Assembly: GCA_021787845.1 (NCBI GenBank)
Contig: JAJYLH010000034.1
Span: 1 to 59,897 of the forward strand
Direction: 5' to 3'
Source: Myxococcales bacterium
GTDB taxonomy: Bacteria; Myxococcota; Myxococcia; Myxococcales; JAJYLH01
DNA length: 59,897 nt
Under the pieces are notes generated by a model. The model worked only from the letters and a program-made list of their open reading frames with translations. It did not search any database and was not told the DNA's origin. Below are positions 1 through 59,897 of this stretch, piece after piece. How positions within the stretch are numbered: the first letter of the stretch is position 1; each line of letters starts with the position of its first letter. The position numbers and the translations under genes are program-made.

Positions 1-100
1 CCAGCGGGTTCGACTGGGCTTTCACGGGCGAGGACGCCCGTGCCACGATTCCGATCGTCTCCAAGGTCGAGCTTCGGTTGCGGGCGTCAGCCCGCGCTAG
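1..100. repeat. Copy 1 of ~210-bp mosaic intergenic repeat (partial, rearranged)
   Basis: The segment matches the repeats at 19404-19612 and 57426-57635. Its first ~45 bases match the right arm of those copies (GGCGAGGACGCC followed by GGTGCCAC-like sequence). The next ~45 bases match the reverse complement of their left arm (ATCTCCAAGATCGAGCTTGG, here with several substitutions). It is therefore a folded or hybrid version of the same palindromic family. Its right edge coincides with the broken 5' end of the toxin remnant at 101-253. The copy may continue left of the window. Confidence 0.7.
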
Positions 101-253
101 GAGGTGAAGCTATCGACGGATCGTCTCTTCTACATCGTACTGGACGGGCCGGAGATCATCGTTCTGCACGGCTACAAGAAACAGGGTCAGAAGGCGCCCC
201 GAAGAGAGATCGAGACCGCTGAGCGGCGCATGCGTGAGTTGCTCGGCGACTAG
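101..253 (+). pseudogene. HigB/Gp49-type toxin remnant (5' truncated)
   Basis: An open frame encodes the C-terminal ~50 residues of a RelE-superfamily toxin of the phage-derived Gp49/HigB type. The recognisable core is RLFYIVLDGPEIIVLHGYKK, followed by a Q-KAP--EIE-A segment and a short tail ending at a TAG at 251-253. These toxins are ribosome-dependent mRNA interferases of about 100-120 residues, so about half is missing. An in-frame TAG at 98-100 and a repeat sequence lie immediately upstream, and no plausible start codon is left. It sits 8 bp before an intact XRE antitoxin, the usual higB-higA order. The toxin is probably dead. The frame and domain match are seen directly; loss of activity is inferred. 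Confidence 0.7.
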
Positions 254-261
254 GAGAACCC

Positions 262-579
262 ATGGTCACGCTCAATCCCAAGTGCATCGACGACACGACG
301 ACCGAGGACCTCATCGAGGAGGCCGAGCGGCGGTCGCCCGGCGCGCGGGCCCGCATCGAGGCGCGGGTGGCGGAGCTCGCCCTCGCCCGCAGGGTGCGCG
401 CCTTGAGGGAGAAGCGGGGACTCACGCAGACCGAGCTGGCCGAGCGCGCGGGGACCGGCCAGGCCGCCATCGCGCGCATCGAGTCGGGCAAGGCGGTTCC
501 GAAGCTCGACCTGCTCGCCCGCATCGCCACCGCCCTCGGAGCGAAGCTCGATGTTCGGCTCACGCCGGTGAGGTCGTGA
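262..579 (+). CDS. HigA-like XRE-family antitoxin / transcriptional regulator
   Basis: This 105-residue protein carries a helix-turn-helix of the Cro/CI (XRE) type at about residues 48-100, including RGLTQTELAERAGTGQAAI and the recognition-helix motif IARIESG. The N-terminal ~45 residues are acidic and helical, as in antitoxins paired with Gp49/HigB toxins, where they wrap the toxin. It would act in the cytoplasm as a DNA-binding autorepressor. A TAGGAG Shine-Dalgarno that includes the upstream stop codon precedes the ATG. The partner toxin gene just upstream is truncated, so this is now an orphan antitoxin or simple repressor. Confidence 0.85.
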   Translation: MVTLNPKCIDDTTTEDLIEEAERRSPGARARIEARVAELALARRVRALREKRGLTQTELAERAGTGQAAIARIESGKAVPKLDLLARIATALGAKLDVRLTPVRS

Positions 580-654
580 CCTCGAGCTCCGGCGCCCGCG
601 TGTTCCTACCCGCGAGACCTTCTGCGACGAGAAAATACAGCCTACGCAGCCGAC

Positions 655-711
655 GATCAGACCGATCAGACCGATCAGACCGATCGGTCGGATCGGTCGG
701 ATCGGTCTGAT
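655..711. repeat. 9-bp-unit palindromic array, copy 1
   Basis: Three tandem GATCAGACC units are followed by GATCGGTCG, GATCGGTCG and GATCGGTCT. The two halves are inverted relative to each other, because GATCAGACC is a cyclic form of the reverse complement of GATCGGTCT. The whole can fold into a hairpin centred on ACCGATCGGT. It lies between the antitoxin gene and the following membrane-protein gene. At least six related arrays occur elsewhere in the window. Confidence 0.85.
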
Positions 712-773
712 GGTCCTCTCCTGCTCGGGCCTTGACCTCCCGCCCTCGCCGATGCGAACGTGCCCCCGGCGCG

Positions 774-3041
774 ATGCGTTCGCTTCCCTCGCTGAGGTCG
801 CTGTTCCGGTCGCCGCGGTTTCGCGTGGGCGTGGTGCTCGTCGGCGCGTGGCTCGTCGTCGCCGAGCCGATGCTCACCGGCTCGATGGTGCCGTTCGACC
901 GCGACGTCGCCGGCACCTTCCTGCCGCTGCGCACCTACTTCGCCGAGCGCTTGAAGCACGGCGAGCTCGCCCAGTGGGTGCCCTGGAACGGCCTCGGTGT
1001 TCCCTACCTCGGGCAGGTCGTCACCGCGACGTTCCATCCGCAGTCGCTCCTCTTCCTCATCTTCGCGCCGCTGACCGCGCTGACGATGACGCTCTTGCTC
1101 GCGGTGCTCATCGCGGAAATCGGCGCCTACCGCTTCGCGCGCGAGCTGGGTGCGCGGCGCGCCGGCGCGACGGTCGCCGGCATCGCCTTCGGGCTCTCCG
1201 GCTACTCCCTGAGCATGCTCAACAACCCGCCCTACGCGGTCGGCCTCGCGACGCTGCCGTGGGTCGGATGGGCCGCCGCCCGGCTGATGCGCCGCCCCGA
1301 TGCGGGCACCGCGTCGGTCCTCGCGGTCGCCTGGGCACTCGTCTTCCTTGGCGGCGACGCGCAGTCGTTCGGCCTCGTCGCGCTCCTGGTCGGCGTCCTC
1401 TGGCTCACCTCGAAACGTTCGCCGCGCGCGCTCGGATGGACCGTCGCCGCGGCGATCGGCGCGACGCTGCTGACCGCCATCGAGCTCGTGCCCGCGCTGG
1501 AGATTGCCCGCGTCTCCGCCCGCGAGGCATGGGTTTCCTCGCCGGCCCTCAGCACCGACTGGGCACTGCATCCGATCGAGCTGTTCGGCCTGGCGTGGCC
1601 GCTGCGCGTACCGACCGCGTTGCACCAGGCGCTGATGCGTGCAGTGACGATGCGGAGACCTCCCGGCCTGTGGGCGAATGATCTCTACCTCGGCACGCTC
1701 GTCGTGGTCGCGGCGCTCGCCGGAGCGCTCCGGCACCGTCGGGCGCGATGGCTCTTCGCTCTCGCGGTCTTCGCGATGCTTCTCTCCATGGGCGGCGTCC
1801 TCGGTCTCTTGCCGCTCTTCTGGAAAGTGCTGCCGCTCCTCGCCCGCTTCCGCTACCCCGAGAAGTACCTTGCACTGACGCTCGTAGCGCTCGTGCCTGG
1901 CGTCGGCCTCGGCACCGACCTACTGATGAGCGACCGGCGGCGCGGTCCGATGATGCTCGCGATCGCCGGCGCGGCGAGCGGGCTCGTCGCGGTGCTGCTC
2001 TGGACCCGCGTCTGGCATCTTTCGGTCGACGGGCTCGGGCGCGCGATGGCGCCGATGGTGGCGATCGAGGCGGCGGTGCTCCTCGTCGCGGCCGCGGCGA
2101 CGTGGAAAGGGCTGGCGCTCCTCGTTCCGGCGCTGGCGATCGTCGACCTGGTCCATGCCAACGCGGGCTTGATTCCGCTGGTGCCGCGGGAGGCGTTTTC
2201 CCAGAAGAACCCGGTCGCGGACATCGTTCGCGCGGCGGACCTCCCGACCGGCGGCGCGCGCCTGATGATCACCGGCCTTCCCGACTTGCTCCCGCCCGGC
2301 ACCCCGGGCGTCCGCGAAGACAACCTTCGAGCCGACCTGACGCGCATGAAGCCAAGCATCGGCGTGCTGTTTCACGTCGATAGCTTCGGGGTCAGCCTGC
2401 CCGGCACCTCCGAACGGTACGCGCGGGTGTTCCAGCTCGAAGACCGCCGGTCCCGGCTCGCCACCCTGATGTACGGGCCGCTCTTCGCCGGCTGCTATGA
2501 TCTCCAGGACGACGACCGACCCGCCACGCGGCTGGCGCTGGTCGACATCCCCCGGTACAAGCTGCGCCTCGTATCCATGCCCTGCGCGGCGCGCGCGCGG
2601 TTCGTGCGCACGCATCCGATGCCCGACCTCGCCCACGCCCTCGACTATTTGAGCGTCGCGACGACGACCGACGCGCCGTGGGAAGGCGGACCCGCACTGC
2701 CGCTCGCGCAGGGCACCATCCTCTGGCTCAAGCAGATGCCAGAAGAGATCATGCTCCAGGTCGCCGCCGACCGCGACGGAGCGCTCTTCCTCGCCGACCT
2801 CTACGCGCCGGGCTGGACCGCCTGGATCGACAGCCGGCCCGCCAGAATCTATCCGACGTACGTCGCGGGGCGCGGCATCGAGATTCCCAAAGGCAACCAC
2901 ATCGTCGTCTTCCGCTACCACACGCCCGGGCTCATGCTCGGCGCGGCCCTCACGATCTTGGCACTGATCATCGCGTTCGCCGGATGGCTGAGCACTCTGC
3001 TGCCGCGGATCCGGTCGGGCCGACGCTCTATCGCGGGCTGA
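774..3041 (+). CDS. YfhO-like multi-pass membrane protein
   Basis: This ~755-residue protein has about a dozen hydrophobic segments spread over its first two thirds, a long mostly soluble segment, and a final membrane helix before a basic tail. The layout resembles bacterial YfhO-family proteins, which share the GT-C glycosyltransferase fold. Supporting features are an early lumenal loop with paired acidic/aromatic residues (PFDRDVAGTFLPL) and a late PGWTAWID segment, typical of the C-terminal YfhO domain. A role in transferring sugars from a lipid carrier is inferred from the family. The ATG at 774 is preferred over an in-frame TTG at 732. Substrate unknown. Confidence 0.65.
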   Translation: MRSLPSLRSLFRSPRFRVGVVLVGAWLVVAEPMLTGSMVPFDRDVAGTFLPLRTYFAERLKHGELAQWVPWNGLGVPYLGQVVTATFHPQSLLFLIFAPLTALTMTLLLAVLIAEIGAYRFARELGARRAGATVAGIAFGLSGYSLSMLNNPPYAVGLATLPWVGWAAARLMRRPDAGTASVLAVAWALVFLGGDAQSFGLVALLVGVLWLTSKRSPRALGWTVAAAIGATLLTAIELVPALEIARVSAREAWVSSPALSTDWALHPIELFGLAWPLRVPTALHQALMRAVTMRRPPGLWANDLYLGTLVVVAALAGALRHRRARWLFALAVFAMLLSMGGVLGLLPLFWKVLPLLARFRYPEKYLALTLVALVPGVGLGTDLLMSDRRRGPMMLAIAGAASGLVAVLLWTRVWHLSVDGLGRAMAPMVAIEAAVLLVAAAATWKGLALLVPALAIVDLVHANAGLIPLVPREAFSQKNPVADIVRAADLPTGGARLMITGLPDLLPPGTPGVREDNLRADLTRMKPSIGVLFHVDSFGVSLPGTSERYARVFQLEDRRSRLATLMYGPLFAGCYDLQDDDRPATRLALVDIPRYKLRLVSMPCAARARFVRTHPMPDLAHALDYLSVATTTDAPWEGGPALPLAQGTILWLKQMPEEIMLQVAADRDGALFLADLYAPGWTAWIDSRPARIYPTYVAGRGIEIPKGNHIVVFRYHTPGLMLGAALTILALIIAFAGWLSTLLPRIRSGRRSIAG

Positions 3042-3166
3042 CGACGATGCGAACCATTCCCTCGCCGCGGCGGAGCGAACCGGACAGCCCTTCGAGGCTG
3101 AGGACGCCTGAAGCTATCCGCCGCCTCGCGACACCAAGAATGGACGCGCGTCGCCGCGGAGGTCCC

Positions 3167-5188
3167 ATGCGCCCGCCTTGGTTCTTCCTCGCCGCCCTGT
3201 TCGTGCTCCCGTCGGCCTGCGGTCTGACGGCTGGTCCCAAGGGCGGCACGGGCTCGCGCAACCCCGATGGCGGCACGGTGGGAATTGCCGACGCTGGCGC
3301 GGACGCCGGTGCCGACGCCGGTGCGGACGCTGGAGGCGACGCCGGCACACCAACGTGCGGATGGCAACCCTACGACGACGGCTTGAGCGGCGCCTCGGTC
3401 GACACGGTGAAATACGACTCGCGCCTGCCGGGAGCCGCCTACGCGACCAGCGGCGGCGCCCTGCTCACGAGCGACTCGACCGGCGCCTGGGGCAAGCGCG
3501 GAGGCCTCGCCGCCGGCGGGTTCAACGACCTTTCCTTCCCCGGCGCGGACCCGAACGAGCTCTTGGCTGCGACTGGCGCCGGCGTCGCCGCCTCGCACGA
3601 CGCGGGCCGCACTTGGCAGGTCGTCTCGCTTTCCGGACTCGACGTAACCGCGCTCGGCGTCAGTCCCTCGCGGCCCCTGCGCGTCTACGCCGCCGTCGAC
3701 GGCGGCGGCGTCTACGTTTCGAATGACGGAGGACTGACCTGGCCGGTCGTGGGTCAGGGGCTTCCTCACGCCGACGTGCTCGCCATCGACGTCGACCCGA
3801 CGAGTCCGGACATCGCGGTGGCGGCGCTGGTGAATCTCAATACACAAAACGGCTCCACTTTCGACGGCGAGCTGCTGCGCACGACCGACGGCGGCCACAC
3901 CTGGCAGACGGTTCTTGCCAACTCCCAGGTCGCGTATGGCCTGAGCCGCTGCCTCGCCGATCCCAAGGTCCTGTATTCCGCCACATGGTCGGGGATAGCG
4001 AAGTCGACCGACGGCGGACTGACGTGGACCGTCGTCGGCCCACCGAAGAGCACGAGCGTCGCGATCGGGCCGGCGTCTTGTGACGACCTTTGGGCATGGG
4101 TCTATCAAGTCGGCTTGGAGCATTCGACCGACGGCGGGAAGACTTTCGGCGCGCCGCTGGTCGATGGTTTCGACTCGCTGCCGCTCGGCGCCGGAGCGCT
4201 CGCGGTGAACCCGGCGAACGAGTCCGAGGTGCTCGTCGGCGACCATTCGGACCTCTGGCTGTCGTCGGATGCCGGCGCCCATTGGAGGCGCGCGCCGAGC
4301 CTCAGGCAGATCAACGTGACGTCGATCGCGGCATCGCCGGCCACGCCGGGGCGGATCTGGCTGACCAGTTGGGGCCAGGGCACCTGGGAGCGCAACGCGG
4401 GAGACACCGAATGGAAGGCGCTCTGGCCGACACAGATTCCAACGGACTACGTTTTCGGCGCCGTGCCGGACCCGTATACGCCCAATCGCGTGCTCATCGG
4501 GACCTGGGGCACGCTCATGCAGTCGAACGACGGAACCAACTTCACCGCCGATGACGTCACCTCCAATGCCTGGAGCGCGGCGTTCGATCCGAACGACGCG
4601 AATGTGATCTACGCCGGGAGCGAGACCGGAGGCGTTTTCAAGACGGTCGACGGAGGCGCGCACTGGGCGGCGGCGAACGGCGGCCTCGAGCCATGGGACT
4701 CGCCGATCGGGAGCTACCTCTACGTCGGCGCCGTCGTCCTCGATCCACTGAACCCGCAAACCATCTTCGCCGGGACGGCGGGCGGCGGCCTGCTGCGCAG
4801 CACTGATGGCGCGACCTCCTGGCAGTCCATCCTCGCGCCGAAGGCGTACACCTCCGTCGCGGTCTTTGCCGCCCAGGGAGTCTCCAGCACCTACGTTTCG
4901 ATCGCCGGTCAGGGAATCGAGCGCAGCGACGACGGCGGCGCGAGCTGGACCGACATCTCCCAGGGGCTTCCGGCGCTCGATGCGTCGGCTCCCTTGGACG
5001 ACCCGGCGACCGGAGACCTCTACGTGTCCACGAGCCGCGGGGTCTTCGTCAAGCACGGCGACGAGCCGTGGACTGGCTTGGACTCCGACTGCTTTCCCAA
5101 CCAGGGCGCCATCGACCTCATCGGCGACCACGGCAGCCACTGGATCCTCGCCGGTGCCAACGGCACGGTCTATCGACATCGAATCTGA
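3167..5188 (+). CDS. BNR/sortilin-type beta-propeller lipoprotein
   Basis: This 673-residue protein starts with a lipoprotein-like signal ending in LPSAC, where Cys18 is the likely lipidation site. A tether of ADAG repeats follows, then Cys- and Trp-containing sequence and at least eight repeats with the Asp-box signature (S-DGG-TW, for example STDGGLTW, TTDGGHTW, STDGGKTF). Such repeats form BNR/VPS10-like propellers found in secreted binding proteins and some glycosidases. No catalytic site is evident. The ATG at 3167 is chosen because GGAGG lies 4 bases upstream and it gives the signal peptide. It is probably surface-exposed on the outer membrane. The Asp-Ala-Gly tether is typical of myxobacterial lipoproteins. 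Confidence 0.8.
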   Translation: MRPPWFFLAALFVLPSACGLTAGPKGGTGSRNPDGGTVGIADAGADAGADAGADAGGDAGTPTCGWQPYDDGLSGASVDTVKYDSRLPGAAYATSGGALLTSDSTGAWGKRGGLAAGGFNDLSFPGADPNELLAATGAGVAASHDAGRTWQVVSLSGLDVTALGVSPSRPLRVYAAVDGGGVYVSNDGGLTWPVVGQGLPHADVLAIDVDPTSPDIAVAALVNLNTQNGSTFDGELLRTTDGGHTWQTVLANSQVAYGLSRCLADPKVLYSATWSGIAKSTDGGLTWTVVGPPKSTSVAIGPASCDDLWAWVYQVGLEHSTDGGKTFGAPLVDGFDSLPLGAGALAVNPANESEVLVGDHSDLWLSSDAGAHWRRAPSLRQINVTSIAASPATPGRIWLTSWGQGTWERNAGDTEWKALWPTQIPTDYVFGAVPDPYTPNRVLIGTWGTLMQSNDGTNFTADDVTSNAWSAAFDPNDANVIYAGSETGGVFKTVDGGAHWAAANGGLEPWDSPIGSYLYVGAVVLDPLNPQTIFAGTAGGGLLRSTDGATSWQSILAPKAYTSVAVFAAQGVSSTYVSIAGQGIERSDDGGASWTDISQGLPALDASAPLDDPATGDLYVSTSRGVFVKHGDEPWTGLDSDCFPNQGAIDLIGDHGSHWILAGANGTVYRHRI

Positions 5189-5293
5189 TACCCCTCGAGG
5201 CTCGCGGGCTGCAAGCCAGTATCAATCGTTTCGAAAGGGCTTGCGCCGGCACTACCGAGTCCCGTCTGGGGTGCAGCTACTTGCGCAATGATT

Positions 5294-5469
5294 AGTAGGA
5301 TGGACAGTCCCGTCGGGCGCGGCTCTTCGCGCTCGGCGGGCTGTCCGTCCGAGAGCGATCGCTGCGGATCTTCCAGACGACTCGAGCGGCATCGGACCGT
5401 TGTCACACATTCGCTCTGGAACGACGGGCAGCCCGAAGCCCTGCGGGCTTCGGGACTGCCCATCCTACT
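5294..5469. mobile_element. MITE-like palindromic element, copy 1 (terminal repeat AGTAGGATGG)
   Basis: The 176-bp non-coding element is bounded by inverted repeats: AGTAGGATGGACAGTCCC on the left and the complement of AGTAGGATGGGCAGTCCC on the right (17 of 18 matching). Inside the right half, CCCGAAGCCC-TGC-GGGCTTCGGG forms a perfect 10-bp stem. A second copy lies 56 bp downstream in the same orientation. There is no open frame of interest. With the copy below it fills most of the gap between the BNR lipoprotein and the methyltransferase. Confidence 0.8.
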
Positions 5470-5525
5470 GTTCCGCTCGGCGGACGCTGGGGAGGTGGAG
5501 GCGCGGGGGCGTCTTGCACCAAGCC

Positions 5526-5677
5526 AGTAGGATGGACAGTCCCGTCGAGCGCGGTTCTTCGCGCTCGGCGGGCTGTCCGTCCGAGAGCGATCGTTCTCGC
5601 CGCTCCGTCGACCAACATTCGCTCTGGAACGACGGGCAGCCCGAAGCCCTGCGGGCTCCGGGACTGCCCATCCTACT
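5526..5677. mobile_element. MITE-like palindromic element, copy 2
   Basis: This 152-bp copy has the same terminal inverted repeats as 5294-5469 and the same two blocks: GCTCGGCGGGCTGTCCGTCC near the left and GGAACGACGGGCAGCCCGAA near the right. The centre differs and is about 24 bp shorter. Adjacent same-orientation copies with conserved arms and a variable middle are typical of small non-autonomous mobile or REP-like elements. It ends 36 bp before the 3' end of the convergent methyltransferase gene, so a secondary transcription-termination role is possible. Confidence 0.8.
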
Positions 5678-5713
5678 GTCTGTCGCCTCGCGACAAACAC
5701 ATGTCGCCGTCGC

Positions 5714-6607
5714 TCACTTTCGCGCGACCATCAGCCTCTGGAATCTCCGCGGCCGCCGCGGCCGGGCGGCGCTGAACTGGAGCATCCACTCTTGCGTGCC
5801 GCTGTCGCGTTCGACGGTCAGGCCCGCCTGGCGACATTCCTCGGCCATGGTCTTGCGCGTACGCAGTCCGATCTGCGGCTCGCCGAAGAGCCAGAGCAGC
5901 ACCCGCATCGCGCGCGGCTCGCCGGTGTCCCGCTCGTGGTAGTGTACGAGGAGCAGGCTTCCCGGCGCGGAGACGTCGCTGATCGATCGCAGGGTCGCGC
6001 GAAAGCCCTGGTCGGTCAGGTACATGATGACGCCTTCCCAGATCCAGACCGTCGGCGCATCCCGGCGATGCCCGGCCGCCGCGAGCTTCTCCGCGAGCGA
6101 GTCGCGCTCGAAGTCGACCGCCACGTAGACGAGCCGGCCCGCGACGGGCACGAGCCCGGCCGCCCGCGCGCGCTTCTGTTCCTGCGTCGCCGCGTGATCG
6201 ACCTCGAAGACCGTCGCGTTCTTCAGAAACGACAGCCGGTACGCGCGGGTGTCGAGCCCGGCGCCGAGGATGACGACTTGCTGGACGCCCGCCGCGATGG
6301 CCCGCTCGAGCTCGGCGTCGATGGCCCGCACGCGCAGCGGCAGCATGTCGAGGGTGTCGAACCGCTTCTCCAGCTCGGGGCGCGGCAGCCGTGCCATCCC
6401 GCGCTCGGACAGGTCGAGGAGCCATCGCCACACCGGCGGAAGCAGCTCCCGGGCGAACGGATCGCGAAAGCCGTCGACGCTCGTCAGACCCCGGTCCGCC
6501 AGCGCCCGGGCATAGGCGACCATCGACGCGCTCTGGCTCGCCCGCCGCGGCCGTAGCCGCCGAAGCCGCTCGACGATGTCCACGCCCCGCAGGATGCCGT
6601 CACTCAT
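5714..6607 (-). CDS. Class I SAM-dependent methyltransferase (LCM / TIGR00027 family)
   Basis: This 297-residue cytoplasmic protein resembles the leucine carboxyl methyltransferase-like family, which includes O-methyltransferases of polyketide and other small substrates. The SAM-binding motif I reads VVILGAGLDTRAYRL at about residues 95-109, followed by the acidic motif FEVDH and a conserved WIWEGVIMYL block that is diagnostic of this family. The N-terminal half carries the DPFARELLP-type segment also seen in these enzymes. The start is taken at MSDGIL; a TTG nine bases upstream would add three residues. The substrate cannot be told from the sequence. No biosynthetic cluster surrounds it, and repeats flank it on both sides. 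Confidence 0.85.
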   Translation of the reverse strand: MSDGILRGVDIVERLRRLRPRRASQSASMVAYARALADRGLTSVDGFRDPFARELLPPVWRWLLDLSERGMARLPRPELEKRFDTLDMLPLRVRAIDAELERAIAAGVQQVVILGAGLDTRAYRLSFLKNATVFEVDHAATQEQKRARAAGLVPVAGRLVYVAVDFERDSLAEKLAAAGHRRDAPTVWIWEGVIMYLTDQGFRATLRSISDVSAPGSLLLVHYHERDTGEPRAMRVLLWLFGEPQIGLRTRKTMAEECRQAGLTVERDSGTQEWMLQFSAARPRRPRRFQRLMVARK

Positions 6608-6661
6608 CGGCGCCAACCTAACCGAGGGTCCGGCCGTGGTCCAGCTCCCCGCACGGAGTTA

Positions 6662-6785
6662 AGTAGGCGGCCCCGGAAGTTCGCTAACGGTTGGGGTGGC
6701 CTTGGCGCGGAGGTTGGCATGGCTTGAGCCGCATCGCGAAAGCAGAGCCTCCGAATCCGTTGGCGAACTTCCGGGGCCGCCTACT
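6662..6785. mobile_element. MITE-like element with ~29-bp terminal inverted repeats
   Basis: The 124-bp element has arms beginning AGTAGGCGGCCCCGGAAGTT and continuing to ...AACGG; the right arm is the reverse complement with one mismatch over 29 bases. The interior has no coding signal. Its outermost AGTAGG hexamer is shared with the elements at 5294 and 5526, which suggests related transposition ends. It lies upstream of the methyltransferase start, in a 485-bp gene-free gap (6608-7092). Confidence 0.8.
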
Positions 6786-6798
6786 AAGCGCTCCGAAC

Positions 6799-6956
6799 TG
6801 CTTATCGGGATCACCACACCACGCTCGCGTTTCTAGCCGCTCGTCCTGAGCGCAGTCGAAGGACGGGCGGTCCGTGCGGCACCTCGCTCGTCCCTCGACT
6901 GCGCTCGGGATGAGCGGCATTGCCCAACTGGCTTGGTGTGGTCAACCCGATAAGCA
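6799..6956. repeat. Nested palindromic element
   Basis: The outer arms TGCTTATCGGGATCACCACA and TGTGGTCAACCCGATAAGCA are inverted repeats with two mismatches. An inner pair around 6838-6917 (GAGCGCAGTCGAAGGACG and the complement of GAGCGCAGTCGAGGGACG) nests inside. The inner arm sequence recurs at 19353-19404. No gene is visible. The rest of the gap to 7092 shows nothing else recognisable. Confidence 0.7.
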
Positions 6957-7092
6957 TCGCGCTCCGATTTCGTGGCCTTGGCCGGCGGGCGCGCGACGAG
7001 CGGGCGGTCGGATCCGGCGTTGCGGCAGACTCGAAGCTCGAGGGACCGCGTTCCGGACCGCCCGCCCGTCGCTCACGAGAACGGCCGACGCG

Positions 7093-7719
7093 CTATCTTT
7101 GCAGGCGAGCGCCCAGGTTGACCGTCGCCGTCCAGAAATCCGCCCGTCCGCCGAGCTGGTTGATCTCGTTGAACAGGAAGTTGTAGGTGAGCCGGCCGCC
7201 GACGAGGAAGTACTTGCCCAGGTCCGCCTCGACTCCCGCGCCGACCGGCAAGGCGAAGGCGTTGGTGTTGTCCTTGATGCCCGGAGCGAAGCCCTGCAGG
7301 TCGATGCGGTGGTAGAACGCTCCGCCGAAGATGAACGGCTTCAGGTGCCCCGGCAGGTCGTGCGTCGCTGGCACGATGTTGATGCGCAGATCGCCGCCCA
7401 CCTGGTTGGTGACGAGCCGGGAGCCGTGGGCAAAGCTGCCGCTGATGTTGTTGACCGCGCCCGCGTAGCCGAGCTCGACCCCGAGATTGCGCATCGGGCT
7501 CAAGTCCACCATGGCGCCGTAGCTCGGGCCGGTGAGCGTCTCGTTGTTCAAGTGCCGGTCGTACTGACTGACGCCGGCCTCGCCCATGACGGCGATGCTC
7601 GGCTTCATCAGATGATGGGGCGTCACTTCCTCCCCGTAAGTCGGGCCGTAGTCCTGCGCTTGCGCGACCAGAGGCGCTCCCAGCGCCACGACCGCCAGAG
7701 CCACGAGAGTGCGCCGCAT
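7093..7719 (-). CDS. Outer-membrane beta-barrel protein (small porin-like)
   Basis: This 208-residue protein has a clear Sec signal peptide (MRRTLVALAVVALGAPLVAQA, cleavage near Ala-Gln-Ala). The mature part is made of alternating amphipathic strands typical of 8-stranded barrels of the OmpA/OmpX type (GVELGYAGAV, VGGDLRINIV, VGAGVEADLGKYFLVGGRLTY). It ends VNLGARLQR, so the usual C-terminal Phe or Trp of the assembly signal is absent. The ATG is preceded by GAGGAGG. It would sit in the outer membrane. Function is unknown: a small channel or adhesin-type barrel. Confidence 0.75.
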   Translation of the reverse strand: MRRTLVALAVVALGAPLVAQAQDYGPTYGEEVTPHHLMKPSIAVMGEAGVSQYDRHLNNETLTGPSYGAMVDLSPMRNLGVELGYAGAVNNISGSFAHGSRLVTNQVGGDLRINIVPATHDLPGHLKPFIFGGAFYHRIDLQGFAPGIKDNTNAFALPVGAGVEADLGKYFLVGGRLTYNFLFNEINQLGGRADFWTATVNLGARLQR

Positions 7720-8005
7720 GTAGGCCTCCTCGGTTCAGGGTTCGTCTTGCCAGGTCCCCTTCGAAGTTAGTCACCGCTCACCGGCGGCAACTGCCCACGG
7801 CGCCCCGGCCGACAAGAGCGCCTCCCGTCACGCCGGATGGGCCATCGTTCGCCCCGATCCCTCCACCACGACGCGGCAGCGAGGCGCACTCCCGCTCGAA
7901 CGTTCCGTGCCTCACCCACCCACGGGCACGAACTCCTTCTCCGGCTCGATGATTGCGGTCCCGCGGCGGCGGGCGCTCGACCAGACCACCCGCTGAGCCC
8001 CGAGT

Positions 8006-8512
8006 TCAGCGGGGCCAAGACAGAGGCGCCCTCGGTCGGCACCGCTCACCGGTCGGCGGACTTGCCGGCGATGTGGGATGACGTGGGGAACTCGAAGCAA
8101 CGACGCCCGAGACGGGCGGCGGGGGTCCGGGAACCGCTGGCGGGGCTCCGATCGCCGTCGGCGAGATTCCGGTGGCTCCGGGCGAGATTCCGGTGGCTCC
8201 GGGCGGGATTCCGGTGGCTCCGGGCGAGATTCCGGTGGCTCCAGGCGGGATTCCGGTTACTGTCGGCGGGATTCCGGTGGCTCCGGGCGGGATTCCGGTG
8301 GCTCCGGGCGAGATTCCGGTGGCTCCGGGCGAGATTCCGGTGGCTCCGGGCGGGATTCCGGTGGCTCCGGGCGAGATTCCGGTGGCTCCGGGCGAGATTC
8401 CGGTGGCTCCGGGCGGGATTCCGGTTACTGTCGGCGGGATTCCGGTTACTGTCGGCCGGAATCCGGTTACTGTCGGCCGGAATCCGGTCACTGTGGCCAG
8501 ATTCCGGTTCAT
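8006..8512 (-). CDS. Heptapeptide-repeat protein (Gly/Pro/Thr-rich, possible)
   Basis: This 168-residue frame begins at an ATG with a good Shine-Dalgarno (GAGAGG, 6 bases before). It consists mainly of ~16 tandem heptads of the form TGI(P/S)PGA, with a few TV in place of GA, then a Pro/Ser/Arg-rich tail. There is no signal peptide or recognised domain. It lies 79 bp downstream of the phosphorylase gene on the same strand. The 21-bp DNA period keeps all frames open, so coding is not proven. The plus strand also reads as heptads (GEIPVAP), but without a comparable start. It could be a real low-complexity protein or a non-coding minisatellite. Confidence 0.4.
   Translation of the reverse strand: MNRNLATVTGFRPTVTGFRPTVTGIPPTVTGIPPGATGISPGATGISPGATGIPPGATGISPGATGISPGATGIPPGATGIPPTVTGIPPGATGISPGATGIPPGATGISPGATGISPTAIGAPPAVPGPPPPVSGVVASSSPRHPTSPASPPTGERCRPRAPLSWPR
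8163..8510. repeat. 21-bp minisatellite (~17 units)
   Basis: About 17 tandem copies of a 21-bp unit, GGCGAGATTCCGGTGGCTCC plus G, run without interruption. The main variation is GAG versus GGG before ATTCCGG and GTTACTGTC versus GTGGCTCCG after it. The period stays a multiple of three throughout. There are no spacers, so this is not a CRISPR array. Confidence 0.9.
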
Positions 8513-8591
8513 GGCGTACCTCTCTTCCTCGGTTCCGGACCGATGCCGGCGCGCGGCCTTGACGACGGTCGCACCGACCTCGGCAGGCGCC

Positions 8592-11180
8592 CTACCCCCA
8601 CTTGACGGGCACGACCTCGAACGGATTGGCGAGCTCCGGATGGTGCGGCACCACGCGAACCGCGTAGCCGAACTTGCCGCTCTTGGGGCTGACCAGCTCG
8701 CCTTCATAGAGCCACGCCTCGCCGTCGCGGCCGCGCGCCTTCATCGGATGCGCCGCGCCGTCGATCATCTCCCCGTTCGCGTCGAGCGGGGAATGGAAGA
8801 TCTGCACCGCGACCTCGTCCGCCATCAGAGCGCCCAGCGTCACCGTCGCCCGGACCTTCAACGCGTCGCCCACCGCGAGGTTCGCGTCCTGGCCGTCGAC
8901 CGCGCGGACCGCGACCCGGCTCCACTCCCGCGCCACCCGCGCTTTGTACTCCGCCAGCGCTTTCGCCCCCTTCGACTGGCCCGCGCTCAGCCGCTCGACC
9001 TTTTCCGACGCCGGCCGGTACGCCGTCTCGAAGTACTCGCGCACCATCCGATGCGTGTTGAAGACCGGCCCCAGCCGCTTGATCGACCGCTTCATCCGCG
9101 CGACCCACTCCCGCGGCACGCCCTCCTTCGAGCGCTCGTAGAACAGCGGAACGATTTCGCTCTCCAGGAGGTGGTAGAGCATGTCCGCTTCCAGCTTCTC
9201 CGCCAGCTCGCGGTCGACATACTCCTCCGCTTCGCCGATCGCCCAGCCGAGGTCGGGCTCGTACGCCTCCGCCCACCAGCCGTCGAGCACGCTGACGTGG
9301 ATGCCGCCGTTGACCACCGACTTCATCCCGCTCGTGCCCGACGCTTCGAGCGGCCGGAGCGGCGTGTTCAGCCAGATGTCCACCCCCTGCACCAGATGGC
9401 GCGCCACGTTGATGTCGTAGTCCTCGATGAAGACGATGCGATGGCGGAACTCCGGCTGCGCCGCGACCTGAATCACCTGCCGGATGATCTCCTTGCCGGG
9501 GTTGTCGCGCTGGTGCGCCTTGCCCGCGAAGAGGATCTGCACCGGCCGGTGGGCGTGGTTCAGAATCTTCGACAGCCGCGCCGGGTCGTGGAGGAGGAGC
9601 GTCGCGCGCTTGTAGGTCGCGAACCGTCGGGCGAAGCCGATGGTCAGCGCTTTCGGGTCGAGCACCTCCCCCGCTTGCGCGACCTCGCGAGCGCCTCCGC
9701 CGCGCCGGGTGATCTGCGCGACCAGCCGCTGGCGCGCGAAGGCGACCGTTCGCTCCCGACAGCGCTCGTGCGCACGCCAAAGCTCCTCGGCGGGAATCTG
9801 ATCGGTGCGCTCCCAGGTCGCCCGGTCGTCCGGGTCGGTCTCCCACCGGGGCCCCAGATAGCTGTCGAAGAGCCGCCGGATGTCCGTCGCGAGGAAGGAG
9901 CGCTGGTGCACGCCGTTGGTGATCGAGCCGATCGGCACCTCGTGCGTCGGCGCGCCGGGATAGACGCGCTTCCACATCCCGCGCGAGACCTGCCCGTGCA
10001 GCTTCGCCACCCCGTTCGCCTTCGCCGCGAGCCTCAGCGCCAGGACCGTCATGCAGAAGGCCTCCTGCCCATCGACAGGGTCTTCGCGGCCGAGCGCCAG
10101 GAACTCGTCGCGCGACAGGCCCAGCGCCTGGTACCAGTTGCCGAAGTAGCGGTCGATCATCTCCGGCGGGAAGCGGTCGTTGCCCGCCGGCACCGGCGTG
10201 TGCGTCGTGAAAACGTTCCCCGCCGCGGCCAGCTCCCGAGCCTCGGCGAACGCGAGCGACCGCTCGTTCATCGAGAGCCGCACCCGCTCCAGCGCCAGGA
10301 AGGCCGAGTGCCCTTCGTTCATGTGGCAGACCGCCGGCCTCAGCCCCACCTGGTCCAGCGCCCGCATCCCGCCGATGCCGAGCAGCATCTCCTGCCGGAT
10401 GCGCATCTCCAGGTCGCCGCCGTAGAGACGGCTCGTGATCACCCGGTCCTCCGGCGTGTTCTCCGGCAGGTTCGAGTCGAGCAGGAACAGCGGCACCCGC
10501 CCCACGTCCAGCCGCCAGACCTGCGCGAAGAGCGTCCGACCCGGCAGCTCGACGTGGACGCGCATCGGACGGCCCTGCGCGTCGTGCACGAGCGCGATGG
10601 GCAAGAGCGTCAGGTCCGTCGCCGGATGCACGTCCTGCTGCCAGCCGTCGGCGTTCACGTACTGGTGGAACGCCTCGTGGTAGAGCAGCGTCACCGCCAC
10701 CAGCGGCAAGCCGAGGTCCGACGCGCTCTTCAGGTGGTCGCCGGCGAGAATGCCCAGACCGCCGGAATAGATCGGCACCGTCTCCGAGAGCCCGAACTCC
10801 GCCGAGAAGTACGCGATGCGCGCGTCGGGCCACGCCTGCGCGGGCAAGACGGCGTCGGGCTTGCGCTCGGTGGCGACGCAGTGACGGGTGTACCAGGTCG
10901 ACGGGGCCGCGAGGTAGTCCGAGAGCGCTTTCGCTACCCGATCGAGCTGCGCGACGAACCCCTCGTCCGCCGCCGCCGCGTCGAGCTTCTCCTGGCTCGT
11001 CCGGCCGAGCAGCGCAAGCGGGTTGTGCCCGGCCTCCTCCCACAGGTCGCGGTCGAGCCGCTTGAACAGCTCGACGGCCCCGTGGTTCCAGCTCCACCAG
11101 AGGTTTCGCGCCAGCACCTCGAGCGGCGCGAGAGCCTTGGGGAGCGCGGGACGAACGAAGTAGCTGCGTACGGTCGGCAA
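8592..11180 (-). CDS. glgP: Alpha-glucan (glycogen) phosphorylase, GT35
   Basis: This 862-residue enzyme is of the bacterial/archaeal alpha-glucan phosphorylase type. It releases glucose 1-phosphate from glycogen or maltodextrin in the cytoplasm using pyridoxal phosphate. Family hallmarks are the N-terminal LARNLWWSWNHGAVELF segment, YFSAEFGLSE, YSGGLGILAGDHLKSASDLG, CHMNEGHSAF and TTHTPVPAG. The PLP-lysine motif EASGTSGMKSVVNGG lies near residue 600. The C-terminal ~130 residues form a beta-rich extension typical of this subgroup. A TTG at 11180 with GGAGGAGG just upstream is chosen over a TTG 15 bases earlier, whose codons would include the ribosome site. No other glycogen gene is in the window. 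Confidence 0.95.
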   Translation of the reverse strand: MPTVRSYFVRPALPKALAPLEVLARNLWWSWNHGAVELFKRLDRDLWEEAGHNPLALLGRTSQEKLDAAAADEGFVAQLDRVAKALSDYLAAPSTWYTRHCVATERKPDAVLPAQAWPDARIAYFSAEFGLSETVPIYSGGLGILAGDHLKSASDLGLPLVAVTLLYHEAFHQYVNADGWQQDVHPATDLTLLPIALVHDAQGRPMRVHVELPGRTLFAQVWRLDVGRVPLFLLDSNLPENTPEDRVITSRLYGGDLEMRIRQEMLLGIGGMRALDQVGLRPAVCHMNEGHSAFLALERVRLSMNERSLAFAEARELAAAGNVFTTHTPVPAGNDRFPPEMIDRYFGNWYQALGLSRDEFLALGREDPVDGQEAFCMTVLALRLAAKANGVAKLHGQVSRGMWKRVYPGAPTHEVPIGSITNGVHQRSFLATDIRRLFDSYLGPRWETDPDDRATWERTDQIPAEELWRAHERCRERTVAFARQRLVAQITRRGGGAREVAQAGEVLDPKALTIGFARRFATYKRATLLLHDPARLSKILNHAHRPVQILFAGKAHQRDNPGKEIIRQVIQVAAQPEFRHRIVFIEDYDINVARHLVQGVDIWLNTPLRPLEASGTSGMKSVVNGGIHVSVLDGWWAEAYEPDLGWAIGEAEEYVDRELAEKLEADMLYHLLESEIVPLFYERSKEGVPREWVARMKRSIKRLGPVFNTHRMVREYFETAYRPASEKVERLSAGQSKGAKALAEYKARVAREWSRVAVRAVDGQDANLAVGDALKVRATVTLGALMADEVAVQIFHSPLDANGEMIDGAAHPMKARGRDGEAWLYEGELVSPKSGKFGYAVRVVPHHPELANPFEVVPVKWG

Positions 11181-11283
11181 GGGAGCCTCCTCCAAGAAAA
11201 GCGCGCCATTCTGGCCGCTCCGCCGGGGAATTCAAGGGCGTCGCCGAGGCCAGGCGCCAGGTCGCGACTTCGCCCGCGGGCGC

Positions 11284-11317
11284 TCAGACCGATCGGTCGG
11301 ATCGGTCGGATCGGACC
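11284..11317. repeat. 9-bp-unit palindromic array, copy 2
   Basis: CAGACC is followed by two and a half GATCGGTCG units and ends GATCGGACC. It lies in the 337-bp divergent gap (11181-11517) between glgP and the acyl-CoA dehydrogenase. That gap shows no other recognised feature. Confidence 0.8.
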
Positions 11318-11517
11318 AGCCGTCAGAGCTGCCTGACCGCCACCCGCTCGCGACTCGCTCGCCCCACGGCACCCTGGGCGCCCGCTTGCCAACAGTCCGC
11401 TTCGGCGCTATTCGTGACGCAGCGGGCCGTGAATGAGCGCCCATTCATCCGGTGGCCGCGAGAGTGAGGCGCTCGAAAGACCTCAAACCGCTTTGGCTCG
11501 CGAGAGGCAGGCACACC

Positions 11518-13356
11518 ATGTCGAACGTCCTTCGCAACCGCTACCAGGCAGACCTCCGCGAGATCGAGTTCCAGCTCTTCGAGCAGGCGAAGCTGGAGGA
11601 GATCTTCGGCGGCGACGGCCCGTTCTCTGCCTGGGACAAGGAGAGCGTCCAGATGGTCCTCCAGCAGGCGAAGCAGTTCGCCTACGACGTGACGGGCCCC
11701 TTGAACGCTTTCGGCGACCAGCAGGGCTGCCGGGTGGAAGACGGGCGGGTGAAGACGCCGGCCGGGTTCCAGGACGCCTGGAACAAGATGTACGAGCTCG
11801 GCCTGAAGTCCCTCGCGGTGCCGGAGAGCCTGGGCGGACAAAGCGGGCCGCACGCGCTCCAGGTCGCCGTCGAGGAGATGCTCTCCGGCTCCAACACCGC
11901 GTTCAACATGTACCCCGGCCTCGCGATGGGCGCCTCGGACATGCTGGCCGCCTTCGGTACCCCTGAGCAGAAGGGCCTCTACCTCCCGAAGATGATCGCC
12001 GGCCAGTGGGGCGGGACGATGTGCCTGACGGAAGCGCAGGCGGGCAGCGACGTCGGCGCCGCCACCACCAAGGCCCTCCGCCAACCCGACGGCCGCTTCA
12101 AGATCGTCGGGACCAAGGTCTTCATCACCGGCGGCGACCACGACCTCGCCGAGAACATCGTCCACATGGTGCTCGCCCGCATCGAGGGCGCGCCGGCGGG
12201 GACGAAAGGGCTCTCGCTCTTCATCGTGCCCCGCGTGCGCGTGACGAAGACCGGCTCCCTCGCCGACTTCAACGACGTCACCCTCGGCGGCATCGAGCAC
12301 AAGCTCGGCATCAAGGGCTCGGCGACCTGCGTCCTGAACTTCGGCGAGAACGACGACTGCTTCGGCGAGCTGATGGGCGGCGCCGAGAACGAAGGCATCA
12401 AGCAGATGTTCCACTTGATGAACACCGCCCGGCTGGCGGTGGGCGTGCAGGGGCTCGCGCTCGCGAGTAGCGCCTACCTTTCCGCGCTGTCGTACGCCAG
12501 GGAGCGCAAGCAGGGCTCGTCGATCGAGCACTTCAAGGACCCACAAGCGCCGCGGGTGACCATCATCCACCACCCGGACATCCGCCGCAGCCTCCTCGAG
12601 ATGAAGGCGCGGGTCGAGGGCATCCGGTCGTTGATCGTGCTCATCGCCTCGCACGCCGACCGCGCCGCTTACTACCAGGGAAAGGATGACGAGAAGGTCG
12701 CCTACCACAAGGGCCAGGTCGAGCTGTTGACGCCGATCGTGAAGGCCTACGCCTCCGACCAGGCGTTCCGGGTGGCGGAGATCGCGCTCCAGGTCCACGG
12801 CGGCGCCGGGTACATCCACGACTACGGCGTCGAGCAGGACCTGCGCGACTCGAAGATCTTCAGCATCTACGAGGGCACGAACCACATCCAGGCGATGGAC
12901 CTGGTCGCCCGCAAGCTCGGGCAGAAGGGCGGCGCCAACACCCAGGCGCTGGTCGGCGAAATCCAGGCGTTCTGCGAGGCGCACCGGGAGGACCCGCAGC
13001 TCGGCCCGGCGACAGCGCTCCTGGCCACCGCCACCGAAGCCGTGGTCGGCTGCGTGATGCGGTTCATGGGCTGGTCGGCGGAAGGGAAGCTGCCCCTCGT
13101 CGCGCTCTTCGCGAACCGCTTCCTCGAGCTGATGAGCGAGGCGGTCGTCGGCTACCAGCTCCTGAAGGGAGCGTCGATCGCCAAGGCCGAGCTCGCCGCC
13201 GGCTCCGACGAGAAGGACTTCTACCAGGGCAAGGTCCACGCCGCGCTGTGGTTCGCGCGCAACGTCCTCCCGACGATCCCCGGCCGCGCCGAGGTCGCCG
13301 GCAACGAGGACGACTCCGCGATGACCATCAGCGACGAGTCGTTCGCGACGGCGTAG
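11518..13356 (+). CDS. Acyl-CoA dehydrogenase (long, ~600-residue type)
   Basis: This 612-residue FAD enzyme oxidises an acyl-CoA to the enoyl-CoA. The N-terminal alpha domain contains a helical extension. The middle beta domain has MCLTEAQAGSDVGAA and KVFITGGDHD. The C-terminal alpha domain contains LQVHGGAGYIHDYGVEQDLRD and the catalytic Glu in IYEGTNHIQ. About 130 further residues follow, as in the AcdA/DmdC-like subgroup. Acyl chain preference cannot be assigned, since DmdC-like members act on methylmercaptopropionyl-CoA and others on fatty acyl-CoA. The ATG at 11518 is preceded by GAGAGGCAGG. The gene stands alone, convergent with the diaminohexanoate dehydrogenase gene. Confidence 0.93.
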   Translation: MSNVLRNRYQADLREIEFQLFEQAKLEEIFGGDGPFSAWDKESVQMVLQQAKQFAYDVTGPLNAFGDQQGCRVEDGRVKTPAGFQDAWNKMYELGLKSLAVPESLGGQSGPHALQVAVEEMLSGSNTAFNMYPGLAMGASDMLAAFGTPEQKGLYLPKMIAGQWGGTMCLTEAQAGSDVGAATTKALRQPDGRFKIVGTKVFITGGDHDLAENIVHMVLARIEGAPAGTKGLSLFIVPRVRVTKTGSLADFNDVTLGGIEHKLGIKGSATCVLNFGENDDCFGELMGGAENEGIKQMFHLMNTARLAVGVQGLALASSAYLSALSYARERKQGSSIEHFKDPQAPRVTIIHHPDIRRSLLEMKARVEGIRSLIVLIASHADRAAYYQGKDDEKVAYHKGQVELLTPIVKAYASDQAFRVAEIALQVHGGAGYIHDYGVEQDLRDSKIFSIYEGTNHIQAMDLVARKLGQKGGANTQALVGEIQAFCEAHREDPQLGPATALLATATEAVVGCVMRFMGWSAEGKLPLVALFANRFLELMSEAVVGYQLLKGASIAKAELAAGSDEKDFYQGKVHAALWFARNVLPTIPGRAEVAGNEDDSAMTISDESFATA

Positions 13357-13430
13357 CGGCAGGAACCGAGGGTCGGCAGCGCCGCGAGACGGTCTCGGTC
13401 GCCCCAAGCGCGGCCGCGTCTCTTGCCGTC

Positions 13431-13470
13431 GATCGGACTGATCAGTCGGATCCGACCGATCGGTCTGATC
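13431..13470. repeat. 9-bp-unit palindromic array, copy 3
   Basis: GATCGGACT, GATCAGTCG, GATCCGACC and GATCGGTCT units are arranged as two inverted halves, followed by GATC. The array sits directly upstream of the 71-bp tandem repeat, between the convergent acyl-CoA dehydrogenase and diaminohexanoate dehydrogenase genes. Confidence 0.8.
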
Positions 13471-13634
13471 GGCAGACAGGCGCGCCTCACCGCGGATCCA
13501 TTCGACGACCCGCCGGGCGCGGTCGGCCGATCGGTCTGACCGGCAGACAGGCGCGCCTCACCGCGGATCCATTCGACGACCCGCCGGGCGCGGTCGGCCG
13601 ATCGGTCTGACCGGCAGGCAGGCGCGCCTCACCC
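13471..13634. repeat. 71-bp tandem repeat, ~2.3 copies
   Basis: The unit starts GGCAGACAGGCGCGCCTCAC at 13471, again at 13542, and as GGCAGGCAGGCGCGCCTCAC at 13613, so the period is exactly 71 bp. The first two units are almost identical. Each ends with GGCCGATCGGTCTGA, that is, the core of the 9-bp palindromic element. It fills most of the 310-bp gap 13357-13666, and no gene is seen. Confidence 0.9.
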
Positions 13635-13666
13635 GGCCCCACGACCGGCCACCTTCCCGGTCCCGC

Positions 13667-14704
13667 TCAGCCGCGGATGCGCTGCTCGAACAGTGCCCGC
13701 AGCGCCGGCAGCCGGCGCACGAGGGAGAGCGCCATCTCGGCGTGACCCTGGACGTAGCCGTTGCCGATGGTCAGCCGCACGTCCCGCCCGAGGCCCTCGG
13801 CCCCCAGCGCCGCTGCCGTGAAGCTCGTCGCCATGCTGAAGAAGAGCACCTCCCCGCCGTCCCGCGCCGAAAGGATCGAGGCGAGCTCGGTTCGCGGCAC
13901 GCTCGCGCAGTTGACGACCAGATCGCACATCCGTCCGCCGGTCGTCGACCGCACCGCCACCAGCACGTCGACCGGCCGCGTCGCGTCCGCCGCCAGCGCC
14001 AGGTCGGCAAGACCGCCCTCGCACAGCCTGGTCGGCTGGTCCAGCTTGAGGTCGAGCGCGAGCACCCTCCCCTCGGGGCCCACCCGTTCCTTCGCCGCCG
14101 CGCAGGCGAGCGCGCCGCTCTTGCCCGCGCCGATGACGAGCACCGTCTGCCCCGGCTGCGCGATTCGCGCGACCAACGCTGGCGCCCCACAGACGTCCAG
14201 CACCGCGAGCGCCAGGGTCTCCGGCAGATCCTCCGGCAGCGGTGCGTAGACGCCGCTCGCGAAGAGAATCGCCCGGCCCTTGACGTCGACCCGCTCCGAG
14301 TGGACGTGGACCTTCGTGATCTCGTGAAGCTCGAGCGGCGTCAGCGAGAGCGACACCAAGGTCGCCACCCGGTCGCCGACCTCGAGCGTCGCGTTCGCCG
14401 GATGCGCGGGCCCGAGCTTCGCGACCCGGCCGATCAGGATGCCACCCGAGCCGGTCACCGGGTTGTGCATCTTTCCCCGGGTCTCGACGATCTCGCGGAT
14501 GCGGCGGGCGATCGCCCGTTCGTCGGGACCGGCCTCGCGCTCGATCTGCCGGAACGACGCGGCGTCGACGTTCAGGTGGTCGACCTCGATCTCCATCTCG
14601 TCGTCGGCGAGGGGCAGCGTCGGGTCGACCTTCTCCGCGCCCTGCGGCAGGGCTCCGGCCGGGCTCACGACCCGACGCAGGCCGAACGGATCGAGCAGGG
14701 GCAA
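13667..14704 (-). CDS. kdd: L-erythro-3,5-diaminohexanoate dehydrogenase
   Basis: This 345-residue oxidoreductase matches the Kdd family of lysine fermentation, which deaminates L-erythro-3,5-diaminohexanoate to 5-amino-3-oxohexanoate with NAD(P). The recognisable segments are KMHNPVTGSGGILIGRV, the hydrophobic SLSLTPLELHEITKV, a Rossmann motif VLVIGAGKSGALACAAA near residue 190, and TIGNGYVQGHAEMAL near the C terminus. It belongs to the alcohol-dehydrogenase-like fold without the classical zinc Cys set. The start is a TTG with GAGGTGA upstream. No lysine aminomutase (kamA, kamDE) or cleavage-enzyme gene is in the window. The role in lysine degradation is therefore inferred from the family. 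Confidence 0.8.
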   Translation of the reverse strand: MPLLDPFGLRRVVSPAGALPQGAEKVDPTLPLADDEMEIEVDHLNVDAASFRQIEREAGPDERAIARRIREIVETRGKMHNPVTGSGGILIGRVAKLGPAHPANATLEVGDRVATLVSLSLTPLELHEITKVHVHSERVDVKGRAILFASGVYAPLPEDLPETLALAVLDVCGAPALVARIAQPGQTVLVIGAGKSGALACAAAKERVGPEGRVLALDLKLDQPTRLCEGGLADLALAADATRPVDVLVAVRSTTGGRMCDLVVNCASVPRTELASILSARDGGEVLFFSMATSFTAAALGAEGLGRDVRLTIGNGYVQGHAEMALSLVRRLPALRALFEQRIRG

Positions 14705-14756
14705 AGGTCACCTCGCAGAGCAGAGATAGAGCCCAGCGCTCGGACCGGAACGTCTT

Positions 14757-15701
14757 TCAACGGGAGCCGAGGCCCGGCGCCAGCAGCAGAATTCCCGGTT
14801 GCAGGCCACCGCGGGCCTCCAGCCCCTCGACAGCGCCCTCGGTGGCCTCACGCGCCGCCGCGCGCGCGTCCCCGCGCAGGAAATCCAGAAACCGGTTGCG
14901 CTTCACGGGGTAGACGAGCTGCGGCTCACCGTGCAGCTTCGACAGGCGCATCAGCTCGTCGACCGCCGTCCGGAAGTTGCCGATCTTGTCGATGAGCCCG
15001 AGCTTCTGCGCCTCCTCGCCGGTGTAGACCCGCCCGTCGGCCAGCGGCAGGATGTCCGCCACCTTCTTGTGCCGCCCCGCGGCCACCGCCGCCACGAACT
15101 GCTGGTAGATGTCGTGGATCAGTCCGTTCAGGTAGGCCTTGTCCTGGTCGGTGATGGGACGGAAAGGGCTGCCGGCGTCCTTGAGCGCTCCCGTCTTGAG
15201 GGTGGTCTCCTGCACCTTGGCAGCGCTCAAGAGGTCCGGCACCGCGAAGAGCTGGCTGATGACCCCGATGCTCCCCGTCAGCGTGCCGGGGTCGGCGACG
15301 ATCTCGTCGCAGGCGACCGACACGTAGTAGCCACCGCTCGCGGCGAGGTTCCCCATCGAGCAGACGACCTTCTTCTTCTTCTCCGCCCGCCGGATCTCCT
15401 CGTTCAGCTCCTGGCTCGGCGCCACCGCCCCGCCCGGCGAGTCCACCCGCACCACGATGCCTTTGATCTCGTCGTCGCGCGCGAAGTCGTAGATCTGCTC
15501 GGCCTCCCGCCGCCCCTCGATGCCGCCCTTCGCGCCGATGACGCCCTTCAAGACCACCACCCCGAGCTTCGGCCCGCCGGTCGGCCCCTCGGTGCGCTCC
15601 TGCCCCCTGAGAGCGGCGAAGGCCACCCCGACGAAAATCAAGAACAGCAAGAAGAAGCCGCCGAAGACGATGGCGAGCAGCCAGACGGAGCGACGGTTCA
15701 T
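14757..15701 (-). CDS. sppA: Signal peptide peptidase SppA (36-kDa type)
   Basis: This 314-residue serine protease is anchored by an N-terminal membrane helix (about residues 7-30) with its active domain outside the cytoplasm. It degrades cleaved signal peptides. The catalytic Ser is at about 122 in GNLAASGGYYVS, and the likely general-base Lys is at about 174 in GALKDAG, a spacing like that of the single-domain Bacillus type. The motif ADPGTLTGSIGVI is also conserved. The ATG at 15701 has GAGGGGA upstream; an in-frame extension of 24 residues further upstream lies in a dispersed repeat and is unlikely to be translated. It is the downstream neighbour of kdd but is separated by 52 bp. Confidence 0.92.
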   Translation of the reverse strand: MNRRSVWLLAIVFGGFFLLFLIFVGVAFAALRGQERTEGPTGGPKLGVVVLKGVIGAKGGIEGRREAEQIYDFARDDEIKGIVVRVDSPGGAVAPSQELNEEIRRAEKKKKVVCSMGNLAASGGYYVSVACDEIVADPGTLTGSIGVISQLFAVPDLLSAAKVQETTLKTGALKDAGSPFRPITDQDKAYLNGLIHDIYQQFVAAVAAGRHKKVADILPLADGRVYTGEEAQKLGLIDKIGNFRTAVDELMRLSKLHGEPQLVYPVKRNRFLDFLRGDARAAAREATEGAVEGLEARGGLQPGILLLAPGLGSR

Positions 15702-15711
15702 GGGCGTCCCC

Positions 15712-15800
15712 TCGGGGGTCCTTTTTCGAGCGCCGAATCGCGAGTCGCACTTTACTGCATGTTCGTCTGACATGCCGACGGAACGTGCGACATAGTGCAG
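15712..15800. repeat. Dispersed ~90-bp element, copy B (upstream of sppA)
   Basis: Read on the minus strand it contains TGCAGTAAAGTGCGACTCGC, a gap, then CTCGAAAAAGGACCCCCGAG directly before the sppA ribosome site. The same blocks occur in order and at similar spacing at 49066-49157. It lies in the 392-bp divergent gap between sppA and trxB (15702-16093). The remainder of that gap shows no recognised element apart from presumed promoters. Confidence 0.5.
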
Positions 15801-16093
15801 ACCGGCGCGGAGGCGAAAAAAAAGAGGCCCCGCCGGTCGGCCGATCGTCTAGCACATCCGCGCCGTTGGCGGGTCGCTCGCCCGGCCCCCGGGGAGAGCG
15901 GACCGAATCCAAGGCTCGCGCCGCCGGCTCCAAGGGCCACGAGAGCGCGAGAGGCGGCGTAGGGTGGGTTCAAGAGCCCTCCCGCTCGCCATGAAGACGC
16001 GCTCGGCCTGTTGCCCGATTCCGGACGGTCGTCCGCGTCGGGGAACGCGTGCTACAAGAGACGCTCGACCTGAAGCCCCAACGGAGAAGACCC

Positions 16094-17044
16094 ATGCCCC
16101 CACCCGTCGAGAAGCTCGTGATCATCGGCTCCGGTCCTGCTGGGCACACCGCGGCCATCTATGCCGCGCGCGCCAACTTGAAGCCGGTGATGTTCGAGGG
16201 CTTTCTCGCAGCCGGCGTCGCCGCGGGCGGCCAGCTCACCACCACCACCGAGGTCGAGAACTTTCCGGGCTTTTCCGAGGGCATCGACGGCACCGAGCTG
16301 ACGGTCGCCTTCCGCGCGCAGTCGGAGCGGTTCGGCACCCGCATCTTCACCGAGACGGTGGAGTCGGTCGACCTGTCGAAGCGGCCGTTCCTCGTGCGTT
16401 CGACGGACCGCGAGGCGCTCGCGCAGGCGCTCGTCATCGCGACCGGCGCGACCGCCAAGCGCCTGCACGTCGCGGGCGAGGAGAAATACTGGCAGCGCGG
16501 CATCTCGGCTTGCGCGGTGTGCGATGGCGCGTTGCCGATCTATCGGGACAAGGTGTTGGTGGTGATCGGCGGGGGCGACACGGCGGTCGAGGAGGCGACG
16601 CACCTGACCAAGTTCGCGTCGAAGGTGCGGGTGCTCCACCGCCGCCACGAGCTGCGCGCCTCGAAGATCATGCAGAAGCGACTCTTCGAGAACCCGAAGA
16701 TCGAGATGGTGTGGGACACGGTGCTGGAGGAGGCGCTCGGCGACAAGCACCTGAGCCACCTCGTGGTGCGCAACGTCAAGAGCGGCGAGAAGACCACCAT
16801 CGAGGCGGGCGGGCTCTTCTACGCCATCGGCCACGAGCCGAACACCGCGTTCCTCGGCGGGCAGATCGAGCTGGACAGGACGGGATACATCGTCACCCGG
16901 CCGGGCACCACCCGGACCAGCGTCGACGGCGTCTTCGCCGCCGGAGACGTCCAGGACAAGATCTACCGCCAGGCGGTCACCGCCGCGGGGAGCGGCTGCA
17001 TGGCGGCCCTGGACGCGGAGAGGTTCCTGCAAGAACACGAGTAG
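16094..17044 (+). CDS. trxB: Thioredoxin-disulfide reductase
   Basis: This 316-residue cytoplasmic flavoenzyme transfers electrons from NADPH through FAD to thioredoxin. It has the FAD dinucleotide motif GSGPAG at 12-17 and [16 protein letters not shown]. The redox-active pair is Cys140-Ala-Val-Cys143, and the NADPH site [10 protein letters not shown] at 159-168 is followed by the phosphate-binding HRRHELRAS at 182-190. The second FAD motif [10 protein letters not shown] lies near the C terminus. Its length is standard. The ATG at 16094 is preceded by GGAGAAG; the frame extends 15 codons upstream without a better site. It is convergent with lpxC. Confidence 0.96.
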
Positions 17045-17067
17045 CGGCAGCGGCGCCGCTGTGCCGC
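17044..17067 (+). terminator. GC-rich hairpin after trxB
   Basis: The stop codon of trxB runs directly into GCGGCAGCGGC-GCCGCTGTGCCGC, an almost perfect stem. No T-run follows, so it is at best a weak intrinsic terminator or an RNA-stabilising hairpin. Confidence 0.35.
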
Positions 17068-17093
17068 GCGCAGCCCGTCCACGTCGACACGAG

Positions 17094-17130
17094 CGATCGG
17101 ACCGATCGGTCGGATCAGACCGATCGGTCA
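17094..17130. repeat. 9-bp-unit palindromic array, copy 4
   Basis: GATCGGACC, GATCGGTCG, GATCAGACC and GATCGGTCA units occur in mixed orientation in the convergent gap between trxB and lpxC. Confidence 0.8.
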
Positions 17131-17204
17131 CGCGCGGTTGCGCACGCCACGTCGCTCGGAATGAACGCCCGGGGGGCGAAGCCACGCGCAAGGCCGGCAG
17201 GGGC

Positions 17205-18140
17205 TCACGCGAGCTCCAACCCGCCCATCGGGAGCTCGACGGTGGCCGGCACCGGTTTCGCTTCCCGCACGTCGCCCAGGCTCACGATTTCCACCGCGCC
17301 CGGCTCCGCCAGCAGCTTCGTCACCAGACGGTGATTCAGGGCGTGCCCGGTCTTGGTCGCGTGCATCGCGCCGACCACCGGATGCCCCGCCAGCGCCAGA
17401 TCTCCGACCGCGTCCAGCATCTTGTGACGGACGAACTCGTCCGGGAAGCGCAGCCCGTCCGGGTTCAGGATGTGGAAGTCGTCGACGACGATGGCGTTTT
17501 CGAGCGACCCGCCCAGAGCGAAGCCGCGCGACTGGAGATATTCCACCTCCCGCTTGAAGCCGAAGGTGCGCGCCGTCGCCAGCTCTCGCACGAACGACCG
17601 CGGCGTCACCTCCAGCGACAAGCGCTGATCCGTGATCAGCGGGTGCCGGAAATCGACCGCGCAGTGGATGCTGAGGTGCGACGCGGGCGAGAGGCGGGCG
17701 GTCTTGTCCCCGTCCTGCACCGTCACGGTCTTCTTCACCACCGCCACCTTGCGGGGGGCCTTCTGCTCCCGAAGACCGGCGTCGAGGACGAGCCGCACGA
17801 ACGGCGCCGCGGAGCCGTCGAGAATGGGCACCTCCGGGCCGTCCACCTCGATGCGCGCGTTGTCCACCCCGAGCCCGACCAGCGCCGCCACCAGGTGCTC
17901 GACCGTCGCGAGGCTCACCCCGTCTCGCCCCAGGGTGGTGCTCAGCCTCGTGTCGACCACGTGCTCGGCCCGCGCGGGAATCTCCACCGGGCGGTTCTGG
18001 TCGGTCCGCACGAACACGAGACCGCTGTCGGAGGGCGCGGGCATCAACTTCAGCCGCACCCGCTTGCCCGAATGCAGCCCGACGCCGTCGACGGCGGTCT
18101 TCATTCGAAGCGTCTTTTGCAGGATCGTCGGTTGGCTCAT
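17205..18140 (-). CDS. lpxC: UDP-3-O-acyl-N-acetylglucosamine deacetylase
   Basis: This 311-residue zinc amidase catalyses the committed step of lipid A synthesis, deacetylating UDP-3-O-acyl-GlcNAc. Zinc ligands are visible as His82 (TVEHLVAAL) and as His239 and Asp243 in HKMLDAVGDLAL. The catalytic base is Glu81, and the conserved His266 lies in TGHALNH. Other family blocks are VDGVGLHSGKRV at the N terminus and VPILDGSAAPFV. Length and architecture are standard. The gene proves that the organism builds a lipopolysaccharide-type outer membrane. No cell-division or mur cluster is beside it, unlike in gammaproteobacteria. Confidence 0.97.
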   Translation of the reverse strand: MSQPTILQKTLRMKTAVDGVGLHSGKRVRLKLMPAPSDSGLVFVRTDQNRPVEIPARAEHVVDTRLSTTLGRDGVSLATVEHLVAALVGLGVDNARIEVDGPEVPILDGSAAPFVRLVLDAGLREQKAPRKVAVVKKTVTVQDGDKTARLSPASHLSIHCAVDFRHPLITDQRLSLEVTPRSFVRELATARTFGFKREVEYLQSRGFALGGSLENAIVVDDFHILNPDGLRFPDEFVRHKMLDAVGDLALAGHPVVGAMHATKTGHALNHRLVTKLLAEPGAVEIVSLGDVREAKPVPATVELPMGGLELA

Positions 18141-18508
18141 CTACGAAGTCTCGTCTCTCTCCAAGTCCCGCGAGCGGCCGCCGTCTCCACCCGGCGCTGA
18201 CGCGGCCGACGCGACAGCGTTCGCGCGACGACGCTGTGCGACAAGCAACCACCGTGCCCAGTCGAAACGCCGTTTTCTCCGGCGTTTTCGCCGACCGGAG
18301 GTGACGCGCGGCACGACACCCTGTCAGCCATGTCGCGGTTTCCAGGCGCAGGCACGCCGGGTCCACGCTCCGGTCAACGGCGGCGACGGTCCGCACCAGC
18401 CAGGAACCGCTCGCCTGCCGGGGGCCTCCATAGCACGGCCGAGCGCCGCCCTCCAAACAATTTCCCGAGCGCTCTTCCCGATGGGTTCGTTTCGCGTAGC
18501 ATCCGCCG
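18141..18508. other. Divergent intergenic region lpxC / inositol monophosphatase
   Basis: The 368-bp gap separates two divergently read genes and must hold both promoters. No tandem repeat, hairpin or clear -35/-10 pair could be recognised by eye. Confidence 0.4.
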
Positions 18509-19291
18509 GTGGCCGGGCCCGATTCGCTCGCGACGACGCTTTCCCGCTCGTGCCGGAGGGCGGGAGCGGAGCTGCGCCGCCGCTTCGAGGCGCCCCGGCA
18601 GGTGACCAAGAAGGGCGCCATCGACCTGGTGACGGACGCCGACCGGGCGGCGGAGGAGCTCGTGCTCGAGGCGCTGGCGCGGGAGCTTCCCGGCGCGGCG
18701 ATCCTGGCCGAGGAGAGCGGCTCGCACGACGGGAGCGCTTCCCTTCAGCTCGTGGTCGACCCCCTCGACGGGACCACGAACTATGCGAGAGGGGTGCCGC
18801 ACTACGCGGTGACGGTGGCGGCGCTCGACCCGGACGGGCTCGCCGCCGGCTGCACCTACGACCCCTCGCGCGACGAGCTGTTCCTCGCGACCCGCGGCGC
18901 CGGCGCCACCTTGAACGGCGCGCCTTTGACCCTCAACCGGGGCGTCGCCCTGGACGACGCGGTCCTCGCCACCGGGTTTCCCTACGACGTGCGCACCCGC
19001 GGGTCGGAGTTGTTCGCCTGCTTCGAACGGTTCGTCCGTCGCTCGCGGGCGGTGCGGCGGTTCGGCTCGGCGGCGCTCGACCTCGCCTGGGTCGCCTGCG
19101 GGCGCTACGACGGCTACTGGGAGCGCGGCTTGAAGCCGTGGGACATGGCGGCGGGCCTCTTGCTGGTCCGGGAGGCCGGCGGCGTCGCTCTGGACTGCTC
19201 GGGGGCCCCGGCAGCGGTCCAGGGTGGCGAGGTGGTGGCGGCCGACGGCGCACTCGCGCGGGAAATGGTCGCCATCATCGGCGCCGCCTGA
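18509..19291 (+). CDS. Inositol monophosphatase family protein (SuhB/ImpA-like)
   Basis: This 260-residue metal-dependent phosphatase has all three family motifs: the acidic LAEESG, the metal-binding DPLDGTTNYARG at about residues 87-98, and WDMAAGLLLVREAGG at about residues 210-224. The family hydrolyses inositol monophosphates and related sugar phosphates such as 3'-phosphoadenosine 5'-phosphate or histidinol phosphate. The exact substrate cannot be assigned. The start is a GTG at 18509. It is monocistronic, and a repeat-filled gap follows it. Confidence 0.92.
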   Translation: MAGPDSLATTLSRSCRRAGAELRRRFEAPRQVTKKGAIDLVTDADRAAEELVLEALARELPGAAILAEESGSHDGSASLQLVVDPLDGTTNYARGVPHYAVTVAALDPDGLAAGCTYDPSRDELFLATRGAGATLNGAPLTLNRGVALDDAVLATGFPYDVRTRGSELFACFERFVRRSRAVRRFGSAALDLAWVACGRYDGYWERGLKPWDMAAGLLLVREAGGVALDCSGAPAAVQGGEVVAADGALAREMVAIIGAA

Positions 19292-19352
19292 GGAGCCGGA
19301 GAGAAACGATCTGAGCCCGCTCAGCGCTCATGCCGTTCCCGCTCATCGCGAG

Positions 19353-19404
19353 CGCAGTCGAAGGATGGGCGGCGCCGGCTTGGACGGCCCACCCTTCGAC
19401 TGCG
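19353..19404. repeat. Short inverted repeat (CGCAGTCGAAGG arms)
   Basis: CGCAGTCGAAGGATGGGC and the reverse complement of CGCAGTCGAAGGGTGGGC flank a ~16-bp loop. The same arm motif occurs at 6838-6917. It abuts copy 2 of the ~210-bp repeat, and together they occupy most of the gap 19292-19665. Confidence 0.65.
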
Positions 19405-19612
19405 CATGGCGCGGGGCTTTCGCCCGCAGCCCAAGCTCGATCTTGGAGATGATCGGGATAGCGGCACGGGCGTCCTCGCCCGTGAGAGCTCGGCAACCTG
19501 CCATGCCGGTGGGTTCGGCTGGGCCTTCGCGGACGAGGAAGCCGGTGCCATCGAGTCTTGCAACGTGGGGTCGAGAACTTGCGCGCGACGCGAAGATTTC
19601 GTGGCCTGGTAG
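19404..19612. repeat. ~210-bp mosaic intergenic repeat, copy 2
   Basis: It aligns end to end with 57426-57635. Both run from GCATGGCGCGGGGCTTTCGCC, through CCCAAGCTCGATCTTGGAGA and GCCATGCCGGTGGGTTCGGC, to GAAGATTTCGTGGC and a final GGTAG, with most positions identical. Two internal arms (GGCACGGGCGTCCTCGCC and GGACGAGGAAGCCGGTGCCA) are mutually inverted. No protein-coding evidence was found. Confidence 0.85.
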
Positions 19613-19665
19613 ATCAGGGTGAGCGGTCCAGGACTCCGTGACTGGTACGCCTTCCTTTCCAGAAC

Positions 19666-20448
19666 CTAACGAGAGCGCCACCGCTTGCCGACGACGAACG
19701 ACTCGAGGTTCGCGCAGACGGGCTTGTTCTGGACGGTGCCGCACGCCGCAACCGGGAGGCGCCGGGCGTCGTCGGTGAGCCAGAACTGCAGCGGGCGACA
19801 GACTTTCGGGTTGTCGACGAAGACCGCGCTCCCCGTGAGATGGATCGACCGAAAGTCCCCGGCGGGCGTGTGGGCCATCTCCCGGCCCGCCACCCGCGCC
19901 CGGACGAACCACACGTGCTTGGCGCCATAGACCGGCAGGCACAACTCCTCCCCGTCGGTCAGCTTCATCGCCCGCAGGGTGTAGAGCGCCGCCAAGAGGT
20001 CGCGCGTCTGGTCGGGCGCGTGAAGGTCGAAGTCGTGACGGTTGCCCTCCTTCGCCGCCCGCACGTGGAGCCGGCCCTGGGCGGCGGGGAAGGCGATGTC
20101 GAGCGACTCGCGCACGCCGCGCTCGGTCGCGTCCTGGGAGTAGGAGCGGTCCTGCAGGGCCGGGCCGAGATGGCTGCGCGCGATGGCGTCGACTTGGTAG
20201 AAGTTGGCCGCGAAGGTGTTGGTGCGCCCGCGCGCCTCGATGGCGTAGGCGGCCCCGCGCTGGCCGGGGAGGACGGCCAGCCGCAAGGTGCCGATGCTCG
20301 CGCCCAAGGAGTCGATGTCGTACGAGAGCCGTTCCCCCAGGCCGAAGGGCACCCGCCCGACGGCAGGGGTCACGCACGCCTGGGCGCGCCCGCGCGCCGG
20401 CGACGCGAGCGCGAGAACGCTTCCGAGAGCAACTGCCAAGCCTCTCAT
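19666..20448 (-). CDS. DUF3108 domain-containing exported protein
   Basis: This 260-residue protein has an N-terminal signal peptide (MRGLAVALGSVLALASPARG). Its body is typical of DUF3108: FGLGERLSYDIDSLGASIGTL near residue 35, an AANFYQVDAIARS-type strand, DLLAALYTLRAM in the middle, and the C-terminal FWLTDDARRLPV block. Family members are periplasmic and often encoded near envelope genes. No enzymatic activity is established. It is the last gene of a same-strand trio with the DUF4091 and Kelch proteins, 80 bp after the former. Confidence 0.8.
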   Translation of the reverse strand: MRGLAVALGSVLALASPARGRAQACVTPAVGRVPFGLGERLSYDIDSLGASIGTLRLAVLPGQRGAAYAIEARGRTNTFAANFYQVDAIARSHLGPALQDRSYSQDATERGVRESLDIAFPAAQGRLHVRAAKEGNRHDFDLHAPDQTRDLLAALYTLRAMKLTDGEELCLPVYGAKHVWFVRARVAGREMAHTPAGDFRSIHLTGSAVFVDNPKVCRPLQFWLTDDARRLPVAACGTVQNKPVCANLESFVVGKRWRSR

Positions 20449-20528
20449 CGGTCCGCCAGCCTCCCGGTCCGCTTCCGACGGCTGAACCGCGCCGGATATT
20501 CTGCATCGTACGCGAGCCGCCCCGCCTG

Positions 20529-22271
20529 CTATCGGACGGCCGACCGCTCGGGCGCGAGAGCGTCGAACAGCTCACGGCGCGCGCGCGCCCAGGCCACGGG
20601 GTCGCGCGAGAAGTCGTACAGCTCGGGGGCGACGCTCCTGGCGATTGCTAGCGCTCTTGCCTTGCCAGTGGACCCCCGGCCGGCCAGGAGGCGCAACAGC
20701 TCGTAATCCTCGAGCCCGTCACGGATGAGCTCGAGCCGCAACGACGCGATGGGGATGTTCGTCCGCCCCCCGATGAGCTCCGGGCGGCCCGGATAGAAGA
20801 GCGTCCCGTCGCCGTTGCCGCCGAACGCCCAGAGGCTCGTCCACGGATCGACGCGAAGGGAACGATGCTCGTCATAGAAATTATAAGCATAAACCGTATC
20901 GTAATAGAGCTCGCCCTCGATGCGGTGGGTGAAGGCGAGCCAGCCCATCGCCTGGTTCGCGGCGCCGTCGACGTCGACCATGTACGACGGCCAGCCGCGG
21001 AAATACTGGTCGCGCGCGTCGCCGAAGGGGCCGTGGTTGCAGCCTTGCGAGCTGCAGCTCTGGTACCACCAGACCCGGTCGCCTCGCGCCTCCCTGGCCG
21101 AGTACGCGTTGCGGCGGACGTTGTGCGCGCAGTACTCGCCGCGCCGTTTCTTCCAGGTGAAGCAGTTCACGTTCTCGGTCCAGACGTCGACCTTGCCGGC
21201 GAGCGACGGATCGAGCGAGGTGGTGACGAGCCGAGCGACACCGGTGTCGGCGAGCGCGTCGAGCCGCGCGACGAGCTCGGCGTGCTGCCAGGCTTTCGGC
21301 TCGTCCATCACGTAGGCGAACAGGAGCGTCCCCGGGTAGCGCTTGCGGAAATGCTCGGCGACGATCCGCGCGTAGCCGTGCCATTCCGCGAGCGGCAGGT
21401 CGTCGGGAATCCGCAGGTCGATCGCGCTCGGCCGGGCGCCATTCCAGGCGGCGTGGCCGAAGAGCGGATCGAGCTCTCGGTCCCACTCGGAGAAATCGAC
21501 CCGCATCCGGCTGCCGGTACCGGTGACCTTCGGCATGATCCGGCTCATCACGTGGAGGCTGATTCGGTGGTCGAGCGCCTCCTTCGCGTACCGTTCGACG
21601 AGCTCGAGCCGCTCGGCGTCCGACCGCCTGCGGCCGAAGTGCCCGACGAGGACGCTCCGGCCGGAGAGACCGAACGTCACCGGAATCGAGCTGGTCGCGG
21701 GAATCACGACGTTGCGGACGTCGAGCCGCACGGGCACGCGCTTGCCACCACCGGTCCAGGAAAGCGTGACGGCTCCAGCATAGCGTCCCGGCACGGTCGC
21801 GGCGGGCACGCAGATTCGCAGGAGAAGCGGCTGATGCCAATGCGCGGGAACATCGACGGGGAACGCGTTGCGCTTCTCGTGGACGACGTCGTCGACCACC
21901 GGAACCAGCGCGTCTGGCCAGAGCCCGGTCGCGCCCTCGGTATTCGAGGGCGTCTTCACCTCGAGAAACGCTTCGCGAAACAGCTCGACGCCGATCGATT
22001 CGCCGCCGCGCAGGAGCGGGGTCGCCCGAGCGGTGAGCGCCTTCACTGGCCGGTCGCCAGCGGTGACCACGACCTGCGCGTCCTCGCATTCGTTCCGGGC
22101 GGCGAGAATCTCGATCGGTCCGGCGCCCCTGGCGGCAGGCGGCAGCGGTTCCGTGGGGCGAACCTTCACCATCGTCGGCGCGACGGTGACCCGCACCGTT
22201 TCCACTCGGCTCGCGCTCGCCGGAATCGCCAGGCTCAGGGCCGCCAGCCAGAAGAGCTTCGACAACTTCAC
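20529..22271 (-). CDS. DUF4091 (glycoside-hydrolase-like) exported protein
   Basis: This 580-residue secreted protein has a signal peptide (MKLSKLFWLAALSLAIPASA). A beta-sandwich N-terminal region (about 30-200) ends in RLDVRNVVIP, and a TIM-barrel-like domain with an acidic YVMDEPKAWQHAEL motif follows. The C-terminal DUF4091 region contains GWLAFTHRIEGELYYDTVYA, DGTLFYPGR and LELIRDGLEDYELLRLL. These blocks match DUF4091 proteins, which resemble glycosyl hydrolases. The Asp-Glu pair in MDEP is a plausible active site, but the substrate is unknown. A Cys-rich stretch (CSSQGCNHG) may form a disulfide. Confidence 0.82.
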   Translation of the reverse strand: MKLSKLFWLAALSLAIPASASRVETVRVTVAPTMVKVRPTEPLPPAARGAGPIEILAARNECEDAQVVVTAGDRPVKALTARATPLLRGGESIGVELFREAFLEVKTPSNTEGATGLWPDALVPVVDDVVHEKRNAFPVDVPAHWHQPLLLRICVPAATVPGRYAGAVTLSWTGGGKRVPVRLDVRNVVIPATSSIPVTFGLSGRSVLVGHFGRRRSDAERLELVERYAKEALDHRISLHVMSRIMPKVTGTGSRMRVDFSEWDRELDPLFGHAAWNGARPSAIDLRIPDDLPLAEWHGYARIVAEHFRKRYPGTLLFAYVMDEPKAWQHAELVARLDALADTGVARLVTTSLDPSLAGKVDVWTENVNCFTWKKRRGEYCAHNVRRNAYSAREARGDRVWWYQSCSSQGCNHGPFGDARDQYFRGWPSYMVDVDGAANQAMGWLAFTHRIEGELYYDTVYAYNFYDEHRSLRVDPWTSLWAFGGNGDGTLFYPGRPELIGGRTNIPIASLRLELIRDGLEDYELLRLLAGRGSTGKARALAIARSVAPELYDFSRDPVAWARARRELFDALAPERSAVR

Positions 22272-22536
22272 CTCCCCCGGCGCAACGTGGGGCCGACCGA
22301 CCGACCGCGCACCGGCGGGCGCTATCGGCGCTGTCGGGCGGGGAACGTGTCATCCGAGGCGAAGTCCTCGCCCGAGAGCCCGCCGCCGGTCGCGCGGCGC
22401 TGCGTTCAATCCGCTGCTGGCTCGCGAGCCGCTCGCCTACGTCGAGGGTGGAGACTCGTCCGCACTCGACGAGGCGCGATGTCGGCTTGCCGTCAGTGCC
22501 GGAGGCGAGCGAGAGGCTCGGCTGAAGCGCTCCCGC

Positions 22537-24255
22537 TCAGTTCGGGGGCAGGTACGGCGGCGGCTCGTAGATTTCGGCGTCGATGGTGGCGTGGGTGTTG
22601 TTCGCGCTGTCTTCGCCCCCCGCGACGAGGACGCTGCCGTCGGCGAGGGTGACGCAGGCGGCATTCTTCCGAGGCGATTTGAGCCCCCCCGCCTGCTTCC
22701 CGACCAGGTGGTTCTCGACCTTACCCTGGGTGTTGAACTCGTAGACGTCGGCGTCATGACGCAGGTTGCTCCCGCTCGCGTCGCTGCCGCCGACGACGAT
22801 CAGGCCGCCGTCGAAGGGCGCCATGCAGCCGCCGACGCGCACGGCCGGCAGCAGCGCCGCCGGGAGCCCGCCGGGGTCGTTGCCGGTCACCTCGAGCCAA
22901 TCCCAGGCGTTGCTCGACGTGCCGGTCCCATCGTCGGGCGCGCCCGCCACGAGCACGCCGGTGGCGCCCAGGCCGGCGTCCAGCAACGCGGCGAACGGAT
23001 GGGCGCGCGCGACCGAAAGCGCGAACGGCGCCGGCGTGTCGAGCCGGAAGGTGCCGCTCAGGTAGGTGAAGGTGTCGACCGTGCTCAAGCCCTGCTGCGG
23101 GTCCGAGGAGCCGCCGATGGCGAGGACCTCCTCCGCCGCGCCCTGCTGGACGCGCATGCCGGCCTCGTCCATCCGCCCGCCGGGCATCGCCGGGCTGTCG
23201 TCGTAGAACCGATAGGTCTGAGGATCGAAATACTCGGTCGTCGCCGTCGGCTGCTCGGGCGGGACACCCTTGCAGCCGTTGCACAGGCCACCCATCACGA
23301 GCACCGTGCCGTCCGAGACCTTGACCGCCGCCTGGTGAGAACGTGGAACATTCATTGCCGGGCCGACGGTGAACTCGTTGCTGGTCGGGTCGAACACCTC
23401 GGTCTCCTGGAGCGCTGTCGCCTGGCCGTTGATCAGTGCCTCTCCCCCGACGATCAGCACGTGGCCGTCGTCGAGGAGCGTCGCCGTCTGGAACGCGCGT
23501 CCGAGGAAGAGGTGCGGGCACACCGGGCTCATCGCCTGGTCGCAGGGCTTGTCCGATTGCTCGGTGAAGGTGCCCTGCCGCGGGTCGTAGATTTCCACCG
23601 AATCGAGGTACTTGACGGTACCGCTGCCGTCCGGCTGGTAGCCGCCGACGATCAGCACCCGACCGTCGTTCAGCCGGGTCATCGTCTCGCCGGCTCGGGC
23701 GACGCGCAGGCCGTCGGACACGGTCGGGTTCGCGCGGCTCGAGGTCTCGGTGAATTGGTCCACCTGGCGCAGGAAGATCGTCTGCGACGCGACCGCGTGG
23801 GCGGCATCGACGTTGAACGGCGCGCTCTCGCCACGCGATACCACCGTCCACGTCGCCGGGTCGCTCGTGCTCAGCCCTTCGACCTCGATGCGCCGGTTCG
23901 AGCCGAACGGCACCGATTGGAGCTGCGTGCTCTTCGCCCCGACGTCGACCGGCGTCGGTGAAATCGGTGTCATGGCGTCGCCCGAAATCGTGAACTTCAG
24001 GAAGGCGACGCTTTTCAAGGGGTCTTCGGCGGGGTCCGACGACTTCGTGACGAGGTCGACGCCGACGCAGGCGGCCGGGTTGCCGCTGGGGTCCTGGCAG
24101 GCGTGGCAGGTCCCGGAGACGCACGCCAATCCGGACGGACAGTCGGCCTGGGCCTGACACTTGTCGCCGACGCCGGGGGTGCTGCACGCCCCCACGGCGA
24201 GCACCGAGAGCGCTGCCGCTGCCCGTCGGCCCCACCGTCCCCAAAACGACATCAT
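22537..24255 (-). CDS. Kelch-repeat propeller lipoprotein
   Basis: This 572-residue protein has a lipoprotein signal ending in LAVGAC. A Cys-rich segment with the pattern C-x5-DCPSGLACVSGTCHAC follows; it is common in myxobacterial lipoproteins. A ~100-residue linker domain leads into six to seven Kelch repeats (for example NDGRVLIVGGYQ, DDGHVLIVGGE, SDGTVLVMGGLC, ADGSVLVAGGED) that form a six- or seven-bladed propeller. It is probably outer-membrane anchored and binds protein or carbohydrate. The ATG at 24255 follows AGGAGATC; an ATG immediately after it is an alternative. It is the first gene of a same-strand trio, with 265 bp to the next gene, in which nothing was recognised. Confidence 0.85.
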   Translation of the reverse strand: MMSFWGRWGRRAAAALSVLAVGACSTPGVGDKCQAQADCPSGLACVSGTCHACQDPSGNPAACVGVDLVTKSSDPAEDPLKSVAFLKFTISGDAMTPISPTPVDVGAKSTQLQSVPFGSNRRIEVEGLSTSDPATWTVVSRGESAPFNVDAAHAVASQTIFLRQVDQFTETSSRANPTVSDGLRVARAGETMTRLNDGRVLIVGGYQPDGSGTVKYLDSVEIYDPRQGTFTEQSDKPCDQAMSPVCPHLFLGRAFQTATLLDDGHVLIVGGEALINGQATALQETEVFDPTSNEFTVGPAMNVPRSHQAAVKVSDGTVLVMGGLCNGCKGVPPEQPTATTEYFDPQTYRFYDDSPAMPGGRMDEAGMRVQQGAAEEVLAIGGSSDPQQGLSTVDTFTYLSGTFRLDTPAPFALSVARAHPFAALLDAGLGATGVLVAGAPDDGTGTSSNAWDWLEVTGNDPGGLPAALLPAVRVGGCMAPFDGGLIVVGGSDASGSNLRHDADVYEFNTQGKVENHLVGKQAGGLKSPRKNAACVTLADGSVLVAGGEDSANNTHATIDAEIYEPPPYLPPN

Positions 24256-24410
24256 CCGCTTGATCTCCTGCGAACGCGAACGGGCGAGCTTATGCCTCGC
24301 TCGCCGCGCGGACAAGCTTCTGCGCGCTCCCGGACGCAGGCTCTCAGGCCGGCTTGCGGCCGGCGCGGTGCTCTGAGAGTCTTCCCTCTTCTTCTACGCG
24401 CGGGAGTCCG

Positions 24411-25367
24411 ATGCGGGTCCACGTCTTCTTCCACGATCGCTGCTTCGACGGCCTGTCCGCGGCGGCGACGTTCTCGCGCTTCTTTCGCGAGCGCATCGAG
24501 CCGGACGCGACATTCACCTACCGCGGCCTCACCCATCGCGCGGGGAGCTCCTGGTCGCCCGACCTCTTCACCGACGCCCCGGTGCACGCCTGCGTCGATT
24601 TCCGCTACTCGCCGAGCGAGAAGCTGACCTGGTGGTTCGACCATCACCAGAGCGCCTTCGAGCGGCCGGAGGACGAAGCCGTCTTTCACTCGCGCGCCGG
24701 GCAGAAGCACTTCTGGGATCCGTCGGCGAAGAGCTGCACCAAATTCCTCGCGCGCGTGGTCGAAGAGAAGTTCGGATTCGACCCGCGGCCGATGGCCGAG
24801 CTCGTCGGGTGGGCGGAGGTCATCGACGGCGCGCTCTTCCCCGACGCGAAGACCGCGGTCGAGCTGGCGGCGCCGGCGATGAAGCTGATGCTGCTCGCCG
24901 AGGCGACGACCGACACCGAGCTGATTCCGCGCCTGATTCGCGACCTGACCGAACGATCGCTCTCGGACGTGGTCGACGAGCCGTACGTTCTCGAGCCACT
25001 ACGGCCGGTGCTGGAAGAACACTGGAAGACCTTGGAAAAGGTGCGCGCGCGCGCACGGATGGACGGGAAGGTCTGCACCTTCGACCTCGCCGACGAAGAG
25101 CGGGACGGCTTCAATAAGTTCTTTTCGTATTACCTATTTCCCGAGGCGCTCTTCACGGTGGCCGTCAGCCGGGGCGCGAAGCGGGCGAAGGTTTCGGTCG
25201 GCTCGAACCCGTGGCGGCAGGGCGAGCGGCGGCACAACATCGCGGCAATCTGCGAGAGCTACGGCGGCGGGGGGCACCCGGCGGTGGGCGCGGTCAGCTT
25301 CCCGCCGGACCGGCTCGACGACGCCCGCCAGGCCGCCCGGGAAATCGTGGAGAGGCTGAATAGCTGA
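24411..25367 (+). CDS. DHH-family phosphoesterase (DHHA1 type)
   Basis: This 318-residue cytoplasmic protein has the metal-binding motifs of the DHH superfamily: FHDRCFDGLSAA at residues 6-17, ACVDFRYS, and the DHH signature WWFDHHQS at about residues 72-79. The C terminus carries the DHHA1 substrate-binding GGGGHPAVGAVSF. Family members hydrolyse short oligonucleotides or cyclic dinucleotides (NrnA, GdpP) or pyrophosphate. This one lacks any attached sensory domain and its substrate cannot be told. The ATG at 24411 gives the normal N-terminal strand; an upstream frame extension is not needed. It is convergent with the helical protein at 25509-27107. Confidence 0.85.
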   Translation: MRVHVFFHDRCFDGLSAAATFSRFFRERIEPDATFTYRGLTHRAGSSWSPDLFTDAPVHACVDFRYSPSEKLTWWFDHHQSAFERPEDEAVFHSRAGQKHFWDPSAKSCTKFLARVVEEKFGFDPRPMAELVGWAEVIDGALFPDAKTAVELAAPAMKLMLLAEATTDTELIPRLIRDLTERSLSDVVDEPYVLEPLRPVLEEHWKTLEKVRARARMDGKVCTFDLADEERDGFNKFFSYYLFPEALFTVAVSRGAKRAKVSVGSNPWRQGERRHNIAAICESYGGGGHPAVGAVSFPPDRLDDARQAAREIVERLNS

Positions 25368-25396
25368 AGCGGTCCTGCCCCCCCTCGGGTGCGCGC

Positions 25397-25432
25397 GATC
25401 GGACCGATCGGTCGGATCCGTCGGATCGGTCT
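25397..25432. repeat. 9-bp-unit palindromic array, copy 5
   Basis: GATCGGACC, GATCGGTCG, GATCCGTCG and GATCGGTCT units occur between the convergent DHH-phosphoesterase gene and the helical-protein gene. Confidence 0.8.
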
Positions 25433-25508
25433 GCTCGTGCCGGTAGGACCGATGGGGCGGGTCCACAGCCCTTCGGTTGCGCCCGTCGATCCGGAGCTGC
25501 GCCCGGCT

Positions 25509-27107
25509 TCAACGCTCCTGCCCGCCTCCGCCGCCGACGGAGCTGCGGGCGAACGCCCGGTCCAACTCCGCGCGAAGCGCGGGAAACCGGCGATACCGCT
25601 CTCGAAGGGCAGCCGCCCAGCGCGTCGCGTCCGAGGAGCCATCGGCGGCGACACACGCCGCGACGAGCGCCGCCGCGTGGCCGTACTGAGTTCGGCGCTT
25701 CTTCTCAGTGACCCCGGCGACGCGATGCTCGGCGGCCTTGCACATCGCCTCCAGCATCGACTGCCGCGCGGGATCCGAGACGGCCTTCACGCCAGCACGT
25801 GCCAACAGCTCGGCGACCGCGACAGCGGGCAAACGAGGCGTCTCGGGGTCCAACATCAGATCGAGATCATCCAAGTCGAGAGACGCGGCCGACAGTGACG
25901 CGGCATCTCCCTCGAGCACGGCTTGGAACGCTTGGAACAAGAGGTGCCCCGGATGCTCGGCCCCGGACCAGCCAAGCCCAGGCGCCGCCGCGAGGAGCTT
26001 CGCCGCCGCCTCGAAGTCGCCTCGGATCACATCCAGCAATCCCCGTTGACGGTTCGCATCCTCCCGACATCCCGCGAGCGCCTGCGTCGCAAGCGCCTCG
26101 ATCCCAGCCAGATCGGCGGCCGACCCGAGCCACCGCCGTAGCCGGGCGAAGGTTGGGGCCTTCCGCCAAGCGCGCTCCAGCTTCGCCGGCAAATCGTGGC
26201 GACCGAGCTCCTTCGCGGCCAGTGCCGCCCCATCCAAGAATTCGCCGACCACATGCTCATCACCGGCCGCGAGCTCCGCTGCCTCCTCACTTGCGGCCAA
26301 CACCGCAGTCCAATCCTTCTCCTCGACCAAAGCCCGGCACCAGGTCCGCAGGTCCTCCACTTGCTTGGTCGATCGAGCCAACGCTGCCAAACCCTCGGCT
26401 CCTTCGAGCCGTCGCACGACCTCGCTCAACCACTGCTCCGGGACGCGATACCAATTCCCGGCGCGAGGACGCCCGCGGGTCTCCGCCTCGACGATCGCTC
26501 GCCATTTCGGCAGGAATTCCTCGAGCTCAGACAGCGGTTCCACCGCAACTCGCTCCATCTCGTGCAACGGCTCGGTGACCGAGGCGTTGACCGCCTCGAT
26601 CGCCGCGCGCACGGCCTCGGCACGCTTCTGTGGCGCGGAGGTCATGTACGCGGACACGAGGTACTGGGCTTGGCAGTCGTTGAGGTCGACGCCGAGCACT
26701 TCGTCGGGCAGCTCGTCTTGCCCGAGGTCGATGTCGCCTTCCGCGATCGGCTTCAGCAGCGCGCCGAAAAGCTGGCCCGCCGCCGCATAGTCCTTTCCGA
26801 GAAAGGCGTTCGACCCACGGCGCAGGTGTTTGTCCATCTCGACCGGGTCGGCATAGGCCTCGCGCCGCGCGGCTCGGGCGAAGGCCAGCGTCTCCTCGAC
26901 CTGCGCCGCGGCGACCGGCGTCGGCACAAAACCGCGGCTTGCGCGCGCCGCCCGCTCGATGATCGAGCCGACGACCCGACCGCCGTCCGGCTCGTCGAGA
27001 TGGCACAACGTGTCTCGGACCAGGTCCCGAAGCGCGTTGGCATCCAGTGCCGCGAGCGCGGCTTCCACGTCGTTTCGACCCGCCATCCTCGAAGGCACTC
27101 GTCGCAT
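25509..27107 (-). CDS. Uncharacterised alpha-helical repeat protein
   Basis: This 532-residue protein is predicted cytoplasmic: no signal, no membrane segment, rich in Ala, Leu, Glu and Arg. It appears almost wholly helical with TPR-like spacing, for example GSNAFLGKDYAAAGQLFGALL at about residues 95-115, then an acidic block IDLGQDELPDEVLGVDL and an aromatic SAYMTSAPQKRAEAV segment. No catalytic motif was found. It ends in a Gly-rich SSVGGGGGQER. The ATG at 27107 is chosen because GGAGAG lies 8 bases upstream. It may be a scaffold protein. It has a 100-bp gap to rsmE, which precedes nothing else on this strand. Confidence 0.7.
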   Translation of the reverse strand: MRRVPSRMAGRNDVEAALAALDANALRDLVRDTLCHLDEPDGGRVVGSIIERAARASRGFVPTPVAAAQVEETLAFARAARREAYADPVEMDKHLRRGSNAFLGKDYAAAGQLFGALLKPIAEGDIDLGQDELPDEVLGVDLNDCQAQYLVSAYMTSAPQKRAEAVRAAIEAVNASVTEPLHEMERVAVEPLSELEEFLPKWRAIVEAETRGRPRAGNWYRVPEQWLSEVVRRLEGAEGLAALARSTKQVEDLRTWCRALVEEKDWTAVLAASEEAAELAAGDEHVVGEFLDGAALAAKELGRHDLPAKLERAWRKAPTFARLRRWLGSAADLAGIEALATQALAGCREDANRQRGLLDVIRGDFEAAAKLLAAAPGLGWSGAEHPGHLLFQAFQAVLEGDAASLSAASLDLDDLDLMLDPETPRLPAVAVAELLARAGVKAVSDPARQSMLEAMCKAAEHRVAGVTEKKRRTQYGHAAALVAACVAADGSSDATRWAAALRERYRRFPALRAELDRAFARSSVGGGGGQER

Positions 27108-27207
27108 CGTCGGCACTCTCCAGAACCCATCTCGGCCGCAGTCAGCAGACTGCTACCACGGTTGCGCGCGTTCGGTCACCCGGACTTTCGCCGCCGGCGG
27201 GCCGCTC

Positions 27208-27942
27208 TTACCCCAAATCGCCCAGCGTGAACTGGGCCACCGCCAGCACCGCCAGCGCCACCGTCTCCGTCCGCAGAATCCGCGGCCCAAGGGTAACGGG
27301 AGCGAAGCCGTGGAGCTTGGCGGCCTCGACCTCGTCGCGCGCGAACCCGCCTTCGGGTCCGACCAGCACCACGTGGCTCGCCTCGCGGTCGACGAGAGCC
27401 ACCCGCAGCCGGCGAGCGCGCTCCTCTTCGTCGAGAATCAGCCGCACCTCTCGGGGCCCCCTCGGGCGGGTGACGACCGCGTCGAACGACTCCACCGGCC
27501 CCACCGCCATCGTGTCCGCCCGCCCGCACTGGCGCGCCGCCTCGTCGGCGATGCGCTGCCAGCGCGTTACCCGCTCTGCCGCCCTCCTCTGGTCGAGCTT
27601 GACGACCGAGCGTTGGCAGGCGACGGGCACCACCCGCGTCGCGCCGAGCTCCACCGACTTCTGCACGATCAGCTCGAGCTTGTCGCCCTTCGGCAGACCT
27701 TGTGCCAACGTGATCCGAACGCCCGCGAAGGGACGCTCTTCGGCGGCGCTCACGCTCAGCTCGGCGCCATCCTCGACCCAGCGCTCGACGCGCGACCGGT
27801 AGACGCGCCCCTCGCCGTCGAACACCTCGATCGGATCGCCCGGCCGCAGCCGAAGCACCTCGCGCAGGTACGCGAGCGACTCGCCGGAGACGATCGCCCG
27901 ACCGCCGCGAATCTCGGACCGCGGCACGTGGAGCCGATGCAT
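27208..27942 (-). CDS. rsmE: 16S rRNA (uracil-1498-N3)-methyltransferase
   Basis: This 244-residue SPOUT-class methyltransferase modifies U1498 of 16S rRNA. The N-terminal PUA-like domain (RLHVP, then GESLAYLREVLRLRPGD) precedes the knotted SAM-binding domain with KGDKLELIVQKSVELGATR, LVGPEGGF and LGPRILRTETVAL. Its length and order are standard. It starts 9 bp after the prmA stop on the same strand, so the two are almost certainly one transcript, an arrangement common in many bacteria. Confidence 0.95.
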   Translation of the reverse strand: MHRLHVPRSEIRGGRAIVSGESLAYLREVLRLRPGDPIEVFDGEGRVYRSRVERWVEDGAELSVSAAEERPFAGVRITLAQGLPKGDKLELIVQKSVELGATRVVPVACQRSVVKLDQRRAAERVTRWQRIADEAARQCGRADTMAVGPVESFDAVVTRPRGPREVRLILDEEERARRLRVALVDREASHVVLVGPEGGFARDEVEAAKLHGFAPVTLGPRILRTETVALAVLAVAQFTLGDLG

Positions 27943-27951
27943 GAACCGACC

Positions 27952-28821
27952 TCACTTGCGCGCGAACGCCAGGAGGACCCATTCGCCTTGGGCCTCGCGG
28001 CCGGCCGGCTCGAGCCCCCGCGCGACGAACGCGCGTTCCACCTCGTCCACCTGGAAATCGAGGACGCCGGACAGGAGCAGCTCCCCTCCCTGCGCGACCT
28101 GGCGGCTCAGCTCGGGCGCCATCTCGACGAGCGTCGACGCCATGATGTTCGCGACGACCAGCGGGAACGGTCCTGCTACCCGATCGAGCGGCGAATTCGA
28201 CAGCTCCAGCTCGACGTCATTGCGCCCCGCGTTCTCCCGCGCGACGCGCACCGCGACCGGGTCGCTGTCCACCCCGACCACCCGCCCGGCGCCGAGAAGC
28301 CTCGCCGCGATGCCGAGGATACCGCTACCGGTCCCGACATCCAGCAGCGCAAGCCCAGGGCGATTCGCCAGCCGCCGATCGATCTCGCGCAGGCAGAGCG
28401 CGGTGGTCGCGTGGGTCCCGGTGCCGAAGGCCATGCCGGGGTCGAGCACCAGCACCGTCGCCTCCGGCGGCGTCTCCCCCAGCCTCCACGACGGGCACAC
28501 CCAGAGCCGCTCGCTCACCTCGACGGGCGCGAAGTGGCTCTTCCACACTTCGTTCCAGTCCCGATCGGGCAGGACCTGGGAATCCATCGGCACCCGCGCA
28601 CCCACGAACTCTTCCAGCGCCCGTTCGACGCCGGGGGCCAGCGCTTCCGGTGAGCAGTAGGCGATCAGCCGGGCTTCCCCCGCCGGCGGCGGGACCTTGC
28701 CCGGCATCAGCATCACCGAGGCGTCCTCCACCTCGACCCCGTCGGCGCCGTGCTCCACCAGGAGCGCCGCGACGTCGTCCGCCATCTCCTGCGGGACGAG
28801 CAGCGAGACCGCACGATACAT
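27952..28821 (-). CDS. prmA: Ribosomal protein L11 methyltransferase
   Basis: This 289-residue class I methyltransferase trimethylates lysines and the N terminus of ribosomal protein L11. The SAM motif LLDVGTGSGILGIAA lies at about residues 146-160, preceded by the PrmA-specific DPGMAFGTGTHATTALCL and followed by GVDSDPVAV. The post-I motif is VVANIMASTLVEMAP, a good match to the family's NIL/NIM motif. The N-terminal ~100 residues form the substrate-recognition domain. It is co-directional with rsmE, and 30 bp downstream of the M16 peptidase stop, so all three may be cotranscribed. Confidence 0.95.
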   Translation of the reverse strand: MYRAVSLLVPQEMADDVAALLVEHGADGVEVEDASVMLMPGKVPPPAGEARLIAYCSPEALAPGVERALEEFVGARVPMDSQVLPDRDWNEVWKSHFAPVEVSERLWVCPSWRLGETPPEATVLVLDPGMAFGTGTHATTALCLREIDRRLANRPGLALLDVGTGSGILGIAARLLGAGRVVGVDSDPVAVRVARENAGRNDVELELSNSPLDRVAGPFPLVVANIMASTLVEMAPELSRQVAQGGELLLSGVLDFQVDEVERAFVARGLEPAGREAQGEWVLLAFARK

Positions 28822-28851
28822 GGAAGCGCTCCTGGTCTCCGTCAGGTCAGC

Positions 28852-31437
28852 TCACGCCGCCGGTGACACCAGCGCGGTCACCTGGCGGTCGAAATCGATG
28901 ATCCGCCGCGCCACCTCCTGCACGTCGTCGGCGGTGACGGCGCGGATGCGCTCGGCGTGCTCCAGGTGGCTCTCGGCGCCCAGGCCATAGCACTCGTCGA
29001 GCGCCAGCACTGCCGCTCGGGCGGAGAGCCGCTGCAGCGCGATCTCGTGCGCGCCGGTGAGGTGCCGCTTCGCCCGGTCGAGCTCAGCGGCGGCGATTCT
29101 CTCCTGCGTTACCCGCTCGAGCTCGACGCGAATGCCCTTCTTCGCCTCGTCGACCTTCTCCGGGCTCGTCCCGATGTAGACCGCGAAGTAGCCCGGGTCG
29201 AGCCCTTCGCTCGTGATCGAGGTGACGCTGTAGGCGAGCGATTTCTTGTCGCGTAGCTCGAGGAAGAGCCGGCCGCCCTGCCCGCTCAGGACCGCGCTCA
29301 AGACGCTCAACGCGTGTCGTTCCGGCGCGAGGAGGGTGGTGCCGCGGAAGCCGACGACGAGGTGCGCCTGCTGGCGGTCGAGCCGCTTTCGGACCTCGCG
29401 CGGCTCGGTGAGCGGCGGTTCTTCCTCGACCACCAGCCGCGGCGAAAGCCCATCGGGACCGGCGCCGAGCTCCCCTTCGACAAGCCGCCGCATCTGGTCC
29501 GGCTCGACGTCGCCCGCGGCGGCCAGCACCAGTCCCTCCGAGCGGTAGCGCTGCCGGAGATAGCTCTTCAGCCTCGGGCCGTCGAGCGCGGTCATCGAGG
29601 CTTCGGTCCCGGTCACTTCCAGGCGGTAGGGGTGCCGGTCATAGAGAGCGGAGCTGAAGAGCGAGAACGCCGCCGCGGTCGGGTTGTCGTCGCGCGAGCG
29701 GATGTCCTCGAGCACCAGAGCGCGTTCGCGAATCACCTCGTCTTCGGCGAGCGCCGCGCGCCGCATGACGTCGCAGAAGAGCTCGAAGCCCGAGCGCAGG
29801 TCGGCCGAGAGGAATTCTCCTTGAACACCGAAGGAATTGCGTCCGCTGACGCCGCCGATGGCGCCGGAGAGATCCTCGATTTCCTGCGCGAGCTGTCGGG
29901 CGGAACGGCTTTCGGTCCCCCGCGAGAGGCAGCGCGCGAGCAGGTGGTTGATGCCGTTGTCGCCGGCGCCTTCCGCCCTCAAGCCGCCCTGCCACGCCGC
30001 GCGGAAGCTGACGATGGGAACGTTCGATTCGGGCTTGACGACGAGGGTGATGCCGTTCTGGAGCCTCTCCGTCTCGATGCCATCCCGGCGAACCCCGCTC
30101 GACCGGGCGAAGAGACGCCGATACGGGTGCGACGGGCTGCCCCGCGTCGCCTGCCGGGCGCGGTCGATCGACCGCGCGATGCCGAGCAGCAGCGCTTCGT
30201 CTGCCTTCGCCTCTTCCGGCGCGACCAGCGACAGCGAGAGGTTCGCGGGCGTCAGATGCTTCTCGGCAGCGCTCCTGAGGTCCTCAGGCGAGCAGGCCGC
30301 CACCCGCGCGAGGTAGCGCTCCTCCTCGTCGACGTGGCCGGCGACCGTTTCGAAGAAGCCGAGCTTGCGCGCCTGGCCCTGCACCGTCTCGCGCTGGAAG
30401 AGGGTGTCCGCCTCGAGCATGCGCTTGGCTCGGGTGAGCTCGGCGTCGGTGAACGGCTCCCGGCGCGCGCGCTCGACCTCCTCCAGAATCGCAAGCAGCG
30501 CCGGCTCCAAGCTCTCGGTCCGGAGCGTCGCCCCCGCAATGAGCAAGCCGGGGTCTTGGGGGGTATAAGCGCTCGTGTACACCTCGTTGACGAGCCCCCG
30601 CTCGCGCTTGACCTCCGCGACCAGCCGCGACGAGTCGCCCTGGCCGAGGAGCATCGAAACCAGGTCGAGCGCGGCGATGTCGTCCGACCGGAGCGCCGGG
30701 ATGTGCCAGCCCGCGGCGAGGTACGCCTCGTGAATCGGCGCCGTCTCGACCCGCGCGCGCGCTTCTTGCTGGCGCGCTTCCGGGACCCGGGTCGGCGACT
30801 TGCGCGCGGGCCCCGGGCGCGCGCGCGCGAACGCCTCGGTCAGCTGCTGGAGCGCACGGGCCTCCTCGAAATCGCCGACGCCCACCAGCACCATATTTCC
30901 AGCGGTATAATGACGCGAATAGAAGTCGACGATCTGCGCCCGGGTGAAGGACCGCACGCTCGACTCGAAGCCGAGCACCGGCCGGCGGTACGGGTGCGTG
31001 CGGTAGGCGAGGTCGAAGAGGGCGCGCGAGACGCGGCGGCTCGGCAGGTCCTGGGCGCGGCGAATCTCCTCGCAGACCACCTCGATTTCGCGGGCGAGCT
31101 CCTGCTCCTCGAAAACGCTGTCGGTCGCCAGGTCGGCGAGGATGTCGAGCCCCTCGGCAACGGAGTCGCTCGGCAGCACCAGGTGGTAGACGGTCTGGTC
31201 GAAGCTGGTCCAGGCGTTGATTTCCCCTCCGCAGCTCTCGACGGCGCTCGCCACCTCGCCCGGCCCGCGGCGTCGCGTGCCCTTGAAGAGCATGTGCTCG
31301 TGCAGGTGGGCGAGCCCCGCCTCCTCCGGGGTCTCGTCCGCGCTGCCGACCCTCACCCAGAGCTGCCACGCCGCGACGCGCGATGCGTGATTCTCGTCCA
31401 GCACGACCGTCAGCCCGTTCTCGAGAATCGTCCGCAC
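28852..31437 (-). CDS. M16 family zinc peptidase, two-domain
   Basis: This 861-residue protein contains two pitrilysin/M16 halves. The first has the inverted zinc motif HLHEH at residues 44-48 and the distal Glu in EIEVVCEEIRR about 75 residues later, so it should be catalytic. The second half (from about residue 430) has an INHLLARCLSRGT segment in the same place but lacks HxxEH, as expected for the non-catalytic partner domain. No signal peptide is visible, so it is probably cytoplasmic, or exported by another route. The start is a GTG with CCGGAGG upstream. It heads the strand that continues into prmA-rsmE and is divergent from hemW. Confidence 0.92.
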   Translation of the reverse strand: MRTILENGLTVVLDENHASRVAAWQLWVRVGSADETPEEAGLAHLHEHMLFKGTRRRGPGEVASAVESCGGEINAWTSFDQTVYHLVLPSDSVAEGLDILADLATDSVFEEQELAREIEVVCEEIRRAQDLPSRRVSRALFDLAYRTHPYRRPVLGFESSVRSFTRAQIVDFYSRHYTAGNMVLVGVGDFEEARALQQLTEAFARARPGPARKSPTRVPEARQQEARARVETAPIHEAYLAAGWHIPALRSDDIAALDLVSMLLGQGDSSRLVAEVKRERGLVNEVYTSAYTPQDPGLLIAGATLRTESLEPALLAILEEVERARREPFTDAELTRAKRMLEADTLFQRETVQGQARKLGFFETVAGHVDEEERYLARVAACSPEDLRSAAEKHLTPANLSLSLVAPEEAKADEALLLGIARSIDRARQATRGSPSHPYRRLFARSSGVRRDGIETERLQNGITLVVKPESNVPIVSFRAAWQGGLRAEGAGDNGINHLLARCLSRGTESRSARQLAQEIEDLSGAIGGVSGRNSFGVQGEFLSADLRSGFELFCDVMRRAALAEDEVIRERALVLEDIRSRDDNPTAAAFSLFSSALYDRHPYRLEVTGTEASMTALDGPRLKSYLRQRYRSEGLVLAAAGDVEPDQMRRLVEGELGAGPDGLSPRLVVEEEPPLTEPREVRKRLDRQQAHLVVGFRGTTLLAPERHALSVLSAVLSGQGGRLFLELRDKKSLAYSVTSITSEGLDPGYFAVYIGTSPEKVDEAKKGIRVELERVTQERIAAAELDRAKRHLTGAHEIALQRLSARAAVLALDECYGLGAESHLEHAERIRAVTADDVQEVARRIIDFDRQVTALVSPAA

Positions 31438-31584
31438 GCCACCTCCGGAGGGGTCCTAGGCGAAGGCGGAGAGAAGTGCGCGCCGCGACCGGCCGGCGTC
31501 AAGCCGAAATCCTTGGGATGTCGCGAATGGCTTGCGTTGGGCGCGCGACGCGGTATGCGTCGGGCCGTGCCTGGGCGCGAAGCG

Positions 31585-32841
31585 ATGGACGGGAAGGCAC
31601 CGCGTTCGGCCGGCGCCGGATCGGAATCGACGGCCGGCGACCGCGCGCTCGCACCGGAGCCTGCATGCCCTCCTGGAGCCCAGCCGTTCGGCATCTACCT
31701 CCACTTCCCCTACTGCCTGTCGAAGTGTCCCTATTGCGATTTCGCCTCCCGCGCCGCCGCTATCGTTCCCCAGGAGCGCTACACCCAGGCGGTCCGGCGC
31801 GAGCTCGAGTTGCGCGCGAGCGAGTTCCCGCGCCGAGCCGCGACGAGCGTGTTCTTCGGCGGCGGCACACCGTCGTTGTGGGAGGCTCGCGAGGTCGGGG
31901 GCGTGCTCCAGGCGCTCGACCGCGCCTACCCGTTCACGGCCGATTGCGAGATCACGCTCGAGGCGAATCCGGGCGCGAGCGACGAAGCGCGGTTCGCGGC
32001 GTATCGCGCGGCCGGGGTCAACCGGCTCTCCGTCGGTGCGCAGTCGTTCCAGCCGAGCGTGCTCCAGAACCTCGGACGCCGGCACACGCCGGACGAGACC
32101 GCTCGCGCTGTCCAAGCGGCCCGCGCAGCCGGGTTCGAGAACGTCTCGGTCGATCTGATCTACGGCGCGCCGGGCCACACGGGAGCGCTGGTGCTGGACG
32201 ACGCGCGCCGGGCCGTCGCTCTTGGCACCGAGCACGTCTCCGCGTACGCGCTGACGCTCGAGCACCTGGCCGAGGAGGTGCCGATGGCGCGCGACCGGCG
32301 GCGGGGGCTCATCACGGTGCCGGACGACGACACGCAGGCGCAGATGGGCGCCGTCTTGCGCGCCGAGCTCGAGCGCGCGGGCCTGAAGCGATACGAGATT
32401 TCGAACTTCGCGCATCCGGGGCGCGAGGCGCGGCACAACCTCAACTACTGGCGCGGCGGCGGCTACCTGGGGCTCGGTGTCAGCGCGAGCGGCTTCGCGC
32501 GGGCGAGCGACGGGCGCCGCGGCCGGCGCTACACGAACCGTCGCGCGCCGGAGAGCTACTTCGCGGCCCTCGACCGGCGCGAGCTGCCGGAAAAGGAGCA
32601 GGAGCGCATCGGCACCCGGGAAGTGCTGCTGGAGCGCCTGTACACCGGCCTGCGGCTGACGGAGGGGCTCGACCTCGCCACGCTCGACGGGCTCTGCGGC
32701 ACCGCTATCTGCCGGACGAAAGCGCAAGAGCTGACTCGATTCGCCGCCGGTGGGCTCTGCACGTGGGACGGGACGCGTATCACGTTGACCGAGAGGGGTC
32801 TCGACCTCCACACGTCGATCGCGGCCGCGCTCACGCCGTAA
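31585..32841 (+). CDS. hemW: Radical SAM heme chaperone HemW (coproporphyrinogen-oxidase-like)
   Basis: This 418-residue protein has the 4Fe-4S radical-SAM motif C-x3-C-x2-C in YCLSKCPYCDF near residue 50. It also has the HemW blocks FFGGGTPSL, EANPG, GVNRLSVGAQSFQ, VSVDLIYGAPG, ISNFAHPG and the GLGVSASGFA segment. HemW binds heme and delivers it to proteins; it lacks true oxidase activity in studied cases. The C-terminal winged-helix part is present (LYTGLRLTEGLDL). A start at 31585 is preferred; an in-frame ATG at 31555 would add ten residues. The N-terminal ~35 residues before the first strand are low-complexity and of doubtful value. Confidence 0.9.
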   Translation: MDGKAPRSAGAGSESTAGDRALAPEPACPPGAQPFGIYLHFPYCLSKCPYCDFASRAAAIVPQERYTQAVRRELELRASEFPRRAATSVFFGGGTPSLWEAREVGGVLQALDRAYPFTADCEITLEANPGASDEARFAAYRAAGVNRLSVGAQSFQPSVLQNLGRRHTPDETARAVQAARAAGFENVSVDLIYGAPGHTGALVLDDARRAVALGTEHVSAYALTLEHLAEEVPMARDRRRGLITVPDDDTQAQMGAVLRAELERAGLKRYEISNFAHPGREARHNLNYWRGGGYLGLGVSASGFARASDGRRGRRYTNRRAPESYFAALDRRELPEKEQERIGTREVLLERLYTGLRLTEGLDLATLDGLCGTAICRTKAQELTRFAAGGLCTWDGTRITLTERGLDLHTSIAAALTP

Positions 32842-32915
32842 CGGCAGGGGAACGCGGCCCCTCGAGCGTCCGGCTCGTCCTTCATTCCATGCCTTTCCGG
32901 ACGACGCACTTGGAG

Positions 32916-32957
32916 CCGGACACCTCAGTGTCCGGATTTGCTCAGGCGTCGCGCCTG
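32916..32957. terminator. Tandem hairpins between convergent genes
   Basis: CCGGACAC-CTCA-GTGTCCGG is a perfect 8-bp stem-loop, followed by ATTT and a second stem CAGGCG-TCG-CGCCTG. The position, between the ends of hemW and the LOG-domain gene, suits a bidirectional terminator. No long T-run is present. Confidence 0.5.
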
Positions 32958-33036
32958 ACCCGGACACTCACGGTTCCGGCTCCAGCATCGGGGCAAGTGC
33001 GTCAACCAGATAGGCATGCTTCATTCCAGCGCTCCC

Positions 33037-34413
<1,377 letters not shown>

Positions 34414-34601
34414 TCGAGGAAACGATCGTCACCGCCGCCTTTCGAAGCACGCGGCGCCGAGCACGCGGCCGGCCCAGCCGCAAAGCGCGAGGCTCGCGCC
34501 CGGTCTTGCGCGTTGACCGCTCGGACCTCTGCCCGCAAGATGCTCGGAATAGCGCCCGGGCGGACCGGCGTTTCCTCTCTTTGCTTTCGCGGGAGCTTTC
34601 G

Positions 34602-36011
34602 ATGACCGATCCCACGCCTCTTTCCGCCGGCCCCGCGGCCTCGCCGCTCCCCGCGAGCGGTCCCGCCATCCTCATCGTCGACGACGAGCCGTCGAACCTG
34701 GAATCACTCGATCGCATCTTCCACAAGGAGGGGCTGCGGACGCTCCTCGCCTCGAACGGCCAGGACGCGCTCGACAAGCTGCGGCGCGAGCACGTCGGCA
34801 TCGTCCTCACCGACCTCTCGATGCCTGGCATGAGCGGTGCCGACCTCCTCCGGAGCGTCAAGGCGATTTCGCCGGACACCGAGGTGGTGCTGATGACCGC
34901 CTATGGCACGGTCGAGGTGGCGGTCGAGGCGATGAAGGAGGGCGCGTACGACTTCATCACCAAGCCGTTCAAGCGCCACCACGTGGTGACCCTCGTGCGC
35001 AAGGCGCTGGAGAAGCAGGCGCTCGTCCTGGAGAACCAGGTCCTGCGGGCGCGGCTGGAAGGCCTGGGGAACATCGTCGGGGCGAGCCCGGCGTTCCGGG
35101 CGACGATGGACCTGGTCCGGCAGGCGGCGCCCAGCGAAGCGACAGTGCTCCTGCTAGGCGAAAGCGGTACCGGCAAGGAGCTGGTCGCGCGGCTCTTGCA
35201 TTCGCTCTCCACCCGGGCGCGAGGCGATTTCGTGGCCATCAATTGCGCCGCGATTCCGGAGTCGATTCTCGAGAGCGAGCTCTTCGGCTACGAGAAAGGG
35301 GCGTTCACCAACGCGACCGCGCGCAAGGAGGGCCGCATCGAGCGCGCGCACGGGGGGACGTTGTTCCTCGACGAAATCGGGGAGCTGTCCGCGACGGTGC
35401 AGGTGAAGCTCTTGCGGGTGCTCCAGGAGGGCGAAATCGAGCGGCTGGGCGGGAGCGCTCCCATCAAGGTCGACGCGCGGATCGTGGCGGCGACGAACAA
35501 GGACCTGCAAGAGCAGGTGGAGCGGGGGCTCTTTCGCGAGGACCTCTTCTACCGGCTGAACGTCATCACCGTGCAGCTCCCGCCGCTGCGCGCCCGGCGC
35601 GAGGACATTCCGCTTCTCGCGCAGCGCTTCCTGCGGGTGTACGCGGAGAAGAACAAGAAGGACGTGGCGGGGATCAGCGCTGCCGCCCTGGAGGTGCTGG
35701 AGAACTATCCCTGGCCGGGGAACGTCCGCGAGCTGCAGCACGCGCTCGAACGGGCGGTGGTGCTGACCCGCAACGAGGTGCTGTGCCCGGACGATTTCGA
35801 GGCGAAGATTCGGGGGACCCGGGTCGAGACCGCTCCCGAGCTGACGTTTCGCATCGGGTCGATGACGATGGACGAGCTCGAGCACCGGCTGATCCGCGAC
35901 ACGGTGCGGTTCACCAAGGACGACAAGACCCTTGCCGCCCAGCTCCTCGGCCTGTCCGTGCGCACGATCTACCGCAAGCTCGATCCGTCGGCGAAGGAAG
36001 TGAAAGGGTAG
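34602..36011 (+). CDS. NtrC-family sigma-54 response regulator
   Basis: This 469-residue protein has a receiver domain with phosphoacceptor Asp71 (LTDLSMPG), the acidic pair at 27-28 and Lys121. An AAA+ ATPase domain follows, with Walker A GESGTGKE (186-193) and Walker B GGTLFLDEIGE. A Fis-type helix-turn-helix lies at the C terminus (LAAQLLGLSVRTIYRKL). The sigma-54 contact loop reads GAFTNA rather than GAFTGA. It would activate sigma-54 promoters upon phosphorylation. No histidine kinase gene adjoins it. The ATG at 34602 has GGGAG 6 bases upstream; a long upstream extension of the frame is antisense to the LOG gene and is disregarded. Confidence 0.93.
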   Translation: MTDPTPLSAGPAASPLPASGPAILIVDDEPSNLESLDRIFHKEGLRTLLASNGQDALDKLRREHVGIVLTDLSMPGMSGADLLRSVKAISPDTEVVLMTAYGTVEVAVEAMKEGAYDFITKPFKRHHVVTLVRKALEKQALVLENQVLRARLEGLGNIVGASPAFRATMDLVRQAAPSEATVLLLGESGTGKELVARLLHSLSTRARGDFVAINCAAIPESILESELFGYEKGAFTNATARKEGRIERAHGGTLFLDEIGELSATVQVKLLRVLQEGEIERLGGSAPIKVDARIVAATNKDLQEQVERGLFREDLFYRLNVITVQLPPLRARREDIPLLAQRFLRVYAEKNKKDVAGISAAALEVLENYPWPGNVRELQHALERAVVLTRNEVLCPDDFEAKIRGTRVETAPELTFRIGSMTMDELEHRLIRDTVRFTKDDKTLAAQLLGLSVRTIYRKLDPSAKEVKG

Positions 36012-36120
36012 CCGAGAGCCGTCGAGCGGGCTGACCGGTTCGGCGAGCTGCCTGCGATTCCACCTCGCGCCCCGCTGCCCTGGCGCCTTGTCGTTTCCAC
36101 GGCCGCGGCGCGTGTGGCCA

Positions 36121-36160
36121 ATCAGACCGATCGGTCGGATCGGTCGGATCGGTCTGATCA
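36121..36160. repeat. 9-bp-unit palindromic array, copy 6
   Basis: TCAGACCGATC, then GGTCGGATC twice, then GGTCTGATCA. The outer TCAGACCGATC and GATCGGTCTGA are exact inverted repeats. It lies between the NtrC-type regulator and the CBS protein, in a 292-bp gap with nothing else recognised. Confidence 0.85.
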
Positions 36161-36303
36161 CGTCGCTCGAACCGCCACCCGGGCAGGCGACGACTGGCCG
36201 TGCGCCCCGGTGCGGGCGGCGGCAACTTTGGTAGGGTGTCGCCGAAGGAGCCGGGCGACCTCGAAGGAGGTCCGGCATCCGAGAGAATCGGGCGGGGTCC
36301 ATC

Positions 36304-37131
36304 ATGACGGTGCGGGAGATCATGCGAACGAGAGGACCTTCGATTCGCCCGACCGACGGCTGGCCCGTCGCGGTGCGGGCGCTGCTCTCGAGCGGCGCGC
36401 GCGTGTTGCCGGTGGTCGAGGATGGCGCGCTGCTCGGACTGGTCGGCGAACGCGCAGTGCTAGCCGCGCAGGCGTCGGGGGGCTTCAGCGCTCCCGTGGG
36501 GCGTTCCTGGGCGACGCCGGAGATCGGACCGGGCGACGAGGTCGACCGTCTCGTCGGTCGGATGGCGAGCGAAGGCGTGGAGGGTTATGCGGTCGTCGAT
36601 GAAGTGCGCTGGCTGGGCGTGGTGACGGCGGCCGAATTGCTCCCGCGTCTGGCACGGCAGCCGCTGCCTCGGCGGCCGGAACGCGTGCGAGATCGGATGG
36701 CCGCGGATCCGCCCTGCGCGACTCTCGATGAGCCGCTGGCAGTCGCGCTCGAGCGGATGCGCGAGCGGGCGGTGCGCCACCTTCCGGTGATCGACGGCGG
36801 GCGTCAGGTGATTGGCATGCTGTCGGACAGCGACCTGCGCGCAGCAGTCGGCGATCTGATCGCGGCGGAGGACGCGGACCGGCTGCGCGCCCGGCTGCGT
36901 CTCCAAGAGGTGTCGGACGTCGCGCGCCGATCGGCTCTGGTGATTCCCCAGGGCGCCTCGCTCTCCGACGCCGCGCAGATGCTGGTCGGTCACGGGCTCG
37001 AAGCGTTGGCGGTGGTGGATGAGGACTGGCGTCTCGTCGGACTTCTCACGAGCCTCGACCTGCTGGGCGCGGGGCACGAAGGTCTTCGCCCGCGATTCTC
37101 TCCTTCGGAGCCGCGGCCGGTCCTGCACTGA
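36304..37131 (+). CDS. Four-CBS-domain protein
   Basis: This 275-residue cytoplasmic protein contains two CBS pairs. Motifs such as RVLPVVEDGALLGLVGERA (about 33-51), GYAVVDEVRWLGVVTAAEL (about 92-110), RHLPVIDGGRQVIGMLSDSD (about 159-178) and ALAVVDEDWRLVGLLTSLDL (about 237-256) are evenly spaced. CBS pairs bind adenine nucleotides and often gate transporters or enzymes. No catalytic or DNA-binding domain is attached. It ends 21 bp before the ABC ATPase gene on the same strand, so it may be cotranscribed with, and sense energy state for, that transporter. The link is inferred. Confidence 0.85.
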   Translation: MTVREIMRTRGPSIRPTDGWPVAVRALLSSGARVLPVVEDGALLGLVGERAVLAAQASGGFSAPVGRSWATPEIGPGDEVDRLVGRMASEGVEGYAVVDEVRWLGVVTAAELLPRLARQPLPRRPERVRDRMAADPPCATLDEPLAVALERMRERAVRHLPVIDGGRQVIGMLSDSDLRAAVGDLIAAEDADRLRARLRLQEVSDVARRSALVIPQGASLSDAAQMLVGHGLEALAVVDEDWRLVGLLTSLDLLGAGHEGLRPRFSPSEPRPVLH

Positions 37132-37152
37132 CGGCCGACCGTTCGAAAGAAC

Positions 37153-37911
37153 ATGAGCCTCGACCTCCTTCCGCCATCCGCGCCACCGTCCGCCTCGGCG
37201 AGCGCCCCCCTGAACGCGCCGCCCGCCCTGACCGTCGAGCACCTCCAGGTCCGCTTCGGCCGCACGGTCGCCATCGAGGACCTCTCGTTCACGGTCGAGC
37301 GCGGGTCGGCGGTGGCGGTGATCGGACCGAACGGAGCCGGCAAGACCGCGCTCTTCCGGGCGCTGATCGGAGCGGTGCCGTACGCCGGACGCGTCCAGTG
37401 GGACGAGGGGACGCGCCTCGGCTACGTGCCCCAGAAGCTGGACATCGACCGCGACCTACCGATCACCGCGGCGGAGCTGCTCGCGGCCAAGAGGAGGGTT
37501 TCGGGCGCGCCTCCCGCGGACGTCCAGCACGCCTTCGCCCACGTCGGCCTCGCCCCCGAGGTCGCCTCCAAGCAGATCGGCAGCCTTTCCGGAGGGCAGT
37601 TCCAGCGCCTGCTCGTCGCCTTCGCGATGATCGGTCAGCCGAACGTCCTGCTCTTCGACGAGCCGACCGCCAACGTCGACGAGGCAGGACAAGAGACCCT
37701 GAACGAGACCATTCATGCCATCCAGCGCGAGCATGGCCTGACCGTAATGCTGATCTCCCACGACCTCTCGGCGGTCTTCCAGCATGCGACCAAGGTCCTC
37801 TGCCTCGGCCGCGGACTCGCCTGCTACGGGCCGCCGGACGAGATGCTGACCCACGAGAACCTGTCCGAGCTGTACGGCTCGCCTCTGAAGTACCACCACC
37901 ATGAACCTTGA
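37153..37911 (+). CDS. Metal ABC transporter ATP-binding protein (ZnuC/MntB-like)
   Basis: This 252-residue ATPase has Walker A GPNGAGKTALFRAL (about 58-71), the Q-loop YVPQKL, signature LSGGQFQRLLVAF, Walker B VLLFDEPTANVDE and the switch His in MLISHDLSAV. Its similarity and its partnership with the following FecCD/ZnuB-type permease indicate Zn(II)/Mn(II)-type metal uptake. The first ~25 residues are Pro/Ala-rich and unusual. The gene overlaps the permease gene by 11 bp, so translational coupling is likely. No periplasmic metal-binding protein is encoded here, so the metal is unassigned. Confidence 0.92.
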   Translation: MSLDLLPPSAPPSASASAPLNAPPALTVEHLQVRFGRTVAIEDLSFTVERGSAVAVIGPNGAGKTALFRALIGAVPYAGRVQWDEGTRLGYVPQKLDIDRDLPITAAELLAAKRRVSGAPPADVQHAFAHVGLAPEVASKQIGSLSGGQFQRLLVAFAMIGQPNVLLFDEPTANVDEAGQETLNETIHAIQREHGLTVMLISHDLSAVFQHATKVLCLGRGLACYGPPDEMLTHENLSELYGSPLKYHHHEP

Positions 37912-38701
37912 CCTCGCCTCCCTCGCCGTCGCGCTCTCGATGGCCGTCGCCGCCGGCCTCGTCGGCTGCTTCGCGGTGATGCGCCGGATGACCCTGGCCG
38001 CCGACGCGCTCTCGCACGTCGCGCTCCCCGGCATCGGTCTCGCCCTGCTTCTCAACGTCGACCCCCTGCTCGGCGCGGTGGCGATGCTCTTGGTCGGCGC
38101 CCTCTTGATTTGGGGGGTCGAACGGCGGACCCGGCTCTCGGTGGAAACCGTGGTCGGCGTCACCTTCGCCGCCGCCCTCGCCGCCGGCAGCCTCGTCACC
38201 CCCGGCGAGGAGCTCATCGACGCGCTCTTCGGCGGCGCCAAGCCACCGGCCCCCGCGGAAGCGTTCGCCGGGGTCGCGGTCGCCCTCGGGGTCATCGGTT
38301 TCGTCGTCTTCGCGCGAGACCGGTTGGTGGTCGCGCTCGTCTCTCCGGACATCGCCCGCACCACCGGCATCCCAGTCGAGAAGCTCGAGCTCGCCTTCCT
38401 CGTCGCCTTCTCGCTCACGGTGGCGCTGGGCCTGCACTACCTGGGCGTGCTCTTGATGGGTTCGCTCATCATCATTCCGGCGGCCATCGCCAAGCGGCTC
38501 GCGCACAGCCTGCGCGGGATGTTCACGGTCTCGGTCGGGGTGGCGGTACTGACGATGCTGGCGGGCGCTCTCATCGTTTCGCTCTCGGCCGCACGGGGCT
38601 GGCTCGGCGCGTCCGCGGCTCATCCGTGGCCGACGGGACCGGTGGTGGTTCTGATCGCGGCGTCCGTCTTCTTCGCGAGCCTCGGGTGGCGCCGGGCTTG
38701 A
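37901..38701 (+). CDS. Metal ABC transporter permease (ZnuB-like, ABC-3 family)
   Basis: This 266-residue integral membrane protein has about eight hydrophobic segments. It carries the ABC-3 family cytoplasmic loop between ALSHVALPGIGLALL and later helices. The conserved blocks VGCFAVMRRMTLAADALSHV near the N terminus and LLMGSLIIIPAAIAKRLAHS near residue 190 are characteristic of ZnuB/MntC permeases. It forms the inner-membrane channel with the ATPase encoded just upstream (11-bp overlap). It is followed by 83 bp and a small unrelated gene. Confidence 0.92.
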   Translation: MNLDLASLAVALSMAVAAGLVGCFAVMRRMTLAADALSHVALPGIGLALLLNVDPLLGAVAMLLVGALLIWGVERRTRLSVETVVGVTFAAALAAGSLVTPGEELIDALFGGAKPPAPAEAFAGVAVALGVIGFVVFARDRLVVALVSPDIARTTGIPVEKLELAFLVAFSLTVALGLHYLGVLLMGSLIIIPAAIAKRLAHSLRGMFTVSVGVAVLTMLAGALIVSLSAARGWLGASAAHPWPTGPVVVLIAASVFFASLGWRRA

Positions 38702-38784
38702 AGTCTGAAAAAATTAGACAGACTCTTTGGAAGGTGTTATGGGTTCGCTTCGCACCCCTTCGGGTGACACCAGAGGAGAACGTC

Positions 38785-39225
38785 ATGGCTCAGAACGCTC
38801 CCTTGACCGTGCACGAGATCGACGAGTTCGGCAAGAAGCTCAAGGAGACCGTGGCCCTCGCGGAGCAGGCGCTCGCGCTGCGGGAGACGCTGTCGAAGTT
38901 CGGTTCGTTCAATCTTCCCGCCGTCGCGCACCCGCACGCGCACGCGCCCGCCGCCAAGCCGGTGGCCAAGCCCGCGGCCAAGGTCGCGAAGGCGCCCAAG
39001 GCCGCGCGCAAGGGTCCGGGCAAGCACAAGCGGCAGCCGGGCATCCCGACCGACCGCGTCGCCGAGGCGATGAAGGGTGCCAAGCCGATGTCGCTCGCCG
39101 ACGTCGCGAGCAAGCTGGGCGAGTCCAACAAGGACCGGGTGGCCGCCGCGCTGCGCAAGCTGCGCGCCTCCAAGAAGGCGAAGGTCGACGGCGACCGCCA
39201 GTTCGCGAAGTGGTCTCTGGTCTAG
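38785..39225 (+). CDS. Small basic protein with putative C-terminal winged-helix region
   Basis: This 146-residue protein is not recognised. It has an N-terminal acidic helix (about 10-45), a Lys/Ala/Pro-rich linker of about 40 residues (HPHAHAPAAKPVAKP, then AKVAKAPKAARKG) resembling histone-H1-type tails, and a C-terminal segment of about 55 residues. That last segment reads MSLADVASKLGESNKDRVAAAL and ends in DRQFAKWSLV, consistent with a small winged-helix fold. A nucleoid or DNA-binding role is possible. The start is fixed by GAGGAGA 5 bases before the ATG. The leader contains a small hairpin (CACCC-CTTC-GGGTG). Confidence 0.75.
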   Translation: MAQNAPLTVHEIDEFGKKLKETVALAEQALALRETLSKFGSFNLPAVAHPHAHAPAAKPVAKPAAKVAKAPKAARKGPGKHKRQPGIPTDRVAEAMKGAKPMSLADVASKLGESNKDRVAAALRKLRASKKAKVDGDRQFAKWSLV

Positions 39226-39397
39226 CGCCTCGCCGGAACCGCCCCGCGAGCCTTCGACCTTGGGCAAGGGCTGAAGGACTCTCGCCTTCGCATGGCGCTG
39301 GCGCCCGCAACCCGACCGATCGGACTCGGACGAGTAGTGCCGGCCGTGTGGCTCGGCACGTCAACGAGCGCGATCGTCCCGGGCCAGATGGCCGGCG

Positions 39398-40003
39398 CTA
39401 CCCATCCTGAACGAAGGCGATTCCCTCTCGAGAGACGCCGAGCGGTGGTTCTTCCCGGCGATAAAAAGAAAGCAGGGTGTCGCCGAACCGTCGCTCGTCG
39501 AACCGAACGAGCCCATCCGCGCTGGACGGCGGAAGGGCCATCCGCCGGTCATGCTCGATCACGAGACGCCCTCCCGCCGCGAGGACGCCGGCGGCTTCGA
39601 TCTCTTCGACGAGGCCATTGGTTTCTTGCGCCGCGTAGGGCGGGTCGGCGAACACGAGCTCGAATCGGGCCCCCTCCCCTGCGAGCTGCCCGAGCGCTCG
39701 CGCGACGTTCTTTTGTAGCGTCCGAGCCTGGCCGTCGAACCCGAGCGTTCGCGCGTTGTCGCGAAGAACGGCCATCGTCGCGGCGTCGCGTTCGACGAAC
39801 GTCGCGTGCCCGGCGCCGCGGCTGAGCGCCTCGAGCCCGAGCGCGCCGACGCCCGCGAAGAGATCGAGTACCCGTTCGCCGTCCAGCCATTGGCCCAGGA
39901 CGTTGAAGAGGGTTTCCTTGACCCGGTCCGCGGTCGGCCGCACCGAGCCGCTCTTCGGCACCTTTAGGGGCCTGCCTTTCGCACTGCCTGCGATGATGCG
40001 CAC
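39398..40003 (-). CDS. rsmD: 16S rRNA (guanine-966-N2)-methyltransferase
   Basis: This 201-residue class I methyltransferase modifies G966 of 16S rRNA. Family landmarks are the N-terminal RIIAGSAKGRPL and RPTADRVKETLFN, SAM motif I VLDLFAGVGALGLEALSRGA at about residues 46-65, and catalytic motif FADPPYA (about 117-123). The start is a GTG at 40003 with GGGAG 10 bases upstream; the frame remains open far beyond but is antisense to the PocR regulator. Usually paired with coaD, but no phosphopantetheine adenylyltransferase gene is seen here. It diverges from the sigma-54 activator with a 216-bp gap. Confidence 0.95.
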   Translation of the reverse strand: MRIIAGSAKGRPLKVPKSGSVRPTADRVKETLFNVLGQWLDGERVLDLFAGVGALGLEALSRGAGHATFVERDAATMAVLRDNARTLGFDGQARTLQKNVARALGQLAGEGARFELVFADPPYAAQETNGLVEEIEAAGVLAAGGRLVIEHDRRMALPPSSADGLVRFDERRFGDTLLSFYRREEPPLGVSREGIAFVQDG

Positions 40004-40219
40004 GACGATTCGCTCCCGTCCGGTCGTCGTCTCGAGGAGGGTTTGATCCAAGGCTCGGTGCGCGACGTGTAGACCGCTCGTCCGCGCCCGCCGACCGCGC
40101 TCCGGATGAGCTTCATCGCGAGATTCGCGCTTAGGGTGCCCGGCCCGAGCCGCTCGTCCCTCCGGTGAGCGGTTCCGGGTCTGTGCGGTCGTTTCCGGTC
40201 TTCGGCCGCACCCTCTAAG

Positions 40220-41713
40220 ATGCGGCCCGTGACGAGCGACGGAAGATACCAGACGCCGCCGTTGGCGACCGTGGGCGACCTCGCGCGCCGCTGGTGGAAC
40301 GCCGAAGTCGTCGCGACGGACGCCGCCGGCCGCCCGCTCACGCCGCTCTCGCCGCCCACCAACGAGGCCTGCCGCCTTTCGCTCGCATCCAAAGAAGGGG
40401 CCCGCCGCTGCCAGGCGTCCATCGCCTTTGCCCACGAACAGGCGCGGCTGAAAGGCGCTGCGACCCATCCGTGCCATCTCGGGTTCGCGCTCGTCGCCGG
40501 GGCGATGCCCGACCGGGCGGGCTCGGCCGTCGCGTGCGGTATCCGGGAGCGCACCTGCTCGGATGAAGAGCTGTCGACCGTCGTGGCGCGGCTGGCGGAG
40601 ATCTCCCCCGACCGCGTCAAGCTGTCGGCGCTTCCCGGCGTCGGCCTCCTGGAGCTCGCGCGGGTGCGGGACCTGGTGGCCGTCGCGGCGGCGCTGGCGC
40701 CGGCGGACTCCCGCGCCGAGGCCGGCCACCGGCATCCCAGGAGCGCTTCCGCCCACCGGACCGAAGACGGCCCGCCGATGCTCGGTCAGAGCTTGGCGAT
40801 GCTGGAGGTGCAGAAGCTCCTCGAGCGAATCGCCCCCACCGACTCGACGGTGCTGGTGGAGGGCGAGAGCGGTACCGGCAAGGAGCTGGTCGCTCGCCGC
40901 TTGCACGAGCGGGGCCCGCGCCGCGACCGACCGTTCGTCGCCCAGAACTGCAGCGCGCTCAACGACAACCTCCTCGAGAGCGCCCTCTTCGGCCACGTCC
41001 GCGGCGCCTTCACTGGCGCGACCCGCGACGCCTCGGGGCTCTTCGATTTCGCCCACGGCGGCACGCTCTTTCTCGACGAGATCGGCGACATGTCGCCGGC
41101 ACTGCAAGCGAAGCTGTTGCGGGTGCTGCAGGAAGGCGCCTACACCCCGCTCGGCTCGAACGAGGCCCGCCGCGCGGACGTGCGGGTGATCGCCGCGACG
41201 CACAAGGAGCTGGCGCGGCTCGTCCAGGAGAAGCTCTTTCGCGAGGACCTCTTCTACCGCATCCATGTGCTGCACGTCGTCCTCCCGCCGCTGCGCGAGC
41301 GCGAGGACGACCTCGAGCTGCTCGCGGCGCATTTCCTGCGGGTCTATTCCGGGTCGAAGCCAAAGCGCCTCGCGCCGGGGACGACGGCGCTGTTTCGGCG
41401 TTACCCGTGGCCGGGCAACGTCCGGGAGCTCCAGCACGAGATCGAGCGGATGTGCGTGCTCGCCGGAGACGAGCCGGTGCTCTCGCCGGAGCTCGTCAGC
41501 TCCCGCATCCAGAGCGCCTCGGCGGAAGCGCCCAAGCCCTCCATCGGCCCTGCCGGAGGGCTTCCGAAGCTGCACGACGCCGTCGCGGAGCTGGAGCGTT
41601 CGCTCATCCAGGAGGCGCTGCGCCGCCATCGCGGCAACCGCAGCCGGGTCGCGCGCGAGCTGGGCGTCGCCCGGTCGAACCTGGTGCTCAAGCTCGCGCG
41701 CTACAAGCTCTAG
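40220..41713 (+). CDS. Sigma-54 activator with N-terminal PocR-type sensory domain
   Basis: This 497-residue regulator begins with a ~150-residue domain with the Cys/His arrangement of PocR sensory domains (CRLSLASKEGARRC, then THPCHLGFALVAGAM and a later CGIRERTC). These domains bind small hydrophobic or diol ligands or metals. The AAA+ domain has Walker A GESGTGKE, the intact sigma-54 loop GAFTGA and Walker B GGTLFLDEIGD. A Fis-type helix-turn-helix ends the protein (RSRVARELGVARSNLVLKL). It lacks a receiver domain, so activity is probably ligand-controlled. The alpha/beta hydrolase gene downstream on the same strand is a candidate target. Confidence 0.88.
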   Translation: MRPVTSDGRYQTPPLATVGDLARRWWNAEVVATDAAGRPLTPLSPPTNEACRLSLASKEGARRCQASIAFAHEQARLKGAATHPCHLGFALVAGAMPDRAGSAVACGIRERTCSDEELSTVVARLAEISPDRVKLSALPGVGLLELARVRDLVAVAAALAPADSRAEAGHRHPRSASAHRTEDGPPMLGQSLAMLEVQKLLERIAPTDSTVLVEGESGTGKELVARRLHERGPRRDRPFVAQNCSALNDNLLESALFGHVRGAFTGATRDASGLFDFAHGGTLFLDEIGDMSPALQAKLLRVLQEGAYTPLGSNEARRADVRVIAATHKELARLVQEKLFREDLFYRIHVLHVVLPPLREREDDLELLAAHFLRVYSGSKPKRLAPGTTALFRRYPWPGNVRELQHEIERMCVLAGDEPVLSPELVSSRIQSASAEAPKPSIGPAGGLPKLHDAVAELERSLIQEALRRHRGNRSRVARELGVARSNLVLKLARYKL

Positions 41714-41749
41714 CCACCAAGCAAGCACCGCCAGGCCGGACCCGCTCAT

Positions 41750-41806
41750 CGAAGAGCGCAGCCGGCGAGCTCTTCGACGAACGGGGCGTTGCTCGGCAAG
41801 CCGAGC
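41750..41806 (+). terminator. Two consecutive hairpins after the PocR regulator gene
   Basis: CGAAGAGC and GCTCTTCG form an 8-bp stem (41750-41776). GCTCGGC-AA-GCCGAGC (41791-41806) is a perfect 7-bp stem. Neither has a T-run, so termination is only suggested. Confidence 0.35.
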
Positions 41807-41893
41807 TTGCGGCCGCGGTCGCAAAAGAGGTTCGCCTTGCGAGGCGAAGGCGGCCTATCCTCGCGCCTCCATCTGGCTGCCGGAGCCGCTCAA

Positions 41894-42817
41894 ATGCCCC
41901 TCGCCTCGACCGCGCCCCAAGACCTCGCCCCGTCGTCCCCGACCTTCACCACCGACGGCTACACGCACAGCCGTGACGGGACCCGGCTGCACTACTACAC
42001 GCTCGGCGAGGGCGCTCCCGCCCTCGTCTGCTGCGACGGGCTCGGCTGCGATGGGTACGTCTGGAAGTACATCGCCGAAGAGTTTTCCCCGGCGCACCAG
42101 GTGGTGCGCTTCCACTATCGCGGGCACGGCAAGTCGGACCCGCCCGCCGATCGATCGCACCTGCACATCGCCGACCTGGTCGACGACGTCGCCTGTGTGA
42201 TGGACCAGAACGGCGTCGAGAAGGGCGTGCTCCTCGGCCACTCCCTGGGCGTCCAGGTGATTCTCGAGTTCCACCGCCGCTATCCAGAACGGGTGCAGGG
42301 GCTCGTCCCGACTTGCGGCACCTACGGGCGGGTGGTGGACACCTTCCGCGACAACCCGATGTCGCGCCACGCCTTCGGGCTCCTCAACCACCTCGTGCAC
42401 CGGTTTCCCGGCGCCGCGCAGCGGGTCTGGAGCATCTTCGGAACCGACCTCGCCTACACGGTCGCGACGCACACCGAGGTCAACGGCGACCTGCTCAAGC
42501 GCGAGGACTTCCAGCCCTACCTGAAGCACATGTCGAAGATGGACGTGAAGCTGTTCTTCGACCTCGCTTCCGACGCCGCCGAGAACGACAACCTCGCCCA
42601 CCTGAGCGAAATCGACGTGCCGACCTTGATCATCGCCGGCGAGAGGGACGGCTTCACGCCGGAATGGCTCTCGCACGTGATGCACGCGCGCATCCCCGGC
42701 AGCGAGCTGTTGATGGTTCCGGGCGGCACCCACACCGCGCCCATCGAGGTGCCCGACCTGGTCGACCTGCGCCTCAAGCGGTGGCTGGACGAGCGCGTGC
42801 GGCCGACCCTCGCTTAG
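41894..42817 (+). CDS. Alpha/beta hydrolase
   Basis: This 307-residue protein has the alpha/beta-hydrolase fold with nucleophile Ser117 in LLGHSLGVQ. The acid Asp lies in AGERDGFTP and the catalytic His in VPGGTHTAP near residue 285. An oxyanion-type segment CDGLGCDGYVW and RFHYRGHGKSD precede the nucleophile. A ~75-residue cap runs from RVVDTFRDN to the strand before GERDG. The substrate is unknown: ester or C-C bond hydrolysis is typical. The ATG at 41894 is chosen because the upstream 35 codons run through hairpins and show no family similarity. It may be controlled by the upstream PocR regulator. Confidence 0.85.
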   Translation: MPLASTAPQDLAPSSPTFTTDGYTHSRDGTRLHYYTLGEGAPALVCCDGLGCDGYVWKYIAEEFSPAHQVVRFHYRGHGKSDPPADRSHLHIADLVDDVACVMDQNGVEKGVLLGHSLGVQVILEFHRRYPERVQGLVPTCGTYGRVVDTFRDNPMSRHAFGLLNHLVHRFPGAAQRVWSIFGTDLAYTVATHTEVNGDLLKREDFQPYLKHMSKMDVKLFFDLASDAAENDNLAHLSEIDVPTLIIAGERDGFTPEWLSHVMHARIPGSELLMVPGGTHTAPIEVPDLVDLRLKRWLDERVRPTLA

Positions 42818-42845
42818 ATACCGGAATAGAATAAGATGCGCGAGC

Positions 42846-42957
42846 CGTGGAGTCCTGGACCGCTCACCCCGAGCCACTGAGCCGCGAAGTCTTGTCGGTG
42901 CGCGCAGATCCTCACGGCGCGGGTCCAACCCCCGCTCAGCCCGAGCGCGGTCGAGGG
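42846..42957. repeat. Fragment of dispersed repeat (TCCTGGACCGCTCACC block)
   Basis: TCCTGGACCGCTCACCC and the following bases match 57393-57420 and, inverted, 19622-19645. A CCGAGCGCGGTCGAGGGATG block resembles the arm motif at 6838-6917. It fills the space between the hydrolase and the gluzincin gene, and reaches the chosen start codon of the latter. Confidence 0.5.
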
Positions 42958-45867
42958 ATGGGCGTGACGGTCCGGGCGACCAGAAGAGGTTCGAGCCGGT
43001 CCATTCCGGATGCGCGCGCTCGCTCGGCGGGGCTGGCGCTGGCTGCCGTGCTCGTCCTGGCGACCGGGACCGCTCTCGCACAGCCTTACGACCCGTCGCT
43101 CCATTTCTCGACCCTGAAGACGCCGCACTTTCTCATCCACTTCCATCAAGGCGAGGAGCCGCTCGCGCAAGCCGTCGCGCGCGCGGCGGAAGCGGCGAAC
43201 CTGCTGCTCGTACCGCTCCTCGGCCACCAGCCCTCCGAGCCGACGCACATCCTCCTCGTCGACGTCGACGACTCGGCGAACGGCTACGCGACGCCGGTTC
43301 CGCGCAACACCATCGAGCTGCTCGCCGCGCCGCCGGATTCCCGCGGCGAGCTCAACCAGTTCCAGGACTGGCTCTGGCAGCTCATCGTCCACGAATACAC
43401 CCACGTCTTGCACCTGGACACCATCCGCGGGCCGGCCCGGATCCTCAACGCGATCTTCGGCAAGTCGCTCTCCCCCAACGACGCCTGGCCGCACTGGTTC
43501 TTGGAAGGGCTCGCGGTCTACGACGAGTCCACCCTCTCCCGGGGCGGGCGGCTCAAGAGCGCGCTGTTCGACATGGAGCTGCGCGAACAGATCTTGGGAG
43601 GGAGAGCGCTGTCGCTCTCCAGGCTGTCGAACGCGCCGCTCGAATGGCCGTACGATGACGCCTGGTACCTCGACGGCTCGCACTTCCTCGACTACCTCGC
43701 CCAGCGCCACGGCATGGCGTCGATTCGTGGCATCTCGCAGGAGAACGCCGGAACCTGGATTCCCTACTTCTTGAACACCATCGCCCTGGACCAGACCGGA
43801 GACTCTTTTCGGGCGATGTACCGCGACTGGCTCCAAGCGATGCGAACGCGCTACCTGGCGCAAGTCCGCGCGCTCGGGCCGCTGACGCCGGAAAGGCGCT
43901 TGACCTTCGACGGGCAGGGGCGGATTTCGCCGCGCGCCTCGCCGGACGGACGCACCATCTACTCGATCCTTGCCGATGCCGATGCCCGTCCCCGGCTGAT
44001 GGCTTTCGACATCGCGTCGGGCACGGAACGCGCGGTCGTCGACGTGAACGACCTCGGCGGGCTCGCCGTCCTTCCCGACGGCCGGGTGCTACTCGCGCAA
44101 ACCGAGATCGCTCACAACTACGAGGCGTACCAGGACCTCTTCGTCGTCGATCCCGCGCGCGGCTCGTTCGAACAGCTCACCCACGGCGCGCGGCTGAGCG
44201 ACCCCGACGTCGCCACCGACGGGCGGGTGGTCGCCGTCCAACGGGTCGGGCCCGGCCGCACCGCCATCGTCCTCTTCCCCTCGCTCGAACAGGCGAGCCG
44301 GCCGGGACGGGTGCTGGTCGAAGCGAGCGATCTCGAGCCAGTCGCGACCCCGCGTTTCTCCCCCGACGGCCGGCAGCTCGTCTACGCCATCCATCGCGGC
44401 CTCTCGTTCGACCTACAGATCCTCGACCTCGCCACCGGCACCCGCACCGACCTCACCCACGACGATGCCCAGGACATCGAGCCATCCTTTACCGCTGACG
44501 GGAAGCAGGTGCTCTTCAGCTCCGACCGCGGCGGCGTCTTCGACGTGTGCGAAATCGACCTCGCGACGCGCGCGCTCACCCGGTTGACGAACGTCGCCGG
44601 CGGCGCGTTCGAACCCCTGTTCGCCGGCGGCCGGCTCTACTACCTCGGCTACGGCGCGGCCGGCTGGGACCTCGCCCGCGAGAACGGAAAGCCCTCTCGC
44701 CTACCGGCACCGCCGCCGCCGACTATCTCCGGTCCCGCCTTGCCCGCGGCGCTGTCGGCGAAGACGCGCTATCCGGTCCACCGCTACTCGCCTCTTCCGA
44801 CCCTGTGGCCGCAGCTCTGGCTGCCGACGATCGGCGCCGACCCGGCCGGAACCACCCTCGGCCTCCTGGTCGAAGGCGCCGACGTCCTCGACGACTACGA
44901 GTACAACGCCCAGGCGTGGTGGAGCCTCGGCGCGAAGGAGCCCGACTTCGCCGTCGCGGCTCTGACCAACGCCATCGCCCCCACCGTCGAGCTCGACGCG
45001 AGCCGCACCCTCGACCTGGTCCCGGGAGCGCCCAAGGATTACGTGGAGCGGACCACCACCGCTCGCGCGCTCGCGACCTGGTATTTCCGGCGCTTCTACA
45101 GCTCGTCGGCGCTCAGCGTCGGCTACCAGCTCTCGCAGCTCTCCCCCGCCCTCGTCCCCGAGCTCAAGCCCTCCGGCCCACCGCTACCGGAGCAGGGACG
45201 CCTGGCGACCGCCCTCCTCGGCTTCTCCTTCTCCAACGCGCTCAGCTTCATCGACTCGATCTCGCCCGAACAGGGGCGCAGCCTCTCCCTGACCCTACGT
45301 GGCTCGGCACCGCTCCTGGGAAGCGACTTCACCACCGCGAGCGTCGACGGCGCCTGGACCGAGTACCTCCGGGTCCCCCTCCCGTTTCGCCGGCCGACCC
45401 ATCACGTCCTCGCCCTCCACCTCGCCGGCGGGCTCTCCCTCGGCGCTCTCGGTGGACGACAGCGCTTCGGCCTGGGAGGACCGAGCACGGTCAACGTCCT
45501 CTCTGACGCGCTGGCGCTCCAGAGCCCTTCGACGCTCCTGCGCGGCTATCCGGCGGACTTCATGAGCGGCCGCGCCTTCGTCCTCGCGAGCGCCGAGTAC
45601 CGCTTTCCCCTCTTCGCGCCCGAGCTCGGCTACTCCACCTTTCCGTTGCAGCTCCGGCGCGTCTTCGGCGCGGCCTTCGTCGACTCCGGCGAGGCGTTCA
45701 CCGGGCCATTCCACCTCGACCGGATGCACACCGGCATCGGTGCCGAGCTGCGGCTCGAGCTGGTCCTCGGCTACGACCTTTCGACCGTGCTGCGCGTGGG
45801 CTACGCCCGCGGCCTCGACCGCGGCGGCGAGAACCAGCTCCTCCTGCTCTTCGGAGCGAGCTACTGA
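42958..45867 (+). CDS. Outer-membrane gluzincin / TolB-type propeller / beta-barrel fusion
   Basis: This 969-residue protein has a signal peptide (SAGLALAAVLVLATGTALA, ending near residue 41). The peptidase domain carries HEYTH at 145-149 with a downstream Glu183 in WFLEGLAVY, the HExxH...E set of gluzincins (M1/M4-like). Residues ~330-600 contain WD40/TolB repeats (ISPRASPDGRTIYS, PRFSPDGRQLVYA, PSFTADGKQVLFSSDRGG). The final ~300 residues are amphipathic strands similar to Omp85/surface-antigen barrels, ending LLLLFGASY with the aromatic C terminus of barrel proteins. A surface- or periplasm-facing protease anchored by its own barrel is inferred. The start at 42958 is tentative because repeat sequence lies upstream. 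Confidence 0.8.
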   Translation: MGVTVRATRRGSSRSIPDARARSAGLALAAVLVLATGTALAQPYDPSLHFSTLKTPHFLIHFHQGEEPLAQAVARAAEAANLLLVPLLGHQPSEPTHILLVDVDDSANGYATPVPRNTIELLAAPPDSRGELNQFQDWLWQLIVHEYTHVLHLDTIRGPARILNAIFGKSLSPNDAWPHWFLEGLAVYDESTLSRGGRLKSALFDMELREQILGGRALSLSRLSNAPLEWPYDDAWYLDGSHFLDYLAQRHGMASIRGISQENAGTWIPYFLNTIALDQTGDSFRAMYRDWLQAMRTRYLAQVRALGPLTPERRLTFDGQGRISPRASPDGRTIYSILADADARPRLMAFDIASGTERAVVDVNDLGGLAVLPDGRVLLAQTEIAHNYEAYQDLFVVDPARGSFEQLTHGARLSDPDVATDGRVVAVQRVGPGRTAIVLFPSLEQASRPGRVLVEASDLEPVATPRFSPDGRQLVYAIHRGLSFDLQILDLATGTRTDLTHDDAQDIEPSFTADGKQVLFSSDRGGVFDVCEIDLATRALTRLTNVAGGAFEPLFAGGRLYYLGYGAAGWDLARENGKPSRLPAPPPPTISGPALPAALSAKTRYPVHRYSPLPTLWPQLWLPTIGADPAGTTLGLLVEGADVLDDYEYNAQAWWSLGAKEPDFAVAALTNAIAPTVELDASRTLDLVPGAPKDYVERTTTARALATWYFRRFYSSSALSVGYQLSQLSPALVPELKPSGPPLPEQGRLATALLGFSFSNALSFIDSISPEQGRSLSLTLRGSAPLLGSDFTTASVDGAWTEYLRVPLPFRRPTHHVLALHLAGGLSLGALGGRQRFGLGGPSTVNVLSDALALQSPSTLLRGYPADFMSGRAFVLASAEYRFPLFAPELGYSTFPLQLRRVFGAAFVDSGEAFTGPFHLDRMHTGIGAELRLELVLGYDLSTVLRVGYARGLDRGGENQLLLLFGASY

Positions 45868-45920
45868 CGGTCGAGAGGCCGCGTCTTCTGTGAAGGTCCT
45901 GGGCGCGGGTTGCCACAGAA

Positions 45921-45960
45921 CCGACCGATCCGACCGATCCGACCGATCGGTCCGATCGTC
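45921..45960. repeat. 9-bp-unit palindromic array, copy 7
   Basis: Three CGACCGATC units followed by GGTCCGATCGTC in inverted orientation lie between the gluzincin and transporter genes. A weaker single unit (CGACCGATCGGA) is visible at about 39311. Confidence 0.8.
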
Positions 45961-45982
45961 CGGCGGGAACGCCGTTGCTAGG

Positions 45983-48901
45983 ATGGCGCCGATGCCTTCG
46001 GGCCTGGACCGCTTCCTCGACCGCGCGCTGAAAATCCGCCCGGGCGAGGCCGGACGCGTCGGGCTGATGGCCCTCTATTCGTTCTTCGCCATCGGCGCGC
46101 TCATCGTCGGCCGCACCGCCCGCGACGCGCTCTTCCTCGCCGACCTCCCCCAGGACCACGTCAAGCGCGACCTCGCCGCGATGTACATCGCGAACGCGGT
46201 GACCGTCGCGCTCCTGAGCTGGGGCTACTCCCGGGTCGCCGACCGCATCCGCCGCGACAAGCTCAACGCCCTCTTCGCCCTCGGCTGGGCCGCGGCGATG
46301 GCCGCCTTCTTCCTCCTCGTCACCGACCGCCCGCGCACCTTCGCGCCGCTGCTCTACGTCTCGGTCGAAGGGATGGGCGCCCTCGTCGTCATCCAGTTCT
46401 GGACCTTTGCCCAGGACGTCTTCAACGCCCGCGAAGCCAAGCGCCTCTTCGGCATCGTCGGCGCCGGCGGGCAGGTCGCGAACATCGTCTACGGCTTCCT
46501 CGCCGGCTCTATCGCTAAGCGCGTCAACCCCGAGTCGCTGCTCTTTCTCGTCGCCTTGAACCTCGTCGCCTGTGCCGTCCTCGCCCTCGCCATCGGCCGC
46601 CGCTATCCCGCCTCGACGCCGTCGCACCCGAGGCCGCACCCCAAGCCGAGCAAGAGCGGTTCCAAAGGCCAGACCGTCCGCGGGCTCGCGAGCCGCCACC
46701 TCGTGCTCCTCGCCGCGCTGGCGGTGGTCACCACCCTCGCGGTGCGCCTCGTCGACTTCCAGTTCAAGGCCGCGGCCGACGTCCGCTTCGCCACCGCCGC
46801 CGGAGTCGACAAGCACGCGCTCGGCGCCTTCTTCGGCCAGTTCTACGGCACCGTCGGCGTCGCCGCGCTCGCCATCCAGATGCTGGTCACCGGAAGGATG
46901 CTGGAGCGCTTCGGCATCCTGGCATCGCTCCTGCCCCTCCCCATCGGCCTCGCCGGGGGCACCCTCCTCGCCGCCGTCTGGCCGGGCGGCTGGGCGATGA
47001 GCCTCGCCAAGGGCTCGGACTCGATGTTCCGCTACACCTTGAACGACGCCTCGACCCAGCTTCTCTACGTGCCGGTCCCGGCCCACCAGCGCGGCCGCGT
47101 GAAAGCCATCGTCGACGGGCTCCTGAAACCCCTCGCCGGCGTCCTCGCGGGATTGCTGCTGATCGCCATCGGGCACTACGAGCACCTGGGGCCGCTCTTT
47201 CACCACGCCCGAGGCGACCTCGCGACGACCGCGCTGATCGTGCTCTTCGTCGTCGGCTGGATCGCCCTGCTCTTCCCAGCCCGCCGCCAATACGTCCGCT
47301 CCCTCCTCGACACCCTCCAGCGCCGCCGCCTCGACCTCCAATCCACCCCCATCGCCGTCGACCAGGCGACCCAGGACGCCCTCGCCAAGGTCCTGCGCGG
47401 TCCCGACACGCTCGCCATCCTGCACGCCCTGGCGCTCCTCCCCGAGGCCGGCGGGCGCGACTTCGCTCCGCTCGTCGCCGAGCTCCTCGACCACCCGGTC
47501 TCGAGCGTGCGCGCCGCCGCGACCGACCATTTCGCCGAGGTCCCGGACGGGCGCTATGCCGACTCGATCCGCGCGCGGCTGCGCGACCGCGACCCGTGGT
47601 GCGTGGCGAGCGCCATCGGCGCCTTGTGCGCCCTGGAGAGGGAAAGCGCTCTCGCCGAGGTCGAGCCGCTGCTCTTGGATCCGCGTCCGGGCATCCGCGC
47701 CGCCGTCGTCATCGGTCTGTTCAAGCACGGGGGGCCCCAAGGGGCGCGCGCGGCCAACGCCGCCCTGGAACGGCAGATGAACGCGACCTCCCGCGCCGAG
47801 CGCGAGCTCGCCGCCAGCGTTCTCGGAGAGCTGCAAGCGCTCCCGCTAGCCACGGAGACCCTGCCGAAGTTCCTGGACGATCCGAGCCCCAGCGTCCGCC
47901 GCGCCGCCCTCCAGTCGGCCGCGCGTCTGAAGGACCCCCGCCTCGTGCCCCACCTCGCGCGCCTGTGCGGCCAGAGCCCGACCGCACGGGAGGCCGCCAA
48001 TGCCCTGGTCGCGTTCGGCCCCGGCATCGAAGACCAGCTCGCGGCGACGATGGCCGACCCGAGCGCTGAGCTCGGCGTCCGGGAGGCGATGGCGCTGGTG
48101 CTCGGCAGGCTGGGGACCGGTACCGCTGCTGAACGGCTCCAGGAAGCGCTGGCGAACGGCGAGCCGGCGATGCGCGCGGCGGCGGCGGGCGCGCTCGCTC
48201 GGCTGGCACGCCGGCATCCCGAGGCGCGAGGCCGTCCAGACCTCGTCAACCGGGCGGTCGTTTCGGAGCTCGATCTCGCCGAGCACCTGGTCGACGTCCA
48301 CACGGCGCTCTCCTTGCCCCAGGTCGAGCGTTCGGCGCCGCTCACGGCGCCGCGCGGCCAGGGCGCCCGGGAGTTGCTCGCGCTCGCGCTGCTGGAGGAG
48401 CGCGAACGGGCGATCGAACGCGCCATCGTGCTGCTCGAGCTGTTGTACCCCCGGGCGCACCTGGACGTGGTCGCCGACAACCTGCGCGCCGACGAATCGG
48501 CCCGCCGCGCGAACGCGGTCGAGGTGCTGGACAACACCGTTCACGAGGAGCTCAAGAAGCGGCTGCTGCCGCTCCTCGAGGGTCGCCTCCACCGGACACC
48601 GCCGCCCAAACGCCCGCCGGAGCAATGGCTCGCGGGCCTCCTCGCGGGGCAGAACCCGTGGATTGCGGCGTGTGCCGCCCAGCTCGCGTTCGAGCGCGGC
48701 CTCGTCGAGTCCTCGCAGTCGCTGTCGGACGGGGTGAAATCGCCGGTCGCGTTCGTCCGAGAAGCGTGCGCGAACGCCCTGGCGCGCCTCAATCCGGCGA
48801 TGGCGAAACCGCTCCTGGAGAGCTTGCAGACCGACGACTCGCCTGCGGTCCGCCGAGTCGCCGAGGGTGCCCTGGTCCTCACCCGGCTCGCGTCGGCGTA
48901 G
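45983..48901 (+). CDS. Nucleotide-transporter (NTT/Npt-like) protein fused to HEAT repeats
   Basis: This 972-residue protein has about 11-12 membrane helices in residues 1-430, resembling the ATP:ADP antiporter/MFS-like Npt family. Markers are ARDALFLADLP in the first loop, FNAREAKRLFGIVGAGGQ before the fifth helix, and DASTQLLYVPVPAHQRGRVK. Residues ~450-970 are a helical solenoid of HEAT-like repeats (for example DDPSPSVRRAALQSAARLKD, PVSSVRAAATDHFAEV, SPVAFVREACANALARLN). Npt proteins exchange or import nucleotides; HEAT-fused relatives are uncharacterised and need not carry ATP. An ATG 9 bases downstream is an alternative start. A cNMP-binding protein gene is the convergent neighbour. Confidence 0.8.
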   Translation: MAPMPSGLDRFLDRALKIRPGEAGRVGLMALYSFFAIGALIVGRTARDALFLADLPQDHVKRDLAAMYIANAVTVALLSWGYSRVADRIRRDKLNALFALGWAAAMAAFFLLVTDRPRTFAPLLYVSVEGMGALVVIQFWTFAQDVFNAREAKRLFGIVGAGGQVANIVYGFLAGSIAKRVNPESLLFLVALNLVACAVLALAIGRRYPASTPSHPRPHPKPSKSGSKGQTVRGLASRHLVLLAALAVVTTLAVRLVDFQFKAAADVRFATAAGVDKHALGAFFGQFYGTVGVAALAIQMLVTGRMLERFGILASLLPLPIGLAGGTLLAAVWPGGWAMSLAKGSDSMFRYTLNDASTQLLYVPVPAHQRGRVKAIVDGLLKPLAGVLAGLLLIAIGHYEHLGPLFHHARGDLATTALIVLFVVGWIALLFPARRQYVRSLLDTLQRRRLDLQSTPIAVDQATQDALAKVLRGPDTLAILHALALLPEAGGRDFAPLVAELLDHPVSSVRAAATDHFAEVPDGRYADSIRARLRDRDPWCVASAIGALCALERESALAEVEPLLLDPRPGIRAAVVIGLFKHGGPQGARAANAALERQMNATSRAERELAASVLGELQALPLATETLPKFLDDPSPSVRRAALQSAARLKDPRLVPHLARLCGQSPTAREAANALVAFGPGIEDQLAATMADPSAELGVREAMALVLGRLGTGTAAERLQEALANGEPAMRAAAAGALARLARRHPEARGRPDLVNRAVVSELDLAEHLVDVHTALSLPQVERSAPLTAPRGQGARELLALALLEERERAIERAIVLLELLYPRAHLDVVADNLRADESARRANAVEVLDNTVHEELKKRLLPLLEGRLHRTPPPKRPPEQWLAGLLAGQNPWIAACAAQLAFERGLVESSQSLSDGVKSPVAFVREACANALARLNPAMAKPLLESLQTDDSPAVRRVAEGALVLTRLASA

Positions 48902-48935
48902 ATGTCGGCCCAACTCCTGGCGCTTCAACTCAACC

Positions 48936-49015
48936 CGTCGGATGGATGAAGCGCAGCGGAGCCCATCGGCGACGGCCTCGTTCGAGGGGCTGCGCTACGC
49001 TCCGCCCATCCGACG
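48936..49015. repeat. REP-like imperfect palindrome
   Basis: CGTCGGATGGATGAAGCGCA and the complement of CGTCGGATGGGCGGAGCGTA flank a central segment. It forms a long imperfect hairpin in the convergent gap between the transporter-HEAT gene and the cNMP-binding protein gene. Confidence 0.65.
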
Positions 49016-49065
49016 GCTCGACTTGACGCGCTCAATGGTTTGCGATGCCTTGGCGGCGCGAGCCC

Positions 49066-49157
49066 CCCGGGGGTTCCTTTTTCGGACGCGTTCTCACGGG
49101 TTGCAGTTTACTGCAGCCACCGTCGATGAGGCCGCAGAACATGCATTATACTGCCGG
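49066..49157. repeat. Dispersed ~90-bp element, copy A
   Basis: It shares ordered blocks with 15712-15800: GGGGGTTCCTTTTTCG, a perfect palindrome TGCAGTTTACTGCA at 49102-49115, and AACATGC followed by TATACTGCCGG. Copy B lies immediately upstream of sppA, but no gene starts next to this copy, so it behaves as a repeat rather than a dedicated promoter. Confidence 0.5.
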
Positions 49158-49204
49158 ACGCGATCTCGGCGTCGGAAAAGGACACCCCGACCGCCGGGCG
49201 CTCC

Positions 49205-49627
49205 TCAGCGCGCCCGGACGTTGGCCTCGCGCAGCCGCCGGCTGAGCACCTTGATGATGCCGAGGGAAATCTCCGGGCGCTCGGCGAGGATGTCGCGAAA
49301 GTCCTCCCGCCCGATTTTCAGGAGCAACGCTTCCGAGAGGGACGACACCGAGGCGCTGCGCGGCTCCGAGTCGAGCACGCTCATCTCGCCGAAGCACTCG
49401 CGTTCCCCCAACTCGGCCAACGCCTGCTCGCCGCGGTGAACCCGCACCCGACCCTCGACCACGATGTAGAGGGCGTCGCCCGGCTCGCCTTCCGAGAAGA
49501 CCATCTCGCCCTCGCCGACCAGGATCTCCTCCGCGATCTCCGCGATCTGCGCCAGGTCCTCCCCGGGCAACGCACGAAACAGATCGATCGATTTCAGGAA
49601 GAGGACTTTTTCGACGGTGGTGATCAC
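49205..49627 (-). CDS. Cyclic-nucleotide-binding domain protein
   Basis: This 140-residue protein is a single CRP-type beta-roll domain: [20 protein letters not shown] (about 44-63) and the phosphate-binding cassette [16 protein letters not shown] (about 78-93). The Arg and Glu that contact cAMP/cGMP are in place. A helical C-terminal tail of about 30 residues follows, with no helix-turn-helix, so it is not itself a transcription factor. It may act as a detached regulatory subunit. The neighbouring transporter has the HEAT part but no such domain, while related proteins combine these modules, so a functional pair is plausible. Confidence 0.88.
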
Positions 49628-49743
49628 GTGCCGCGGGTCCGCCCGAGGGAAAGACGCGCGAACGTAGCACGCAGCCCGCCGACAAGACGAGCGACGAGGC
49701 CGCGTTGACGGTCCCGCGCGGGGCGCCGTATGGTCCGCCGCCG

Positions 49744-49944
49744 ATGCGGCTCAAGGTCAACGGCGAAGAGCGGGTCGTCGCGGACGGCGCCACGATTCTC
49801 GGCCTCTTGGAGTCCCTGGGCCTCGAGCCGGAGCGCGTCGCCGTCGAGCGAAACCGCCTCCTCTGCCGCCGCGCCTCGTGGGCCGACACCGTCCTCCAAG
49901 ACGGCGACGAAGTCGAAGTCCTCACCTTCGTCGGCGGCGGCTGA
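49744..49944 (+). CDS. thiS: Sulfur carrier protein ThiS
   Basis: This 66-residue ubiquitin-fold protein carries sulfur as a C-terminal thiocarboxylate for thiazole formation in thiamine synthesis. The start [11 protein letters not shown] and the body [20 protein letters not shown] are typical. The essential C-terminal Gly-Gly is present (FVGGG). It is 22 bp upstream of thiG on the same strand. Neither a ThiF-type activating enzyme nor a TPP riboswitch was seen nearby. Confidence 0.92.
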
Positions 49945-49966
49945 CGCCCTTGCAGGAGCCCTCCCG

Positions 49967-50743
49967 ATGGAAGACATGCCTCTCGTTCTGGGAAAGCGCA
50001 CCTACTCTTCGCGGCTGATCATCGGCACCGGGAAGTACGCCGACTATTCCACGATGAAGGAGGCGCTGACCGCGTCGGGCGCGCAGCTCGTGACGGTGGC
50101 GCTGCGCCGGGTCGACCTCGCCGCGAAAGGCGAGCAATCGCTCTTCCACTGGCTGCCGGAGGGGATGACGGTCCTGCCCAACACCGCCGGCTGCCGCACT
50201 TCCGAGGAGGCCGTCCGCACCTGCCGGCTCGCCCGCGAGCTGGCCCTGGGCGACCTCGTCAAGCTGGAGGTGATCGGGGACCCGAAGACGCTCTTTCCCG
50301 ATGTGGAGGAGACCCTCGCCGCCGCGCGCATCCTGGTGAAGGACGGCTTCACCGTCCTGCCCTACCTCATCGACGACCCGATCGCCGCGAGGAAGCTGGA
50401 GGACCTCGGCTGCGCCGCGGTGATGCCGCTCGCAGCGCCCATCGGCAGCGGTCTCGGTATCCGAAATCCCTACAACCTGGCGCTCATCCTCGAGCAGGCA
50501 CAGGTGCCGGTCATCGTCGACGCGGGCGTGGGGACCGCCTCCGACGCCGCGGTCGCCCTGGAGCTCGGCTGCGACGGGGTGCTGATGAACACCGCCATCG
50601 CCCTCGCGCGGGAGCCCCAGCGGATGGCGCGCGCGATGAAGCTCGCGGTCGAGGCCGGGCGGCAGGCGTTTCTCGCCGGGCGGATGCCGAAGAAGCTCTA
50701 CGCGTCCGCCTCCTCGCCGATCGAGGGCCTATTGCCTCGGTGA
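49967..50743 (+). CDS. thiG: Thiazole synthase
   Basis: This 258-residue TIM-barrel enzyme condenses deoxyxylulose 5-phosphate, dehydroglycine and ThiS-thiocarboxylate to the thiazole phosphate. Conserved blocks include [10 protein letters not shown], the RRVDL segment, [53 protein letters not shown] and [16 protein letters not shown]. The active-site Lys lies in VKLEVIGD. The ATG at 49967 follows CAGGAG. Its last four bases overlap the start of thiE, indicating translational coupling. Confidence 0.96.
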
Positions 50744-51348
50744 TTCCGCGCGTCTTCATCATCACCGACCGGGCCGTCGCGCCCGAGCCGGCGCCGACGC
50801 TCGCGCCGGTTCTCTCGGTGCTGCCGCCGGGCGAGACCGCTGTCGTCCTGCGTGAAAAGGATCTCCCGGTCCGGGAACACCTCGCCCTCGGCCGGGCGTT
50901 GCGCGCGCTGACGAAGAGCCATGGCGCTCTTCTCATCATCGCCGGCCGGCTGGACCTCGCGCTCGCGTGCGGGGCCGATGGCGTCCACTTCGGCCGAGAG
51001 GCGCCCTCGTCCGAGGACGCGCGCCCGTTGCTGCCGACGTCGATGCTGGTCGGATCGTCGATCCACGCGGGGGAGCCGGCACCGCTCCTGGCGAGCTACG
51101 CCTTCCTGAGCCCGATCTTCCCGACCTCGTCCAAGCCGTTGGCGGCGCCGCTCGGCCTCGACGGCTTGCGGGCCACGGCCCAGCGCTCGCGGACTCCCCT
51201 GGTCGCGCTGGGAGGCATCGACGAGTCGAACGCGGGCCGCTGCCTGGACAGCGGCGCTTCTGCGGTGGCGCTGCGTAGCCGCCTCTTAGGAGCGGATCGG
51301 CTCCGTGCCGCGCGCGCGCTGGCCGAAATCATCGCTTCGCGCCCCTAG
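50740..51348 (+). CDS. thiE: Thiamine-phosphate synthase (ThiE/TenI family)
   Basis: This 202-residue TIM-barrel protein starts with a GTG within GTGA shared with the thiG stop. It keeps VFIITDR at the N terminus, [15 protein letters not shown], the pyrophosphate-binding [10 protein letters not shown] and [10 protein letters not shown]. ThiE joins HMP-pyrophosphate and thiazole phosphate. Some residues are less conserved than in canonical ThiE (VVLREKDL instead of the usual QLR-K, and no clear CLIVND), so a TenI aromatase role remains possible. Its stop overlaps the convergent glycosyltransferase stop by 4 bases. Confidence 0.82.
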
Positions 51349-52748
51349 TGCCCGCGCGGCCGAGCGACCGGAGGCTCCGGTCGCGTCGCCGGTGGCGCTG
51401 GGCCGAGCGAAACCCAAAGGCGGCGGATGACCGTTCCAGCGAAGCGCGCCTCGATGGGCTTGGCGGAAGGCCTCCTGGAGAACGAGACCGCGACCGGATA
51501 GCCGCGAGCGGCCGAATCGTTCCAGAGATCGAACTGCGACAGCCGCCCGGGCGTCGACCCCAGGCGCTGGAAGCCGCCGTAGTATTCGAGCTCCGCGGCG
51601 ATCTGGTAGTTCGAGGCGACGAGGGGCGTCTGCGGCGAGGCGACCTCCCGGACCTTCCGCGCGAGGTCGCTCCATCCGTGAAAGCGGGCAATCGGGGGCG
51701 ACTGCGGCCGGAGCCATCGCGGCTCGCGTAGCTCGAGGCCGTAGGTGCCCGCCGCGACCAGCCCCAGGGCGACCGAGAGGCCGACCCAGGCCCGCGACCA
51801 CCGGAGCGATAGGGAAGCGGCAGCGGTCCCGGCTAGCGCGCAGAGGCTCGGATAGGCGACCGCGGCCCAGTTCGCCTCGACGTGCCCGCGGATCGACGAG
51901 TAGGTGGTGACGAACAGAGGGAAGAAGGCGGTCGCCGCGACCCGGACGGCGGCCGGACGAGAATCGCGCGCGGCCTGAACGGCGGCGAGCCCGAGCGCGA
52001 TCGGCCCCACGCCAAGCAGGAGCCCTCCCGCATACCACGCGAATTGGCCGAGGGAGCCCGTGTGGTTGAACCCGTGCCGGAGCTGGAAGCGGAAGGAGAC
52101 CCAATGGTGGGTGCCGTTCCAGGCGATGCAGGGCGCGAAGACGAGGAGGGCGGCGAGAGCGCCCAGCCACATCCAGCGCGCGCGCAGCTCGGCCCGGAGC
52201 GACCCGTCGAAGAGGCAGGCGACGACCACGCCGGGGGCCAGGAGCGCACCCGTGTACTTCGACATCAGCCCCAGGCCCGCGACGGCGCCGAACGCGAGCC
52301 AGCGCGGACCCTTGGCCCGAACGAGGAGCCAGGTCGCGGCGGTAAAGGCGAGCTCGGCCGGGGCGTCGGGAAGCGCCAGCGCTCCCGTCAAGGTCAGCAT
52401 CGGCGCGGCGGCGGCGAAGAGCGCGGCGAGGGTCGGCGCCTGGGGCCGGTCGGTCAGCTCGCGGGCGATGAGCGCGGCGAAGACCACCGCCAGCGCTCCA
52501 GAGAGGAGGAACGGAAGCCGCAGGGTCAGCTCGCTCTTCGAGAAGAGAGTGGCGAGGCGAATCATCCAGGCGACGAGGGGCGGGTGGTCGAAGTAGCCGA
52601 ACGCGAGCCTCTTCGACCACGTCCAGTAGTAGGCCTCGTCGGCGTAGAGCTCGAGGTGCCAGAAGAGCGCCAGCCGGAGGAGGAGCGCGCCCGCCGCGAC
52701 GAGCCCGACGGCCGGCGGCAAACGCCTGGCAGGAGCGGTGCCGTTCAA
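51345..52748 (-). CDS. GT39-type (ArnT/PMT-like) membrane glycosyltransferase
   Basis: This 467-residue protein has about ten membrane helices. The family signature sits in the first periplasmic loop: YADEAYYWTWSKRLAFGYFD, with the catalytic Asp-Glu, followed by HPPLVAWMIRL. Such GT-C enzymes transfer a sugar from a polyprenyl phosphate carrier to an envelope acceptor. The C-terminal ~100 residues are soluble. The TTG at 52748 is chosen because it overlaps the stop of the upstream polyprenol-phosphate glycosyltransferase gene (TTGA), implying coupled translation. That partner probably makes its lipid-linked sugar donor. The sugar and acceptor are unknown. Confidence 0.85.
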   Translation of the reverse strand: MNGTAPARRLPPAVGLVAAGALLLRLALFWHLELYADEAYYWTWSKRLAFGYFDHPPLVAWMIRLATLFSKSELTLRLPFLLSGALAVVFAALIARELTDRPQAPTLAALFAAAAPMLTLTGALALPDAPAELAFTAATWLLVRAKGPRWLAFGAVAGLGLMSKYTGALLAPGVVVACLFDGSLRAELRARWMWLGALAALLVFAPCIAWNGTHHWVSFRFQLRHGFNHTGSLGQFAWYAGGLLLGVGPIALGLAAVQAARDSRPAAVRVAATAFFPLFVTTYSSIRGHVEANWAAVAYPSLCALAGTAAASLSLRWSRAWVGLSVALGLVAAGTYGLELREPRWLRPQSPPIARFHGWSDLARKVREVASPQTPLVASNYQIAAELEYYGGFQRLGSTPGRLSQFDLWNDSAARGYPVAVSFSRRPSAKPIEARFAGTVIRRLWVSLGPAPPATRPEPPVARPRGH

Positions 52749-53494
52749 CGGCTGCGGCCCCGCAGGGCTGGAAATCGCATCGACCAGACGCTCCTCACCG
52801 CCTCGACCACGATCGCCGGGGACATCTTCGACTGCCCGACCCGGCGGTCGGCGAAGAGGATCGGCATCTCCCGAACCCGAAAGCCGCGCCGAATGGTCCG
52901 GTACGTCAGCTCGATCTGGAACGCGTAGCCGGAGCACTGGACCGAGGCGAGGTCGATCGCCTCCAGGACCTCGCGCCGGAAGCACTTGAACCCGCCGGTC
53001 AGGTCGCGCACGCCGACGCCGAGAATCGTGCGGGCGTAGAAGCTTCCGCCCCGGGAGAGCAGCCGGCGGCCCCAGCCCCAGTCGACCGTGCCGCCGCCCG
53101 CGACGTTGCGCGACCCGATGACGAGGTCCGCCTCTTTCGCGAGCTCGAGCATGCCCGGAAGGTACTTCGGGTCGTGGGAGAAGTCGGCGTCCATCTCCAG
53201 AACGAGCCGGTAGCCCTCCCGCAGGGCGACAGCGAAGCCGGCCAGATACGCCCGCCCCAGGCCCTCCTTATTCTCCCGGTGGAGCACTTTTACCCGCGGC
53301 TCGCGCCGGGCGATCTGGTCGGCGAGCTCGCCCGTCCCGTCCGGCGAGCCGTCGTCGACGACCAGGACGTCCACCTCGTCGGTCGCCGCGAGGATCGCCC
53401 GGGAAATCGGCTCCAGGTTCTCACGCTCGTTGTACGTCGGCAGCACGACGAGCGCCGGTCGAAGCGGGACGCGGGAACCTCGTTCGGTGGCCAT
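52745..53494 (-). CDS. Polyprenol-phosphate glycosyltransferase (DPM1-like GT2)
   Basis: This 249-residue cytoplasmic-face GT2 enzyme is close to dolichol/polyprenol phosphate mannosyl transferases. Motifs are LPTYNERENLEPI, VLVVDDGSPDGTG, the metal-binding LEMDADFSHDP, GLGRAYLAGF and the RDLTGGFKCFRREVLE block. It lacks the C-terminal membrane helices of longer relatives, as in bacterial DPM1-type proteins. It would load a sugar from a nucleotide donor onto polyprenyl phosphate. The next gene, translationally coupled, encodes a GT39 enzyme that could use the product. The ATG at 53494 is preferred over a start 12 codons upstream. Confidence 0.9.
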   Translation of the reverse strand: MATERGSRVPLRPALVVLPTYNERENLEPISRAILAATDEVDVLVVDDGSPDGTGELADQIARREPRVKVLHRENKEGLGRAYLAGFAVALREGYRLVLEMDADFSHDPKYLPGMLELAKEADLVIGSRNVAGGGTVDWGWGRRLLSRGGSFYARTILGVGVRDLTGGFKCFRREVLEAIDLASVQCSGYAFQIELTYRTIRRGFRVREMPILFADRRVGQSKMSPAIVVEAVRSVWSMRFPALRGRSR

Positions 53495-53688
53495 CGGCGC
53501 GGTCTTACCCGTTCCCCGGGCGGCGAGCAACGCCGCTGCCCCTCGCTGGCGCCGGCCGCTGGTCCTCGCCTCGCCCCGCGGCGGAACAACCGCTGGCGCG
53601 AGCGCTGTTCTCCCTCGAGGCGCCCCGGGCCTTGTGAGGGCGGCGTCTGCGCTCGTAGCATGCGGGCTCGAAGCTCGGAGACCGACCG

Positions 53689-55449
53689 TTGATCGCGAAG
53701 CGCACGCCGTGGCCGCTCGTCTTCATCGCCCTCGCCCTGGTCGCGTTCGGCAGAGGGGCGCGAGCCGACGGCCGCGACATCATGGTCGCCATCTCTCCGG
53801 CAGCGCCGCCGGCGAGCGACCCCGACGCCGAATGGACGGTCACCCTGCGCGACGCCCAACGGGTGGAAGGCGTCGACCTGCCGGCCGGCACGGTCCTCCA
53901 CTACCGGCGCGGCGACTGGCCGCCTCCCCGCCGCGGGGCCGACGGCCGGCTCGTGCCCTTCGTGGGGCCTCCGGCACCGCTCCTGGTCCGCTCCACCCCG
54001 GCCGCCGACGTCGAAGCGTGGGGACTGACCATCGCCTCCGGCGAGGACCTCTTCCTCGGGTCGTTCGTCTCCCTGGTGCTCGACGGCGACGGGATGGTGC
54101 AGGGCCTGCCGCTGGAGAGCGGCACCGTGGTCGAGTTCGAACGGCTGCGCGGGCCGAACGACGACCAGGCCTCCGCCATCAAGGTGCTGCGCGGCTGCAC
54201 GCTGTCGCGCCCGGCGACGGTGCAGGGGGTGGAGATTCCAGGCGACGCCGCGCTGGAATTTCGACCGCGGGGGAGCTTGTGGCTGGTGCGCCTCTACGAC
54301 GACTCGGACCTCGCCGGCTATCCGGTCTCCAGCTCGGCCGACGCCGAGTTCCACCGCAATGGCCACCTGGAGCGCTTCCGCCTCTCGCGAGACTTCCCCG
54401 TCAGCGGGCACCTCTGTCAGGGCGACGAGGACGTCGAGCTCTACCCCTCGGGACGGCTAAAGGCCTGCGAAATCGCTCCCGGCCAGCTCGTGCAGGGGGT
54501 GTCGCCGGACCCGGACCAGCCGACCGAGTTCTTCGACTCGGGGCTGGTCCAGGAAATCGCCCTCACCCGTCCGGCGACGGTGGACGGCCTCGCCCTCGGC
54601 CCCGGGGCGATCGTCGACTTCTTCGACAACGGCCGGGTCCGCCGCATCCGTTCGGGATTCGCCGAAGACCCGGAGCGGCCGAAACAGAAGCGGTTCTTCA
54701 CCCAGGTGGTGCGTGGCATTCCGCTGGAGCCGAACCTGGGCGACAGCCGCGCCGACGGCGCCTATTTCCGCCGGGACGGGAGCCTCGCGAAGGTGGTCAC
54801 CCGCAACGACTTCGTCTACGGCGGCATCCCGGTCGCCGGGGGGCCCGACCCGGTCGAGTTCTGGGTCTCCGGCCGCATCAAGAACGCCCGCCTCGCCCGC
54901 GACTTCACCTGGCGCGGCCGTCTCTACCGCGCCGGAATGCCGATTCGCCTGCGCCGGGACGGCTCCCTCGCTCTCTTCTGGCGACGCCCCCTTCCGTTGC
55001 GTCCGAGGGCCAGCTACCTTGCGCCCGTTTTCCACACGGAGGGGCCATGGCCCGCGAAGCACGTGACCTTCGCATCGCGCTCTTCATCGATTTCGAAAAC
55101 CTCGTCACCCGCACCGGCATCACGCCGGAGGACTTCGACCTCGAGCCGGCGCTCGACAAGCTCCTCGCCCGGGGGAAAATCGTCTTCCGCCGCGCCTACG
55201 CCGACTGGATCCGCTTCAGCGGGGCGAGAGCGCACCTGCACGACAAAGGGGTCGAGCTCGTCGACGTGCCCCCCTCCACCCGGGCCGGCAAGAACGCGGC
55301 CGACATCCGGCTCGTCATCGACGCGCTCGAGCTCGCGTACCAGCGGGAGCACGTCGACGCCTTCGCCGTCGCCTCCGGGGACTCCGACTTCTGCCCCCTC
55401 GCCTACAAGCTCCGGGAAATCGGCCGCTCCGTCATCGGGCTCGCCGTGA
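53689..55449 (+). CDS. Exported MORN-like repeat protein, 3' end uncertain
   Basis: Residues 1-~440 form a convincing protein: a signal peptide (LVFIALALVAFGRGARA), then repeated units ending in F-x-x-x-G-x-(L/V) patterns. Examples are EFHRNGHLERFRLSRDFPVSG, VELYPSGRLKACEI, EFFDSGLVQEIALT, DFFDNGRVRRI and EFWVSGRIKNARLARDF, a MORN- or YwqK-like arrangement. The start is a TTG with GGAG upstream. After about 55040 the frame has no stop until 55449 but turns into a Ser/Pro/Thr-rich shadow of the next gene. The true end is therefore probably before ~55050 and was lost by a frameshift or sequence error, or the genes truly overlap. Confidence 0.6.
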   Translation: MIAKRTPWPLVFIALALVAFGRGARADGRDIMVAISPAAPPASDPDAEWTVTLRDAQRVEGVDLPAGTVLHYRRGDWPPPRRGADGRLVPFVGPPAPLLVRSTPAADVEAWGLTIASGEDLFLGSFVSLVLDGDGMVQGLPLESGTVVEFERLRGPNDDQASAIKVLRGCTLSRPATVQGVEIPGDAALEFRPRGSLWLVRLYDDSDLAGYPVSSSADAEFHRNGHLERFRLSRDFPVSGHLCQGDEDVELYPSGRLKACEIAPGQLVQGVSPDPDQPTEFFDSGLVQEIALTRPATVDGLALGPGAIVDFFDNGRVRRIRSGFAEDPERPKQKRFFTQVVRGIPLEPNLGDSRADGAYFRRDGSLAKVVTRNDFVYGGIPVAGGPDPVEFWVSGRIKNARLARDFTWRGRLYRAGMPIRLRRDGSLALFWRRPLPLRPRASYLAPVFHTEGPWPAKHVTFASRSSSISKTSSPAPASRRRTSTSSRRSTSSSPGGKSSSAAPTPTGSASAGRERTCTTKGSSSSTCPPPPGPARTRPTSGSSSTRSSSRTSGSTSTPSPSPPGTPTSAPSPTSSGKSAAPSSGSP

Positions 55450-55808
55450 AGGAAGCGACGAGCCCGCTGTTCGTCAAGGCGTGCGACGAGTTCATCTACT
55501 TCCGCCCGCCGGCGAGGCCCGAGAAGAAGGGCGCGGCGGAAAAGAAGCCGAAGGCGGCGGCGAAGCCCCCCGCGTCGCCCGAGGTGCCGCCCATCGCGCG
55601 GGAGACCGTGAGCGAGATGCTGGCCGACGCGACCGAGCCCGTCGGGCAGTCGTCGGTGATGAACGCCATCGTCCGGCGGGAGCCCGACTTCGACGTCAAG
55701 GAGCACGGCTTCTCGACCTTCTCCCGCCTCCTCGAGGCGCTGGAGAAAGAAGGGCTCCTCAAGCGGCAGCAGAACGAGAAGGGGCAGTGGTACCTGGTGC
55801 CGGCGTAG
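55047..55808 (+). CDS. NYN-domain ribonuclease-like protein with C-terminal LOTUS/OST-HTH
   Basis: This 253-residue protein begins with a NYN (PIN-like) nuclease domain: catalytic-type acids in ALFIDFENLVTR (about 11-22), NAADIRLVIDALELAY and VASGDSDFCPLAYKLRE. After a Lys/Ala/Pro linker (about 160-185) comes a winged-helix LOTUS (OST-HTH) domain (ARETVSEMLADATEPVGQSS to the C-terminal EKGQWYLVPA). Such proteins of the LabA/DUF88 type are presumed RNases, with the LOTUS domain binding RNA. The ATG has GGAGGGG upstream. The preceding gene runs over this start in another frame. Confidence 0.88.
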   Translation: MAREARDLRIALFIDFENLVTRTGITPEDFDLEPALDKLLARGKIVFRRAYADWIRFSGARAHLHDKGVELVDVPPSTRAGKNAADIRLVIDALELAYQREHVDAFAVASGDSDFCPLAYKLREIGRSVIGLAVKEATSPLFVKACDEFIYFRPPARPEKKGAAEKKPKAAAKPPASPEVPPIARETVSEMLADATEPVGQSSVMNAIVRREPDFDVKEHGFSTFSRLLEALEKEGLLKRQQNEKGQWYLVPA

Positions 55809-55988
55809 AGGCGCTCTCCCGATCCGAAAGCCCGCGAGGCCACCGGCGCCGCCGCCGAGGAGCCGGAATAGAACTGCCTATTCAGGTCAAGGAACTCGTC
55901 CAGTCGGTTTCCTTCCGACTCTGCCATCCTCATCATCGGCTGGCGGACAGGAGCGCCGCTACCATCCCGGAGCGCTGGCGAGCGCCGT

Positions 55989-56801
55989 CTATCGCTTCGG
56001 GTCCTTCGGCCCCGGAGCGCCCGGAGCAAGCAGCGGCCCGTCCGCCAGGAGCTCTCGCACCGTCACGAGCTTGAAGCCTCGCTGGCGCAGGCCCCGGATG
56101 ATGGCCGGGAGCGCTTCTGCCGTGTGGAACTTCAGGTGGTTCAGGTGCATCACCACGATGTCGCCGGGCCGCACCTTGCGCAGGACCCAATCGACGAGCC
56201 GGGGAGCGGTCGCGTGCGGGTCGGGGTCGCCGCTCGGCAGGTCGTACTCGACGGTCATCAGGCCGAGCGCCGCCGCGGTCTCCACCACCTTCGTGTCGTA
56301 CTCCCCGAACGGCGGCCGCCAGAAAGTCGGCTCCTTCCCGGTGACCGCGTAGACCTGGTCCTCGGTTCGCAGCAGCTCCGCTCTCACGCGCGCGGGCGAC
56401 AGCCGCGTCATGTGCGGGTGCGACCAGGTGTGATTCTCCAGCTCGATCTGCGGGAGCGACGCCAGGTACCTCACCTGCGCCTGGTTGTGCTCGGTCCAGC
56501 GGCCGCCGAGGAAGATCGTCGCCGGCGTGTGCGTCGCCACCAGAATCCGCACGATGCGCGCGTCGAGCTCGTTTGCGCGGGTGGAGCAGGCATCGAAGGT
56601 GAGCGCGACGTCATGGCCGAGGCGGGAACCGCGCGAGAGCACCTCGGCCGTCACCGCCTCGAGCCGCGGCGCGGGCGCGGGCGGATGGGCGCGTGACGCG
56701 CGCGCGCGGGCGGGCGGGCGCGGGGCGGAATGGACTGCATGGGCGGTGCTCTTCGGCGAGAGCGCTGCTGCCAGGAGCAGCGCCGCGAGAAAGGGTGGCA
56801 T
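55989..56801 (-). CDS. Polysaccharide deacetylase (NodB/CE4) family, exported
   Basis: This 270-residue protein has a signal peptide and a Pro/Arg/Ala-rich stretch before the NodB domain. Motif 1 reads VALTFDACST, the TFDAC variant common in one subgroup. The metal-binding His pair lies in ENHTWSHPHMT, then FWRPPFGEYDT supplies the motif-3 RPP segment and VVMHLNH the final His. It would remove acetyl groups from peptidoglycan or an exopolysaccharide in the periplasm. It is divergent from a GNAT gene with a 53-bp gap, and nothing around it indicates the substrate. Confidence 0.87.
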   Translation of the reverse strand: MPPFLAALLLAAALSPKSTAHAVHSAPRPPARARASRAHPPAPAPRLEAVTAEVLSRGSRLGHDVALTFDACSTRANELDARIVRILVATHTPATIFLGGRWTEHNQAQVRYLASLPQIELENHTWSHPHMTRLSPARVRAELLRTEDQVYAVTGKEPTFWRPPFGEYDTKVVETAAALGLMTVEYDLPSGDPDPHATAPRLVDWVLRKVRPGDIVVMHLNHLKFHTAEALPAIIRGLRQRGFKLVTVRELLADGPLLAPGAPGPKDPKR

Positions 56802-56854
56802 CGGACCTCGGCTCGATTCGCGCGACAGGCGCGAAGGCCGCTACGATAACCGCC

Positions 56855-57358
56855 ATGCCGGTGTCGATTCGCCCGTTTCGTCCATCCGACGCTCCCGCCT
56901 GTGGACGTATCGTCGACGCGACCCCGCTCTGGCGCCGCTACGGTTTGACCGGCGGGGCGCTCGCGCGCGCCCTCGTCGCGTCGACCGAGCCCATTTTCGT
57001 CGCGGATGACGCGGGCGTCGTCCTCGGCTTCGCCTGGGTGCTCAGGAGCGGTGCCTTTGGGCGCAGCGGCTACCTGCGGCTGATCGCGGTCGACCCGGAC
57101 CGGCGCGGCGCGCGGGTGGGGGAGGAGCTCCTCCGGGCGTTCGAAGCCGAGGCGCAGAGTAGGAGCGCCGACGCTTTCCTTCTGGTCTCCGACTTCAACG
57201 CTGGCGCGCGCCGCTTCTACCTCCGCGAGGGCTACGTCGAGGTCGGACGGCTCGACGACTACGTGGTGCCGGGGGTCTCGGAAATCCTGATGCGCAAGCG
57301 GCTGGGACGACCCGCCGCGCCGGACGCCGGGGCCGCTTCCCCCGCCGACTCCGGTTAG
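56855..57358 (+). CDS. GNAT family N-acetyltransferase
   Basis: This 167-residue protein has the GNAT fold: an N-terminal SIRPFRPSDAPACGRIV, a central LRLIAVDPDRRGARVGEELLRAF with the acetyl-CoA pyrophosphate loop (R-R-x-G-x-R-V-G), and FYLREGYVEVGRLDDYV at the end. The C-terminal ~15 residues are Pro/Ala-rich and dispensable. The acceptor is unknown. The ATG at 56855 is chosen because it starts the first beta strand of the fold; upstream codons lie in the divergent promoter region. Confidence 0.9.
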   Translation: MPVSIRPFRPSDAPACGRIVDATPLWRRYGLTGGALARALVASTEPIFVADDAGVVLGFAWVLRSGAFGRSGYLRLIAVDPDRRGARVGEELLRAFEAEAQSRSADAFLLVSDFNAGARRFYLREGYVEVGRLDDYVVPGVSEILMRKRLGRPAAPDAGAASPADSG

Positions 57359-57425
57359 GGGCCGGAACAGAACGACCTTGGCAAGTCGTGCTGTCCTGGA
57401 CCGCTCACCCTGAGCCCTTCGGCAC

Positions 57426-57635
57426 GCATGGCGCGGGGCTTTCGCCAGTAACCCAAGCTCGATCTTGGAGATGATCGGGATGGTGGCACGGACGTCCTCG
57501 CCGGTGAGAGCTCGGGAAGCTGCCATGCCGGTGGGTTCGGCTGGGCTATCCCGGGCGAGGACGCCGGTGCCACCGAGCCTTGCTGCGTGGGGTCGAGAGT
57601 TTTGCGCGCCGCGCGAAGATTTCGTGGCTCGGTAG
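57426..57635. repeat. ~210-bp mosaic intergenic repeat, copy 3
   Basis: It is colinear with 19404-19612, including GGTGGGTTCGGCTGGGC and the GAAGATTTCGTGGC end. A short block (57393-57420) just before it matches 42848-42875. Together these fill most of the 338-bp gap 57359-57696. Confidence 0.85.
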
Positions 57636-57696
57636 CTCCGGATGAGCGGGAACGAGAATACGCCTGAAGATGTCCAGGTTCTGTGTTCCCAGCACC

Positions 57697-58905
57697 CTAG
57701 CGCACGCGTTTCGGTTCGCTCACCGCCTGGGGATCCGCCGCTTCGAACGTCGCCGGCGGCTCGGCGACTTCCTGGATGAGCTTGCGCTCGTCCGCCGCCG
57801 GGGACGTCGCCTCCTCGAACACCGAATGCGAATCAGCAGCCGGCGCGGTCGAGGCGTGCTCGTCCGCCGTCACCTGCTCCAGCGCCTGCGCGATGGCCTC
57901 GATTTCGTCGTGGAGCTGCTGGACCCCCTGGATGAGCTCGGCACCGGCGCTGGGACCCAGCTCCGCCCCCGCTGTTCGTAAGCGCACAAGCTGAGTTCCG
58001 AGACCCTCCAGGGTCAGAATCAGCCGGGTCTGCTCCGCGTCCAGCCGGTCCGCGCTCGTGCGCAACAGCTCCCGCTGCCGCCGCTGCTCGGCGATGGCGG
58101 CCACCGCCCCCGAAAGCGAGCGCCGGACCGCCGGGTCGGTGGCCGCCGCCAAGCGCTGCTCGATCACCTCTTTCTCTTTGTCGAGCCGCGCGAGCGCCTC
58201 CGGGTTCGCTTCCTCTCGGAGGGCCCGTTCCCGCCGCAAGAGGTCGTGACACGTTCGCCGCAAGGCGCCCACCGTCTCCGCCGAGGTGCCCAGGTGCTCC
58301 CGCACCTGCTCCGGCGCCTCCTTCAGCTCGTTCTCCAGCCGCTCGCAAGCCACGTCGACCCGTTCGTCGCGCGGGTCGACCTTGCTCTCCTGGAGCGCTG
58401 CCGCCTGGCGCGGAGCCCGCTCTCGCCGCTTCGAGTTCGCGGCGTAGGTGACACCCGCTGAAACCGACATCGCCGCCGGCACCTGCGCGCCGCGGCTCAC
58501 CGTCGCCCCCGCGCCCAGGTGCGACCCGGCGCCCAGCACCGCTTCCTCCATCACGGTCGCGCCCCAGGAGACGCATGCACCCTCCTCGAGCACCGCGTCG
58601 CGCCCGACCGTCGCGCCCATCCGCACCACCGCACCCTTCGTCACCACCGCGCCCGAGCCGACCGTCGCGCCCATCTCGACCACCGCGCCGGGCTCCACCA
58701 CCGCGTCCTCGGCGATCGACGCGCCCATCCCGATGTGCGCCCGCGTCGGGTCGTGCGGCGTAAGCCCCGCCGGTACGCTGGACAAGAGCGCTTCCCCCAG
58801 CCGGCGCAGCAGGAAGACGCCGCCGACCACCGCGAAGAAGGCCGCCGGCCCCACGAGCCACAGATGTCCGGTCGCGATCGCCAGCGCGACCAGCATCGCC
58901 GACAC
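57697..58905 (-). CDS. Two-TM / hexapeptide beta-helix / coiled-coil protein
   Basis: This 402-residue protein is not assigned to a named family. Two hydrophobic segments near the N terminus (up to about residue 45) precede about sixteen imperfect hexapeptide turns (55-150; for example GAVVEMGATVGSGAVVTKGA), as in left-handed beta-helices of acyltransferases. A long charged helical region (about 160-340) likely forms a coiled coil, and an acidic tail follows. The GTG at 58905 is the first start, but the frame is open and coding-like for at least 25 more codons upstream (ALSARERARLGRHR), up to the IS sequence. The true N terminus may have been cut off by the insertion. Confidence 0.7.
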   Translation of the reverse strand: MSAMLVALAIATGHLWLVGPAAFFAVVGGVFLLRRLGEALLSSVPAGLTPHDPTRAHIGMGASIAEDAVVEPGAVVEMGATVGSGAVVTKGAVVRMGATVGRDAVLEEGACVSWGATVMEEAVLGAGSHLGAGATVSRGAQVPAAMSVSAGVTYAANSKRRERAPRQAAALQESKVDPRDERVDVACERLENELKEAPEQVREHLGTSAETVGALRRTCHDLLRRERALREEANPEALARLDKEKEVIEQRLAAATDPAVRRSLSGAVAAIAEQRRQRELLRTSADRLDAEQTRLILTLEGLGTQLVRLRTAGAELGPSAGAELIQGVQQLHDEIEAIAQALEQVTADEHASTAPAADSHSVFEEATSPAADERKLIQEVAEPPATFEAADPQAVSEPKRVR

Positions 58906-59035
58906 GCCCAGGGCGCCCCCACCCGCGCCGCGATGGCGCCCGAGCCGCGCCCGCTCGCGCGCGCTCAGAGCCTGAGCACGAATCGTTTTCTGCTGGGAGT
59001 ATATTACTTGGTTAGTAGTTGCACGGGCCGGGGAT

Positions 59036-59896
59036 TCACCCGGCTCGGCAAACGCTGATCACGCGGAGGATGTTGTACGTGAGGGTGAAGAGGCAAGCCC
59101 AGCCGAGCACCTTGTCGAGGGAGCGTATGGGGACGTGGTCGAGGCCGCGGTGGGCCTTACCATCGGCGTTGACGGTTTCGGCAGTAGCGGCGCGCTGCTT
59201 GTAGAGTTCCTGGGACTCGGCGGTCTGCATGCGCGCGCGCCACCCGGCGGTGGCGGGAGAGTCGCTCTTGCGCGCCTCGGTGGACGGACGCTGGTCCTGA
59301 CGGGTCTTCTTCAGCGGCGCGTACACGGTGGTCTTGGGGGCCAGCGCGTCGAGCGTCTCGTGGGCGAGGTACCCGCCATCGACCAAGAGCTCCTTCGGAC
59401 GCTCGCCGAACCGCTCTTCGACCTGCTTCATCATCGGTTCGGCTTCGCCCTGGTCGGTGCCGCGATTGGTCACCTCCACCCCGACGATCAGGCGCGCCTT
59501 GTCGGTGGTGGTCGCGAACTGCACGTTGTAGGCCGGGCGAAAGCCGCCGTCGCCGCGCTTCATCACCCGCGCTTGCGGGTCGGTCGTCGACACCCGCGGC
59601 GGCCGGTCTTCGCCGCTGCGCTTCTTGGCGACCGCCGCATCGGGAAGCTCAGCAAGAGCGGCGTCGATCCGCTGGAGCCGATCGCGCGCGCCCCGCTCCC
59701 GTGCCGCACGGCGCGCCTTGGTCAGCGCCGGATTCTGCGCGTCGGCGAGCACCGCATCCAGATGCGCCTCGGCCTGCTTGCGCAACTCGACGAGCGTCTG
59801 CTCCCGGCGGAACGAGGCCGCACCGGCGCTCGCGCGAACGCGGGTCCCGTCCTGCGCCACGCGAGACAGATCGCACAGGCCCGCCTTCAAGAGCAC
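59036..59896 (-). mobile_element. IS1182-family transposase, 3' part (continues beyond window)
   Basis: The 286 visible codons encode the C-terminal portion of a DDE transposase. They include VAQDGTRVRASAGAASFRRE, the RPAYNVQFATT motif, LLVDGGYLAHE with an acidic active-site residue, and the family-typical ending RGLDHVPIRSLDKVLGWACL followed by a short aromatic tail. The N terminus lies right of the window, so completeness is unknown. An unusually AT-rich stretch just past the stop (about 58988-59020) probably includes the element's end, although no inverted repeat can be confirmed without the other end. Confidence 0.85.
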
Positions 59897-59897
59897 C

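Follow-up and report, generated by a model that had tools for sequence, protein, structure and literature searches.

A split NTT-HEAT / cNBD gene pair in convergent orientation in a Myxococcales genome

The window (the whole stretch of Myxococcales DNA analysed, 59,897 nucleotides) carries a gene pair that belongs, in split form, to the known NTT-HEAT / cNBD family: one gene encodes a membrane protein with a C-terminal HEAT solenoid, the other a lone cNMP-binding domain (cNBD). Judging from sequence features, we consider with moderate confidence that the pair is a putative cyclic-nucleotide-controlled MFS carrier of an anion other than ATP/ADP. The pairing is of a known kind, since NTT-HEAT and NTT-HEAT-cNBD proteins, with the cNBD adjacent or fused, were published in 2017 by Major, Embley and Williams (PMC5381601). 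According to the available text of that paper, the family is mostly bacterial, including Deltaproteobacteria, Chlamydiae and cyanobacteria, occurs also in oomycetes, and contains fusions whose functions are called unknown. A literature search found no later functional test of NTT-HEAT fusions, and no characterised carrier of the NTT-HEAT/cNBD kind was among the literature matches listed. New here are a rare turned cNBD gene beside a palindrome, the loss of two nucleotide-binding lysines in all 36 aligned NTT-HEAT proteins, and an outer-membrane-type protein (PROP) upstream in 19 of 72 loci. The features of the locus are collected in the table.

Features of the NTT-HEAT / cNBD locus (positions in the window)
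Feature	Position	Strand	Basis or remark
HYD, upstream conserved neighbour	41789..42817	+	
PROP, upstream conserved neighbour: HExxH motif, PD40 propeller, Omp85-like barrel, 1006-aa frame	42847..45867	+	
NTT-HEAT gene, 972 aa	45983..48901	+	ATG at 45983, Pfam, AlphaFold2 model
Membrane part, residues 1-447, 12 long helices, NTT/MFS fold	45983..47323	+	model, fold match, profile match
HEAT solenoid, residues 461-971	47363..48895	+	Pfam, model
Palindrome, 49-nt arms, 80% complementary, dispersed repeat of the genome, between the two genes	48920..49031	.	
Terminator-like stem 3' of NTT-HEAT gene	49060..49076	+	pattern scan only
Terminator-like stem 3' of cNBD gene	49186..49198	-	pattern scan only
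Lone cNBD gene, 140 aa, GTG start, tail to tail with NTT-HEAT gene	49205..49627	-	PF00027, partner-profile match
Phosphate-binding cassette of the cNBD (16 residues)	49346..49393	-	E81 and R90 in 14/14

The NTT-HEAT protein and its substrate-site residues

Pfam searches with the longer open frame starting at 45740 returned the TLC ATP/ADP transporter (E 3.9e-13), MFS_1 (E 3.5e-10) and HEAT_2 (E 4.3e-25) families. In an AlphaFold2 model of the protein (mean pLDDT 89.4, pTM 0.81), 12 long helices lie, by our count, between residues 23 and 447, and residues 461-971 form a helical solenoid. The fold closest to the membrane part was that of ADP/Pi-bound AtNTT1 (9j3m; Z 38.7, rmsd 3.1, 416 residues aligned, 18% identity); other MFS carriers (LacY, SV2A, MelB) in the same list reach Z 28-31, as high as some NTT entries, and nothing on membership is concluded from this. 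A profile built from 20 membrane parts matched 9j3n (E 1e-25) and 9j3j (E 8.6e-24). Model and fold match together identify the 12-helix NTT fold, and the arrangement that defines the NTT-HEAT family, an NTT domain and then C-terminal HEAT repeats, is present by Pfam and in the model. The score of the protein with NCBIfam TIGR00769 (47.4 bits) is below the 387.2-bit cut-off. These results bear out the description in an earlier note on this DNA, an Npt/ATP-ADP-antiporter-like part followed by HEAT repeats, and its figure of "over 500 residues" for the repeats is correct, the solenoid running for ~510 residues C-terminal to the membrane part. In a FastTree phylogeny the protein (P0001) sits among split NTT-HEATs with support 0.988 and the fused set forms one clade (support 1.0); three of the 36 NTT-HEATs (L124, L130, L131) and the C105 copy group with single-domain relatives (supports 0.277 to 0.961).

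Alignment of the 36 NTT-HEAT proteins with the canonical controls CpNTT1 and AtNTT1 showed that neither of the nucleotide-binding lysines of AtNTT1, a plant carrier, is retained. The K155 column holds Y in 33 proteins, I in 2 and F in 1, and the K527 column is never K; the window's protein has Y68 and G386 at these positions. K155 is the lysine of the PFLKTW motif, which three MAFFT settings concordantly align to Y68. R47 was ruled out as the K155 equivalent, as it aligns with the TKD lysine, K136 of AtNTT1. K382, which lies 4 residues ahead of the K527 position and is K in 28/36 proteins and R in 5/36, might stand in for K527. The E245 position of AtNTT1 is occupied by E129 (acidic in 33/36 proteins; E 32, D 1) and that of E385 by D258, a conservative change found in 36/36; with K262 (36/36) and K374 (35/36) these make up a set of strongly constrained charged positions in the membrane part. 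The single-domain relatives L030-L034, where readable, are also without K155, K527 and E385 and therefore provide no ATP/ADP controls.

As far as the available text of PMC3306366 goes, the AtNTT1 mutant K155R no longer binds ADP and binds ATP only weakly, and K527E or K527R abolishes ATP binding or nearly so, ADP still being bound by the K527 mutants. The substrate cannot be read from single residues, because the microsporidian ThNTT1 and ThNTT3 differ at positions 155, 245 and 385, K527 by implication being kept (available text of PMC4256464). The absence of K155 and K527 equivalents suggests that NTT-HEAT proteins may move or sense something other than ATP/ADP. The lysine loss is seemingly not discussed by Major et al., since "residue", "lysine" and "K527" do not occur in the available text of PMC5381601.

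That text contains the suggestion of a true nucleotide exchanger (ATP/ADP or ADP/Pi), its rate adjusted by cAMP through the cNBD. The AtNTT1-like fold and the acidic residues kept as E129 and D258 speak for such an exchanger, but the loss of both lysine equivalents throughout the alignment, at positions where AtNTT1 mutants lose ADP or ATP binding (available text of PMC3306366), makes it unlikely. The missing lysines would also suit the earlier note's idea taken in its strong form, a membrane sensor or scaffold that transports nothing, with the MFS part as receptor and the HEAT arm and cNBD relaying the signal; the long solenoid joined to a ligand domain, and the HEAT-type and HD_5-type proteins that continue the cluster in 13/40 class loci (own profiles, with Pfam on one example each), point the same way. 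We consider this rather improbable, however, as the near-invariant charged carrier positions suggest a working translocation path, even if a receptor could need such positions too. A carrier of another anion remains the reading that we prefer.

The cNBD gene, its orientation and its association in relatives

The next gene encodes, as the earlier note had it, a lone cNMP-binding domain: PF00027 matches the 140-aa frame with E 2.8e-22 and 78.9 bits (gathering score 27.5). What that note left unmentioned is the gene's orientation: it is encoded on the minus strand and converges on the NTT-HEAT gene, ~300 bp away. Domain searches found no kinase or DNA-binding part in the chain, and its sequence matches among solved chains are PKG, PKA-R and CRP-family proteins. 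In the phosphate-binding cassette, glutamate E81 and arginine R90 are kept in 14/14 aligned cNBDs, the window's domain being 53-71% identical to the 13 others. The protein is also the top match in the genome to cNBDs adjoining relatives' genes (236 bits; the runner-up, with 123 bits, is the fused copy). Four class III cyclase matches (PF00211) were found in the genome.

Gene-neighbour conservation, one of the checks proposed in the earlier note, was assessed by profile searches. NTT-HEAT profile matches (E <=1e-20) occur in 117/147 class genomes, split and fused kinds together. The neighbour count left out genomes with matches <600 bits, which are of the fused kind or, in G019 and G024, fragments of the split kind. 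Forty loci were kept, and in two of them (G138, G104) the contig stops <=130 bp from the gene, leaving 38 assessable genomes, our own included. A cNBD was counted if it scored >100 bits, or >45 bits at a contig end. In 34/38 the two genes are co-directional neighbours, with the cNBD gene no more than 403 bp downstream; in 2/38 the strand is the same but the distance is 3.1-3.8 kb, and in 2/38 the orientation is opposite. These counts rule out a chance neighbourhood. Outside the class, 32 of 35 matching genomes were used (broken hits in G147, G160 and G193 were left out), and for G159, which has two copies, L183 with an adjoining cNBD was counted and L184 without a downstream one was not. A downstream cNBD (>100 bits) was not found in 15/30 assessable genomes there, one of them at a contig end; hence the partner is not universal at this place.

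Proteins with all the domains in one chain, which the earlier note had mentioned, do exist: a fused NTT-HEAT-cNBD frame (C95) is present in the same genome, 7/7 examined relatives of this paralog are fused, with 8 further hits outside this count, and fusions are described in the available text of PMC5381601. Relatives thus have both neighbouring genes and fused versions, the two things on whose absence the earlier note would have given up its idea. A structure model of the natural fusion L131 (pTM 0.69) does not place the cNBD, because the linker residues have pLDDT <50.

In the class the cNBD normally has a gene of its own, and to this extent the earlier note's "detached" is apt; taken to mean that the two genes are not co-directional, the word applies only to this genome and G145 among the 38. 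Since the two genes are on opposite strands, an operon is ruled out in this genome: they are not co-transcribed, and the partners must arise from separate transcripts. The intergenic palindrome belongs to a repeat found at ~40 places in the genome, a draft assembly of 153 contigs, and both facts would suit an assembly error that turned the cNBD gene at the repeat. We hold this to be very doubtful: the repeat pattern occurs once in the whole window, between the two genes, and thus does not flank the cNBD gene on both sides, and G145, from another family, has the identical convergent order with the rest of the cluster kept. Least probable of all is that the association was lost, leaving the NTT-HEAT protein alone and the cNBD as an independent regulator, for despite the convergent order, the terminator-like sites on both strands and the missing downstream cNBDs outside the class, the genes remain adjacent and the cNBD keeps its score with the partner profile and its identity to the others.

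Proposed mechanism and comparison with known systems

In the preferred reading, the membrane part, a relative of nucleotide transporters, would act as an MFS-type carrier, with the HEAT solenoid as its docking arm. The separate cNBD protein would bind cAMP or cGMP and, docked on the solenoid, would open or close the carrier, whose substrate is most likely an anionic solute and not ATP/ADP. The analysis shows the domains, the fold, the gene association, the fused forms, the conserved charged residues and ligand cassette, and the class III cyclase matches; this docking, the signal, transport itself and the nature of the substrate are inferred. The earlier note had proposed a nucleotide-sensing platform "rather than a simple carrier"; the latter phrase gains some support because both AtNTT1 nucleotide-binding lysines are missing, and the cassette Glu/Arg kept throughout would suit a sensing role.

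The upstream neighbours allow a wider and tentative proposal, on the unlikely side when taken as a whole. PROP, an outer-membrane-type HExxH-propeller-barrel protein, lies upstream in the 19/72 loci of the phylum (Myxococcota); it is not mentioned in the available text of PMC5381601. A relative of HYD (L036) matches alpha/beta hydrolase families. The HEAT-type protein X had no match in our own genome in a search with a single query protein and without a positive control. The pair might be the inner-membrane and cytosolic half of a trans-envelope system in which PROP, as an outer-membrane metallopeptidase, might release or admit a phosphorylated or otherwise anionic compound, the non-ATP/ADP NTT-HEAT carrier (a tandem pair in some lineages) might take it over the inner membrane, the cNBD might gate the carrier by cAMP/cGMP, and the HEAT/HD_5 pair could be a further signalling link. 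The absence of K155 and K527 predicts that the NTT-HEAT group owes its name to a misleading analogy with ATP/ADP carriers. The cNBD and the outer-membrane-type proteins, conserved as neighbours, offer concrete candidate partners for these widespread proteins.

Three known systems lend themselves to comparison. AtNTT1 (9j3j/l/m) and CpNTT1 (9j3n/o) have the fold (over 416 residues for 9j3m), K262, K374 and D378 in common with the window's NTT-HEAT protein, which differs in having Y68, G386 and the large C-terminal HEAT arm. The cAMP/cGMP-binding domains of PKG, the PKA regulatory subunit and the CRP family share PF00027 and the cassette E81/R90 with the window's cNBD, whereas the latter is a chain of 140 aa in which no kinase or DNA-binding part was found. 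With the family of Major et al. (2017; available text of PMC5381601) the pair shares the domain set and order and the cNBD as next gene or fused, but in the window the two genes are on different strands.

Domain architecture of the two proteins

The NTT-HEAT gene, starting with an ATG, encodes a 972-residue protein in which Pfam recognized the TLC ATP/ADP transporter, MFS_1 and, over four stretches, HEAT_2. The NCBIfam NTP/NDP exchange transporter model scored it at 47.4 bits, against a far higher cut-off of 387.2. In the AlphaFold2 model (alignment of 36 sequences; mean pLDDT 89.4, pTM 0.81), we counted 12 long helices between residues 23 and 447, followed by a helical solenoid spanning residues 461-971. 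An earlier note had described an NTT-like membrane part followed by over 500 residues of HEAT repeats, and both Pfam and the model bear this out. The best fold fit to the membrane part was the ADP/Pi-bound form of AtNTT1, the studied plant ATP/ADP carrier (9j3m; Z 38.7, rmsd 3.1 over 416 residues); LacY, MelB and other MFS carriers matched with Z of 28-31.

The next gene, as that note had also proposed, encodes a lone cNMP-binding domain (cNBD; 140 residues, Pfam). Its conservation is high, with a mean column identity of 74% among 14 sequences; the N-terminal motif VLFLKS is among the conserved stretches, and the glutamate and arginine of the cassette are kept in all 14. A search of the source genome with the partner profile placed the window's cNBD on top (236 bits), ahead of a fused copy (123) and nine others at 88 or less. 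The same genome has four class III cyclase matches, suggesting that it could make cyclic nucleotide. ThiG and thiamine-phosphate-synthase genes, divergent from the cNBD gene, lie just beyond it.

Features of the window
Feature	Position	Strand	Remarks
21-nt/63-nt units	8160-8509		tandem array, score up to 448
Arrays of 9-nt unit near GATCGGTCG	654-715, 11291-11314, 13431-13472, 17094-17129, 25396-25431, 36129-36159, 45920-45957		last one just 5' of NTT-HEAT gene
PROP	42847-45867		upstream of NTT-HEAT; HExxH then EG, PD40 repeats, Omp85-like match; large, outer-membrane-type
NTT-HEAT	45983-48901	+	membrane part and HEAT repeats
Palindrome, 112 bp	48920-49031		between NTT-HEAT and cNBD genes; member of dispersed repeat of own genome
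cNBD	49205-49627	-	cNMP-binding domain
ThiG and TMP-TENI genes	49730-51348		beyond cNBD gene

Orientation and conservation of the gene pair

In the window the two genes are convergent and about 300 bp apart. The palindrome between them belongs to a repeat of about 80-110 bp found, by eye, in at least about 40 distinct places (50 match rows, with 40 of 161 candidates scored). A pattern scan placed terminator-like stems on both strands of the gap; the scan of 4.5 kb gave five stems where shuffled sequence gave 2.1 on average, so this is weak evidence for terminators. Being convergent, the pair is not an operon in this genome.

At E up to 1e-20, a profile built from 13 NTT-HEAT proteins of the two-gene type found matches, split or fused, in 117 of the 147 genomes that represent the class Myxococcia; at E up to 1e-100, it matched 77 of 195 genomes of the phylum Myxococcota. 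Neighbours were counted at one locus in every class genome that matched the profile at 600 bits or more, 40 in all with the source genome; two loci end within 130 bp of the NTT-HEAT gene, leaving 38 assessable. The neighbourhood check called for by the earlier note came out in favour of the pair: in 34 of the 38, a cNBD gene comes next in the same orientation, at most 403 bp away (G065, counted here, has a fragment at a contig end). Two further loci have it on the same strand, 3.1 and 3.8 kb off, and two on the opposite strand, namely the window and G145, a genome of another family. Since the other neighbours of G145 (PROP upstream, the HEAT-type X and HD_5-type Y downstream) keep their strand, a single gene was turned there.

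Outside the class, 32 of the 35 genomes with a match were fetched. The cNBD gene lies directly downstream in nine, and 2.0-4.9 kb downstream, behind DUF1571-type and ROK-type genes, in six, five of which have a second NTT-HEAT gene. No downstream cNBD was found in 15, among them G150, which stops at a contig end, and G186, which has a cNBD in the opposite orientation 4 kb upstream; two had no room for the count. Beyond the phylum, the two genes are separated by 107 bp in L129 (Latescibacteria) and by 10 bp in L127 (rumen bacterium), and no cNBD was seen beside the NTT-HEAT genes of L130 and L132. The association is strong within the class and patchy beyond. Tandem NTT-HEAT pairs followed by DUF1571-type and ROK-type genes occur in L159, L160, L161, L165, L166 and L169, with a cNBD behind the cluster in five of these six loci (the contig of L159 ends first). 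NTT-HEAT matches in G143, G187, G159 and G170 each read through one stop codon.

Because flanks are unequal in length, counts of the other neighbours are lower bounds. Of the 40 class loci, 13 have PROP upstream on the same strand, no more than about 4 kb away, as do 6 of the 32 loci outside the class (19/72 in the phylum; contig-end fragments in G035, G041 and G153 included). HExxH is present in every listed PROP frame of at least 900 residues, the set judged; the Omp85-like match of the window's PROP (E 2.3e-4) is below cut-off, that of L036 above it. By their own profiles, X occurs downstream in 17 and Y in 13 of the 40 class loci, their types being based on Pfam for one example of each; a search with a single X protein as query did not find X in the source genome. 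HEAT-type proteins of about 600 residues and HD_5-type proteins of about 433 lie downstream of the cNBD in L046, L047, L149 and L190, and the HD_5 example of L047 weakly matches a c-di-GMP phosphodiesterase model.

Key NTT positions and fused forms

Four residues are described as important in AtNTT1: K155, E245, E385 and K527 (PMC10654386, PMC4256464). Adding 84 to the chain numbers of 9j3j yields E245, E385, K527 and, for the lysine of PFLKTW, 155. Among 36 NTT-HEAT proteins, a set that takes in the window's and, judging by record titles, members of other phyla, the K155 column holds Y in 33, I in 2 and F in 1 under three alignment settings; the K527 column I in 25, V in 4, Q in 4, and G (the window's), R and D once each; the E245 column E in 32, S in 2, D in 1 and G in 1; and the E385 column D in all 36. 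At 18% identity to AtNTT1, the alignment behind these columns can slip. Fused proteins have Y at K155 in 8/8 and K at K527 in 0/7 readable. According to PMC3306366, K155R abolishes ADP binding and weakens that of ATP, K527E and K527R lose ATP binding or nearly so and still bind ADP, and E245K binds with hardly any exchange. By this mutant standard, with both lysines absent, exchange of ATP for ADP would not be expected of NTT-HEAT proteins, even though they keep the acidic positions. K382, four residues from the K527 position, could stand in for that lysine, and K155 is missing from microsporidian ThNTT1 and ThNTT3 as well, with K527 by implication kept (PMC4256464). Yet other residues occupy the four sites in a third NTT-HEAT copy of the source genome (C105, L001) and in single-domain NTT-like frames (L030-L034).

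The C105 copy is truncated at a contig end. Another copy, C95, is a single NTT-HEAT-cNBD frame, as are all seven of its relatives fetched and checked (eight further matches fall outside this count), in keeping with the earlier note's statement that related proteins can carry such domains in one chain. In a tree of the membrane part, eight fused proteins group together (support 1.0), and their sister clade holds most split proteins, the window's included (0.949 for the pair). Since the fused L131 (Acidobacteria) is placed elsewhere, there may have been more than one fusion event; many deeper nodes of the tree are weak. The model of L131 (pLDDT 84.8, pTM 0.69) has a folded cNBD and linker stretches under 50; given this low linker confidence, it neither supports nor refutes docking.

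A putative regulated carrier and its known counterparts

Alongside the observed domain order, fold, association, fusion, cassette and lysine loss, we lean slightly towards a carrier controlled by cyclic nucleotide. The cNBD subunit would dock on the HEAT arm, its presumptive ligand, cyclic nucleotide, would gate the carrier, and the MFS-type membrane part would move an anion other than ATP/ADP.

The pairing is of a kind already described: Major et al. 2017 (PMC5381601) reported NTT-HEAT proteins with the cNBD either encoded next door or fused to them, and proposed control by cAMP, an account repeated in a 2019 review (PMC6995639). No functional study of any NTT-HEAT protein was among the literature matches listed, a set that covers a minority of subscription papers. 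As far as searched, the turned cNBD gene, the absence of both lysines and the surrounding PROP, X and Y genes are new.
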